Assembly: GCA_945875545.1 (NCBI GenBank)
Contig: CAMCKZ010000014.1
Location: 1 to 47,843 of the forward strand
DNA length: 47,843 nucleotides
Direction: 5' to 3'
Source of the DNA: Polyangium aurulentum
Lineage (GTDB): Bacteria; Myxococcota_A; Polyangia; Polyangiales; Polyangiaceae
The notes below the pieces were generated by a model. The model made no database searches and was not told where the DNA came from. It saw nothing but the letters and a program-made list of their open reading frames with translations. Position numbers and translations under genes: made by a program. Position 1 is the first letter of the stretch. Each line of letters starts with the position of its first letter. Positions 1 to 47,843 of this stretch are shown one piece after another.

Positions 1-307
1 CCGCGATGCACGTGCCGGACGATGCGTAACTCCGCCGCGTCGTCCCGTTGAAGCAGTCCGCGATTGGCGGCGTCGTGCACGCAACTCCCGCGCACGGATC
101 GCCCGCACACACTGTACCCGCACACCCGAAGCTGCACGTCGTGCTCACACCCGCTTGGCATGCGCCGTTCGCACACGTGCCCGCCGCCGTGGCCACGCCG
201 CCCGTGCAGCTCGCCGACGCACACGAGATGTCCGTAACCGCGTAGCTACACGCGCCGCCGGAACACGTGCCCGACGCCGCGTTCGTCCGCCGCGTGCTCG
301 CGTTGGC
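1..307 (-). pseudogene. In-frame continuation of the Cys-rich lipoprotein below a TGA
   Basis: Below the TGA at 310-308 the same minus-strand frame stays open to the window edge and encodes a second Cys-rich module: ANASTRRTNAASGTC, then CSYAVTDISC, then a stretch nearly identical to the upstream module, then the beginning of a third module (DPCAGVACTTPPIADC). Alignment of CNVQTAAT*ANASTRR with CTTPPSADCFNGTTRR puts the stop exactly at a conserved Cys. This is therefore the C-terminal part of the neighbouring lipoprotein, partial at the edge, and not a separate gene. No ribosome site or start of its own is apparent. Confidence 0.6.
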
Positions 308-599
308 TCACGTGGCAGCCGTTTGCACATTGCACGCAACTCCTACGCACGGATCGCCCGCACACACTGTACCCGCACACCCGAAGCTGCACGTCGTGCT
401 CACACCCGCTTGGCATGCGCCGTTCGCACACGCGCCCGCAGCCAACGCGACCCCACCTGTGCAGCTCGCGGCCGCACACGCCGTGTCCGTCGCGGTGTAG
501 CTGCAACTTCCCGCGATGCACGTGCCGGACGATGCGTAACTCCGCCGCGTCGTCCCGTTGAAGCAGTCCGCGCTTGGCGGCGTCGTGCACGCAACTCCC
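1..599. repeat. 255-bp period repeat coding for Cys-rich modules
   Basis: Three modules spaced by 255 bp (85 codons) are visible. Bases 1-89 match 511-599 (offset 510) with one difference. Bases 81-183 match 336-438 (offset 255) with about three differences. The DNA-level identity greatly exceeds what protein selection would need and indicates recent duplication or gene conversion between modules. Between these near-identical blocks the modules differ clearly, for example around the in-frame stop. Confidence 0.85.
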
Positions 600-796
600 A
601 CGCAGGCGTCCACCCCGCCGTCAAAAGTGGCTGCATCCGCGCCCCCATCCACCCCGCCGTCAAAAGTGGCTGCATCCTGCACGCTTGCATCCGTGCCGCC
701 AGCGCCCGGATCGCTTGAGCACCCCGCCAAAGTTGCCGCTATCGCGCTGAGCCCCACCAATGTTACGATGCGTTTCATCTGCTTTTTCGCTCTCAT
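308..796 (-). CDS. Cys-rich repeat lipoprotein, interrupted
   Basis: This is an exported lipoprotein of unknown function. The chosen start at 796 (MRAKKQMKRIV) has an AGAAGAG-type ribosome site just upstream; 814 (GTG) and 778 (ATG) are alternatives. A signal peptide ends in a lipobox LAGC, followed by an Asp/Ala/Gly linker in which AATFDGGVD occurs twice, then an 85-residue Cys-rich module beginning DPCVGVAC. The 162-residue frame ends at a TGA at 310-308, only a few residues into the second module. The same frame stays open below the stop to the window edge and carries another full module, so the natural protein is probably longer. Such VGVACTTPP-type modules are common in myxobacterial surface lipoproteins; that is family knowledge. 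The gene is either a recent nonsense mutant or contains a sequencing error. Confidence 0.7.
   Translation of the reverse strand: MRAKKQMKRIVTLVGLSAIAATLAGCSSDPGAGGTDASVQDAATFDGGVDGGADAATFDGGVDACVGVACTTPPSADCFNGTTRRSYASSGTCIAGSCSYTATDTACAAASCTGGVALAAGACANGACQAGVSTTCSFGCAGTVCAGDPCVGVACNVQTAAT
608..676. repeat. 28-bp direct repeat in lipoprotein linker
   Basis: Two copies of a block starting TCCACCCCGCCGTCAAAAGT and running through GGCTGCATC lie about 39 bp apart. On the minus strand they code for the repeated linker peptide DAATFDGGVD just after the lipobox of the lipoprotein gene. The linker probably grew by slippage or tandem duplication. Confidence 0.75.
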
Positions 797-802
797 TCGC
801 TC

Positions 803-833
803 TTCTACTTCCACTACGTTCTACTTCCACTAC
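803..833. repeat. Tandem 15-mer upstream of the lipoprotein start
   Basis: The 15-mer TTCTACTTCCACTAC occurs at 803-817 and again at 819-833, a 16-bp period. It lies in a pyrimidine-rich tract (about 770-960) just upstream of the minus-strand lipoprotein start at 796. It may be regulatory or may only be slippage; no promoter boxes are convincing here. Confidence 0.6.
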
Positions 834-1040
834 ACGAAAAACCTTCGCTAGTCTTTCTCCTTCGTCAACATTCACCTCCTTTCTCGCTCTTTCTCGCCGT
901 TACCGCGCAATCGCTTCCGCCCTCGTGGCGCAGCTCTCTGCCCGCGGCTCTGTGTGTCCTCCCCCAACCTTTTGCGCATATCCCCGCGTTACGAGGTTTT
1001 TTCCTATCATTTGCGCGACCACGCCGCTAGTCGTGGGCCC

Positions 1041-2351
1041 ATGTCCACGCCCGACGAGCCGTCACCTTACGCCACCGAGACGCACCTCATTCACGGCGAG
1101 TTTCACTCGAACAGTTGGGACTACGCCGATCACATTGTGCCGCCCATCGGCTCGTCTTCGGCCTACCGGCTGCGCAGCGCAGACCGCGGCGCGGAGGGCT
1201 TTGGCGCGTTCGCGAACCCCGAGTTCAACCGCCAACAACAGGCCCCGATCTACATCTACGACCGCCTCGACGAACCCACGCGCGGCATGCTCGAACAGGC
1301 CCTCGCCCGCGCCGAGGGTGCGGAGATTGCCCTGGCATTTACCACGGGAATGGCCGCGATTTCCGCCGCTCTCGGCGTCCTCGTCAAGGCCGGAGATCGC
1401 ATCGTCGCGCACCGAACCATCTACGGCTGCACGTGGTCGCTTCTCTCGAACTGGATGCCGCGTTTCGGCGTTGAAACCGGCTTTTTCAACTTTGTAAACC
1501 CGCAAGCTTTCGAAGATGCCCTTCAAGACCCGCGCGTGATGGTCGTGCTCTTCGAATCGCCCACGAATCCCACGCTTGAACTCATCGACATTGCAATGGT
1601 GCGCGCCGCCGTCGACCGCGCGAACGCGAAGCGAACGAAGGGCCGGCGCATCTTCATTGTCGTCGACAACACGTTCGCCACGCCGTGGTCGCAGCGGCCA
1701 CTTTCCCTCGGCGCCGACGTAGTCTGCCATTCGCTCACGAAAAACATCGGAGGCTTCGGCACCGATATGGGCGGCGTCGTGTGCGGTCCGCGCCTGCTCG
1801 AACAAGATCTGCTCCTCTATCGAAAAGATTTTGGCGCGCCCCTCGCCCCCAAGGCCGCGTGGCCCACGCTCGTGTACGGTTTGCCAACACTTGCTGTGCG
1901 CTCTATTCAACAGATTGCGTCAGCGATGGCGGTGGCCAGGTACCTTGAAGGGCACTCGCTGGTCGAACGTGTGTATTACCCGGGGCTTTCAAGTCACCCG
2001 CAACACGAACTTGCACTGAAGCAAATGCGCGATCCCCGCGGCGACTTTTCCCCAGGCATTCTCCTGTATTTCATCTTGAAAGGCGGGCCAGCCGAGGCAA
2101 AAGAACGCGGCCGCCTGGTGATGAACCACTTGGCCACGAACGCCCTCGCGGTCACCCTCGCCGTGTCCCTCGGGCAGGTGCGAACCCTCGTGGAACACCC
2201 GGCGTCGATGACCCACGCGGTTGTACCGGTCGAGGCCCAGCGAGCCGCGGGCATTGAGCCCGGAGGCATACGGCTGTCGATGGGCGTCGAGGCTACCGCA
2301 GACATCTTGCGCGATTTGCAGTCGGCGCTCGCATCGCTGGGGGCGCGCTAA
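1041..2351 (+). CDS. Cys/Met-metabolism PLP-dependent enzyme
   Basis: This is a 436-residue fold-type I PLP enzyme of the cystathionine gamma-synthase / methionine gamma-lyase / O-acetylhomoserine sulfhydrylase family, which makes or breaks C-S bonds in sulfur amino acids in the cytosol. The family pattern is clear: IYDRLDEPTRGMLEQALA, AEIALAFTTGMAAIS, VLFESPTNPTLELID, VVDNTFATPW and SLTKNIGGFGTDMGG. Lys234 in SLTK is the expected Schiff-base lysine. Length is normal for the family. I chose the ATG at 1041 (MSTPDEPSP) over the upstream 954 codon because family similarity begins here; the ribosome site is weak. Exact substrate cannot be told from sequence. A 138-bp gap with a possible promoter separates it from the downstream uracil cluster, so it is probably not part of that operon. 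Confidence 0.88.
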   Translation: MSTPDEPSPYATETHLIHGEFHSNSWDYADHIVPPIGSSSAYRLRSADRGAEGFGAFANPEFNRQQQAPIYIYDRLDEPTRGMLEQALARAEGAEIALAFTTGMAAISAALGVLVKAGDRIVAHRTIYGCTWSLLSNWMPRFGVETGFFNFVNPQAFEDALQDPRVMVVLFESPTNPTLELIDIAMVRAAVDRANAKRTKGRRIFIVVDNTFATPWSQRPLSLGADVVCHSLTKNIGGFGTDMGGVVCGPRLLEQDLLLYRKDFGAPLAPKAAWPTLVYGLPTLAVRSIQQIASAMAVARYLEGHSLVERVYYPGLSSHPQHELALKQMRDPRGDFSPGILLYFILKGGPAEAKERGRLVMNHLATNALAVTLAVSLGQVRTLVEHPASMTHAVVPVEAQRAAGIEPGGIRLSMGVEATADILRDLQSALASLGAR

Positions 2352-2389
2352 GCCGCCATTAAACCGTGAGAACCGCCCACGTTTCTGCA

Positions 2390-2417
2390 TTGACAGTCGC
2401 TTCGTCGATGGTACGCT
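2390..2417 (+). promoter_or_regulatory. Possible sigma70-type promoter of the uracil cluster
   Basis: TTGACA at 2390-2395 is a perfect -35 box. A weak -10 (TACGCT, 2412-2417) follows after 16 bases. It lies 73 bp before the dehydrogenase start and in the only sizeable gap upstream of the four-gene cluster. This is a motif match only. Confidence 0.35.
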
Positions 2418-2489
2418 CGCGGCAAGTCTTGCGGTTTCCGGGTCCAAAAGCAATTCGCAGTTTCGCCTGCGCCGCCGGGGTTTGTTCAA

Positions 2490-3998
2490 ATGAGTTTGAT
2501 TAAAATCAGTTCCACATTCACCACGTGCGATCACTGGGTCGCGGGCGCGCCCATGCCGCCATCGTCCGGCGAATACCGCGACGTCATTAGTCCATACACG
2601 AATTGTGCTATTGGCAAGGTAGCTCTCGGGGACAAGGCCGACGCGGAAGCCGCCGTCGCTGCTGCCCAAATGGCGTTTCCGGCTTGGCGCGCAACGCCGT
2701 TGAAAGAGAGGGCCCAACCGCTGTTTCGCTTCCGCGAACTCGTCCTCGCGAACCTTGAAGACCTGGCGCAAACCGCGGCAGCCGAATCGGGCAAGACTTT
2801 CGGCGAGGCCCGCGCCGAGGTCATGAAGGGCATCGAAGTCTGCGAATTTGCGCTTTCTCTGCAAAACTCCGACAGCGGCGGCATCACCGATGTATCGCGC
2901 GGGGTGTCTTGCGAGGTGCGGCGCGAGCCTTTGGGGGTGGTGGCGGGCATCGTGCCGTTCAACTTCCCGGCCATGGTCCCCATGTGGATGTACCCGATTG
3001 CGTTGGCGCTTGGCAATTGTTTTATTCTAAAGCCATCCGAAAAAGTACCAATGACTTCGCACCTGATGGCGCGACTAACACATGAGGCGGGCTTTCCGCC
3101 GGGCGTCTTTTCCCTGCTGAACGGCACGCGCGAGGCGGTCGAGGCGCTTATCGACCACGAACTCGTGAAAGCCGTGGGTTTCGTCGGTTCGAGCCCCGTC
3201 GCCCTCGATGTTTACCGGCGCGCCACGGCCCTCGGCAAGCGGGCGTTGTGTCTCGGCGGCGCGAAAAACCACATCATCGTGGTTCCCGATGCAGACGAGG
3301 CCATCACGGTACGCGGCGTACTTGATTCCTTCACGGGCTGTGCGGGTCAGCGGTGCATGGCCGCGAGTCTCATGGTGGCCGTCGGCGACCTCGAGCCGCT
3401 CATCGCGAAAATCCGCGAGGCCGCGGCCCTTCACGGCGCCGCATTGGGCTCGGCGATGGGCACCATCATCGACAAACCCGCGATGGATCGCATTCGCCGC
3501 CACGTGGACGACGCCGAAAAGTCCGGCGCCACCATCACCGTCGATGGCCGTTTGGCCCAGGCTCCGCCCGCGTCCACCACGTTGAACCAAGATTTCGCCG
3601 AAGGCAATTGGTTCGGGCCCACGATCATCGAAGGCGCCGCACCTCACATGGCGTGCGCCCGCGAAGAAATATTCGGCCCGGTCCTCACGATTGTTCGCGT
3701 CAAAACCCTCGCGGAGGCGCTGGCTCTCGAGGGCGCGAATCCTTTCGGCAACGCGACATCGGTCTTCACCACGAGCGGGGCCGTCGCGCGCCACGTCGCC
3801 GACTGCGCGACCAGCGGCATGATTGGCGTCAATATCGGTGTGCCGGTGCCCCGGGAACCGTTTTCTTTTGGTGGCACAAAAGTCAGCAAATACGGCCACA
3901 GCGACCTCACCGGCGACAGCTCGCTCGATTTTTGGAGCAATTTGAAAAAAATTACCACAAAGTGGTCGCTGCAGAGCGACGCTTCGTGGATGTCGTGA
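2490..3998 (+). CDS. mmsA: CoA-acylating (methyl)malonate-semialdehyde dehydrogenase
   Basis: This 502-residue aldehyde dehydrogenase belongs to the MmsA/IolA group, which oxidises malonate or methylmalonate semialdehyde with NAD and CoA to acetyl- or propionyl-CoA plus CO2. Seen features: VVAGIVPFNFPAMVPMWMYP, ILKPSEKVP, FVGSSPVA, and the catalytic Cys289 in GCAGQRCMAA. Where hydrolytic ALDHs have a general-base Glu (ELGGK), this protein has CLGGAKNH, as the acylating group does. It is the first gene of a tight same-strand cluster with URC1, URC4 and UPRT homologues. In that setting it most likely consumes malonate semialdehyde from the uracil carbons; valine or inositol degradation is the usual alternative, but no genes for either are nearby. 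The next gene starts 38 bp downstream. Confidence 0.9.
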   Translation: MSLIKISSTFTTCDHWVAGAPMPPSSGEYRDVISPYTNCAIGKVALGDKADAEAAVAAAQMAFPAWRATPLKERAQPLFRFRELVLANLEDLAQTAAAESGKTFGEARAEVMKGIEVCEFALSLQNSDSGGITDVSRGVSCEVRREPLGVVAGIVPFNFPAMVPMWMYPIALALGNCFILKPSEKVPMTSHLMARLTHEAGFPPGVFSLLNGTREAVEALIDHELVKAVGFVGSSPVALDVYRRATALGKRALCLGGAKNHIIVVPDADEAITVRGVLDSFTGCAGQRCMAASLMVAVGDLEPLIAKIREAAALHGAALGSAMGTIIDKPAMDRIRRHVDDAEKSGATITVDGRLAQAPPASTTLNQDFAEGNWFGPTIIEGAAPHMACAREEIFGPVLTIVRVKTLAEALALEGANPFGNATSVFTTSGAVARHVADCATSGMIGVNIGVPVPREPFSFGGTKVSKYGHSDLTGDSSLDFWSNLKKITTKWSLQSDASWMS

Positions 3999-4035
3999 TG
4001 GGCAGCGAAAAGCGGCGCCCGAGGGAGCAAACCAG

Positions 4036-5298
4036 ATGACCGATGAGAAAAAAGTCCGTGTCAAGCACATCACGCTGACTTCCCACCCGGGCCAGCCGGG
4101 CGCGGGCTCCGTGCCGATCCACTGGGGTGCCGCGAACGCGCTGGAGCGCGGGCCGGTCATTGGAACCGTGACCGAATCGGGTCAGCGCAACGTCATTGGC
4201 ACACACTCTGGGTCGTACTCCGTGTACCGTGCCCTCGCCGTCGCCAGCGGAGCTCTGAAACCCGACCACCGCCCGGACCTAACCAACACATCGCCCGCCG
4301 AACCCATTGGTCCGTTTCCGTCCTGGGGCGATCCCGATAAGATTGTATCTATCGATCCATTTGGTGCGGTCATCGCAGACGTCTTCAGTAATTATCTAAA
4401 AGACGGTTTCGACATTCGCCCGACCATCGCGGTCACGAAGGCGCACATCAACCTTCCCGAGATCAAAGAGGCCATCGCGGCCGGGCGCCTCAAGCCCGAC
4501 GGCCACTTGCTTCAGGCCAACGGCGACGTGGTCGTCACGAAAGCCGCCCTCGAACCGGTGTGGCATTTGCCAGGGGTTGCGAAGCGTTTCGGAATCGAAG
4601 AGGCCGAACTCCGCCGCGTTCTGTTCGAAAACACGGCAGGTATGTTTCCCGAGCTCGTGACACGGCCCGACCTCGAGGTCTTTCTACCGCCCATCGGCGG
4701 CATGACCATCTACTTTTTCGGCGATTTGAAAACAATTAGTGATCCGAGCATACCCCTCGCGGTTCGCGTCCACGACGAATGCAACGGCTCCGACGTCTTC
4801 GGTTCCGACATCTGCACGTGCCGTCCGTACCTCACACACGGCATCGAGGTCTGCATTGAAACCGCGCAGAAAGGCGGCGCGGGCCTCATTGTTTACTATC
4901 GAAAAGAGGGGCGAGCGCTCGGCGAGGTCACCAAGTTTTTGGTCTACAACGCCCGAAAACGCCAAGAGGGCGGCGACCGCGCCGACCAGTACTTTGCGCG
5001 CACAGAGTGTGTTGCTGGCGTGCAAGATATGCGTTTCCAGGAGCTGATGCCCGACGTCCTCCAGTGGCTGGGCATCACGCAAATCGATAAATTTGTATCG
5101 ATGTCCAACATGAAACACGATGCCATCGTGAAAACCGGTATCAAGATCATCGAGCGCGTGAGCATTCCCGACGACTTGATTCCCGCCGACGCGCAAGTCG
5201 AAATGGAGGCAAAGGTGGCCGCCGGGTATTTCAGCCCCGACGCAAAGCCAACATCCGACGAATTGAAACTGGTCAAAGGCCGGGATTTGAACGAATGA
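4036..5298 (+). CDS. urc1: URC1-type GTP-cyclohydrolase-II-like uracil catabolism protein
   Basis: This 420-residue protein carries a GTP cyclohydrolase II-like domain in its C-terminal half after about 200 residues that RibA lacks. Seen: the zinc ligands C-x10-C-x-C at Cys249, Cys260 and Cys262 (ECNGSDVFGSDICTC), the loop YYRKEGRALGEVTKF around 287-301 where RibA has EGRGIGL, and a C-terminal block ECVAGVQDMRFQELMPDVLQ. The combination of N-terminal extension, length and neighbours matches the Urc1 family of the yeast URC pathway rather than riboflavin RibA. Urc1 is needed to degrade uracil by way of UMP; the exact chemistry is not established to my knowledge. A strong ribosome site (GAGGGAG) precedes the ATG at 4036. 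The stop overlaps the next start by ATGA, so translation is coupled to urc4. Confidence 0.85.
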   Translation: MTDEKKVRVKHITLTSHPGQPGAGSVPIHWGAANALERGPVIGTVTESGQRNVIGTHSGSYSVYRALAVASGALKPDHRPDLTNTSPAEPIGPFPSWGDPDKIVSIDPFGAVIADVFSNYLKDGFDIRPTIAVTKAHINLPEIKEAIAAGRLKPDGHLLQANGDVVVTKAALEPVWHLPGVAKRFGIEEAELRRVLFENTAGMFPELVTRPDLEVFLPPIGGMTIYFFGDLKTISDPSIPLAVRVHDECNGSDVFGSDICTCRPYLTHGIEVCIETAQKGGAGLIVYYRKEGRALGEVTKFLVYNARKRQEGGDRADQYFARTECVAGVQDMRFQELMPDVLQWLGITQIDKFVSMSNMKHDAIVKTGIKIIERVSIPDDLIPADAQVEMEAKVAAGYFSPDAKPTSDELKLVKGRDLNE

Positions 5299-6629
5299 CG
5301 TCCGCGCCTTCCCTACCTGACACGCCTCCGATGGCCAGTGTTTCTCCTCGCATCAGCTACCTGCGCTCTCTCGGGTCGATCCGCGTTACGGCCCGTCAGA
5401 TGCTGGCAGATGCCCGCCGGGGCGCGTCGCGGAACTTCCGGGTCCACGACGACAAAATCCACGCGGCCGCACAGTTTGTGGCGCAAGTGACATTGGAGCA
5501 ATACCCGACTCTGGACATTCCATTTCACAGCCGCTGGCGCCATTTTGAGATTCCAGGGGTCGTTTCAGAGACCGGGTCCGCGGCAATGCCCGGGGTTCTC
5601 CCGGCGCCAAGAAATCTGGCCTACGAGATCCTCGGCGATCCTCCCCATGCGCCCGAGGCCGATGCCGACGCGCGCCGGGCGTGGCTAACCCGCGCGTGGG
5701 ATCTCGCGATGGTCAGCGTGCTCCTGGACGCCGGCGCCGGCGATGTGTGGACGTACAACGACGAGGCAACGGGGCGCACATTCCGTAGGTCTGAGGGCCT
5801 CGGAATGGCGAGCCTGCGCATGTTTCAGCGCGGAATGTTTTCGAGCGATCCGGCCACCGATCCGCTGCGCGCCGACGCCCTTCGCTTGTCGCAGCTTGAC
5901 CCCGCCGAGCTCGGAGCCGGGTTCCAAATCACGGCTCAAAATCCCATGGCGGGCCTCGAGGGTCGCGCGCAATTGCTGCGTTCCTTCGGCGAAAAGCTGC
6001 TTTTTCCCGACGGCGGCATGGGCGCCCTCGCTCGCCCCGGCGACCTCGTGAGCGTCGCGCTGGGGGCCGCAACCGACGGCGGCGTGTCGATTCCGGCGCT
6101 GGTCGGCGAGCTTTTGAACCGCTTCAGTTCCATGTGGCCCGGGCGCGCCGCCGTCGATGGTGCGGCGATGGGCGATGTGTGGGCGTTTCCCGGTGCCGGC
6201 ACGGGCAGTCCCGCCCCGGGCTTCGTGCCATTTCACAAGCTTACCCAATGGCTTACGTACTCGCTCGCGGAGCCCTTGGTTGCCACCGGCATCGCGATCA
6301 TCGGCCTTAGCGAATTGACCGGCCTGCCCGAATACCGCAACGGCGGCCTGCTGATCGACTCGGGAATTCTCGAACTCACCGACCCCGCCGCCACAACCGC
6401 CGCACACGCACCCGACTCCGCATTGATCGTCGAGTGGCGCGCGCTCACAGTCGCACTGCTCGACGAAATCGCGGACGAGGTTCGCATTCAATTGCAACGG
6501 CCTGGCCTCGAGCTGGCAAAGATTCTGCAGGGCGGCACGTGGACGGCCGGGCGTCGATTGGCAGCGGAAAAACGCGGCGTATTGGCACCGCCGCCGCTGA
6601 AGATTGATAGCGACGGAACTGTTTTTTAA
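5295..6629 (+). CDS. urc4: URC4/DUF1688 family uracil catabolism protein
   Basis: This 444-residue protein resembles the DUF1688 family (yeast Urc4, fungal UrgC). Diagnostic stretches are ISYLRSLGSIRVTARQML near the N terminus and PFHSRWRHFEIPGV around residues 75-90. There is no signal peptide or membrane segment, so it is cytosolic. Family members are required for the URC route of uracil breakdown together with Urc1; their reaction is not settled. It overlaps urc1 by ATGA and is followed 30 bp later by upp. The conserved pairing with Urc1 and a uracil phosphoribosyltransferase is the main functional evidence. Confidence 0.85.
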   Translation: MTSAPSLPDTPPMASVSPRISYLRSLGSIRVTARQMLADARRGASRNFRVHDDKIHAAAQFVAQVTLEQYPTLDIPFHSRWRHFEIPGVVSETGSAAMPGVLPAPRNLAYEILGDPPHAPEADADARRAWLTRAWDLAMVSVLLDAGAGDVWTYNDEATGRTFRRSEGLGMASLRMFQRGMFSSDPATDPLRADALRLSQLDPAELGAGFQITAQNPMAGLEGRAQLLRSFGEKLLFPDGGMGALARPGDLVSVALGAATDGGVSIPALVGELLNRFSSMWPGRAAVDGAAMGDVWAFPGAGTGSPAPGFVPFHKLTQWLTYSLAEPLVATGIAIIGLSELTGLPEYRNGGLLIDSGILELTDPAATTAAHAPDSALIVEWRALTVALLDEIADEVRIQLQRPGLELAKILQGGTWTAGRRLAAEKRGVLAPPPLKIDSDGTVF

Positions 6630-6659
6630 CTGGCTATACATTCAATTAGGGAGAGCTTC

Positions 6660-7292
6660 ATGACACCAAAATTAGTTCACGTCGACCATCCGCTGGTGCA
6701 ATGCAAGTTGTCCCTTATGCGCAAAAAAGACACGTCGTCCGCTGATTTTCGCCAGCTCATGGCGGAAATAGGCATGCTGCTGGCCTACGAGGTCACCCGC
6801 GACTTACCCATCGAGCTGCGCCCCATCGAGACGCCGCTCATGCCGATGAACGCGCCGTTTTTGCAGGGTAAAGACATGGTCCTCGTGTCTATCCTTCGCG
6901 CCGGCAACGGTTTGCTCGACGGCTTTCTGAAGCTCGTACCCACGGCACGTGTTGGTCACATCGGCCTGTACCGCGATCCGCGAACCCATGTTGCGGTGGA
7001 GTATTATTTTAAGGTGCCTCAAGACATCGACACCCGTGACACGGTTGTCCTCGATCCGATGTTGGCCACGGGCCACTCGGCCGTCGCCGCCCTGGACCGC
7101 TTGAAGCAGACGAAACCAAAAAGTATTAAGTTCGTATGCCTGCTTGCGGCTCCGGAAGGCATTGAATACCTTCACGAATTTCACCCAGATGTACCTATCT
7201 ACACCGCAGCCATTGACGAAAAACTAAACGACAAGAAGTACATCGTCCCGGGCCTCGGCGACGCGGGCGACCGGCTCTTCGGCACGTTGTAA
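6660..7292 (+). CDS. upp: Uracil phosphoribosyltransferase
   Basis: This 210-residue enzyme converts uracil and PRPP to UMP and pyrophosphate in the cytosol. The PRPP loop [13 protein letters not shown] (residues 129-141) and the C-terminal uracil-binding block [16 protein letters not shown] are intact, and length is typical. A good ribosome site (AGGGAGAG) stands before the ATG. Elsewhere upp serves salvage, but in this cluster it would supply UMP as the entry substrate of the URC degradation route, as UPRT does in yeast. It is the last gene of the cluster and is convergent with the DUF4911 gene 57 bp away; no clear terminator is visible in that gap. Confidence 0.95.
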
Positions 7293-7349
7293 ACGGCGAA
7301 AACGCCGGCGGCAATCGGCGACGTCAGCCCGTTCGTTGAGGCGCGACCA

Positions 7350-7637
7350 TCACGCGTCGGCTGCGGGCGGGCGGCCAGCTTCCACGGCCTCGAGCCGGGC
7401 GTCGATGACAACGGCACCAAGCTCCGCAAACAGTTCGTCAAGAAGCGGATCGAGGTCGGCGGCTTGGCTGAGGGTGGTCGCGATCGTAATGGCGCCACCT
7501 TCTTCGGCAAAAAGCTGCGCGAGGCCGTCGGCGGCTTCGAGGAGGCCCTTCAAAAACACCACGTCGCGGGGCTTTACCAGCGCGCGGCGCACGCACATGC
7601 CCTCGCCCACGCACGGAGGAACGGGAATGCGACTCAT
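7350..7637 (-). CDS. DUF4911 family small protein
   Basis: This 95-residue cytosolic protein resembles DUF4911: CVRRALVKPRDVVFLKGLLEA is followed by a short beta-rich segment GGAITIATTLSQAADLDPLL. The function is unknown. Start MSRIPVPP at 7637 is fixed by a 4-base ATGA overlap with the SDR-like gene, so the two are probably translationally coupled. A longer frame from 7856 exists but its N-terminal part is only the other-frame reading of the tandem repeat (PYRC repeats), so I reject it. Confidence 0.65.
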   Translation of the reverse strand: MSRIPVPPCVGEGMCVRRALVKPRDVVFLKGLLEAADGLAQLFAEEGGAITIATTLSQAADLDPLLDELFAELGAVVIDARLEAVEAGRPPAADA

Positions 7638-8848
7638 ACGCCCGACGACTCGGTGCGCCGTGCCGGGTCCGCATCTGTACGGGCATCTGTATGGGCATCT
7701 GTGCGGGTATCTGTACGGGCATCTGTACGGGCGTCTGTACGGGAAGCGTTGGTGGGGCCGGCGGACGGACCTGCCGCCCCGAGGGACGCGCGAACGTATT
7801 CCACTATCTTGCCAACGTAAGACGCCAGCGGTGGACACGAAAGATGCGGAGCGCACACCCGCGCGTTTTGGTCGTCGAAAACCGCGTCGCCCACGAGGGC
7901 ATCGAGGAGGGAACGCGGACTGCCGCCGAGGCGTTCAAAACCCGGGGCTCGCACGAGGGCCGTCGCCAGATGAGAAGCGAGGGTGCCTTGATTCACGCGA
8001 CGACCGGCCGCTTGCGCGATGAGTTCAAACACCGCGCGCGAGGGCAGCGGATCGCGATCGACGATGTGCAGCGTCTTGCTTATGGACCCCGTATGCTTAC
8101 CGGCTGCGTATGCGACCTGGGCGACGAAGTCGATGGGGACCAAGTTGAGGCGTGCATCGGAGCGGCCAAAACTCGGCAGGCGAAGCTCCGGGGGTGCGGT
8201 CACAAAGAGGAGGAAAAGTCCAAAGCTCCCGAGGCGGCGATCGATCTCGCCGGTGACGGAATCGCCCACGACGATGGACGGCCGTACGACGGTGATGGGA
8301 AGGGAGCCCATCTGCGCGCGGAGCATTTTTTCGGCCCGGGCGTTGGCCTCCACCAAGCCGTCGCGCAGGTGCTGCCCGACATCCAAGTCGTCTTCGAAAA
8401 ATCGACCGTCGCGATCGCCGTAAACGAGCGCCGTGGAGTGCGCGATCACGCGCGAACGTTTGGCAGTGGCGCGCGCGAGTTCCAAGACTTCGTCGGTGGC
8501 GCGCAACACCTCTTCAACCGCGAGCTTGCGGCCCGCATTGGACGACGCGAGCGCGTGGCAAAGGTGAATACGCGAAGTCTCGGCGGCGAGCGCACGCCAG
8601 CGCTGCCCCGAAAGCCCGAGGTCGATGGATCGCGAGTCGCCCTCGATGACCTCGACGCGCGCAGCTTGGGCCCTGTCGAGGGACTCCATCATGGCGTTCG
8701 TGCCCTCGGCCCGGCCGCGCGGAACCAGAGCAAAAACGCGCGCAGCATCGTCGTCGCGGAGGGCTTGATCAAGAACGGCTCGCGCTTCTTGAGACGGAAA
8801 ACCTGTGATCAAAATCGCGTCGGACGGGGGCTTGGCAGCTCGGGTCAT
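7634..8848 (-). CDS. SDR-like NAD(P)-binding protein with TDAR-repeat tail
   Basis: This 404-residue protein looks like an extended or thioester-reductase-like SDR (NAD_binding_4 type). A Rossmann start DAILITGFPSQEA (about 11-23) is followed by SRVIAHSTALVYGD, ITVVRPSIVVGDSVTGEI and LNLVPIDFVAQVAY, which are typical of that group. The usual YxxxK active-site pair seems absent: the equivalent place reads DGLVEANARAEKML, so it may bind a nucleotide without being a normal dehydrogenase. The C terminus has a charged tail of TDAR-like tetrapeptides encoded by a 12-bp tandem repeat. Start 8848 (MTRAAKPP) overlaps the upstream gene by ATGA and the stop overlaps the DUF4911 start, giving a coupled three-gene operon. 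Substrate is unknown. Confidence 0.7.
   Translation of the reverse strand: MTRAAKPPSDAILITGFPSQEARAVLDQALRDDDAARVFALVPRGRAEGTNAMMESLDRAQAARVEVIEGDSRSIDLGLSGQRWRALAAETSRIHLCHALASSNAGRKLAVEEVLRATDEVLELARATAKRSRVIAHSTALVYGDRDGRFFEDDLDVGQHLRDGLVEANARAEKMLRAQMGSLPITVVRPSIVVGDSVTGEIDRRLGSFGLFLLFVTAPPELRLPSFGRSDARLNLVPIDFVAQVAYAAGKHTGSISKTLHIVDRDPLPSRAVFELIAQAAGRRVNQGTLASHLATALVRAPGFERLGGSPRSLLDALVGDAVFDDQNARVCAPHLSCPPLASYVGKIVEYVRASLGAAGPSAGPTNASRTDARTDARTDTRTDAHTDARTDADPARRTESSGV
7671..7742. repeat. Six 12-bp tandem repeats
   Basis: Six head-to-tail copies of GCATCTGTACGG occupy 7671-7742 with single-base variants (GTAT, GTGC, GTATCT, GCGTCT). On the minus strand they encode RTDARTDARTDTRTDAHTDA at the C terminus of the SDR-like protein. 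As 12 is a multiple of 3, copy-number change would alter tail length without a frameshift. Confidence 0.95.
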
Positions 8849-9807
8849 GGGGCGCAACGTACCCCTTTCGCAAAAGTTTCGCAGCGCTTCAGGCCCACCG
8901 CACCGCAGGGAAAAGAGATCGGCGTCGCGCCGTAGCAGCCCTTGATGATGGCGCCCTCGCACCGAAAGCCATCGACGCCGCACAGGGGCCCAGCGTCGCT
9001 TTTCGGAGGCTTGCACCGCCCGAAGGCGCCGGCGCGTTCCACGCACGTTTGCCCTGCTTTCGCGCAATCAATGCCGACTTCTTTGCCCGCGAAACATCCG
9101 ACCGCGGTGTCGCCGAGGCAGCGATCTTGCTTGCAGACTGCACCTTTCGGAACGCACGCCGCACCCTCCGCGCCCTCTTCGCAAACGAGGTCGAGGACCG
9201 CGCAATCGACGGACACAAGAAAGCCTTTATCGCACCCAACTTTTTTGGACCCGAGGCACTTGGGCTTCGCGCCATCGGCCTCGGTGCAGCGATCCAAGAC
9301 GCAAACGGCCTCGCCATCTCGCACGCGGCAGTGTTCGCCGCCGCGTGGGCAATCGCGAACCGCGAGAACTTTTTCTTTCGCGCAGATGACCGCGCGGCCG
9401 TCGGTGTCGCACATGCCGCTGGACCCGGACTTGCCCCGCCCGACGCACGCTTCGGCCTTGACGCCGCGCAAAAGGCAATCGCGAAGCACGGTGCATGAAG
9501 TGGCGTGAAGCCCGCATTCGCGCACGGAAAGAGGCACCCCCAAAAACGCTGGAGACCCGAGAGCGGGCGCGTAACGCTTCACACAACTCGCGAAATCGTC
9601 GGCGAGAACCGAGGGCGAAACGGGCTGATTGGTGCACCCGGAAAGGAGCGCGCACAGCGAGGTGACGTCATCTAAAACGGGGGGCGAGACGCGATGGATT
9701 TCTGCCTCCGCTTCGGCCTCGGCGGCCGGCGCGGACGATGCGGAGAACGAGAGCGCAAGGGAAACTAACCCCAGCGAAGTCAAAGAAAAAAAACGTCGAC
9801 CCATCAT
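8845..9807 (-). CDS. Secreted Cys-rich protein, function unknown
   Basis: This protein of about 320 residues starts with a signal peptide (MMGRRFFSLTSLGLVSLALS, cleavage likely near SSAPAAEA), followed by an acidic Ala-Glu repeat and many short Cys pairs such as GSKKVGCDKGFLVSVDC and AGKEVGIDCAKAGQTC. The spaced cysteines suggest disulfide-bonded, EGF-like mini-modules at the cell surface. Two adjacent ATGs (9807, 9804) are possible starts; a weak CTGGA ribosome site precedes them. I do not recognise a named family. It heads the operon: its stop overlaps the SDR-like gene start by ATGA. Confidence 0.65.
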   Translation of the reverse strand: MMGRRFFSLTSLGLVSLALSFSASSAPAAEAEAEAEIHRVSPPVLDDVTSLCALLSGCTNQPVSPSVLADDFASCVKRYAPALGSPAFLGVPLSVRECGLHATSCTVLRDCLLRGVKAEACVGRGKSGSSGMCDTDGRAVICAKEKVLAVRDCPRGGEHCRVRDGEAVCVLDRCTEADGAKPKCLGSKKVGCDKGFLVSVDCAVLDLVCEEGAEGAACVPKGAVCKQDRCLGDTAVGCFAGKEVGIDCAKAGQTCVERAGAFGRCKPPKSDAGPLCGVDGFRCEGAIIKGCYGATPISFPCGAVGLKRCETFAKGVRCAP

Positions 9808-9973
9808 GAAAATCCAGTGGCAAGGCCAATGCATGAGAGAGGCAATCCGTCTCATTCCCACGCGGCAGATTATCTCAACTTAAGCACGGATGGCCAATTC
9901 CTGCGAGTCAAAGCCTGCTATCGGGCTGAGGGGAAATTCGCGCCTCGGGAAGGCCGCACCAGGAGCCGCTCTC

Positions 9974-10531
9974 ATGATCGACGACGTTCTCAAAGACCTG
10001 CAGTCAAGCACTGCAAAAGCCCACGAAGCGTGCAAACGAGACTTGACGAAATTGCGCGCGGGTCGCGCAAGCGCGGACATGATTGCGGGTGTGCGCGTCG
10101 ACTATTACGGAACCCCCACGCCCCTCACCCAGATGGCGAACATCTCCGTTCCCGAGCCGCGCATGCTCACGGCAAAACCCTGGGACAAGGGCGTGCTGAA
10201 AGCCGTCGAAAAAGCCATCCGCGAGGCTGGATTGGGGCTGAATCCCTCGATCGACGGCGACCTCGTGCGCATTCCGATTCCGGCGCTCACCGAAGATCGT
10301 CGCAAAGAATTCGTGAAGATCGCGCGAAAACACGGCGAAGAATGCAAGGTCGTGATCCGCAAGGCCCGCCACGATGCCATCGACATGCTCGCAGAGATCA
10401 AGGACGGCGGCGGCGCAAGTGAAGACGAAGTCGACCGTGGGAAAAAGAAGGTCGAAGATTTGGTTAGCGAGGGTGTGAAACACGTGGATACCCTTGTAAC
10501 TGCTAAGGAAAAAGATATCCTCGACATCTAG
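9974..10531 (+). CDS. frr: Ribosome recycling factor
   Basis: This 185-residue cytosolic factor splits post-termination ribosomes together with EF-G. The sequence is a full-length RRF: LTKLRAGRASADMIAGVRVDYYG near the N terminus, PLTQMANISVPEPRML, and the C-terminal helical segment VEDLVSEGVKHVDTLVTAKE. The ATG at 9974 (MIDDV) is chosen because of the AGGAG at 9961 and because family similarity starts there; an in-frame upstream ATG at 9890 lacks support. The usual neighbours (tsf, pyrH) are not in the window. Four GCCCA repeats follow at 10551-10570. Confidence 0.97.
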   Translation: MIDDVLKDLQSSTAKAHEACKRDLTKLRAGRASADMIAGVRVDYYGTPTPLTQMANISVPEPRMLTAKPWDKGVLKAVEKAIREAGLGLNPSIDGDLVRIPIPALTEDRRKEFVKIARKHGEECKVVIRKARHDAIDMLAEIKDGGGASEDEVDRGKKKVEDLVSEGVKHVDTLVTAKEKDILDI

Positions 10532-10550
10532 GCAGCCCGCGTTCACGAGC

Positions 10551-10575
10551 GCCCAGCCCAGCCCAGCCCAGCCCC
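10551..10575. repeat. GCCCA tandem repeat
   Basis: Four copies of GCCCA (10551-10570) followed by GCCCC lie in the 178-bp gap between frr and the phosphatase gene. This is probably a slippage repeat. No terminator or clear promoter was found around it. Confidence 0.8.
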
Positions 10576-10709
10576 TTGAGCCATCGATCGCGCGGCCTTT
10601 TAGCACACTTCTTGACTCGCCCCGCCCACGATGAAACGGTGCAAGTGAACTCTCTTCTCGGCCGCTTTCGCCACCCCCACGAAAGCGCCTTTTCAAGGAA
10701 AACTCCACG

Positions 10710-11483
10710 ATGCGAGCCATGCGAGCTATAGCACACGGCTTGACCGATGTCGGTCGTCAGCGCGAGCACAACGAAGACGCCTTCGTGTGCCGCGAAACCG
10801 ATGGGCTCTATGTCGTATGCGACGGCATGGGTGGGCACCGCGCCGGCGACGTCGCGTCGAAGATTGGAACCGAGGCCGTCTCCTCGTTTTTCCAACACGC
10901 CGCGAACGAAGAACTGACGTGGCCGTTCCACTTCGACACCAACATCACGGGCGAAGAGAATCGCCTCTTGACAGGTGTGCGTTTGGCCAATCGCCAGATC
11001 TACGAGCGCAGCTTGAGGTCCCGAGACTGCCACGGCATGGGCACCACGCTCGTTGCCGCGCTCTTCAGCCCGGATCGTGGTCGCATGTTTCTCGCGCACG
11101 TCGGCGACTCACGTTGTTACCGCGTTCGTGGCGGCGAGAGCACGCTGCTCACGCGTGATCATTCGCTGGTAAACGACTACCTCCTCGCGATGCCAGACCT
11201 CTCCGACGAGCAGAAGGCCGAGCTTCCAAAAAACGTCATTACGCGCGCCCTCGGCATGCAAGAAAGCGTCGTCATCGACCTCGGCCACGACGCCTCACAG
11301 GTCGGCGACTGGTACATTCTTTGCTCCGATGGCCTGTCCGGCATGCTCCTCGACGCCGACATTGGGCGCATTGTTGAGGCCTCCGCCACGCCCGAACTCG
11401 CGTGCCGAAACCTCATCGACCGCGCCAATCACAACGGCGGCGACGACAACATCACGGCGATCGCGGTGCTCATTCAAGAGTGA
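10710..11483 (+). CDS. PP2C-type Ser/Thr protein phosphatase
   Basis: This 257-residue soluble phosphatase belongs to the bacterial PPM/Stp family, which removes phosphate from Ser/Thr and opposes Hanks-type kinases. All metal-binding motifs are present: REHNEDAF, VCDGMGGHRAGDVAS, GMGTTLVAALF, HVGDSRCYRV, LTRDHSLV, LCSDGLSGML and GGDDNITAIAV. Start 10710 has an AGGA 11-14 bp upstream; a second ATG lies three codons in. It stands alone on its strand; a kinase gene occurs about 18 kb away and is not linked. Confidence 0.93.
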   Translation: MRAMRAIAHGLTDVGRQREHNEDAFVCRETDGLYVVCDGMGGHRAGDVASKIGTEAVSSFFQHAANEELTWPFHFDTNITGEENRLLTGVRLANRQIYERSLRSRDCHGMGTTLVAALFSPDRGRMFLAHVGDSRCYRVRGGESTLLTRDHSLVNDYLLAMPDLSDEQKAELPKNVITRALGMQESVVIDLGHDASQVGDWYILCSDGLSGMLLDADIGRIVEASATPELACRNLIDRANHNGGDDNITAIAVLIQE

Positions 11484-11555
11484 CACCTCACCCTCGAGTG
11501 CCGAAGCATTCCAGCGTGGCGAGTCATTCAAGCGTGACGAAATAGCGTCGCTTGG

Positions 11556-11963
11556 TCACGCGCGCAGCCGTTCTTCGACCTTGCGTAGAACGGCATTGTC
11601 CGCTGGCGGAAACGTCAACGACGTGAGTTCGGTCGCGCGAAACCACTTGACTTCCGCGACGTCGATGGCCTGCGGCTCTTCGTTTTCGTCGATGCGAAAC
11701 GCTTCGAAAAAAAGAAGAATTACGGCCTTCTTCGCATCTTCGTATTGGTGAAACGTCACGTCGACGATTTCGCCGACGCGCACGCGAAGGCCAACTTCTT
11801 CCATCAGTTCGCGAACCACCGTCTGGCGTGGGTCTTCGCCGGGCTCGACTTTTCCCCCTGGAAATTCCCACATTCCGCCCAAGTGCGCATTGCCGCGCCG
11901 CCGGTCGAGCAGCACCCTCTTTTCTTCGATGACCACGCCCGCGGCCACAAGCACTGTCTGCAT
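11556..11963 (-). CDS. MutT-like Nudix hydrolase
   Basis: This 135-residue Nudix enzyme is probably an 8-oxo-dGTP pyrophosphohydrolase that cleans the nucleotide pool. The Nudix box GxxxxxGExxxxxxxRELxEExG is complete (GGKVEPGEDPRQTVVRELME, then EVG), preceded by the MutT-like GGMWEFPGGK. The C-terminal part VAEVKWFRATEL is also typical. The start at 11963 (MQTVLVAAG) has a GGAGAAG ribosome site; longer in-frame readings extend into the upstream region of the divergent HEAT gene and lack similarity. Convergent with the PP2C gene, 72 bp away. Confidence 0.9.
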   Translation of the reverse strand: MQTVLVAAGVVIEEKRVLLDRRRGNAHLGGMWEFPGGKVEPGEDPRQTVVRELMEEVGLRVRVGEIVDVTFHQYEDAKKAVILLFFEAFRIDENEEPQAIDVAEVKWFRATELTSLTFPPADNAVLRKVEERLRA

Positions 11964-12069
11964 AAACTTCTCCACGTCCCCAATCCCTAACACCGCTGAG
12001 CCATCATCTCCCCGTTTTTTGCGGACTTGCGACGTCATCTTGGCTACTTCGCTCGACCGAGGAGCCTCC

Positions 12070-14649
12070 ATGAGCACGACGATCGCTGACCGGCCAGTAC
12101 ACTCTTTTGCTACCCCTTTGCAGGCGGGCGCGGCGCTCGATTCGACTTCCGGCGGCGGCGGTTCCGGGGGAGTCGGCGGCGACGACGAGTTTCGCCCCAA
12201 GAGAAGTCCGCTGGCCATTTTTGCAGGAATTGCCCTGGTGATGGGTGCGGGTTTCGGGCTCTACAAGGCGGCAAAGTCGGACCACGATAAGATTACACCG
12301 GAACAATCCGCTGTAATCCGTAAAACACTCCAGGCACAGCCGAAGGCTACTCAGCTTCCCGAGTGGCGCAAGTACGCCGCACAAGACGACGCTCCGCTGC
12401 TTCAACAAGAAGCATTCGCGCAGCTCGCTTGGGTGAAAGATTCGGAAGGCCTCGACCTCATCGTTCGCGGGCTCGCGAATGTCGACCACCGCATTCGGAG
12501 CCGCGCCGCCCAGGCCCTGCTCGAGTATGGCCGCGACGCCGAGGGCAAGGTGAAGGCGCCTCTGCTCAAGGCGCTCGCCGACGCGGACGATTCGGATAAG
12601 CCGCAAATTACCTGGGCTTTGGCGACCATCGGTGCAGAAGAAGCTTTCGACACGACGCTGACGGAATACCGCGCCGGTCACCTCGGGAGGCTCCAGCGAT
12701 TGAACGAGAGCCCGGCCTTCGACACCGACGTGCTGTCGTCGATGGTGGGCATCGATAAACTCGCCACGCAAGCGGGCGACGCCAACGAATCGGTACGCCA
12801 ACTGGTTGCCACCGTGCTGTCGCGCACGGGCGACGCCAAGTGGACGGAAGTCCTTATCCAGCTCGTCGCCGACAAGAGCGTTGACGTGGCGCGTGAGGCC
12901 GCCGTTGGCCTCGGCAAGATTGGCACCGATGCGGCGACCAAACCCCTCGTGGCGGCCCTCGCCAAGGCCGACAAAGCGTCGCGTGCCAAGTTCCTCGAAG
13001 CGCTGCGCGACGGCATCGGAACGCCGGGCCTCGTGCTCGCCCTCTCGACGGTGTCAAAAGACACCGCGGACCGAGAGAAATTCCAGACAAAGCAGCTTTT
13101 CGACATGATGAAAGAGCTCGAGGATCCGCGCGCCGGATCAAGCCTCGAGTCCATCGCGAATGCGGCCGATCGCCCCCATTGGCGCGTCGAGGCGGCCCTT
13201 CGCATGGCGGCCGTCGGCGACCTGCGCGCGCTGCCCACTTTGGCGTGGCGACTCACGAAAGAGCCCAAAGAACTTTACGACGCCAAGCAGGATCCCGAGT
13301 ACCTCCGGGACGACAACGAGCGCGTGTATTCTGCACGTATGATTGCGGACCTCGCCGTCCTTTACCCGGACCAGGTTCAAGACATTCGCGCGAAGACCGA
13401 ACGGGCAGTGGTGCAGTGGGCAACCGATTTGCCACAGCCTCACGCGAATGCACTTCGCGCGCTGGCGGCTATGGGTTCCAAAGAAGGATTTGAAAAGATC
13501 AAGGCCTGGGCAGACCCGCCTGGAGCCCTCCCAAAGCCTGGATTTACAGGGCAAATGCCTGACAACTTCAGTACCGCGCAATCGGCGCTGCGTTACGCGG
13601 GCTGGGGCAGAGAAAGCGACAACAGCTTTGCCCTTCTCACGAAGCAACTCGGGCGAAAAACCCCAACCCTCGACATCACGATGGAGGCCCTTCAGCAGGG
13701 CGGCATCGCGATTCTTGGCATGACCCTGCGCGCGCTCGAAGTGGGCGCTTGTCAAGGATTTGCCGAGCTCCAAGATGCGCGCGCCGTTGGACCGTTGAAA
13801 AGTTTCATCACGGACACGGCCGAAAATGAGCAATCGCGCCTCGAAGGCGGGGCCGCGCTGGGATGGATCATGAGCGACGCGGAGGCCGATAAGATTGTCG
13901 ACGACGTGCTCGCCCTCAAGAAACCCGACGCACGAAAAATCGTCGTGCGCACGTCTCTTTTGGAGGCCCTGCTTCGCCACGGGTCCGTGCATTCTGCAAG
14001 TAAATTGCTGGAGCTCTTGGACCCCAGCGTCGACCTCGCGGTTCGGCACAACGTCGCCCGCGTTCTCGGTGCCGGCGGCCTCGACCCAAGCCTCGTTCCC
14101 CTGCTGCTCGAAAAGGCCAAGGTCCCCGATCTGCGAGGAAGTGCAGTACTCGCGCTGCTTCTTGGCGGCACCGAAGACGACGCCCAGCGCGCGATCGCCA
14201 TCCTAAACGACGGCCGACCGGAAGAACTCGAAGACCTAAAAACGGCGTACGAGGCAAGCTTCAGTTTTTGGACGAGCCGCAACTACGACCACGGCGACGT
14301 CGCTCGCTGGACGCGCAACGCGGAAGCCGCAACGCAAGTGCGCCTCTTCGGCATGTACGCCGAGTGGCCGCGGTCGCTCCTGAGTCATTCGCTCGCGGGC
14401 CTGGAGTTCGACAACGGCCCGCATTCGCTCACCCGCGTGCAGCTTCGCGTGCGCCTCATGCGAGACGCCAAAAGCGCCGACGCCACGAAGCGCGCAAACG
14501 CCCTCTCCATCCTTCAATTCACCAAAGAGCGCGGTGTTCTTCTCGCGCTCCGGAACGAGCCCGAACCCCTTGGCAGCCAAGCGCGCGCCACGTATTTTCG
14601 CGTGATGAATCCGCGCCTCGGCGTTGAGGCGTTGCCCGCCAACCAGTGA
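12070..14649 (+). CDS. Membrane-anchored HEAT-repeat protein
   Basis: This 859-residue protein has a short Gly/Ser-rich N terminus, one membrane segment (about residues 48-70, LAIFAGIALVMGAGFGLYKA) and a long alpha-solenoid. PBS-lyase-type HEAT repeats are evident, for example DSEGLDLIVRGLANVDHRIR with RAAQALLEYG, and KSVDVAREAAVGLGKIGTDA. It probably acts as a protein-binding scaffold outside or at the inner membrane; no catalytic motif is visible. The ATG at 12070 follows a perfect AGGAG. Start is divergent from the Nudix gene with about 106 bp between. The Fe-S oxidoreductase gene follows after 77 bp, so co-transcription is possible. Confidence 0.8.
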   Translation: MSTTIADRPVHSFATPLQAGAALDSTSGGGGSGGVGGDDEFRPKRSPLAIFAGIALVMGAGFGLYKAAKSDHDKITPEQSAVIRKTLQAQPKATQLPEWRKYAAQDDAPLLQQEAFAQLAWVKDSEGLDLIVRGLANVDHRIRSRAAQALLEYGRDAEGKVKAPLLKALADADDSDKPQITWALATIGAEEAFDTTLTEYRAGHLGRLQRLNESPAFDTDVLSSMVGIDKLATQAGDANESVRQLVATVLSRTGDAKWTEVLIQLVADKSVDVAREAAVGLGKIGTDAATKPLVAALAKADKASRAKFLEALRDGIGTPGLVLALSTVSKDTADREKFQTKQLFDMMKELEDPRAGSSLESIANAADRPHWRVEAALRMAAVGDLRALPTLAWRLTKEPKELYDAKQDPEYLRDDNERVYSARMIADLAVLYPDQVQDIRAKTERAVVQWATDLPQPHANALRALAAMGSKEGFEKIKAWADPPGALPKPGFTGQMPDNFSTAQSALRYAGWGRESDNSFALLTKQLGRKTPTLDITMEALQQGGIAILGMTLRALEVGACQGFAELQDARAVGPLKSFITDTAENEQSRLEGGAALGWIMSDAEADKIVDDVLALKKPDARKIVVRTSLLEALLRHGSVHSASKLLELLDPSVDLAVRHNVARVLGAGGLDPSLVPLLLEKAKVPDLRGSAVLALLLGGTEDDAQRAIAILNDGRPEELEDLKTAYEASFSFWTSRNYDHGDVARWTRNAEAATQVRLFGMYAEWPRSLLSHSLAGLEFDNGPHSLTRVQLRVRLMRDAKSADATKRANALSILQFTKERGVLLALRNEPEPLGSQARATYFRVMNPRLGVEALPANQ

Positions 14650-14726
14650 TAGGCTGCCACGATTTTCCCAATACACTCAAGGCTTTGCTCCGCTTCTGAG
14701 CCCACGCCCTACCGGACCGATAAAAA

Positions 14727-16895
14727 ATGAATCCGATTTTGATGTCCCTCATTTTCGCAGTCACGCTCGGTACTTTTGCGGTCGTCGCGAAAAAGCGTTT
14801 TGCTCTCCTCGCAACGGGGCGTGCGGTCGATCGCTTTGATCGCATACCTGACCGCATTAAGAGCGTTATTACGTATGCGTTTTACCAAAAGAAGATGGGG
14901 TATTACGAGCCCGTTGGTACCGCGCACAAGTTCATCTTCATCGGCTTCGTCGTCCTGCTTTTGCGAAGCATTATTCTCTGGGGCCGCGCTTTTTCACCCA
15001 CATTCAACGCCTTCATTTTCGGCCCAGACACGCTGCTGGGTCAGGGCTATGAACTCATCAAAGATGTGGTCGCCACCCTGGTGGTTCTCGGGGTTTCCGT
15101 CTTCGTTTACTACCGCACCGTGAAGCCTCAGAAGCGCATGACGCTGTCGACGGAGGGCCTCGTCATTCTGGGCATCATCGCGACGATGATGCTTTCGGAC
15201 ATGCTCTACGACGGCGCAGGCATGGAGCTTTCATGGCGCTTTCGGAGCGCCGGCCCCGAGGGAATTATCGGCAAGCTCATCGCGCCTTTTGGCACGGCGC
15301 ACGAGGGGTTCACCTTCGGTGCGCCCGCGGGCTCCCTTTTCCGCATGCTCGTTCGGGGCACCACCGACGACACCCTCGCGTGCCTCGCGCAGGCGGGTTT
15401 TTGGACGCACGCCACGTTGGTGCTCGTGTTCTTGAACATTCTTCCTTTTTCAAAACACTTTCACATCCTCACGGCGGTTCCGAACGTCTTTTTCCGCGAT
15501 CTTGAGCCCATGGGTCGCTTGAGGCCTCTCGCCGAGAACGCCGAAAAATTGATGGAACTTGTGGGCGCCGTCTCGGAGCTCGAAGACCCGACGAAGGCCC
15601 CCGTGGGGGTCGCGCGCATCGAGCACTTCAGCTGGAAGTCGATTCTTGATTTCTACACCTGCACCGAGTGCGGGCGCTGCAGCGACAACTGCCCCGCGCA
15701 CACGACGGGCAAGGTTCTCTCGCCCAAGCACTTGATGCTCGCCCTTCGCGACCACCTTTACACGCGGCAAGACGACCTCATCGGCGCGCCCACCGCGGTG
15801 CCTGCTGAGGGTATTCCCGCGGATGCGAATCCCATAGCGGTCGGTCTGGGCTCCATCTTGATCGCCCCCGACATGCTGCACCCAGACGTTCTCTGGGGCT
15901 GCACCACGTGCCGAGCCTGCGAAGAACAGTGCCCCGTCATGATCTCGTACGTCGACAAGATCGTCGATCTACGCCGCAACCTCGTCATGGTTCGCGGCGA
16001 GTTTCCACACACCCTCGCCAAGCCCTTCGAGGCGATGGAAGTGAATGGAAATCCATGGAATCTCTCGCGCAGCGATCGAGGCGCGTGGTCCGACGGCCTC
16101 AACATCAAGATGATGGCCGAGAACCCCAAGGCCGAAGTTTTGTTCTGGGTTGGCTGCGCGGCTTCGTACGACGATCGCGCAAAAAAGATCGCGCGGTCCA
16201 CGGCGAAACTGTTGCAGACTGCAGGCATCGATTTTGCCATTCTTGGGCAAGAGGAGTCGTGCACGGGCGACCCCGCGCGGCGTGCGGGCAACGAGTTTCT
16301 CTTCGCTACGCTGGCCGAATCCAATGCGGCGACCCTCAACGGCTACAAGGAGCAGGGCGGCATTCGCACCATCATCACCGCGTGCCCCCATTGTTTCAAC
16401 ACGCTCAAGAACGAATACCCGGACTTCGGCGCGAAGTTTGAGGTGGTTCATCACGCCGACTATTTGCTCGGGCTCGTGGCGCAGAAAAAGCTCACGCCGG
16501 TCAACGCCGTGAAGGGCAAAGTCGCGTACCACGACAGCTGTTACCTCGGCCGCTACAACGACATTTACGAATCGCCGCGCAAGATTCTTGGCGCCATTCC
16601 GGGCCTTGAATTGGTGGAAGCCGAGGCCTCAAAAAACAAGGGGCTTTGCTGCGGGGCCGGCGGCGGGCAGATGTGGATGGAGGAGCAAAACACGAACCGG
16701 GTGAACGTCAAGCGCACCCTTCAATTGCTCAATACCGGGGCAACCACCATCGCCACCGCCTGCCCATTTTGCATGACCATGCTCACCGACGGCCTCAAAA
16801 GCCAAGACAAGCAAGACGAGATCAAGCAACTCGATATCGCCGAACTACTCGATCAATCCTGCGCCGTTAGCCTCCCGGCGAAGGCCGCGGAGTAG
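14727..16895 (+). CDS. Membrane (Fe-S) oxidoreductase, heterodisulfide-reductase-like
   Basis: This 722-residue protein has an N-terminal block of about five or six membrane helices resembling a NarI-like cytochrome b subunit, two ferredoxin-type 4Fe-4S motifs (CTECGRCSDNCPA from residue 312 and CTTCRACEEQCPV from residue 392) and two CCG domains (VGCAASYDDRAKKIARS, EESCTGDP; HDSCYLGRYN, CCGAGGGQMWMEE near 641). This architecture is known for proteins that pass electrons between quinone and soluble partners, for instance ETF-linked FadF-type reductases in fatty acid oxidation. No ETF or acyl-CoA dehydrogenase gene is in the window, so the partner is unknown. All cluster cysteines appear intact. 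Confidence 0.88.
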   Translation: MNPILMSLIFAVTLGTFAVVAKKRFALLATGRAVDRFDRIPDRIKSVITYAFYQKKMGYYEPVGTAHKFIFIGFVVLLLRSIILWGRAFSPTFNAFIFGPDTLLGQGYELIKDVVATLVVLGVSVFVYYRTVKPQKRMTLSTEGLVILGIIATMMLSDMLYDGAGMELSWRFRSAGPEGIIGKLIAPFGTAHEGFTFGAPAGSLFRMLVRGTTDDTLACLAQAGFWTHATLVLVFLNILPFSKHFHILTAVPNVFFRDLEPMGRLRPLAENAEKLMELVGAVSELEDPTKAPVGVARIEHFSWKSILDFYTCTECGRCSDNCPAHTTGKVLSPKHLMLALRDHLYTRQDDLIGAPTAVPAEGIPADANPIAVGLGSILIAPDMLHPDVLWGCTTCRACEEQCPVMISYVDKIVDLRRNLVMVRGEFPHTLAKPFEAMEVNGNPWNLSRSDRGAWSDGLNIKMMAENPKAEVLFWVGCAASYDDRAKKIARSTAKLLQTAGIDFAILGQEESCTGDPARRAGNEFLFATLAESNAATLNGYKEQGGIRTIITACPHCFNTLKNEYPDFGAKFEVVHHADYLLGLVAQKKLTPVNAVKGKVAYHDSCYLGRYNDIYESPRKILGAIPGLELVEAEASKNKGLCCGAGGGQMWMEEQNTNRVNVKRTLQLLNTGATTIATACPFCMTMLTDGLKSQDKQDEIKQLDIAELLDQSCAVSLPAKAAE

Positions 16896-16974
16896 GCTTA
16901 CTCGCGATGAATATCGGTGCAATCTGCATGCAGTCCGTCGAAGCCGATGCACCACCCACCGAGACGGCTCCTTT

Positions 16975-18015
16975 TTGACCGCTTGGCGCTACCTCGGGCT
17001 GGTGCTTTCGGCGGCGGTCCTGGCACTCGCGAGCGCGCGCCTGTGCCTCGCCTTGGCGGAGATTTGCCGCTCCTACGAAGGCGCGCGGGGGCTCTCTGAC
17101 GCGCTTTCGGGGCCCACCGCCATGTGGCATGCCTTCGCGATTGAAGGGCCGCTGCGGGCCCTTGGGCCCCTTGTGGCGACGACCCTCGCGCTCCGTTTCT
17201 TGGAAACGCCGCGCGCCCGCGACGGCGCGCTATTCGGAACGACCGCAGCAATGTGCGCCTTCGCGGTGCAGCAGCGCATGCACCCCGTCGGGCACGAGTG
17301 GTTTCTCGCGATCATCGTCGTCCTTTTTGGGCTCTCGGTCGGCGTTTGCGCGGCGAGTCTTCACGCGACTCCGAAATCGAGTGGGCCAATTTTTCTCGTG
17401 TGGTTGGCGCACTTGGTTGGGGCCGCGAGCCTGCTTTTGTGGCCCACTGCCCGGGTGCGCGCAGCGGTGCTTTTGCTGGCGGTTGCAGCGGCGTTGGGCA
17501 CCGGTGCGCATGCGCTGTTTCAGCGCGAGCGCCGCCATTTTCGCGACGAATTTGGGGCCACAATATCGCTCGCTTCGCGGACCATTCAGTCGCTGACGCC
17601 GTGGCATCTGCGGCGCGCGCAAGGCCCAAGTTTTTCCATCCGCTGGTTAACTTTTGGCTTCTTGACAACCCTCGGACTGGTCGTTTTTTCTTGCTCATTG
17701 GCCGTTGCTGCCGGGCGCGGACTGGGCCTTGATTTCGCCACCTTCGACCACGACGGCGGCGCCGCGAGCGCCGATCTTGCCTTCGTCGGGGCCTTTATTT
17801 TGGCAGCATTTTCTTTGGCGGGGTGGATTCTTGGGCGCGTGGCGTTGGCGCGCGATACGTCCGAATCCATTGGTGGGCCGCTCGTGCTGATTCCGCTGGT
17901 CGTCGTCGCTTTACCGACGGGCCGCTCTGATTTTTTCCTCACCATTGTCTTTGCGCTCGCCGCAGCTCTTTTTACAGCCGCCGGCGCAGTGATGGCCCGG
18001 CGAGCTACCCCTTGA
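16975..18015 (+). CDS. Polytopic membrane protein of unknown function
   Basis: This protein of about 346 residues has roughly nine hydrophobic segments, for example YLGLVLSAAVLALASARLCL, FLAIIVVLFGLSVGVCAASL, RAAVLLLAVAAALGTGAHAL, GFLTTLGLVVFSCSLAVAAG and ADLAFVGAFILAAFSLAGWI. No family signature is recognised. The start is TTG at 16975 with a GAGACGG about 7 bp upstream; no good ATG exists nearby. It follows the Fe-S oxidoreductase gene by 79 bp on the same strand and precedes rpsT. Confidence 0.6.
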   Translation: MTAWRYLGLVLSAAVLALASARLCLALAEICRSYEGARGLSDALSGPTAMWHAFAIEGPLRALGPLVATTLALRFLETPRARDGALFGTTAAMCAFAVQQRMHPVGHEWFLAIIVVLFGLSVGVCAASLHATPKSSGPIFLVWLAHLVGAASLLLWPTARVRAAVLLLAVAAALGTGAHALFQRERRHFRDEFGATISLASRTIQSLTPWHLRRAQGPSFSIRWLTFGFLTTLGLVVFSCSLAVAAGRGLGLDFATFDHDGGAASADLAFVGAFILAAFSLAGWILGRVALARDTSESIGGPLVLIPLVVVALPTGRSDFFLTIVFALAAALFTAAGAVMARRATP

Positions 18016-18066
18016 CATCCTGCGTACTTGGTCTATGAGCACGCGACCCCAAACTTTGAGGATCTA

Positions 18067-18375
18067 GTGGCAAATCACGCTTCTGCCCAAAAGCGCAATC
18101 GGCAGCGCATCAAGCGCACCATTCGCAACCGCTCCGTCAAGAGCACCGTACGTTCCATCGTCAAGCGCGCACGCGTTGCGGCGGCGGTAACGGGCGGCGC
18201 TACGGCTACAATCGCGGCCACCGAGACCGCTCTCACGGCTGCTTTTAGCGCCCTCGACAAAGCTGCCAAGTGCGGCATCATTCACCCCAACAAGAGCGCT
18301 CGCACGGCGTCCCGCCTTTCAAAGCGTGCCCACGCCTCGAAGTCGGCACCGGCAGCGGCGCCCGCCAAGAAGTGA
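18067..18375 (+). CDS. rpsT: 30S ribosomal protein S20
   Basis: This 102-residue S20 binds 16S rRNA early in 30S assembly. It has the typical basic N terminus ANHASAQKRNRQRIKRTIRN and the motif GIIHPNKSARTASRLSKR, plus an Ala/Lys-rich tail. The start is GTG at 18067, set by the family N terminus (normally MANHxSA) and by the GAGG just upstream; a longer ATG-like start at 18028 would add residues that S20 never has. A weak hairpin follows the stop and then tRNA-Glu. Confidence 0.95.
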   Translation: MANHASAQKRNRQRIKRTIRNRSVKSTVRSIVKRARVAAAVTGGATATIAATETALTAAFSALDKAAKCGIIHPNKSARTASRLSKRAHASKSAPAAAPAKK

Positions 18376-18378
18376 AGA

Positions 18379-18403
18379 ATTCCTGGGCCCCGCGCTCAGG
18401 AAT
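18379..18403 (+). terminator. Weak hairpin after rpsT
   Basis: ATTCCTG (18379-18385) pairs with CAGGAAT (18397-18403), with one extra G-T pair inside and a loop of about 9 bases. No strong T run follows, so it may be an attenuator, a processing stem or a poor terminator between rpsT and the tRNA. Confidence 0.3.
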
Positions 18404-18430
18404 GTTCACCGCTCTTTCTGTAAGCCTTCA

Positions 18431-18507
18431 GTCCCCATCGTCTAGTTGGCCCAGGACAGCGGCTTTTCACGCCGCGAACAGGGGTTCGAATCCCCTTGGG
18501 GACGCCA
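18431..18507 (+). tRNA. tRNA-Glu (anticodon TTC)
   Basis: A full cloverleaf is visible. Acceptor GTCCCCA (18431-18437) pairs with TGGGGAC (18497-18503). The anticodon arm is GCGGC-TTTTCAC-GCCGC with anticodon TTC. The T arm is AGGGG-TTCGAAT-CCCCT. Discriminator G is followed by an encoded CCA (18505-18507). It reads GAA/GAG. A strong terminator stands 44 bp downstream. Confidence 0.97.
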
Positions 18508-18550
18508 AGCTCATGGCCTTCTCGATTCACTGCCGTCCACAGAGAATCTC

Positions 18551-18592
18551 CAAACGACGTAGCTCTTTCGGGGCTACGTCGTTTGTGTTTTT
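18551..18592 (+). terminator. Rho-independent terminator after tRNA-Glu
   Basis: A perfect 13-bp stem, CAAACGACGTAGC (18551-18563) with GCTACGTCGTTTG (18573-18585), closes a 9-base loop and is followed by TGTTTTT. It is one of the two strongest intrinsic terminators seen in the window and isolates the tRNA from the ABC operon that starts 25 bp later. Confidence 0.9.
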
Positions 18593-18625
18593 CGGGTTCA
18601 TGACGAAACCCCCGCGATGAACCCG
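18593..18625 (+). promoter_or_regulatory. Inverted repeat covering the ABC permease start
   Basis: CGGGTTCAT (18593-18601) and ATGAACCCG (18617-18625) form a perfect 9-bp inverted repeat with a 15-base spacer. The right arm contains the ATG of the permease gene. As DNA it could be an operator; as RNA it would hide the start codon. It lies between the tRNA terminator and the importer operon, where a regulatory site is expected, but function is inferred only. Confidence 0.4.
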
Positions 18626-19681
18626 CATGCAGGCCTCGCAGAAATGGCTGCAATCTACACAGAACAAGCCCCTTCACGATGGTCGCTCGCAGCAGGTCCC
18701 CTTGACCGTCGCGGGGTTCGCCGCAGTCTTGCGCTCACATTTTTTTTCGTCGCGTTGCTCGTCACGCTGCTGGCGACTTCTGCGGCGGCCTCCCCGGCCT
18801 TGTCCGTCGCGCCTTCTGCGATTTTGGCGCTCCACGTGCAGCGCATGGTGGCCGCTTTTGTGGCGGGTTCGGCCCTCGCCGTCGCGGGCGTTCTTGCCCA
18901 GGCCGTGACGGGAAATCCCCTCGCCGACCCGGGTATTCTCGGCACCAGCGGCGGCTCTTTTTTGGGTGCCAAACTGGGCATTGTTCTCACCCTCGCGCTG
19001 CCCCTCTCGCTTCCCCTTCGCGCCGGCGCGTCGGTCGTCGGAGCACTCATCGGAGCGGCGCTATCTCTCGCTATTTTGCTCGGCGCCACACGGCGATCGA
19101 CCCCGCTCGAATTTCTGCTCACGGGCTTCATCCTCTCCATGGCCTTCTCGGGGGTCTCCACGGTTGTCACCGCGATGGCGCAAGAATTCCCAGCACTTGG
19201 GCGCGCTCTCGTGATGTTTGCCATGGGCGATCTCGCCGGGGCCGGGTGGCCTGAACTGCGCGTGGCCGCCCCCTTGGCTGTGGGCTGCATCTCGGGCGCG
19301 ATGCTCCGCCGCCGTGACCTCGACCTCTTGTCACTCGGGAGCGACGAGGCGCAGTCGCTTGGGCTTTCTGTGCAGTCTGCACGTTACGCCATTCTTGGGT
19401 GGGTTGCCTGCGGCACCACGGCGGCCGTCGTGCTTGCCGGGCAACTCGCCTTCGTGGGGCTCCTCGGTCCGCACCTGGCCCGGCGATTTGTGGGCGGAAC
19501 CCATCGGCTCTTGGTGCCCGCGGCCGCCTTTTTTGGCGGGATCATCGTTCTCGCAAGCGATCGCGTGGCCGTCGTTTTGGCGGAGCTCGCCTCGGTGCCC
19601 ACGGGCGCTGTGACAACCCTCGCGGGCGCCCCATTTTTCTTCTTCTTGCTGCGAAGGCGGTTGTCCGATGGTCCGAACTGA
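18617..19681 (+). CDS. FecCD/BtuC-type ABC transporter permease
   Basis: This 354-residue inner-membrane permease belongs to the type II importer family for iron-siderophores, haem or cobalamin. Family signatures are QAVTGNPLADPGILGTSGGS and the late block FVGLLGPHLARRFVGGTHRLLVPA, with about nine or ten membrane helices. Start at 18617 is uncertain; no ribosome site is clear and an inverted repeat overlaps it, and an ATG at 18644 is possible. It overlaps the ATPase gene by 14 bp and is the first gene of a permease-ATPase-binding protein operon. Downstream COG0523 and CDF genes suggest a metal or cobalamin substrate. Confidence 0.9.
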   Translation: MNPHAGLAEMAAIYTEQAPSRWSLAAGPLDRRGVRRSLALTFFFVALLVTLLATSAAASPALSVAPSAILALHVQRMVAAFVAGSALAVAGVLAQAVTGNPLADPGILGTSGGSFLGAKLGIVLTLALPLSLPLRAGASVVGALIGAALSLAILLGATRRSTPLEFLLTGFILSMAFSGVSTVVTAMAQEFPALGRALVMFAMGDLAGAGWPELRVAAPLAVGCISGAMLRRRDLDLLSLGSDEAQSLGLSVQSARYAILGWVACGTTAAVVLAGQLAFVGLLGPHLARRFVGGTHRLLVPAAAFFGGIIVLASDRVAVVLAELASVPTGAVTTLAGAPFFFFLLRRRLSDGPN

Positions 19682-20429
19682 CGACCTTCGTTTCGACTTT
19701 CATGAGGTTCGCCGCGGCTCCGTCTCGGTGCTTCGGCAAGTGCGTGCGTGTTGCAAAGCGGGTACTCTGCACGCAGTTGTTGGTCCCAACGGCGCTGGAA
19801 AATCGACACTGCTCCGGGCGCTTGCGGGTCTCGATCCATCGACCGGTTCCATTCTGCTGGGCGAGCAGACCTTGCACGATGCGGGTCCGGAGATTCGGGC
19901 ACGGGCCCTCGCTTGGGTGCCGCAGGTTTCGTCCATTCCCGAGGGCATCAGCGTCGCGCACAGTGTTTCGTTGGCACGGGCTTTTCGAGGCGAATCCCGC
20001 GCTACGGTGCACGAGATGGCACACCGGGCGCTGGTGCGCTGCGGCATCGAAGACTTGGCTGCCCGCACATTTTCCACGCTGTCCGCGGGCCAACGGCAAC
20101 GCGCGGCGATTGCGCGGGCCCTCGCCACAGAGGCGCCCGTGGTCCTTCTCGACGAACCGTTTTCGGCGCTTGATCTCCGCGCTGGGCTTCTACTGGACGG
20201 CCTTCTCCAAGACCTGGCGCGCACGGGATCCATTGTACTCGTGGTCCTCCACGACCTCGGACACGCAGCCCGAATTGCAGACTGCATTCATGTGCTGGCG
20301 GGCGGCACCCTCGTCGCCTCGGGCCCTCCCGATGAGGCGTTGTCCGCCGCCATTCTCACCAAAGTATGGGGGGTCCATACTCGCAGCGGCACCCCATGCG
20401 GCCCCTTTGAACTCGCGGGCCCGCCATGA
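19668..20429 (+). CDS. ABC transporter ATPase (FepC/BtuD type)
   Basis: This 253-residue ATPase energises the FecCD-type importer. Walker A GPNGAGKST is at residues 39-47, followed by the Q-loop region WVPQVSSIPEG, the signature LSAGQRQRAAIARAL, Walker B VVLLDEPFSALD and the switch His in VVLHDLGHAA. It overlaps the permease gene by 14 bp and the binding-protein gene by ATGA, so all three are translated as one operon on the inner face of the membrane. Confidence 0.93.
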   Translation: MVRTDDLRFDFHEVRRGSVSVLRQVRACCKAGTLHAVVGPNGAGKSTLLRALAGLDPSTGSILLGEQTLHDAGPEIRARALAWVPQVSSIPEGISVAHSVSLARAFRGESRATVHEMAHRALVRCGIEDLAARTFSTLSAGQRQRAAIARALATEAPVVLLDEPFSALDLRAGLLLDGLLQDLARTGSIVLVVLHDLGHAARIADCIHVLAGGTLVASGPPDEALSAAILTKVWGVHTRSGTPCGPFELAGPP

Positions 20430-21349
20430 AAGCAGGCCCCGAACAACTGCTTGCACTCTGCACGCTTTTCTTTTCGCTACTGGGCACGCGCGCGTTCATG
20501 CCGTCGGCGGTTAATCCCACGGTTTCCGCAGACAAACCCGCGGCCACCGTGACCGACGCGTCGGGCACCGTGTTCACAAGCGGGCCAAGGCGCTGCATCG
20601 CTTCCGCCAGCACCGTCGCGGATCGCTTGGTGTCGGCCATCGCGGGGCCTCAGTTTCTTTGCGCCGTGGCGTCGCCGGAAGCTTGCGTGCGTCCGTGGTG
20701 CCGCGAATTCCAAGGAAAAAAGCGCATCAAGAGCCTCGATAACCTGAGCGCCCTCGCAGACCTGCATGCGGACCTCATACTCACGACGAATCCGGGATCA
20801 CCGGCCCGGCTGATGCGCCTTCGCGAGGCCGATTTGCCCGTTTTCGACCTGGGGCCCGCCACGGGGCTCGAGAGCCTCCGCTCCGCAACGACCGCCCTCG
20901 GCGCCGTGCTGGGCCGGCAAAGCCGCGCAGAGGCCTTCTGGAGGCGATTCTCGAGGCGTATGGCCACCGTGGCCGACGACACAAGGAGCCCCAGGCCCAC
21001 GGCGCTCTTCTTGGGGCTCTACGGGTCGCTCTTGGCCGGCGGCGCGCGCGACACGAGCTGGCACGACGTCATCGAGGCCGCGGGCTTGACCGATGCGGCG
21101 AGCGATCGCGTGGGCTGGCCGAGCTGGACGGCCATCGATGTAGCGACGCGCCATCCGGACTACATCGTGACGGAAACGAACATGGGTGCGCTTCTTTGCG
21201 CCCGTGAGGGCGTTGCCTCAACGCCGGCGTGCCGCCACGGTCACGTCATCGAAATCGACGGCGACATTCTTTCCGATCCCGGGCTCACGATGCTTGACGC
21301 CGCCGAGGCCATCGCCGACGGCATCGCGCCTCTTTCCGTCACCCCGTGA
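20426..21349 (+). CDS. ABC transporter substrate-binding protein (BtuF/FecB type)
   Basis: This 307-residue exported protein captures the ligand for the importer. An N-terminal hydrophobic stretch ([17 protein letters not shown]) acts as a signal sequence. The body has the class III binding-protein pattern: [37 protein letters not shown], and [16 protein letters not shown]. It carries four Cys in its middle ([15 protein letters not shown]). Ligand cannot be told from sequence. Start overlaps the ATPase stop by ATGA. The COG0523 gene follows 19 bp after its stop. Confidence 0.85.
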
Positions 21350-21368
21350 CGTGTTAGCGCACGCGCGC

Positions 21369-22823
21369 ATGACGACCCGAGGCAAGATTCCCGTTACCGT
21401 CCTCACCGGCTTTCTTGGGGCAGGCAAAACCACGCTTTTGAACCGTATTCTCACAGAGAATCACGGCCTGCGCATTGCCGTCATCGAGAATGAATTCGGC
21501 GAGATCAACGTGGATCAGCAGCTCGTGATTGGCGTCGACGAAGAGATCTTCGAGATGAGCAATGGGTGCGTCTGCTGCACCGTGCGTGGCGATCTCATTC
21601 GTGTTCTTTCGAACTTGAGCAAACGCAAAGGCAAGATCGATCGCATCGTTCTCGAGACCACGGGGATGGCCGACCCGGGGCCCGTTGCGCAAACATTCTT
21701 CGTCGACGAAGACGTGCGCGAGGCTTTTTTCCTCGACGGCATCGTCACCCTCATCGACGCAAAACACGTCAGCGCTCGCCTCGACGACACGAGAGAGGCC
21801 CGCGAACAGGTCGCGTACGCCGACCTTCTCGTGCTCAACAAATGCGATCTCCTTGGGGGCGTCGAGCTCGACGCGGTGGAAAACAGACTTCGCCGCATCA
21901 ACGCCATGGCGCACATCGTGCGCTGCGAACGCGGGCAAATACCGATCAAGGCGGTTCTCGATTTGGGAGGCTTTGATCTCGATCGGGCCATGGCCGTCAA
22001 GCCATCGTTTCTCGAAGAGGAGTACCCATTTGAATGGGGTGCGAGCTTCGAAGTGTCAGCAGATTCCCTGCTGATTTCGTTCAATGGTGCCAAGGCCCAC
22101 CACGATCACAGTCATGCCGCGCACGGCGATCACGGCCATCATGAGCACGCCGATCACGGCCATCACGAGCACGCCGATCACGGCCATCATGAGCACGCCG
22201 ATCACGCTCACGAGCATCACGTTCACGCGCCCCATGACCACGCTCGATTGATTGTTCTGCCTCTTGCTCAGGGGAGCGCCGATCCTTTGGTGACGACCGC
22301 ACGCGAGGCCATGATTCGTTTCAACGATGCGCCGGGCGCGGCACCCACGGTGGGTTGCCCCATCACGGTGCACCCGCACGAGACCGTGACGATGGCCCTG
22401 CCCGCGCGCGGCATCTATGCAATCTACACGGAACCTTGCGGCGACGAGCTCGGCCTGGTTCTGAGCGCAAACAGCGAAGCGTTGGCTTGGGGTCAGGTGA
22501 GGCATTTTCGCCACGAACACACCCACGCCGAAGCGGTTTTTTCCATGGCTTTCGCCCACGACGGCAACCTCGACCAAACGGCGTTCGACGCTTGGATGAG
22601 CGATTTCTTGCGCGACCACGGTGCCAATCTTTATCGACTCAAAGGCATTTTCGCGTTTCAAAATGTGGAGGAGCGCGTCGTCCTTCAAGCCGTGCACATG
22701 GTCACCGACACCCGAAGCTTGGGCCCGTGGGGAACCTCCGCACGCCGCAGCGAACTCGTGCTCATCGGCAAAGATTTGCCTCGGGCCGCGATCGAAAAAA
22801 GCCTTCGTTCTTTCGCCCTGTAG
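21369..22823 (+). CDS. COG0523 (CobW-family) GTPase with His-rich segment
   Basis: This 484-residue G3E GTPase belongs to COG0523, whose members act as metal chaperones or insertases for zinc, cobalt or nitrile hydratase metals. Seen: Walker [10 protein letters not shown] (14-22), [10 protein letters not shown], the metal-binding CxCC as NGCVCC (Cys67, 69, 70), and LNKCDLL as the guanine-specifying motif. A His-rich insert lies around residues 244-290 with three 24-bp repeats coding DHGHHEHA. A CobW C-terminal domain follows (residues about 370-480). The ATG at 21369 is chosen by family alignment. It lies 19 bp after the ABC operon and is convergent with the CDF exporter gene, which supports a role in metal supply. 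Confidence 0.92.
22128..22199. repeat. Three 24-bp repeats coding His-rich octapeptides
   Basis: GATCACGGCCATCATGAGCA plus CGCC occurs three times in tandem at 22128-22151, 22152-22175 (one T to C change) and 22176-22199. It encodes DHGHHEHA in the CobW-family protein. The length of the His-rich metal-binding segment can vary by recombination between copies. Confidence 0.95.
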
Positions 22824-22846
22824 GTCGCCGTTTTCCAGGCGTCCAC

Positions 22847-23938
22847 CTAGTGCCGGTGCCCGTGCCCGTGGTGGTCATGATCCGCCGCAGACCCATGCCC
22901 CGCAGGCCCGGGAGTCGGCCCTTGAGTCACGACCTTTGCGTGCTCGACGTGGCACGGGCGAAGCTCGATGGTTAGGTGATTTACAGCGGTTTCATGCAAC
23001 ACCACCCGTCGACACATTTCGATGTCCACCGGTTTGTGCGCCGCCAACGCAACGACGCAGCACACCTCGCTCGATCCCATTTCCCACACGTGAAGATCGA
23101 CGACCTCACCGGCGCTCGCTTCTTCCAGCACCTGCCGAAGTCGGTCGAGGTCGATGCGTTCCGGGACCATGTCCAAAAGCGGGCGCGAAGCTTGCGATAG
23201 GAGAACCACCGCCCAGCGGGCGATAACCACGGCACCGACCACGCCCATGAGCGGATCGAGTAGAAGAAAACCAGTCTTTTGCCCGACAGCCAACGCCACA
23301 ATCGCAAGCACACTCGTCAGGGCGTCTGCGACAACATGGAGGTACGCAGCCTGCATGTTGTGATCGTGCGAGAGGGCTGATTTAACGGCCGGCGGAGGGG
23401 CGCCCTCGTCGTGCTCGCCATGCGGCGCGTGACCGTGCGCGTGGCCATGCCCGTGACCGTGCGCGTGACCGTGATCGGACCCCTGCAGGAGCAAAGCGCT
23501 CACGACGTTCACGGCGAGACCGAGGCTCGCCACGGGAATTGCCTGAGCAAAGTCGATCGCAACCGGGTGCAGCAGGCGCACGACGGACTCGACAAGAAGC
23601 CACACCGCGGCCAGGAGCAACAGCACCGCGTTCGTAAAACCGGCCAGCGCGTAGATCTTGCCGGGGCCAAAACTAAAGCGTTCACGCGTACCATAACTAC
23701 GCGCATACCAATACGCTACAACAGTTAGCGTAAGTGCTCCGACATGCGTGGCCATGTGCCACCCGTCGGCGACGAGCGCCATCGAGTGGGTCAGCGTGCC
23801 GTAGGTAATTTCACCGACGGACGTCAGAAAAGTCAGCAAAACTACGGCCCGGGTTTTGGCCTCGGCGGAACCCACCACGGGCCTCGGGTGCTGAGGGGGC
23901 TCGTGGGGATCAAAGGCGAGAGGCGTTTCAGAAGCCAT
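22847..23938 (-). CDS. dmeF: CDF-family metal cation exporter (DmeF-like)
   Basis: This 363-residue inner-membrane protein has six predicted membrane helices and a cytosolic C-terminal domain, and exports divalent cations in exchange for protons. TM2 reads VADGWHMATHVGAL, where the second site residue is His rather than the Asp of zinc CDFs, as in DmeF-type cobalt/nickel exporters. TM5 has HVVADALTS, the usual HxxxD. Two His-rich stretches occur: GHAHGHGHGHAHGHAPHGEH in the loop before TM5 and a His-rich C terminus. The gene converges on the COG0523 GTPase, 23 bp away, so exporter and chaperone are neighbours. Metal specificity is inferred. Confidence 0.88.
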   Translation of the reverse strand: MASETPLAFDPHEPPQHPRPVVGSAEAKTRAVVLLTFLTSVGEITYGTLTHSMALVADGWHMATHVGALTLTVVAYWYARSYGTRERFSFGPGKIYALAGFTNAVLLLLAAVWLLVESVVRLLHPVAIDFAQAIPVASLGLAVNVVSALLLQGSDHGHAHGHGHGHAHGHAPHGEHDEGAPPPAVKSALSHDHNMQAAYLHVVADALTSVLAIVALAVGQKTGFLLLDPLMGVVGAVVIARWAVVLLSQASRPLLDMVPERIDLDRLRQVLEEASAGEVVDLHVWEMGSSEVCCVVALAAHKPVDIEMCRRVVLHETAVNHLTIELRPCHVEHAKVVTQGPTPGPAGHGSAADHDHHGHGHRH

Positions 23939-24120
23939 AGGGGCCGCGCTCTATCATGGGTGCCCGCCGCGGCATTCCCCGATGAGGGGCTTCGCGCCCC
24001 ACTTTGGGTCGTCTTCCGCGCCAAGAGTTCTCGCTCCCTCGCGTTTTTACGCTGCCTCGACTATTTTTCCTCAAGTTATTACGGGACCATCCGTTCTCAG
24101 CTGTTGAGGCGAAATCCATC

Positions 24121-24573
24121 ATGCGAGTCCAAGCAAGCGTCGACCAAGCCTTACGGCAGCCCCTCCGCGTGGATGCCTCCGCGGTCAAATCCACCGAGCG
24201 GTCCGCGACAACCACGCCCATCACCATGGAGCGAGAAACGACGAACGGCGAGCCGGTCCTGGCCACGTCAACCTCCCGTTTTACCTCGCGAAATCCGCCG
24301 CCACAAGTGCCTCAAGTTGGCATCCGCCGCAAGCGGCTCGGGGGCCAAACCGAAGACGCTGAAACGCAACGACGAGGCTTCACACAGCCCGTCGAAGGCC
24401 CGCGCACAGTCAATTCGGCCGACAAGTTGGAGTTGAGTTCGGCCGCACGCCGCATCAGCGCCGACGAGGGTCAGCGCACCGAAACAGACGCGAAAGAGGC
24501 CGTTGCAGCGGTCGGAACCACCTCGCCGACCGCGACCGCCACGCTGGCAACCCTCCTCGATGTGCAAGGTTAG
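24121..24573 (+). CDS. Hypothetical low-complexity protein
   Basis: This frame encodes 150 residues rich in Thr, Arg, Glu and Ala with no membrane segment. Codon third positions are mostly G or C and a GAGG stands about 11 bp before the ATG at 24121, which argues for a real gene. The segment VNSADKLELSSAARRI near residue 105 faintly recalls the sigma28-binding part of FlgM, but the rest does not align and no flagellar genes are near. Probably disordered. It precedes the receiver-EAL gene by 119 bp. Confidence 0.45.
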   Translation: MRVQASVDQALRQPLRVDASAVKSTERSATTTPITMERETTNGEPVLATSTSRFTSRNPPPQVPQVGIRRKRLGGQTEDAETQRRGFTQPVEGPRTVNSADKLELSSAARRISADEGQRTETDAKEAVAAVGTTSPTATATLATLLDVQG

Positions 24574-24692
24574 CTCGGCAAATCGTCCAACGCGATGTTG
24601 GCCTGGCGCGAGACCACACAGAAATCAGGTGTTTGCGCGCGGCCGAAGCCATGTAGACTGGTGCGATATCGACCCTTGAACGTCGCAATACG

Positions 24693-25883
24693 ATGGCAAA
24701 CGAAGCAGCGCAAGAATCCAAAACAAACGGTGCCCGCGGGGTAGTTCTCGTCGTGGACGACGAAGAGGCGGTCCTTCGTCTTTACGTTCGCGCCCTGGGT
24801 GCGGCGGGCTTTTTGGTCACGGCTGCCAACGATCCGCGCGAGGCCGCAAAGGCCATCGTTGAGGGCTGCTTCGACGTAGTCGTCAGCGACATTTCGATGC
24901 CCGAACTCGACGGCCTGCAGCTCCTCCGAAAGGCGCGCGAACACGACCTCGACATCCCCGTCATCTTGATGACCGGTGCGCCGGCGATCGCCACGGCGGT
25001 CAAGGCCGTTGAGGTCGGAGCGCTTCGTTACCTCGTCAAGCCTTTTCACATGACCACCCTCGTTGAGGCCGTCGACGAAGCCGTGCGCCTGCGGCGAATC
25101 TCGAAGGCCCGGCGCGAAGTCCTTGAAATGCTTGGCGAATCCAGCCAGCTCATCGGCGACCGCGCGGGCCTCGAAGCAAGCTTTGCGCGGGCGGTTCAGG
25201 GGCTTCACATCGTCTACCAGCCCATCGTGCGCTGGTCCACGCGCAGCATTTACGGCTTCGAGGCTCTCGTGCGTTCGCGCGAAGCGTCTCTGCCTGATCC
25301 CTATTCACTGTTCGACGCCGCCGACCGTTTGAACGCCCACCAGGCCCTCGGTCGCGCCATTCGCTCGCGGGTCATCGAGCCCATCAACGAGCTCAATGCA
25401 GAACAGGCGCTGTTTGTCAACATTCATGCGAATGAACTGCTCGACGATACCCTTTTCGACGACACGAGTCCGCTGGCTTGCCACGCAAAACGCATCGTGA
25501 TCGAGATCACGGAACGAGACGCCCTCGACGGCGTAAAAGACGTGCGCGCCCGGGTGCAACGGCTCAAAGATCGCGGTTTTCGCATCGCCATCGACGACCT
25601 CGGCGCGGGCTATGCCGGGCTCACAAGCTTTGCCCTGCTGGAGCCCGACCTCGTGAAAATCGATATGGCCCTCGTGCGCAACGTGCACCTGGAGCCGGCG
25701 AAACAAAAGCTCGTGCGTGCCATTGTCGCCCTCACCGCAGACCTCGGCATGGTCGTTGTGGCCGAGGGCATCGAGGTACCCGAAGAGCGCGACGTCCTCA
25801 TCGACCAGGGCTGCGACCTTCTGCAGGGCTACTATTTTGCGCGGCCCGGTCCCGCGTTTCCGGTGCCGGTTTTCCTGCCGTAG
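24693..25883 (+). CDS. Response regulator with EAL (c-di-GMP phosphodiesterase) domain
   Basis: This 396-residue cytosolic protein joins a CheY-like receiver (residues about 15-135; phosphoacceptor Asp66 in VVSDISMPELDG, Lys in YLVKPF) to an EAL domain (about 150-396). Catalytic residues for c-di-GMP hydrolysis look complete: Glu190 in FEALVR, FVNIHANEL, EITERD, Asp301-Asp302 in IDDLGAG, VKIDMAL and VVAEGIE. The loop is DDLGAG instead of the usual DDFGTG. It should lower c-di-GMP in response to an unlinked sensor kinase. No sensor gene is adjacent. The start has no clear ribosome site. Confidence 0.93.
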   Translation: MANEAAQESKTNGARGVVLVVDDEEAVLRLYVRALGAAGFLVTAANDPREAAKAIVEGCFDVVVSDISMPELDGLQLLRKAREHDLDIPVILMTGAPAIATAVKAVEVGALRYLVKPFHMTTLVEAVDEAVRLRRISKARREVLEMLGESSQLIGDRAGLEASFARAVQGLHIVYQPIVRWSTRSIYGFEALVRSREASLPDPYSLFDAADRLNAHQALGRAIRSRVIEPINELNAEQALFVNIHANELLDDTLFDDTSPLACHAKRIVIEITERDALDGVKDVRARVQRLKDRGFRIAIDDLGAGYAGLTSFALLEPDLVKIDMALVRNVHLEPAKQKLVRAIVALTADLGMVVVAEGIEVPEERDVLIDQGCDLLQGYYFARPGPAFPVPVFLP

Positions 25884-25965
25884 GCCGTTTCGATCGGGTG
25901 CAGCGCCGGGCGCTTGAAAAAATCGGCAGCCTCTCTGCGTGACCATGCAGATGCACTCTGCATGT

Positions 25966-26688
25966 TTATTGCTTTCGCCTCGCCAGGGCCACCGCCACCA
26001 CTTTGAAGACGAGCATGGCCACAATGATCCAGAGGCTTCCGACGATAAAGCCGCCGCCCTTTCGCTTGGAAAAAGCCTGCTGAAGCAGAGGCGGCGCATC
26101 GACCGTGCCCTCCGTGGCCCGAGCGCTTTTCTCGAAGGCTGCGCGCCAGTTCTCAAAACCGCTCGATGACGCCACGTAGGTTATCATCGCCATCGAGTCG
26201 GCTGTGGCGACGATCCAAACCCACCGCTTCGTGGTGTGCCCGCTCGCCCTCACCGTGGCCAGCAAGCGCCCCGCGGCGTGACCATCAATGGCATCGAGGG
26301 ACCTCTCGTCGACGGTCACGACGGCGTCGCGCACGTCGAACGCACTTTCAAGGGTGCGATCGAGCTTGGCCAGCAAACTTTCGGCCATTGGCTGCGCGCC
26401 TGGCACAAGTTTTACGTAGGCAAATGCGCGGCCGCCGTCGTCTTCGAATTCGCTTGAAAATGCGCACGCCGCACTTCCCTCGCCCCCGCAAAACACGCGC
26501 CACATGGGCTCGAGTTGCTGCCCGTGCGACGACTTCGCGTCGATAAACCCCTGGGGTGGATGAAAGCGAAAAGGTGCAGTCTGCACCTGTTCTTTTCCCG
26601 CGCTCGCATTCGTGAGACCGAAAAAAGAGACCGCGAGGCACATGCTCAAGGACCCAAGCCAGCGCCTCTGCGTGGGCGAATTTTTCAT
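25966..26688 (-). CDS. Exported membrane-anchored hypothetical protein
   Basis: This 240-residue protein has an N-terminal signal sequence (WLGSLSMCLAVSFFGLTNASA) and a C-terminal membrane helix (GGFIVGSLWIIVAMLVFKVV) followed by a basic tail, so most of it should lie outside the cytosol. The central part (HPPQGFIDAKSSHGQQLEPM, VWIVATADSMAMITYVA) has no family I can name. It carries one copy of a 17-bp palindrome built on TGCAGTCTGCA near its N terminus. It stands alone between the EAL gene (convergent) and a small lipoprotein gene (divergent). Confidence 0.7.
   Translation of the reverse strand: MKNSPTQRRWLGSLSMCLAVSFFGLTNASAGKEQVQTAPFRFHPPQGFIDAKSSHGQQLEPMWRVFCGGEGSAACAFSSEFEDDGGRAFAYVKLVPGAQPMAESLLAKLDRTLESAFDVRDAVVTVDERSLDAIDGHAAGRLLATVRASGHTTKRWVWIVATADSMAMITYVASSSGFENWRAAFEKSARATEGTVDAPPLLQQAFSKRKGGGFIVGSLWIIVAMLVFKVVAVALARRKQ
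26572..26588. repeat. 17-bp palindrome of the TGCA-N3-TGCA family
   Basis: AGGTGCAGTCTGCACCT is a perfect inverted repeat around a central T, inside the N-terminal part of the minus-strand hypothetical gene. It is the longest member of an interspersed motif family found at about eleven places in the window (see findings). Confidence 0.7.
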
Positions 26689-26848
26689 GCGGCGCGGAGC
26701 CTAGCGTTTCACGCCTCAAAAAGCTGCTTTGTGGCTGCATACGCGGCGGTTTTCCTTCGCGTCAGCACCCTGCGCGCCACGCGCCCGCACCTGCGAGACA
26801 GCGCCGAAAACGGCGCGCCGGCCGAGCCTTCTCGACTACCCTTCGCGC

Positions 26849-27082
26849 GTGCCGACACTCAACTGCCTCCGCCCGTTTCTGGCAGTTGCCTCGCTCGCAT
26901 CGTTCCCCGTGTGGCTGCCTGCGTGCGCCGCTGCGCCGCCCGGGGCCTTCCCCGCGGTTCACTACGAAATCGAGCCTTTTCCGCCGCCCGATCCGCGTAC
27001 GGTTCCAGCAAATCCGCAGGGCCCGGCGGCGCTTCGAGCCGATGCGGGAGAGCCCAAAACACGAGCCTCCGCGGGCCCGTAA
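26849..27082 (+). CDS. Small putative lipoprotein
   Basis: A GTG start at 26849 gives a 77-residue protein with a signal sequence (LRPFLAVASLASFPVWLPAC) ending in a lipobox-like LPAC, then a short Pro-rich tail. The same frame is open upstream to a GTG at 26729, but that would place a long polar stretch before the signal, so I reject it. No ribosome site is clear. Function unknown. It precedes gatC by 56 bp. Confidence 0.45.
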   Translation: MPTLNCLRPFLAVASLASFPVWLPACAAAPPGAFPAVHYEIEPFPPPDPRTVPANPQGPAALRADAGEPKTRASAGP

Positions 27083-27138
27083 CCGTTCGTCCGCTGCCAG
27101 GTCTTCAATCCTGGCAAAAGCCGCGCTAAGTGAGGCCC

Positions 27139-27441
27139 ATGTCGAACGCCCGTATTTTCGATCGCAGCACCGTGGAGCACGTCGCGAAGCTCTCGGCCCT
27201 CTCGCTCTCGAACGAAGAAGCCGAACGCTTCACCACGGAGCTCGCCGCCATCGTCGCTCACGTCGACGAACTGACATCAATCGATACAACAGACGTACCT
27301 CCAACATACCAGGTATGTATTCCGGCATCCAGCATGCGAGACGACGTCGTGCTTCCAAGTCTCACGAACGAGGAGGCCCTTTCCGGGGCTCCGCGCCAAG
27401 CCTTCGGCGGCTTTGCCGTTCCGGTTTTTGTGGAGGGCTGA
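27139..27441 (+). CDS. gatC: Glu/Asp-tRNA amidotransferase subunit C
   Basis: This 100-residue subunit stabilises the GatCAB complex that converts misacylated Glu-tRNA(Gln) or Asp-tRNA(Asn) to the correct amide. Family pattern: EHVAKLSALSLSNEEAERFT, then LAAIVAHVDELTSIDT and the C-terminal MRDDVVLPSLTNEEAL. ATG at 27139 is preferred; GTG at 27130 is also in frame. It precedes gatA by 3 bp. Confidence 0.93.
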   Translation: MSNARIFDRSTVEHVAKLSALSLSNEEAERFTTELAAIVAHVDELTSIDTTDVPPTYQVCIPASSMRDDVVLPSLTNEEALSGAPRQAFGGFAVPVFVEG

Positions 27442-27444
27442 CCG

Positions 27445-28917
27445 ATGACTGTGAGCGAATCCCTTGATTCCATCGTCCGTATCGCCGAGAGCGTTCGCTC
27501 CGGCGGTTGCTCTGCCGAGGCGATCGCGCGCGAAACCCTTTCCCGCGTTGAGGCCCGTGAGCCGAGCGTCCGGGCGTTTCTTCACGTCGACCACGAAGGC
27601 TTTGTCGCCGCGGCCCGCGCCGTCGACGCCAAGCGTGCGCGCGGCGAAGAGCTGGGCCTTCTCGCCGGTGTTCCCATCGCGATAAAAGATGCACTCTGCA
27701 TGAAAGGCGTTCCGACCACCGCGGCGTCGCGCATTCTCGAGGGCTACAAACCCGTGTATGATGCAACCGTCGTGGCGCGGCTCCGCGCCGCCGATGCGAC
27801 CCTCGTCGGGAAAACGAACCTCGACGAATTCGCCATGGGCTCGTCGAACGAGAACAGCGCTTTCGCGCCCGTTCACAACCCGTGGGACTTGAGCCGGGCC
27901 CCCGGTGGGTCGTCTGGGGGGTCCGCGGCGGCCGTTTCATCGCGCATGTGCCTTGGGTCCCTCGGGAGCGACACAGGGGGCTCTATTCGCCAGCCAGCGA
28001 GCTTCTGCGGCATCGTTGGGGTCAAGCCCACCTACGGGCGCGTGTCGCGCTACGGGCTCATTGCGTTCGCATCGTCCCTCGACCAAGTGGGTCCCTTCGC
28101 AACCGACGTGCGCGGAGCTGCGCGCATGCTTCGCGTCTTGGCCGGCCACGACCCCCACGATGCCACGAGCCTCGATGCCCCGGTAGACGACTACGAGGCC
28201 GCCTGCGACCGGCCTGTCGCGGGCCTTCGGGTAGGGATTCCCCGCGAATACTTCGGACCCGGCCTCGATCCGGAGGTCGACATGGCGGTGCGGCGCGCCA
28301 TCAGTTGCCTCGAACAATACGGGTGCACCGTGAAGCCCGTTAGCATGCCGCATACCAAGTATGCGGTAGCCACGTACTACGTATTGGCAACGGCTGAGGC
28401 ATCGAGCAACCTTGCGCGCTTCGATGGCGTGCGTTTTGGCCTGCGAAAAGAGCCGGATCACGACCTTCGGTCCATGTACGGTGCCACGCGTGATGCAGGT
28501 TTTGGTCCTGAAGTCAAGCGGCGCATTCTTCTCGGCACATTTGTGCTGTCTTCGGGTTTCTACGACGCCTATTACCTCAAGGCTCAGAAGGTGCGCACGC
28601 TCATCACGCGCGATTTCGAGGCTGCTTTTCAAGAGGTCGACGTCCTCTGCGCGCCAACGGCCCCGACCACCGCGTTTCGCTTGGGCGAAAAAACGCACGA
28701 TCCCCTTGCGATGTACTTGAGCGACATCGACACCTTGCCAGCCTCTCTCGCCGGCATCCCCGCGCTCAGCGTTCCCGTCGGGCTCTCGGCAAACGGTCTG
28801 CCCATTGGCCTTCAAGTGATGGCGCCCCATCTGCACGAGGCCCGCGCGTTCGCCGTGGCCGCCGCGTGCGAACGCCACGACGCCTTGCACGTGGGCGCAC
28901 CCGCTGCTTTTCCATGA
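27445..28917 (+). CDS. gatA: Glu/Asp-tRNA amidotransferase subunit A
   Basis: This 490-residue subunit is the amidase that releases ammonia from glutamine for the tRNA amidotransferase. The amidase signature is intact: the catalytic Lys in IKDALCMKG, the Ser pair in PGGSSGGSAAAV and SLGSDTGGSIRQPA, and VGVKPTYGRVSRYGLIAFAS. A GGAGGG ribosome site lies in the end of gatC. The stop overlaps the next gene by ATGA. The expected gatB is not next; a GNAT gene is there instead, so gatB must lie elsewhere in the genome. Confidence 0.96.
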   Translation: MTVSESLDSIVRIAESVRSGGCSAEAIARETLSRVEAREPSVRAFLHVDHEGFVAAARAVDAKRARGEELGLLAGVPIAIKDALCMKGVPTTAASRILEGYKPVYDATVVARLRAADATLVGKTNLDEFAMGSSNENSAFAPVHNPWDLSRAPGGSSGGSAAAVSSRMCLGSLGSDTGGSIRQPASFCGIVGVKPTYGRVSRYGLIAFASSLDQVGPFATDVRGAARMLRVLAGHDPHDATSLDAPVDDYEAACDRPVAGLRVGIPREYFGPGLDPEVDMAVRRAISCLEQYGCTVKPVSMPHTKYAVATYYVLATAEASSNLARFDGVRFGLRKEPDHDLRSMYGATRDAGFGPEVKRRILLGTFVLSSGFYDAYYLKAQKVRTLITRDFEAAFQEVDVLCAPTAPTTAFRLGEKTHDPLAMYLSDIDTLPASLAGIPALSVPVGLSANGLPIGLQVMAPHLHEARAFAVAAACERHDALHVGAPAAFP

Positions 28918-29546
28918 CCATCGAGGTCCGTCTGGCGAGTCCCAGCGACACAAACGCCGTCCTCGCACTCTTTGATCGGGCCGGCGTTTCGTGCCACTGC
29001 CGCTACTGGCATTTCGAAGGCACAAAGAACGACTGGCTCGAACGTTGCGCGTTTTCATCCAGTAAAAACGCTGACGAACTTGCAGCGGCTCTCCGCACCA
29101 AAAACCGCTCCGAGGGCACAGCTCTCCTCGCCCTCGAGGGAGAGGTGGTCCGCGGGTGGGCCAAATTGTTTCCGAAAGATGCGGCGCACAAGCTATTGCG
29201 CCAAGGGCCCTATAAGTCGTATTGCCACACATATACGAGTGATGTCTGGTGTATAGGCTGCGTATTGGTTGACCCGCAGAGTCGCCATCGCGGAATTGCC
29301 CGGGCGCTCACCCTCGGTCTGCCAGCAGCCGGGCAGGCGCTCGGGGCCATCGCTCTTGAGGCGTATCCGCGCGTGGGGCATGGGCCGGTGGCCGACGAGG
29401 AGCTGTGGATGGGCATCGCGGCACACCTCGAAGATGCAGGATTTGCAGCGATCGCGGGCGAATCACCCTACCCGGTCTACGCGCTGACCCTCCCTACGAA
29501 TTCACGAAACGAAACGCCACCACCGCCGCCGCCACAAGGATCGTGA
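28914..29546 (+). CDS. GNAT-family acetyltransferase
   Basis: This 210-residue protein has the acetyl-CoA-binding pattern VWCIGCVLVDPQSRHRGIAR, placing it in the GNAT superfamily. The N-terminal part has a distinctive CHCRYWHFEG motif. The acceptor is unknown. The start MTIEVRLA at 28914 is fixed by the ATGA overlap with gatA, so it is translated from the gatCA message. Its 3' end overlaps the convergent kinase gene by 53 bp, where the protein ends in a polyproline run (PPPPPPQGS). Confidence 0.75.
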   Translation: MTIEVRLASPSDTNAVLALFDRAGVSCHCRYWHFEGTKNDWLERCAFSSSKNADELAAALRTKNRSEGTALLALEGEVVRGWAKLFPKDAAHKLLRQGPYKSYCHTYTSDVWCIGCVLVDPQSRHRGIARALTLGLPAAGQALGAIALEAYPRVGHGPVADEELWMGIAAHLEDAGFAAIAGESPYPVYALTLPTNSRNETPPPPPPQGS

Positions 29547-30891
29547 GGAGAATGACCTGCACAAACACGAGGCCACTCGTTTTTGGCAGCACGTGCGCGC
29601 CGCTTTGAGGAAAACGGCCGAGGTCGCCAGATGACACAAACGACGGAATTTCGCCCCTCGCGAAGTCTTTGCTGGTTGGGGCGGCGTCGCTCAGCATCGG
29701 GTCATCGTGGCAGGGAAAGCCGGCTTGGGTCAGGTCTTCTTGCGAGGGCGCGCCGCCCGATTCAACAACACCGCTGCTCGACGGAACGCCCGCGGCGGAC
29801 AAGGGCGGCAAGGGAATATGCGAGTCACCGACCTCGGGTCGACCATCAAGCCGCGCCGCGGCCTCGGCGATACGCGCGCGCCGAAGAATGATGGCCCCGC
29901 CGCCACGCACCGAGATGGCGTCGCCGACGTCGCGCGCGCTGGCATCTCCGTGGGCGCGCGCGAGGGAGTCAAGGGCATCGGCGAAAGCGCCAGCCGACCG
30001 AAATCGCTGCCCCGGATCGCTGGCAAGAGCCTTCGCGAGGACGGCGTCGAGGGCCACCGGAAGGCCCGCTTTGGCGTGAGACGGTTTCGTGTATTCACCA
30101 CGCATAATCGCCTGCATGACCGCCGGGTCCGACGGGCCTTGAAAAGCGCGCGCGCCGACGACGCACTCGTAGAGCATGCAGCCAAGGGCAAATACGTCAA
30201 CGCGACGATCGATGGGTTCTCCGGCAATTTGCTCAGGAGGCATGTACGCAAGCTTCCCCCGAAGTTGACCTGCCGCCGTAGCCTCGTGGGATTGCAGGCT
30301 CGAACGCGCCACGCCGAAATCAACCACCTTCGCCTGCCCATCAAGATTCACCATCACGTTGTGAGGCGTGAGGTCGCGGTGGATTGTGCCGATCGGGTGG
30401 CCCTCATCGTCGACCGCTTCATGGGCCGCATGAATGCCGAGGCACGCGTCGCGAACGATGCGAAGCGCCACGGGCAGTTCGAAGGGCTCGTAGCTGTCGC
30501 CGGGTCTCAAAAGCTTCATCAGCGGTTCGCCGTCGATCCATTCGAGGGCCAAAAAAGTGACCTCGCCCGCAACCCCTAACTCGAGGGCCGCGCAGACATT
30601 GGGATGGTGAACGCGCGCCGCCAAGACCGCTTCATCGCGAAAAAGCTTGGTTATTTCCTCGTCGCGAGCGAGGTGCGGCAAAATCGTTTTCACCGCAACA
30701 AGGCGCCGAAAACCGTTTGCACCCACGAGCCGAGCCGCCCACACCCGCGCCATTCCGCCAAACGCCACGGGCATCACGAGCTCGTAACGACCGAGGCGCG
30801 TGCCACTCCGAAGAAGCTCGGGACGTATCGTTGGATCGGGCCCCGTCTCCCTAAGTTCTTCAGCCGAGAGCCACTCCGTGTGCAACGCCAT
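29494..30891 (-). CDS. Hanks-type Ser/Thr protein kinase, membrane-anchored
   Basis: This protein of about 465 residues has an N-terminal kinase domain and a single C-terminal membrane helix (GLVFVQVILLTILVAAAVVA) ending just before the C terminus, so the kinase faces the cytosol. Seen motifs: a glycine-rich loop VAFGGMARVW, the ATP Lys in VAVKTILPHL, HRDLTPHNVMVN, VVDFGVA, the APE-like YMPPEQIAG and DVFALGCMLYE. Kinases of this kind are abundant in myxobacteria. Start is uncertain: ATGs at 30945, 30909 and 30891 are all in frame with no strong ribosome site; I prefer 30891. The linker before the helix is Ser/Pro-rich. The target is unknown. Confidence 0.88.
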   Translation of the reverse strand: MALHTEWLSAEELRETGPDPTIRPELLRSGTRLGRYELVMPVAFGGMARVWAARLVGANGFRRLVAVKTILPHLARDEEITKLFRDEAVLAARVHHPNVCAALELGVAGEVTFLALEWIDGEPLMKLLRPGDSYEPFELPVALRIVRDACLGIHAAHEAVDDEGHPIGTIHRDLTPHNVMVNLDGQAKVVDFGVARSSLQSHEATAAGQLRGKLAYMPPEQIAGEPIDRRVDVFALGCMLYECVVGARAFQGPSDPAVMQAIMRGEYTKPSHAKAGLPVALDAVLAKALASDPGQRFRSAGAFADALDSLARAHGDASARDVGDAISVRGGGAIILRRARIAEAAARLDGRPEVGDSHIPLPPLSAAGVPSSSGVVESGGAPSQEDLTQAGFPCHDDPMLSDAAPTSKDFARGEIPSFVSSGDLGRFPQSGAHVLPKTSGLVFVQVILLTILVAAAVVAFRFVNS

Positions 30892-30972
30892 CGGGCAAAA
30901 GTATCGCATCAATAAAGGGAATATGCACGTTTCTGCTTCCATCACCTCGGCGCATGCGCGAAGGTAAAAGCC

Positions 30973-31794
30973 ATGGACCAGCTTCCACTAACGGCCATCG
31001 TCGGTGCCGCCCTTGCGGCGGGCGCGGCGTTTCTTTTCGTTCTGATGCGCTGGAGATCCGGCGGCGAGGCGAAGGTCACCGGGGGCGTGCCCGCGTCCGT
31101 GCTTTCCGCGCCAAGCGTTCGCACCACGCTGCCTCCGCGCCCATCTCTTCGGCCTTCAGCGACGCCTCCGTCGTTTCGCGAATCACTCCGCAACGTGTTT
31201 TCCGATCCGGCGCTGAATGCCAACGGCATTGGCTTCGGAAAAAAGTGCGAATGGGTGGTCGCAAAAACATCGACCGCCGAACTAGCGAGGGCCCTCGGTC
31301 TCGAGCCCTCCGAGACCCTGCCTTGGCGTGAGGCCCTTAGGGCCGCCGTCGAAGGCAAGTGCGTGGCTTTTTTGGGCCCCGTCGACGAGTTCTCTTTTGC
31401 CGTCGCAGAACCCGGAACTTTTCGCATCGAGGGGGAGCACATCCTCGACGACACGAACGTTTTTTCGCGCGTCGCCGACTCCATCGGCCGCGAGGTCTTT
31501 TTCTTCCAGAACGATCCGCGGGCCGAGGGATTTGCCTGGCTTCGTGCGCGCCCCGGCCTCGTCGAGCGGGCGTTTTCCGTCATCGACACGCACACGCTGG
31601 CCGACGAAGGCCCGCAAGACGAAATCGAAGAACAGGTGCGCGGGCAGCGGCCAGTGCCCGAGGGCGAAGAGTGGTGGCCCACCGAAGAAGACGTGCTCGA
31701 AATATCCACGGGGTGGAGCACCGACACGTGGGCCCTCGACGACAAACCTCTCGGCGATTTGCCCTGCTTGGTTGCCCGCCCCGTTTCCGTATAA
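30973..31794 (+). CDS. N-terminally membrane-anchored hypothetical protein
   Basis: This 273-residue protein begins with one membrane helix (TAIVGAALAAGAAFLFVLMR), then a Pro/Ser-rich spacer and an acidic soluble domain (from about residue 66) with CEWVVAKTS, FLGPVDEFSFAVAEPG, DTNVFSRVADSIGREVFF and WSTDTWALDD. The soluble part may be cytosolic or periplasmic. I recognise no family. It is divergent from the kinase gene with about 80 bp between the starts. Confidence 0.7.
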   Translation: MDQLPLTAIVGAALAAGAAFLFVLMRWRSGGEAKVTGGVPASVLSAPSVRTTLPPRPSLRPSATPPSFRESLRNVFSDPALNANGIGFGKKCEWVVAKTSTAELARALGLEPSETLPWREALRAAVEGKCVAFLGPVDEFSFAVAEPGTFRIEGEHILDDTNVFSRVADSIGREVFFFQNDPRAEGFAWLRARPGLVERAFSVIDTHTLADEGPQDEIEEQVRGQRPVPEGEEWWPTEEDVLEISTGWSTDTWALDDKPLGDLPCLVARPVSV

Positions 31795-31947
31795 CGAGGT
31801 ATCGTTTATGGCTTTCTGTGTATAGCTGTTGTTAAGACCTTACCGAGTCTCCGGCGCTTCCGCCGCGCGCGTTTTTCGCCTCAGTACAGCCGCCGGTGGA
31901 CGCCCGACGCGTGACGCGCTAGCGGCCTCCGCACTGAGGTTCTTTTC

Positions 31948-32964
31948 GTGAAATTCGTCGACAGCTGTGAGCTCAAGGTAACCGGAGGCCGGGGCGGAAA
32001 CGGCTCCGTCGCCTTCCGCCGCGAGAAATTTATTCCATTTGGTGGTCCGTCCGGAGGCGATGGTGGGCGCGGCGGAGACGTCATTTTTAGCGCCGATTCC
32101 GGGAAAACGAGCCTCTTGGATCTCGCGTGGCAGCACCAAATCACCGCCACCTCCGGGCAGCACGGGCGCGGCTCCGATTGCTACGGCCGCGGCGGCGCAG
32201 ACTTCGAGGTCGCTGTGCCCTTGGGCACCCAGGTCTTCGACGCGGAAACCGGCGACTTTCTCGCGGACATCGACTCCCTCGAAACGAAAGTCGTCATCGC
32301 CCACGGCGGCCGCGGAGGGCGCGGAAATATTCACTTCGCCACGAGCGTCGATCGCGCGCCACGCCACGCCGAACCGGGCGAACCGGGCGAAGAGCGCCAG
32401 CTTCGCCTCGACCTGAAAGTCATGGCCGACATCGGCCTCTTGGGCTTTCCAAACGTGGGAAAAAGCACATTTATTCGCGCCGTCTCCCGCGCGCGTCCCA
32501 AGGTCGCCGATTATCCCTTCACGACCCTCGTGCCCCATTTGGGCGTCGTCGCCATCGACGACGAACGCTCGTTCGTCATGGCCGACATCCCCGGATTGAT
32601 CCCCGGCGCCTCCGAAGGCGCGGGCCTCGGCATCCAGTTTTTGAAGCATGTAGAGCGCACGAAAGCGCTGTTGCATCTCATCACCGTGACCGACGAAGAA
32701 GAGGGCCGCGATCCCGTAGATGACTTCAAGTGCCTCATGGGCGAGCTTGAAAAGTTCTCTCCCGAACTCGCCGCGCGCCCGATGGTCGTCGCTCTTTCCA
32801 AGGCCGACCTCACCCATGTGCGCGAGCCTTACGCCAAGCTAAAAGCCCGCTTTAAGCGGCGTAAAATCGCGCTGCACCTGGTTTCCGCCGCCACCGGCGA
32901 AGGCGTCCACGATCTCCTGGAGGCTCTATGGAAGCTCCATAGGCCACCGCCTTCGAACGACTAA
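31948..32964 (+). CDS. obgE: Obg/CgtA GTPase
   Basis: This 338-residue GTPase takes part in 50S ribosome assembly and stress control. The glycine-rich OBG fold comes first (GGRGGNGSVAFRREKFIPFG, GGPSGGDGGRGGDV, HGGRGGRGN). The G domain follows: G1 GFPNVGKST, G2 and switch DYPFTTLVPHLG, G3 DIPGLI, G4 LSKADLT, G5 SAATGEG. The GTG start at 31948 has a GAGG upstream and matches the family N terminus (MKFVD). There is no long C-terminal extension. rplU and rpmA, often next to obg, are absent. Strong hairpins follow the stop. Confidence 0.97.
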   Translation: MKFVDSCELKVTGGRGGNGSVAFRREKFIPFGGPSGGDGGRGGDVIFSADSGKTSLLDLAWQHQITATSGQHGRGSDCYGRGGADFEVAVPLGTQVFDAETGDFLADIDSLETKVVIAHGGRGGRGNIHFATSVDRAPRHAEPGEPGEERQLRLDLKVMADIGLLGFPNVGKSTFIRAVSRARPKVADYPFTTLVPHLGVVAIDDERSFVMADIPGLIPGASEGAGLGIQFLKHVERTKALLHLITVTDEEEGRDPVDDFKCLMGELEKFSPELAARPMVVALSKADLTHVREPYAKLKARFKRRKIALHLVSAATGEGVHDLLEALWKLHRPPPSND

Positions 32965-33049
32965 CGCCGCGCTTCGAGCGACGGCGTTCACTCATAAAAA
33001 ACGCGGGCAGCCCAGGCGATCGGTGGCCAGGGCTGCCCGCGTTTTGTTG
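32963..33049 (+). terminator. Tandem hairpins terminating obg
   Basis: Two stems follow the stop codon. The first pairs AACGCCG (32963-32969) with CGGCGTT (32982-32988), with an inner CGCT-TCG-AGCG stem. The second is a perfect 16-bp stem, AAAACGCGGGCAGCCC (32998-33013) with GGGCTGCCCGCGTTTT (33030-33045), flanked by A and T runs. It can work in both directions and may also end the minus-strand lipoprotein gene downstream. Confidence 0.9.
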
Positions 33050-33084
33050 TATTCTACACTTGTCTTAGTCGCTGTCTTAGTCGT

Positions 33085-34047
33085 TCAGCGGCAAGCCCCG
33101 TCGGCCTTCACGGACTGCCCCGCGGAGGCCGCAGTGCACGTATTACCGTAAGTACGCCCATCGCAGCCACAAACAGGACGATACTCCCGCGTGCAAATCG
33201 TGGGCTTTCGTGCGCAAACGCCCGGCGCATCGGCCATGCCGCACATCGCGCTGATGGGCCGGTTGCAATATTCTTCGGCGCCGCACTGGGCGGTGCCGCG
33301 CGTTCCGCACGTTACACCGAGGGTTGAGGGAACAAACTTTCGGTAAAATTCGCTCGCGACGAAGGTCTTGCTGGCCGTCGACGCCGTGCTCGCGAGGACA
33401 ACCCCCGCGGCCGTGGATGCGCTCGCTCGGCCCGCAGCCTGATCGTCGGCGGAGGCTACGGGGCTTGTGCGATTGAGCACAATGGCTTCGATATTTCGAC
33501 CCGATGCGGCGTTGACCGGGGTCGCTGTAAAGCTTGGGCACGGGGTGGTAATGCAGCGAATACCCGAGTCTTTTACCTGGTAAAAGGTGCCGAGAGCCTT
33601 CGCTCCAGAAGCCCCAACCCACAGGGCGCTCGTCTTAAACGCCGCGATGGTCGCCACGCGCACGTCGGGCACAAGAGCCCCTTCAACGAGGGCGAGCGAG
33701 CCCTCTACGGCGGGCCGCGACGCCTCGGCACCGGCGAGGGCGGAGAGGTCGATGCGGGCCACGTAACACTCGCTGCGCGCCACGCCGTCGAGGCACTTCG
33801 TCGTCCGCGCGTTCACCTTCTTGACGTAGACACCGCCGCACATCGGCGCGGCGCATCGGCGGGTGTCACGCCGGGTGACGATGAAGGTGCTGAGCGCGGC
33901 CAGCTCGCCGTCCGTCGACGAATCGACCTCCGCCCCGTCGACGCCCCGCAACTCAGGCCCCTCTCCGGCAGGCCCGGAGCACGCCACCAAAAAAGGGCTC
34001 GCGGCGAAAGCGAGGAGAATTGCTGATAGTGACGAGGTCTTAGTCAT
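33085..34047 (-). CDS. Lipoprotein with DUF6748-like and Kazal domains
   Basis: This 320-residue lipoprotein has a signal peptide ending in LVAC. Residues about 50-190 contain VTRRDTRRCAAPMCGGVYV, which resembles the myxobacterial DUF6748 family. The C terminus is a Kazal-type domain, CTREYRPVCGCDGRTYGNTC, which in other proteins inhibits serine proteases. A Cys-rich segment CGAEEYCNRPISAMCG lies just before it. It would sit at the cell surface; a protective or inhibitory role is inferred from the Kazal domain only. It is convergent with obg across the shared hairpin. Confidence 0.8.
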   Translation of the reverse strand: MTKTSSLSAILLAFAASPFLVACSGPAGEGPELRGVDGAEVDSSTDGELAALSTFIVTRRDTRRCAAPMCGGVYVKKVNARTTKCLDGVARSECYVARIDLSALAGAEASRPAVEGSLALVEGALVPDVRVATIAAFKTSALWVGASGAKALGTFYQVKDSGIRCITTPCPSFTATPVNAASGRNIEAIVLNRTSPVASADDQAAGRASASTAAGVVLASTASTASKTFVASEFYRKFVPSTLGVTCGTRGTAQCGAEEYCNRPISAMCGMADAPGVCARKPTICTREYRPVCGCDGRTYGNTCTAASAGQSVKADGACR

Positions 34048-34204
34048 GATGGGTTATGGCTTTCGTACGCGACGCCCACAACGCGGGCTCAGGCGAAAGC
34101 ATGCGCGTAGCAGGCCTATCGGCACACGCAACCCCTTTTCAGTACACCGCCACCATCAACGTCCGCACGGATACTCACCGCATACGACGGATGGTTATGG
34201 GATG

Positions 34205-34915
34205 TTACGAGGACTGGCGCGCCACGCCTTCGAGAACGAGCGCGATGAGGGCCGGCAACCGCTCGGCCTCTTGCACGAGACGCCCGTCGCGAAGGGCCCG
34301 GTAAATGCGGTGTTCCATCAAGCCCAAGACAGCCTGCGAACTCACGAGCGGGTCGACGGCGCGCAAAAGACCGTGCGATTGCGCTGACTCCGTGAGGCGA
34401 AGAACAATGGCATCGACCTCGTCGGCGAGCGCGACGATGGACCGGCGAACGCCGTGCGCGGGCCCGCGAACCTCTTGCAAGTAGAGCCGCACAATTTCTT
34501 GATGGCTTGCTATCACCGCTGTGAGCGCGAGGCCGAACCTCATGTAAACAACGACCAATTGGTCGCTCTTTTTCGCGGCGCGAAGCCCCTCTTCTGCCGA
34601 CGCGGACGCCTCCTCGATGGCCAGACGAACCGGCGCCATGAGCTCGGCCACGAGGTCTTCGATCGACGCGTAGTACCGGTAGAAGCCGGCCTTCGACAAA
34701 CCCCCGCCTGCGGCCAGGTCTTCCACGGTGACCACGGCCAAACCCCGCGACAAAAAGAGGTCGAGCGCCGCACGATGCAGGTCGTGAATGCGACGCTTCC
34801 GATTCTGCTGGCGCGCACCCCCTTCGGGTCCCGGGCGCACTTGCGCCTTGCGCGTCGGCTTCTCCGGCGCTACAACATGTTGCGACTGTTTGGTTACAAT
34901 TTTGGAGGACTTCAT
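34205..34915 (-). CDS. TetR-family transcriptional regulator
   Basis: This 236-residue regulator has the TetR helix-turn-helix at about residues 45-90: LFLSRGLAVVTVEDLAAGGG then LSKAGFYRYYASIEDLVAEL. The rest is a ligand-binding helical domain. The N-terminal 40 residues are basic and atypically long. The ATG at 34915 overlaps the start codon of the divergent fatty acid hydroxylase gene, so it probably controls that gene and itself. The true start could be further in, but no internal ATG is close. Confidence 0.85.
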   Translation of the reverse strand: MKSSKIVTKQSQHVVAPEKPTRKAQVRPGPEGGARQQNRKRRIHDLHRAALDLFLSRGLAVVTVEDLAAGGGLSKAGFYRYYASIEDLVAELMAPVRLAIEEASASAEEGLRAAKKSDQLVVVYMRFGLALTAVIASHQEIVRLYLQEVRGPAHGVRRSIVALADEVDAIVLRLTESAQSHGLLRAVDPLVSSQAVLGLMEHRIYRALRDGRLVQEAERLPALIALVLEGVARQSS

Positions 34916-35414
34916 GATCGGAATACCTGTTGCCCTAGTCTACGTGAATGCCTTTGAGTGGTGGGCGCACAAACATCTGCTCCACGGTCTCGGCAAGAAA
35001 AAAGAGAGCTTCTTCGCCTTCCACTTTTTCGACCATCACCGCGCCGCCCGTCAAAACAAGATGCGCGATGAGGGCTACGTCGACGGCATCTTCGGAGGCC
35101 CGGCCCAACAGAAAGAGGCACTTCTCTTGGCCGGGCTCGTAGCGGTTCACGCGCCGCTCTTTCCGATTGCCCCATTTTTTACAGCCACGGTGGCCTGGAG
35201 CGCGGTCAATTACTGGCGAACGCACAAGCGAGCGCACCTGGATCTCGCCTGGGCAGAAGAGCATCTGCCGTGGCACGTGGAGCACCACATGGGGCGCAAC
35301 CAAGACGCCAATTGGTGTGTCACCCATCCCTTTTTTGATCGCGTGATGGGCACGGCCACGGTCGGCGCCAGACACCCCACGGCCCACCCGTCCAATGGAT
35401 CGGCCCACGCGTAA
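34914..35414 (+). CDS. Fatty acid hydroxylase/sterol desaturase family protein
   Basis: This 166-residue membrane protein has the His clusters of the di-iron fatty acid hydroxylase superfamily: HKHLLH, HFFDHH and HVEHHMG. Two hydrophobic segments lie between (LLLAGLVAVHAPLFPIAPFF and the N-terminal helix). Start 34914 has a GGAGG ribosome site. Short length resembles beta-carotene hydroxylase-like or sterol desaturase-like single-domain members; substrate unknown. It is divergent from the TetR gene with overlapping ATGs. Confidence 0.85.
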   Translation: MIGIPVALVYVNAFEWWAHKHLLHGLGKKKESFFAFHFFDHHRAARQNKMRDEGYVDGIFGGPAQQKEALLLAGLVAVHAPLFPIAPFFTATVAWSAVNYWRTHKRAHLDLAWAEEHLPWHVEHHMGRNQDANWCVTHPFFDRVMGTATVGARHPTAHPSNGSAHA

Positions 35415-35494
35415 GGCCATCTCGCCGTCATTATTCAGCGAACAATGGGTCGCAACATCTTTTCGCGTCGGGGTGTGCGCCGCCGAAAATGGCG

Positions 35495-36322
35495 CTAGTG
35501 ACTGGGCTTTGGCTCCGGCAGCACGAGGTACGGGGCCATGTGTTCTTGGGCCTCGAACTTTGCGCGGTATTCGGTCGCAAGTTTCGCCGTCGGGAACGGG
35601 CCCACGCGCACGCGGTAAAATGTTCCTCGCTCGGCGTGCGTGAATGTCACGACGAAAGAGCGATGGCCACGCTCGCGCAAACGCTCCGCAAACGCGTGAG
35701 CCTCGGCGGCGTTCGTGTACGAACTGACTTGCAACTGGTAGCCCTCCGCGGAGCCTGCTGCGACCGGCGGCGACGCGTGCGTGGCCGTTCCCGCGTGACG
35801 CTCCAAGGCGTCGCTGGGGCGGGTTATTGCAGGACTCGGGTCGATCATGTCGCGGGCCGGCAACGGCACCACCGAAAGTCTGTCGGTGGCCGGCGGGGGC
35901 TCCGGCGTGTTGCCATCGACGGCAACTGCGGCGCTTTTTTTCTCCGCGTCTTCCACCGCCGCGAGGGCCGTGGTGGGCCGCGTGGCGTCGCTCAACTTGC
36001 GAGGAAAGGCCACCGCACCGGTGCGCTCGGGAGCCATTTTTTTGGTCGTAGGTTCGACGTGCGTCTTCGCCGCGAGCTGCGCGAGAGCATCGGGTCGAGC
36101 CTCTGCAAGCGAGGAACTCTCCGGTGAGCGACCGAGCCAAATGCCAAGGGCCAGGGCCACGGATGTTGCGACCACCACGACCAGCGTTGACCGCGACGCG
36201 TGGGCCTCGTCCTCCGCATCGAGGGCTTGGAGGTTTTCGAGAAGCGCATCGTCCATCCTCTCTCTTTCATCGCGAGGCACCGGCATGGGCCAACTTTCTA
36301 TGGGATCCAGTGCCTGGTCCAT
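35495..36322 (-). CDS. SPOR-domain protein, membrane-anchored
   Basis: This 275-residue protein has a cytosolic N terminus, one membrane helix (RSTLVVVVATSVALALGIWL, about residues 43-63), a Pro/Ala-rich periplasmic linker and a C-terminal SPOR domain (GYQLQVSSYTNAAEAHAFAE, then TFYRVRVGPFPTAKLA). SPOR domains bind denuded septal peptidoglycan, so a role near the division site is likely. The ATG at 36322 (MDQALDP) follows a CAGGT site; longer readings add unlikely sequence. No division genes are adjacent. Confidence 0.85.
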   Translation of the reverse strand: MDQALDPIESWPMPVPRDERERMDDALLENLQALDAEDEAHASRSTLVVVVATSVALALGIWLGRSPESSSLAEARPDALAQLAAKTHVEPTTKKMAPERTGAVAFPRKLSDATRPTTALAAVEDAEKKSAAVAVDGNTPEPPPATDRLSVVPLPARDMIDPSPAITRPSDALERHAGTATHASPPVAAGSAEGYQLQVSSYTNAAEAHAFAERLRERGHRSFVVTFTHAERGTFYRVRVGPFPTAKLATEYRAKFEAQEHMAPYLVLPEPKPSH

Positions 36323-36446
36323 CGACCTGATGCATGAAATGCCCAAGCGGGCAAAAAAGAGGTTCGCGGCTCGGGTAAATCCTGCATGGTGACATGGCAC
36401 AAAAATCGCTGCCCCGCCCCTGTGACCTTGTACCTGGAAGCCGACG

Positions 36447-38429
36447 ATGCCCTTTCCTAGTTCGACCGCATCGCGGCGGCCACGCGCGCTCCGTCCCCCT
36501 CTCGCGCCTCGCAACCACCGATGGCCGGCGCTCGCCGTGCTCAGCGTGGGTTTTTTTGAGGCACAAAACGCGGCAGCAGCGCCGCCGATTCTGTCGCTTC
36601 AAGACTACCGCGCATTTCGATCCCTCAGCGTCGATCTCCAGGGGCGCCTCCCGACCCTCAGCGAGCTCGACGCCCGGGAATCGTCAGGCTTTAGTCTCAA
36701 TGGGTTCGTCGACGATCGGCTCCAGGCAGGCACCTACGCGTCCACGCTTCGCCGCGTTTACATGGATCGACTTCGCCTCGACCTGAGCTCCGCGTTCCAA
36801 TACGTGCCGGCCGCGAACACCCTGCGACGTTACGCCGTAACGACCGAATCTGGGGCAAGCGTCCCGGTCTATTTTCGCGCGGGGCAACGTCGCCAACGCC
36901 CCGAAACCGATGGGGTTTTTTGCCTCACCGAAGCCGAGTCGGGTCTGCGTTTTCCGCCCAACGCCGCGGCTGTCGGCACGGCGAAACCCGTGAGCCAGGC
37001 GGCCCTCGATGCCGCCACGGTGCTCGTCAAACCATGGTGGCTATACCGCGATTATACAACGGCTAGTCCCACGCAACGCTTCGGATCAAACTGGCCAGAG
37101 TCCACCGCGAATTTCTTGCCCGCGCCCCTGCTGCTCAAGGAAAATGGGGCCACAGACACAACATTTGTTCGCGTATGCCGTGAAGAAGCCCAAGCAACAC
37201 CAACGGGCCCGGTGATGCTCACGCGCCGCACGCCGGTCGCCTCCGGAATATCGCCACCATTTGGTCGCTATTCTCAGTTGCCCCTCGACTCCGGCTACGC
37301 CACCGCGCACCCGACCGAGGTGCTCGATTGCACGTCGGGCCTCGCCTTGCCGAATTCGTCCGCGTGCGGCTGCGGCCAGGGATTGGAGCGCTGCATCCCT
37401 GGCACCACTTACAACAACGACCCACCGGGTTTCGTTCTGCCAACCAATTCAGTCTTGGGTGAACACATGCCCCTCGGCACGGCCACAGGTTCCCGCTCCT
37501 CTTGGTCGCGGTATTGGTGGGGCGAAGAGGCTGCCCAATTTCTTGAACGCAGTTTCGGTGAAGACCGCGATGTGCGCTCGCTGCTCGTGGGCAAGGGCAC
37601 TTGGGTCAACGGCCCACTTGCTGCATTCTACAAGTTTGGAGCGGGCGTCTCCTGGGGCACGGGCCGCGAACAGGCCTTTGCTTATACAAGTCCCCTGCCC
37701 GTGATTGAGCCCTCGGCGCTCCCGAGCCTCGCCATCCACGACACCGACTCGTGGCTGCCCATCACCGACCGAGGCCCGAACGCGGCCGGCCTGCTCACAA
37801 TGCCCATTTTTCTCACGAAATACGCCACGCGTCGCGCCCGCGCGCATGCGGTCTACCAGGCGTTTCTTTGCAAAGATTTTGTCGCCGCGAATGTGGCCCT
37901 CTCCCCTTCCGAAGACCCCGATTTGGCGAAGCGCCCCGGGTGCTCCGGGTGCCACACCATTCTCGAGCCGATGTCGGCGTACTTTGCACGCAACGTGGAG
38001 TCCACGTGGACGTGGCTTCCCATCAGTAACTTCCCCGTCGATGCGCCCATGTGCCGCAAGCAAGGCAACGGAAGCGTCAACGCAAGCTGCCCAACATTTT
38101 ATGACTCGAGTTTTGCGACCACATCGTCATCTTTTCTGAAGGGCGCGTACGGTTCTCCAGCGAACGCCGATCGAGGGCCTGCAGGCCTCGGGGCCGATGT
38201 CGCTGCGAGCCCTGATTTTGCGCGCTGTGTCGTGAGCACGGTCGCCGACGCGCTGATGCCCGGCGGGCTCGGAGAGGGAGATTCCCTCGCTTCCGCGTCG
38301 TTTACCAAGACGTTCGTGGAAAACGGTTACCGCATACGCCCGCTCCTTCGCGCCATGTTCACGTCCGACATTTACCGCAGCACCAGCAATCTTTCGTCCG
38401 CCGCGTGGCGCGCCGCCGAGGCACCATGA
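36447..38429 (+). CDS. Exported CxxCH protein of a DUF1501-type gene pair
   Basis: This 660-residue protein has a signal-like segment (RWPALAVLSVGFFEAQNAAA) and one c-type haem motif C499-SG-C502-H503 (GCSGCHTILEP). Motifs such as YRAFRSLSVDLQGRLPTLSE, PIFLTKYATRRARAHAVYQ and the C-terminal FVENGYRIRPLLRAMFTSD resemble the planctomycete-type DUF1549/1592/1588 cytochrome proteins that occur with DUF1501 partners. It should be periplasmic. It heads a four-gene operon: its stop overlaps the next lipoprotein by ATGA. Function of such pairs is unknown; a link to polymer or carbon use has been suggested for other phyla. Confidence 0.75.
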   Translation: MPFPSSTASRRPRALRPPLAPRNHRWPALAVLSVGFFEAQNAAAAPPILSLQDYRAFRSLSVDLQGRLPTLSELDARESSGFSLNGFVDDRLQAGTYASTLRRVYMDRLRLDLSSAFQYVPAANTLRRYAVTTESGASVPVYFRAGQRRQRPETDGVFCLTEAESGLRFPPNAAAVGTAKPVSQAALDAATVLVKPWWLYRDYTTASPTQRFGSNWPESTANFLPAPLLLKENGATDTTFVRVCREEAQATPTGPVMLTRRTPVASGISPPFGRYSQLPLDSGYATAHPTEVLDCTSGLALPNSSACGCGQGLERCIPGTTYNNDPPGFVLPTNSVLGEHMPLGTATGSRSSWSRYWWGEEAAQFLERSFGEDRDVRSLLVGKGTWVNGPLAAFYKFGAGVSWGTGREQAFAYTSPLPVIEPSALPSLAIHDTDSWLPITDRGPNAAGLLTMPIFLTKYATRRARAHAVYQAFLCKDFVAANVALSPSEDPDLAKRPGCSGCHTILEPMSAYFARNVESTWTWLPISNFPVDAPMCRKQGNGSVNASCPTFYDSSFATTSSSFLKGAYGSPANADRGPAGLGADVAASPDFARCVVSTVADALMPGGLGEGDSLASASFTKTFVENGYRIRPLLRAMFTSDIYRSTSNLSSAAWRAAEAP

Positions 38430-39178
38430 ACGTCGCACTTTGCCCACGCATGGCCTTTCGCGGCGTCATTGGTGGCTTCGCATTCTTCGCGATCGGGGCC
38501 CTCGCGGGCTGTTCAAAGGCAGCGCCTGCGGAGCCGTCGTCGAACCTCGAGACCGTGCCCGTGACCTCCATTCCCGGCCACGAAAGCCTCCTCGAAGACA
38601 CCTCGCGCAAAAGCGAAGCTCGCCTGATTCCGCAGGAAACGCTCATACGAAACTACTTGTCGATCTTTGGTGGCCTCTCGCCGATCGATCTTCAAACGCG
38701 TCTTCGCGCGGGTTCCACAAACCTGTTCGACAGCTGGACCGACTACCTCGGCGCGCTCGGCTTTCCAAACTACGAGAGCGATCTTCCGCGGGCGTCCCGC
38801 ACGAACGCCCTGATGCTCGCCTCTTTCGAGCGCATCGGTGTTGCCCTCTGCGACAAGGCGGCGGAGGCTGATCTGGGCAAGAACGCACGCGCGCTCACCG
38901 ATAGAACCGTGTTTCGCTTTGAAATGCCCGCCGCCGCCGCACCCCTCGATACCCAGGGATTTACCCAGCGGTTCGACGTGCTGCACCGCACATTTCTTTC
39001 CTATCCGGTCGCGCTTGCCCCCTCAGACCGCGTGACGAATTTCTTTGCACTCTACAAAGATATTCTCGCGCGGCACCAAGCGCGAGACGCGGGCGTCTTC
39101 ACGTCCACGCCGGCCCAATCGGCGTGGGCCGCGGTCTGTTACGGGCTTGTACGCCACCCAGAATTCCATCTTTACTGA
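38426..39178 (+). CDS. Lipoprotein in the DUF1501 operon
   Basis: This 250-residue lipoprotein starts with a hydrophobic stretch and the lipobox ALAGC. The body has SIFGGLSPIDLQTRLRAGS and a C-terminal block SAWAAVCYGLVRHPEFHLY. The latter ends like the C terminus of DUF1549/1588-type proteins, so it may be a haem-less relative of the preceding gene. Start 38426 overlaps the upstream stop by ATGA. The DUF1501 gene starts 10 bp after its stop. Confidence 0.7.
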   Translation: MNVALCPRMAFRGVIGGFAFFAIGALAGCSKAAPAEPSSNLETVPVTSIPGHESLLEDTSRKSEARLIPQETLIRNYLSIFGGLSPIDLQTRLRAGSTNLFDSWTDYLGALGFPNYESDLPRASRTNALMLASFERIGVALCDKAAEADLGKNARALTDRTVFRFEMPAAAAPLDTQGFTQRFDVLHRTFLSYPVALAPSDRVTNFFALYKDILARHQARDAGVFTSTPAQSAWAAVCYGLVRHPEFHLY

Positions 39179-39188
39179 GGTCACGACC

Positions 39189-40553
39189 ATGCTTCATCAA
39201 GACCGTCGTCACTTCCTTCAGCTCCTTTCCGCGGGCGCGTTGAGCCGCCTTGTGGCAGGCCCCATTTCGCGCGCCCTCGCCGCCGAGTCCGCGGCCGCGA
39301 GCGACGATTTCTTTGTATTTATCCACTGTTCCGGCGGATGGGACGTCACCTTGTGGAGCGACCCGCGCACCACCGCCACGAGCGTCATCGATCCCCCGAG
39401 CACCGAGTTCGTCGACACCGCTCGCCTCAGGCTTTGGCAAGACGCGCCCCTCGACGGCACGACGAAAACCTTCGAGCCCATCGTGCGCGGCAACCTGCGC
39501 TTTGGCCCCGGCATCGGCGGTCTCGTCGACTTCGCCGATCGTCTCACGCTCATCAACGGCGTGGCCATGAACACCGTCAGTCATCCCGATGGCACCTATT
39601 ATTCGTCCACCGGTCGGCACCTGTCGGGCGGCCGCCCGGTGGCGCCCTCAGCCGACGTATGCGTGGCGGATGCATTGGCTGGCACCCAGCTTTTTCCCGT
39701 GGTTTCGTTTCGATACCCCACAGCCTACGTCGGCTCCTCGCTGAGTCCGCGCTGCCTTCCGCTGCAGGTCGATACGGTCGACACCATCGCCAAGAGTCTC
39801 TTGCGCGCGCAGACCACCACGAACGAAACGGATCGCGATGCGGTGAACCTGATGCTCTCGGCGGAGGCCTCGACGCTGCTCGGGTCGAGTGCGCTCACGA
39901 CCTCGCTGCAAGGGTACAAACTGCAGATCGAGACCCTGCGAAAAATGTCCGGCGACTCCCTCGGGCCGCTCTTCAGTTCGTCGGCGCTCAAGGCCGCCAA
40001 CTTCACGCCGGCCACGTACGCGGGGCGGTTTCAAGGCGCCACGGCGGTGAACTTTTCTTTTGCCGTCGAGGCCATGAAGCGCAACGCGATTCGCAGTATT
40101 TCGCTCACCTGCGGCGGCTTCGATACGCACAACACCAACTACCGCTCCCACGGCGAAAACCAGCAAGAAACCTTCGATCTCGTGGCGAGTTTTCTGCGCG
40201 CCCTCGACGGCGCCCCGCACCCCACGAAGGCCGGCGCGAAGCTGACCGACCACGTGCACATTTTGATCACCAGCGATTTTTGCCGCACACCCAATATCAA
40301 TACATCGGGCGGCCGCGACCACTACCCTAATAATACGTCAGTAATCATCTCGCCCAAGTTCCGCGGCGGCACATCTTTTGGCAGTTCGCGGGCGTCCGAT
40401 CTCTTGCCTCAAAACTCCGGCACCTTCGCCGATGGCCCACGCCCCGTCGCCCCTCCGGATCTCCTCGCCACCCTCTTGTCGTCCGCCGGCATCGACCCGC
40501 GCCGCTACCTTCGCGACGGCGAGGTCGTCAGCGCCATTCTACGAGCCCCATGA
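39189..40553 (+). CDS. Tat-exported DUF1501 protein
   Basis: This 454-residue protein belongs to DUF1501, a relative of the alkaline phosphatase/sulfatase fold. A Tat signal starts with DRRHFLQLLSAGALSRLVAG. The body shows FFVFIHCSGGWD, GGRPVAPSADVC, SLTCGGFDTHNTNYRSHGEN and DHVHILITSDFCRTPNINTS, typical of the family. ATG at 39189 has a GAGG site. As in Planctomycetes and other Myxococcota it sits next to a CxxCH-type partner; the reaction is unknown. Its stop overlaps the next gene by ATGA. Confidence 0.88.
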   Translation: MLHQDRRHFLQLLSAGALSRLVAGPISRALAAESAAASDDFFVFIHCSGGWDVTLWSDPRTTATSVIDPPSTEFVDTARLRLWQDAPLDGTTKTFEPIVRGNLRFGPGIGGLVDFADRLTLINGVAMNTVSHPDGTYYSSTGRHLSGGRPVAPSADVCVADALAGTQLFPVVSFRYPTAYVGSSLSPRCLPLQVDTVDTIAKSLLRAQTTTNETDRDAVNLMLSAEASTLLGSSALTTSLQGYKLQIETLRKMSGDSLGPLFSSSALKAANFTPATYAGRFQGATAVNFSFAVEAMKRNAIRSISLTCGGFDTHNTNYRSHGENQQETFDLVASFLRALDGAPHPTKAGAKLTDHVHILITSDFCRTPNINTSGGRDHYPNNTSVIISPKFRGGTSFGSSRASDLLPQNSGTFADGPRPVAPPDLLATLLSSAGIDPRRYLRDGEVVSAILRAP

Positions 40554-42037
40554 CCCCCAGGCCCCTACGCCACCCCGCGCGTCTCCCGGGCGCCGCACGC
40601 CGCCAGCCCGTCGGACGAAACGCTGCCCGCGCGACTTCCGCCGCCGCCCTGTTTCCGTTCGCATTCCCGTTCGCGTTCGCCGCCGTCGCAACCGCCGCCT
40701 GCTCCGCGCCCATTTCGACCGGTGAAGGTCCGTCGAGCCCCTTGGTCCGTTCCGACCTTCGCCTCGAACCTCTGGCCGGAACCGAAACCCTTGGGGCCAT
40801 AACCGCCGTTCACGGCGCCGGCGACCTTCTCCTCGTCGCGGGTGCCAAGGGATTTGCCCTGTTTTCGACCGGGGCACCGGCCAGCTTGGCGGCCCTCGGC
40901 ACGGCGTCAATCCTCAGCGCCACCACGGCACCGGCAGCCCTCACCGGCGCGCGTTTTTTGGCCGTTACCGGCGACGGCCGGCTCCTGTCCCTAACGAGTG
41001 ACGGCACCACCCAAGACGTGTCAGCGCGCTACGGCCTCGACGACGGCACCGTACGGTACGTATCAACCCTGGCCCCGTTGCTGCCATTGGCTGCCGCCGA
41101 TGCCGGGAGCGCGATGGATGGGGGCGGAATGGGCCTCGCTGCCGCCGCGACTCGCACGGCTTTTGCCCTCACGGACGGCTACGCGATCGAGGGCGGCGGC
41201 AAGGTGCAGCGGGTGAAGCTAGCCAGCACGATTCGTGTTATACCCTGTGGTGCGCGCACGTTTGTGCAGACCGCCTCAGCGCTTTATCGGCTGGGCGACA
41301 CGGGCTTGCCGGCGTACGTCATCACGTTTCCGGCGGCCATGCCGATGACCGGTGCTGCGTGCGATACCGCAGGCCGTTTGCTGGCCACAAGCGACTCGCT
41401 GCTGTGGCAAGAGGACGGCACAGCCCTCGCACCCCGGGTCACAGGCGCGGGCTTTGGTGGCCTTGTCGCGCTTAACGCGCTCAACGCCGGTGCCGCATTT
41501 TTGGCCGCGGGCAGACCGTGTGTATTCGACGGCGTTGTGGCCACCTGCGCCGAGGGGTTGGCGCCGGCGATGGGGCTCTACGCGAGCGCGACGCGGTACC
41601 CGTGGGTCAGCAATGCCGCGGGGCTATTTGCAGTGGTAGAGGGCCTTTCCGCGGGGGCCGACGGGGGCGCAGACGGCGCAACACGGCCTACAGATGCCAG
41701 CATACCGCAAACAGATGGCAGTGCCGTTGACCGCGACGCCTCCGATGCATCCCGTGTGGATGGCGCCGCGCGCGATGCGGGCCCGGTGGACGCAGCCCTG
41801 TCGGCGAGCGAGCAAACCTGGAACACGGTGGTGCGGCCTATTGCCGAGCGCGCGTGCCTTGGGTGCCACGGCGGTGCCGACGGGTCGCGCATTCGGCTTT
41901 CGACGTACGCTTCGTGGGTGACCAACCGCAACGCCATTCGCGATCGCGCGGTCACGCAGCGCAACATGCCGCCCGTGGGCGCGGCCCCGCTAAGTGACGC
42001 GGATCGCACGGCGTTGGCGGGCTGGCTCGGGAATTAG
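40550..42037 (+). CDS. Exported protein with C-terminal cytochrome c-like domain
   Basis: This 495-residue protein has an N-terminal membrane/signal stretch (AALFPFAFPFAFAAVATAAC, lipobox-like), a beta-propeller-like region of short repeats (GDLLLVAGAKGFALFST, ARFLAVTGDGRLLSLT), a long Asp/Ala-rich linker and a C-terminal haem c domain with C436-LG-C439-H440 and a likely Met473 ligand in NMPPVG. The end (PLSDADRTALAGWLGN) is typical of small cytochromes c. It overlaps the DUF1501 gene by ATGA and ends the operon. Confidence 0.78.
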   Translation: MTPRPLRHPARLPGAARRQPVGRNAARATSAAALFPFAFPFAFAAVATAACSAPISTGEGPSSPLVRSDLRLEPLAGTETLGAITAVHGAGDLLLVAGAKGFALFSTGAPASLAALGTASILSATTAPAALTGARFLAVTGDGRLLSLTSDGTTQDVSARYGLDDGTVRYVSTLAPLLPLAAADAGSAMDGGGMGLAAAATRTAFALTDGYAIEGGGKVQRVKLASTIRVIPCGARTFVQTASALYRLGDTGLPAYVITFPAAMPMTGAACDTAGRLLATSDSLLWQEDGTALAPRVTGAGFGGLVALNALNAGAAFLAAGRPCVFDGVVATCAEGLAPAMGLYASATRYPWVSNAAGLFAVVEGLSAGADGGADGATRPTDASIPQTDGSAVDRDASDASRVDGAARDAGPVDAALSASEQTWNTVVRPIAERACLGCHGGADGSRIRLSTYASWVTNRNAIRDRAVTQRNMPPVGAAPLSDADRTALAGWLGN

Positions 42038-42408
42038 GCTGTTTCTCGCGCCCGAGCGCGGGTTAAAAACACGCCGGGACGCTGGTCCACGCGTGCCGTC
42101 GGACGCGCGCCCGTCGCCGTCATTGTCTCGCAATGCGTCACCCTTTACGCACCACATTGCATCAATCTTTACGCAGTAAACGCTGACCAAGCGCCCAGAA
42201 TTCCAGCCGTTTTCCAGGAGTTCATGACGGTGACATGACGAAGCGTGACGCGTTCGTGACCAGTTATGTGGAAGATACGCACGCATCGCCGGGGCCCTTT
42301 TTCGGCCCCCGTTTCGGCCCATTTTGGCCACTGATTCGCCACTGATTCGCCTGGTTCGGCACCCCGTCGGAAGGCCCGGGCTCCGATGGCTCCCCCCCAA
42401 ATTCGCCC
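42038..42408. other. 371-bp intergenic region before pfaD
   Basis: No gene of usable length is seen. It holds an inverted repeat TTTACGCAGTAAA near 42169, two CTTTACGCA copies, a cluster of TGAC words around 42227-42260, a GGGGCC-loop-GGCCCC hairpin near 42292, and an exact 11-bp tandem repeat CCACTGATTCG at 42328-42349. The last 27 bases read as a mini-ORF overlapping the pfaD start. Promoter boxes are not clear. Confidence 0.5.
42328..42349. repeat. 11-bp direct repeat upstream of pfaD
   Basis: CCACTGATTCG occurs twice in direct tandem (42328-42338 and 42339-42349). The period equals about one helical turn, so a factor could bind both on the same face of the DNA. It lies 60 bp before pfaD. 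Confidence 0.75.
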
Positions 42409-44034
42409 ATGACCACGACTTTTCCCGTTCCACTGTGCCACTGGCGCGCCCAACACACGCCCCCCCTTTTTGATGGCACGGAGCTCCATGCCCTCCTGGA
42501 GCGCGTGCGCGAGCCCGTCTACGTGGTTCATGATGCGGCCGATGAAACGCCTGCGCGCATCGGCCTCGCGGTCGGCGGAACGCTGCAACCCGCCTCCGCC
42601 CCGGGCTACCTTCCGGTCGCGGCGATGCTCCCGCCCATCTACCCCGAATGGCTCGGTGATCGCTCCTTTTGCGAGGCCCACCGCGTGCGTTTTCCCTATG
42701 TGGCTGGCGAAATGGCCAACGGAATCGCCACGACCCAGCTGGTCATCGCGATGGCCCACGCCGGGCTGCTGGGCTTCTTCGGCGCCGGCGGCCTTTCCTT
42801 TCCGCGCGTCGCCGAGGCCCTCGCAGAGCTGACGCAGACCCTCGGCGACCGCCTGCCATGGGGTGTCAACCTCATACACTCACCGAACGAACCCGACCTC
42901 GAAAACCGCGTCGCCGACCTCCTGATTCGCAGCCATGTCCCTATCGTCTCCGCGTCGGCCTTTATGGGCCTCACGCCCGCGGTGGTTCGCTGCGCCGCGG
43001 CCGGACTGACGACCGACGACTACGGACGAATCGTACGTACACGGCACATTTTCGCCAAAATATCCCGGGCCGAGGTTGCTCAAAAGTTTATGTCGCCCGC
43101 TCCCCACGCGATTCTCGATAAGCTCGTCGCCGAGGGCCTGCTAACGGCGACCGAGGCCCAGCTGGCCCTGCGAATTCCCGTCGCAGAAGACGTCACCGTC
43201 GAGGCCGACAGCGGCGGGCACACCGATAATCAATCAATGGTCGCACTTTTTCCCTCAATCATGGCCTTGCGCGACCGCCTCGTGGCGGAGCATGGCTTTG
43301 ACCGGCCGATTCGTGTTGGTGCCGCCGGCGGCCTTGGAACGCCCGGCGCCGTCGCAGCGGCCTTCGCGTTGGGCGCGGCCTACGTCGTGACGGGCTCGGT
43401 GAACCAGGCCGCTGTCGAGTCGGGACTTTCCGCCCTCGGGCGCGAAATGCTGGCGCAATGCGACGTTTCCGACGTCATCATGGCACCCGCCGCGGACATG
43501 TTCGAGCTCGGCGTCAAGGTGCAGGTTCTCAAGCGAGGAACCATGTTCGGCGTGCGCGCCACCAAGCTCTACGAAGCGTACCACTCACACGATTCGCTGG
43601 AGGCAATCGCGCCCGAGACCCGCGCCCGCCTGGAACGCGACGTGCTGCACGCAACTTTCGACGATATATGGGCCGAAACGCGAGCCTTTTGGCTCAAACG
43701 CGACCCCCACGAGGTGACGCGCGCCGAGGCCAATCCGAAGCACCGCATGGCCCTCGTATTTCGCTGGTACCTGGGAAAAGCCAGCAAATGGGCCATCGAC
43801 GGCGAGCCCTCCCGTCGTACCGATTTTCAGATTTGGTGCGGACCGGCGATGGGTTCCTTCAATCGCTGGGTGGCCGACTCATTCCTCGCGCTGCCACAAA
43901 ACCGAAACGTCGTGCAAATAGCACTCAATTTGCTTGAGGGTGCCGCGGTCATTACGCGTGTGGGACACCTTCGCACGGCGGGGCTGCCGGTGCCCGCGAG
44001 CGCGTTCCAGTTCCGTCCACGCCCCTTGTCGTAG
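42409..44034 (+). CDS. pfaD: PfaD-type enoyl reductase of PUFA synthase
   Basis: This 541-residue protein is the trans-acting FMN-dependent enoyl reductase that saturates double bonds during PUFA assembly. It has the NPD-like TIM barrel: PYVAGEMANGIATTQLVIAM, GFFGAGGLSFPRVAEAL, WGVNLIHSPNEP, EADSGGHTDNQ, RVGAAGGLGTPGAVAAAFAL and MAPAADMFELGVKVQVLKRG. Its C-terminal part (FQIWCGPAMGSFNRWV) is typical of PfaD. It lies upstream of pfaA, as in the myxobacterial pfa1-pfa2-pfa3 order known from Sorangium and Aetherobacter, and unlike marine clusters where pfaD comes last. No clear ribosome site precedes the start. Confidence 0.95.
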   Translation: MTTTFPVPLCHWRAQHTPPLFDGTELHALLERVREPVYVVHDAADETPARIGLAVGGTLQPASAPGYLPVAAMLPPIYPEWLGDRSFCEAHRVRFPYVAGEMANGIATTQLVIAMAHAGLLGFFGAGGLSFPRVAEALAELTQTLGDRLPWGVNLIHSPNEPDLENRVADLLIRSHVPIVSASAFMGLTPAVVRCAAAGLTTDDYGRIVRTRHIFAKISRAEVAQKFMSPAPHAILDKLVAEGLLTATEAQLALRIPVAEDVTVEADSGGHTDNQSMVALFPSIMALRDRLVAEHGFDRPIRVGAAGGLGTPGAVAAAFALGAAYVVTGSVNQAAVESGLSALGREMLAQCDVSDVIMAPAADMFELGVKVQVLKRGTMFGVRATKLYEAYHSHDSLEAIAPETRARLERDVLHATFDDIWAETRAFWLKRDPHEVTRAEANPKHRMALVFRWYLGKASKWAIDGEPSRRTDFQIWCGPAMGSFNRWVADSFLALPQNRNVVQIALNLLEGAAVITRVGHLRTAGLPVPASAFQFRPRPLS

Positions 44035-44035
44035 G

Positions 44036-44068
44036 CGCGTCTTAATCGCGTCTTCATCGCGTCTTAAG
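44036..44068. repeat. Three 11-bp repeats between pfaD and pfaA
   Basis: CGCGTCTTAAT, CGCGTCTTCAT and CGCGTCTTAAG lie head to tail at 44036-44068, starting two bases after the pfaD stop. The 11-bp spacing equals about one DNA turn. An AT-rich stretch (TAATTATATAG, 44076-44086) follows, unusual in this GC-rich window, suggesting an operator and promoter for pfaA. Confidence 0.7.
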
Positions 44069-44184
44069 CCCTTCGTAATTATATAGCAATCGAATCCTAT
44101 GCTGCGGGCCCCATTCGTCCGAGCATTCCGTCAAAAGTAAGCCCGTTAGCCGCGTCCGTTTTTCACTTCAGTCCGAGGTTTTTC

Positions 44185-47100
44185 ATGTCCGCAAGCATTC
44201 GTCAGCAGGTTCCCATCGCCGTTGTGGGCGTTAGCGCTCTCTTTCCAGGTTCGAACGACGCGCGCGGATTTTGGGCCGATATTCTCGCCGGCACCGACCT
44301 CATCACCGACGTGCCGTCCACCCATTGGCTCGTGGAAGACTACTACGACCCGAACCCCAAGGCGCAGGACAAAACGTACAGCAAGCGCGGCGGATTTCTT
44401 TCGCCCATCGACTTCGACCCTTTGGAGTTTGGCGTCCCGCCGACCATTGTGCCAGCCACCGATTCCGCGCAAATCTTGGCACTCATTTTGGCGCAAAAGG
44501 TTCTCGACGACGCCGCCCAAGGCCAGTTCGCGAAGATGGACCGGGAGCGCATCAGCGTTCTCCTGGGCGTCACTTCAGCCCAGGAATTGCTGGGGAACAT
44601 GGTGAGCCGCCTCCAAAAGCCCGTGTGGCTGAAGGCCCTGCGCGAGAGCGGAATTCCCGAAACCGAGGCGCAGGCGATTTGCGAGCGAATTGCGAGTAAT
44701 TACGTGCCGTGGCAGGAGTCGTCGTTCCCTGGGCTCCTCGGAAACGTCGTGGCAGGCCGCATTGCGAACCGCTTCGACCTGCGCGGTACCAACGCCGTAA
44801 CAGACGCTGCGTGTGCGAGTTCCCTCGCCGCCGTGTCCATGGGCATCAACGAGCTCCAGCTCGGTCAGTCGGACCTCGTCATCACCGGTGGCGTCGACGC
44901 GATGAACGACATTTTCATGTACATGTGTTTCAGCAAAACACCGGCGCTTTCGCCGACGGGCGACTGCCGCCCGTTTTCCGACGGCGCCGACGGCACCCTC
45001 CTCGGCGAGGGAATTGCCATGGTGGCACTGAAGCGCTTGGCCGACGCCGAACGCGACGGCGACCGGGTTTACGCAGTGATTAAGGGCGTCGGTTCCGCCT
45101 CCGACGGCCGCGCCAACAGCGTTTACGCGCCTCTCCCCGAGGGACAAGCACGTTCCCTTCGGCGCGCGTACGAGGTCGCGGGCTACGGCGCTGAAACGGT
45201 CGAACTCGTGGAGGCCCACGGCACGGGCACCAAAGCCGGTGACGCCGCGGAATTTGCTGGGCTCCAGCTGGCATTTGGCGAGACCAAACGCGCCGATGCC
45301 CAATGGTGTGCCCTCGGCACGGTGAAGTCCCAGATTGGCCACACAAAGGCCGCGGCGGGCGCGGCGGGCCTCTTCAAGGCCATCATGGCATTGCACCACA
45401 AAGTGCTGCCACCGACCATTAAAGTTTCGCGACCAAACCCGAAACTTGAGATTGAGAAGAGCCCATTTTATCTTAATACGGAAAGCCGTCCGTGGATTCG
45501 CGACGCGGCCCACCCCCGGCGCGCGTCGGTGTCGAGTTTCGGGTTCGGCGGGAGCAATTTCCACGTCGCGCTCGAAGAGTACGTACCGTCGGTCAGCACA
45601 GGAAAACACGCATGGAAGTTGCGCACGTCGCCCACAGAACTCGTTCTTTTGCAGGCCGCGACACCCGCCGAGCTGGTCGTCCGATGCCGCGAACTCGCGG
45701 GCAAAGCCGGTGACTTGGGTCACTTGGCGCGGAGCACCCAAGAGGCCTTTACGTTTGGAGCCTATGCCGGCGTGCGTTTGTGTCTTATTGCCAGCTCGCT
45801 CTCGGATTTGTGCACAAAGCTGAACCAAGCGGCGGCCGCGATTGAAAAGTCGCCCGGCGCGAACTTCTCGACCCCCACGGGCACGCATTACGCCGCCGGC
45901 GCCGTCGATGCGGGCGAAGTGGCCTTTCTGTTTCCCGGTCAAGGCAGTCAATACGTGGGTATGGGCGCGGCTGTCGCCATGGCTTTTGCCAGCGCGCGCT
46001 CCGTGTGGGACGACGCGGCGGGTGAGCTTTTCGACGGCGAAAGACTGCACGACGTGGTCTTTCCGCGGCCCGTCTTTACGGACGAAGACCGCGCCGCCCA
46101 GACCGGGAAACTGACACGAACCGAGTGGGCACAGCCCGCCCTTGGGGTCCACAGCCGCGCCCTCGCGGAAGTCCTGCATTCCGTCGGCATTCGGCCTTCG
46201 TGTGTGGCGGGCCACAGTTTCGGCGAAGTTTCCGCCCTCCACGAAGCGGGTGCCATGAGCGCGGAGACCCTGCGCCGGGTGGCCCGTCGGCGCGGAGAAC
46301 TGATGCGCGACGCGTCCGCGACCCCGGGTTCCATGGTTGCCGTCGCCAAGTCGCTGGCGGAAGTTACCGCGTTGCTAACGGAATCGAAGGCGAAGGTCGT
46401 CGTGGCCAACCACAATGCACCAACACAAGTTGTGCTTGCCGGTGCAACCATCGAGATCGCCAGTTTCGAGGCATTTTTGGCGTCAAAGGGCGTCACCGCC
46501 AAGCGACTTCCCGTGGCCACGGCGTTCCACAGCGAGCTCGTCGCGGGTTCTCGCGAGCCTTTCCTCGCGTTTTTGAAGGGCGTGGCGGTTTCATCGCCGG
46601 CCATCGACGTGTACGGCAATGCCACGGCGGCACCGTACGAACGAGACCCGGTACAAGTACGAAATGCGTTGGTGGCCCAGTTGGCCGAACCCGTTCGTTT
46701 TGTCGACCAAATCGAGGCCATGTACGCGCGCGGAGTTCGCACGTTTGTGGAGGTTGGCGCCGGGAGCGTTTTGACCGAGCTCGTCGGACGAATCCTCGGC
46801 GAGCGTCCACACCGCGCGGTGTTTCTCGACCGCAAGGGAAAACACGGGGTCACAACGCTGCACGAGGGGCTTGGAAGGCTCGCCATCGCCGGCGTGCCCA
46901 TGAGCCTCGCCGCACTGTGGACCGAGTACGCGCCCGCTTCGCAAAAGCCTGTAAAAAAGCCTGCGATGACCATGGCGATCAGCGGCGCCAACTTCGGAAG
47001 TCCCTACCCGCCGCCCGGTGGTGCCAAAGCGCTTCCGCCGCCCAATCCCCCGCGCCCGGCACCCCAACCGACGCAGGCTGCGCCCGTTCCACCCGCCGCA

Positions 47101-47843
47101 GCCATCACGCCGCTCGCAATAGTCGCACCCGTCGCGCCCGCTCAAGCCATTGAAACAATGAGTAAATTCCCGTCGCCCATGTCCGAAATCCTCGCTTCGC
47201 CGCCCGCGCAGGCCACTCGTGTCGCAACCGCCGCAACCGCCGCCGCAACCGTGGGCGCCCAGGACGGAGGCGCGTGGGTGCACGCGTTTCAGGAAACCCA
47301 GCGTCACACGGCCGAGGCGCACGCATCGTACCAGCAGGCCATGGCGGCCAGCCACATCGCCTTCTTGAAGACCGCGGAGGCCAGCTACGCGGGGCTCACC
47401 GCGCTGCTTCACGGTCGCAGCGGCGTGTCGCCCGCCCCGGTTCTACATCCGCCTGCCCAGTCTTTTTCCTCGGTGCCGGCCCACGTCACGCCACGCCTCG
47501 CGCCGGCGGTCCCGCCTCCCGCGCCAATCGTGCAGGTCGCCGCGCCGTCTCCGGTTTCCGCCCCGATTCCGACCCCAATGGCCGCGCCGCCACGCAGCGC
47601 CGCCGCGCCAGTGGCTGTACCCAACGGGCTGCATCACGCCGCACCCGCCGTGTCCACTCCCGCTGCCGCGCCCGCTGCACACGTCGATTTGCAAGCATTG
47701 ATGATGACCATCGTCGCGGAAAAGACTGGTTATCCGCAGGAGATGCTTGGCACACACATGGAACTCGAGGCCGACCTGGGCATCGATTCCATCAAGCGCG
47801 TCGAGATTCTTTCCGCCATGCGCGAGCGCGCACCGGGCCTGCC
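44185..47843 (+). CDS. pfaA: PfaA-type PUFA synthase (KS-AT-ACP), partial
   Basis: The first 1,219 codons of a multidomain iterative synthase are present; it runs off the right edge. Ketosynthase (about 10-440): Cys210 in DAACASSLA, His345 in EAHGTGT, His386 in IGHTKAAAG. Malonyl/acyl transferase (about 560-860): FLFPGQGSQYVGMG and Ser678 in GHSFGEV. A Pro/Ala-rich linker of about 250 residues follows. The first carrier domain then begins, with phosphopantetheine Ser1202 in LGIDSIKRVE. Active-site residues are intact. Start 44185 has a GAGG site. Family knowledge predicts more ACPs, a KR and other domains further on. It works with PfaD upstream to make long-chain polyunsaturated fatty acids. 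Confidence 0.96.
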   Translation, partial: MSASIRQQVPIAVVGVSALFPGSNDARGFWADILAGTDLITDVPSTHWLVEDYYDPNPKAQDKTYSKRGGFLSPIDFDPLEFGVPPTIVPATDSAQILALILAQKVLDDAAQGQFAKMDRERISVLLGVTSAQELLGNMVSRLQKPVWLKALRESGIPETEAQAICERIASNYVPWQESSFPGLLGNVVAGRIANRFDLRGTNAVTDAACASSLAAVSMGINELQLGQSDLVITGGVDAMNDIFMYMCFSKTPALSPTGDCRPFSDGADGTLLGEGIAMVALKRLADAERDGDRVYAVIKGVGSASDGRANSVYAPLPEGQARSLRRAYEVAGYGAETVELVEAHGTGTKAGDAAEFAGLQLAFGETKRADAQWCALGTVKSQIGHTKAAAGAAGLFKAIMALHHKVLPPTIKVSRPNPKLEIEKSPFYLNTESRPWIRDAAHPRRASVSSFGFGGSNFHVALEEYVPSVSTGKHAWKLRTSPTELVLLQAATPAELVVRCRELAGKAGDLGHLARSTQEAFTFGAYAGVRLCLIASSLSDLCTKLNQAAAAIEKSPGANFSTPTGTHYAAGAVDAGEVAFLFPGQGSQYVGMGAAVAMAFASARSVWDDAAGELFDGERLHDVVFPRPVFTDEDRAAQTGKLTRTEWAQPALGVHSRALAEVLHSVGIRPSCVAGHSFGEVSALHEAGAMSAETLRRVARRRGELMRDASATPGSMVAVAKSLAEVTALLTESKAKVVVANHNAPTQVVLAGATIEIASFEAFLASKGVTAKRLPVATAFHSELVAGSREPFLAFLKGVAVSSPAIDVYGNATAAPYERDPVQVRNALVAQLAEPVRFVDQIEAMYARGVRTFVEVGAGSVLTELVGRILGERPHRAVFLDRKGKHGVTTLHEGLGRLAIAGVPMSLAALWTEYAPASQKPVKKPAMTMAISGANFGSPYPPPGGAKALPPPNPPRPAPQPTQAAPVPPAAAITPLAIVAPVAPAQAIETMSKFPSPMSEILASPPAQATRVATAATAAATVGAQDGGAWVHAFQETQRHTAEAHASYQQAMAASHIAFLKTAEASYAGLTALLHGRSGVSPAPVLHPPAQSFSSVPAHVTPRLAPAVPPPAPIVQVAAPSPVSAPIPTPMAAPPRSAAAPVAVPNGLHHAAPAVSTPAAAPAAHVDLQALMMTIVAEKTGYPQEMLGTHMELEADLGIDSIKRVEILSAMRERAPGL

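Follow-up and report, generated by a model that had tools for sequence, protein, structure and literature searches.

A block of five genes in Polyangium aurulentum brings together the permease, ATPase and binding protein of a predicted BtuCDF-type importer, a COG0523 GTPase and a DmeF-type CDF exporter. We think it probable that the importer serves B12 uptake and has been merged with a zinc/cobalt-allocation pair formed by the GTPase and the exporter; it is by combining the roles of importer, chaperone and exporter that we arrive at this description of the block. Gene identities, operon spacing, conservation within the genus, the association of the importer family with riboswitches and the presence of B12-dependent enzymes in a genome lacking CbiC were computed here; we infer what ligand is transported, which metal and client belong to the GTPase and any functional coupling of the three modules. 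The B12-import part of the proposal is well supported by context, and the zinc-chaperone part, a prediction from sequence, is supported by clade and motif.

Gene content and operon structure

The window, the whole 47,843-nucleotide stretch that was analysed, is an entire contig of an assembly of 3.5 Mb that is 97.5% complete (G000). Four genes run on the forward strand: a BtuC-like FecCD permease (18617-19681; PF01032, 213 bits against a cut-off of 26.5), a BtuD-like ABC ATPase (19668-20429; PF00005, 102 bits), a BtuF-like periplasmic binding protein (20426-21349; PF01497, 61 bits) and a long-form COG0523 (G3E) GTPase (21369-22823; PF02492, 203 bits; PF07683, 76 bits). The CDF exporter, predicted to be of the Co(II)/Ni(II) DmeF type, lies on the reverse strand (22847-23938; NF033827 equivalog, 342 bits against a cut-off of 250) and converges on the other four, with 23 bp between the GTPase and CDF stops. 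All five proteins passed their Pfam cut-offs, and the grouping of FecCD-type importer, COG0523 GTPase and convergent DmeF-like CDF described in the first-pass annotation was recovered in full.

Permease and ATPase genes overlap by 14 bp and ATPase and binding-protein genes by 4 bp. The 19-bp gap noted earlier is confirmed: the stop codon of the binding protein finishes at 21349, and the GTPase begins with an ATG at 21369. Judged by this spacing, the four forward genes very likely form a single operon, with the GTPase carried on the importer mRNA. An alternative permease start is the ATG at 18644; likeness to the permease of G002, a second genome of the genus, starts near residue 32. Upstream of the operon are a tRNA gene (18431-18504) and a hairpin followed by a T-run (~18560-18600), the latter having a counterpart with altered sequence in G002. 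Between 23938 and 24693 there was no strong gene call apart from a 189-aa ORF of unknown kind.

Conservation of the block in relatives

In G002 (locus L034), all five genes recur in the same order and orientation at 66-69% identity (66% for the permease), and the GTPase again lies closely behind the binding protein (~67-69% identity). Because every block protein passed its Pfam cut-off and because order, orientation and close spacing are repeated in G002, the block goes beyond a chance collection of reading frames. In the third genome of the genus, G001 (L037), the CDF and GTPase are retained, the latter cut short by the end of the contig. Both relatives have a TonB receptor beyond the CDF; a 413-aa protein separates the two in G002, where a Fur-family gene also diverges from the receptor. 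In G000 the receptor and its following genes are found on a separate contig, C148, beside a CtaA/COX15 gene, so the receptor part must have moved in one lineage or the other.

Outside the genus, 39 importer loci were examined (20 + 18 + 1), a number in which L171 and L172, whose binding proteins are identical, count separately and in which several loci are cut by contig ends. A COG0523 gene adjoins the importer in one of the 39, G076:C400, where a TonB receptor, a lipoprotein and a WD40 protein are also encoded, together with an opposite-strand riboswitch and a palindrome (see below) near each promoter. Co-location in relatives, which the first-pass annotation took as a point on which its reading could fail, therefore holds within the genus and is rare beyond it (1 of 39 importer loci). 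The pairing of DmeF with COG0523 recurs in two other arrangements, L036 (in G001) and L044 (in G041).

This distribution bears on the possibility that the three modules, for B12 import, zinc handling and cobalt export, are chance neighbours that share no function and have been kept together by short divergence time only. Such an account would fit the finding that co-location is complete in one genus only, the position of the TonB receptor operon, which G002 and G001 have within the block and the window genome has on another contig, and the failure to find a shared regulatory site. Set against this, the GTPase closely follows the binding protein in G002 too, despite a divergence to ~67-69% identity, the importer meets a COG0523 gene again at G076:C400, and DmeF meets one again at L036 and L044; we regard chance adjacency as rather improbable. 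The parts are known and their combination is unusual, and the purpose of the grouping is what we infer. In our literature search, mostly at title and abstract level, we came across no description of a BtuCDF operon that contains a COG0523 gene.

A probable BtuCDF-type importer

A FecCD permease, an ABC ATPase and a PF01497 binding protein in one operon constitute the BtuCDF gene set, and we read the importer as BtuCDF in preference to a metallophore system. The metallophore reading put forward earlier was rejected, as no biosynthetic genes were seen in the block and B12 fits the ligand class better. Against the NCBIfam BtuC models, which derive from other lineages, the permease scored 146 and 143 bits where the cut-offs are 461 and 334. 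The ATPase did not reach the BtuD cut-off, and its top models were haem, F420-0, FecE and corrinoid ATPases, all below cut-off. Since the scores stay below the BtuC and BtuD equivalog cut-offs, we limit the claim to a system that probably works like BtuCDF, as distinct from a curated equivalog, with cobalamin transport as its predicted activity.

Relatives of the binding protein were found in 69 of 183 genomes of the order at E <= 0.001, and in 92 of 377 genomes of the phylum at E <= 1e-10 with a three-row profile. The first-pass annotation had proposed a search for B12-riboswitch sites in relatives, and such sites were present: of the 39 loci examined beyond the genus, 15 carry a cobalamin riboswitch (RF00174). 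Twelve have it on the same strand upstream of BtuB or the permease (L175, L177, L183, L256, L301, L303, L304, L305, L307, L308, L309 and L317), two ahead of a divergent BtuB (L315 and L316) and one on the opposite strand (L164). A full row is seen at G076:C126, where riboswitch, TonB receptor (BtuB), lipoprotein, permease, ATPase and binding protein stand together. No cobalamin riboswitch was detected at the window operon, the tRNA being the only match above gathering score in the window. A riboswitch at the operon is not a requirement for every BtuCDF.

Some comparisons pointed to haem. The best single NCBIfam model for the ATPase is the haem ATPase, and a single-sequence search with the binding protein returned 2r79, a haem-type protein, as its best PDB match. 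An importer of haem or of a siderophore is nonetheless very improbable, as all of the NCBIfam scores fall below equivalog cut-offs, the importer family has a riboswitch context and neither haem nor siderophore genes were seen in the block. A profile of the binding-protein family placed haem-binding structures first and B12-binding structures next, and did not separate the two classes; the single-sequence structure model of the binding protein had a pLDDT of 37, too low for pocket comparison.

About 1.0 changes per site separate the genus importer from its riboswitch-led relatives, and with so long a branch its ligand may have changed. G000, G002 and G076:C400 are grouped in the tree of the binding protein alone (support 88/95) and in a three-gene importer tree of 807 columns and 36 rows (90/97), a grouping absent from the separate permease and ATPase trees. 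The grouping is a hint, with long branches involved, of an importer lineage linked to COG0523.

B12 use and uptake in the window genome

G000 carries MetH, methylmalonyl-CoA mutase with MeaB, and IcmF. CbiC was found in none of the three genus genomes (G000, G001 and G002), and on the basis of this absence G000 is predicted to make no corrin ring. A MetE-type methionine synthase (PF01717) was likewise found in none of the three; it is also absent from G076 and G055 and present in G021, G155 and G156. The idea that zinc is spared by using MetH in place of Zn-MetE was rejected for the genus because PF01717 is absent from it, and we found no paper on zinc sparing that involves MetE, MetH and cobalamin.

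The single cobalamin riboswitch of G000 is on contig C36, where it precedes a lipoprotein, a BtuB-like receptor and a second lipoprotein, and no BtuCDF is present at this operon. A PF01032 search of G000 identified the window permease as its only FecCD permease. The one FecCD permease of G002 is also that of the block, and none was found in G001, which is 83% complete. Given that G000 has this single FecCD permease and that C36 has no BtuCDF, the window importer is the only recognised partner for the C36 BtuB. Judged among FecCD-type permeases, it is most likely the sole B12 uptake pump of G000. The earlier suggestion of a metal cofactor, cobalamin in particular, is strengthened by these findings, as the family of the importer is found under B12 riboswitches and the importer is the only one of FecCD type in a B12-using genome without CbiC.

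The system can be compared with BtuB-BtuCDF of Escherichia coli and with Bacteroides BtuBG, as outlined in PMC10404256. It shares with them the permease, ATPase and binding protein, together with a riboswitch-led BtuB and lipoprotein elsewhere in the genome; it differs in that the BtuCDF genes lie apart from btuB and the riboswitch, in an operon with a COG0523 gene. Bacteroides BtuG is described as a propeller lipoprotein that caps BtuB (PMC10404256), and the BtuB-adjacent lipoprotein recalls it, a likeness drawn from position and by eye alone.

The GTPase falls in a zinc-related COG0523 clade

The GTPase has a G3E core, a GCVCC metal motif that fits GCxCC (residues 66-70; 21564-21578, forward strand) and a CobW_C domain. 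Residues C67, C69 and C70 are invariant in 25 aligned sequences. An AlphaFold2 model built from 25 sequences had a mean pLDDT of 78, and its nearest solved fold is Zn-bound YjiA. In this long form, ~165 residues lie between the GTPase and CobW_C parts, an arrangement common to relatives labelled Nannocystis, gamma-proteobacterial and verrucomicrobial. Within the extra region is a His-rich loop encoded by 4.3 copies of a 24-bp unit (22103-22206, forward strand; Tandem Repeats Finder); it occurs in the genus, where it varies, as well as in G053, and G076:C400 lacks it. Both the CxCC motif and the His-rich repeat reported earlier are accordingly present.

In a GTPase tree of 54 rows, which included part of the named loci and from which the long rows L047 and L052 had been dropped beforehand, the window and G002 proteins lie inside a clade of 37 with support of 100/100. 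A WD40 gene is present within 4 kb for 28 of the 37 members. By sequence the GTPase falls in this WD40-linked, zinc-related clade, which has the context of COG0523 subfamily 5. That context, as summarised by Haas 2009 (PMC2770081), comprises WD40 genes, znuABC and some predicted Zur sites, in a subfamily holding most eukaryotic COG0523 members. The window GTPase agrees with subfamily 5 in its clade, GCxCC, GTPase motifs and CobW_C, and differs in having no adjacent WD40, ZnuABC or Zur-type site and in carrying the extra region with its His loop. Neither a WD40 gene nor a Zur-type site was found beside the GTPase of G002. A WD40 or Zur-type neighbour is seen with several, not all, members of subfamily 5.

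A true CobW acting in B12 synthesis was rejected because CbiC is absent from G000, G001 and G002 and the GTPase belongs to a different COG0523 clade; its TIGR02475 score is 159 bits against a cut-off of 332. The GTPase tree does not join the window and G002 proteins to that of G076:C400, and with this grouping missing the importer and GTPase cannot be said to have been inherited jointly.

The exporter meets the DmeF model

The CDF meets the DmeF model, as do the block CDFs of G002 and G001, and is predicted to export Co(II)/Ni(II). The two His-rich segments attributed to it are an inner loop encoded by 12-bp repeats (23425-23473, reverse strand; repeat search) and the C-terminus. CDFs that adjoin COG0523 genes at L036 (278 bits) and L044 (337 bits) are also above the DmeF cut-off, whereas that of Brevundimonas L066 (100 bits) is below it. 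With the GTPase in a zinc-linked part of COG0523 and the exporter within DmeF, the metal link that the first-pass annotation drew from family knowledge is supported.

In Cupriavidus metallidurans, mutant evidence indicates that COG0523 proteins, the ZIP importer ZupT and DmeF jointly control cobalt in a zinc-dependent manner (PMC11340326). The ZupT-CobW2-CobW3-DmeF network described there resembles the block in setting a COG0523 protein with a His-rich loop alongside a DmeF cobalt exporter. It differs in that its members are linked by mutant phenotype and its importer is of ZIP type, whereas in the window the genes are neighbours and the importer is BtuCDF-like.

A candidate Zur-type palindrome in relatives

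A palindrome, TTGCAAYNNNRTTGCAA, was spotted by eye in the receptor promoter of G001 and G002 and then refined on COG0523 loci. With up to 2 mismatches it occurs within 250 bp upstream of 14 of 35 COG0523 starts (26 loci of the window and relatives) and in 102 of 7000 random windows, near-start windows having been skipped yet kept in the 7000; the enrichment is partly circular owing to the way in which the palindrome was found and refined. In G002 it lies, at L034:3571 and with 2 mismatches, in the promoter region from which the Fur-family gene and the TonB receptor diverge, in G001 before the TonB receptor (1 mismatch) and at G076:C400 at the promoters (2 mismatches). Genome-wide counts were clearly above control in 4 of 12 genomes (G019, G030, G005 and G021); in G001 the count doubled, from small numbers (8 against 4), and the other 7 gave no excess. 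On sequence grounds, TTGCAAYNNNRTTGCAA may be a Zur box.

In the window genome there was no excess (15 sites against 14 in the control). No Zur-like box was found at the window block at up to 3 mismatches, the nearest, at 24683 with 2 mismatches, spans the initiation codon of the following gene. The genome yielded a single Fur-family gene. On these three counts Zur control of the window operon was rejected. A DmeR-type regulator beside DmeF is common, not universal; next to the window CDF lies the 189-aa ORF of unknown kind mentioned above, and no regulator gene was found in the window block. As the window operon has neither a Zur-like box nor a B12 riboswitch, a shared switch for the block is not shown, and the earlier view that import and export are chosen by opposite transcription finds no riboswitch, Zur-like box or regulator gene in the block to act through.

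In a different account, the importer has turned to chelated zinc, or a cobalt chelate, in the manner of Pseudomonas aeruginosa PA2911-PA2914, and the block as a whole answers zinc scarcity, with the chaperone and an overflow valve as parts of the module. According to a review (PMC10393844), BtuF-like and chelated-zinc binding proteins are hard to distinguish, and a BtuF-like protein for which a Zur box is predicted may transport zinc or cobalt in complexed form. In PA2911-PA2914, as in the G002 island, a TonB receptor accompanies an ABC importer that belongs to the chelated-ion class; PA2911-PA2914 differs in that Zur control is reported for it (PMC10393844) and none is seen at the window operon. 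The Fur-family gene and receptor palindrome of G002, the closer match in G001, the COG0523 and WD40 genes and promoter palindromes at G076:C400, which has the closest grouped importer, and the long importer branch all lean this way. A change of ligand would, however, leave a B12-requiring genome with a BtuB and no recognised B12 importer, and the palindrome count at control level and the single Fur-family gene in G000 also speak against it. We consider this account unlikely.

Discussion

The reading that we favour, a BtuCDF-type importer merged with a COG0523-DmeF pair, would work as follows. B12 would cross the outer membrane through the riboswitch-controlled BtuB and lipoprotein of contig C36, be caught in the periplasm by the BtuF-like protein of the window and be pumped inward by the permease and ATPase, supplying MetH, methylmalonyl-CoA mutase and IcmF. 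The COG0523 chaperone, driven by GTP, would allot Zn(II), or Co(II) in its place, to client proteins, and the convergent DmeF would drain surplus Co(II)/Ni(II).

A more speculative extension, which we hold to be doubtful, is that the BtuCDF lineage shared by the window genus and G076:C400 (90/97) has been captured by zinc allocation. Expressing the chaperone along with the B12 importer would raise zinc and cobalamin supply in step, to the benefit of enzymes that depend on the two, above all MetH; DmeF would act as a cobalt safety valve, and in relatives a Zur-like regulator would set the level.

The clients and metals of COG0523 proteins are still debated, and 'cobW' labels are frequently wrong. 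A zinc-clade GTPase in a B12-importer operon, in an organism without CbiC, illustrates that a cobalamin context does not imply CobW. The palindrome TTGCAAYNNNRTTGCAA offers a candidate Zur-type site for this bacterial group, and the block provides a concrete place to ask whether a COG0523 chaperone serves a cobalamin enzyme.

Features within the window

A hairpin followed by a run of T residues lies at 18560-18600, immediately upstream of the permease start, and is retained with altered stem bases in the sister genome G002. It may terminate the tRNA unit, or it may act as a leader element. In the COG0523 GTPase (21369-22823), residues from about 219 to 385 make up the extra region of long-form COG0523 proteins, which had no Pfam match; in the predicted structure, confident strands surround a low-confidence His-rich loop. 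A long open frame (44185-47841) that continues past the contig end resembles, by eye, a polyketide synthase gene.

Related loci

On a separate contig of the same assembly (C148), a gene set encodes a TonB receptor, truncated by the contig end, together with a lipoprotein-like protein and a 418-aa protein, neither of which has a significant Pfam or NCBIfam family. The counterpart of this set adjoins DmeF in the sister genomes. A relative of the block's TonB receptor was found in G055 (C11:8542-10599), with the candidate Zur-type palindrome upstream and a Fur-family gene ∼6 kb away; the gene that follows the receptor reads, by eye, like a ZIP transporter.

Two binding-protein genes in related genomes, G074:C10:5991-6794 and G123:C190:4915-5445, each carry one in-frame TGA, for which error, decay or recoding are possible origins.

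In G076:C400 (locus L164), a cobalamin riboswitch (4119-4317, + strand) points away from both the importer genes and the COG0523 gene; downstream of it, on the strand opposite to those genes, are small ORFs. Cobalamin riboswitches in the sister genomes (G002:C403:3181-3384; G001:C549:8211-8406) precede conserved lipoprotein-like genes of about 490-516 aa.
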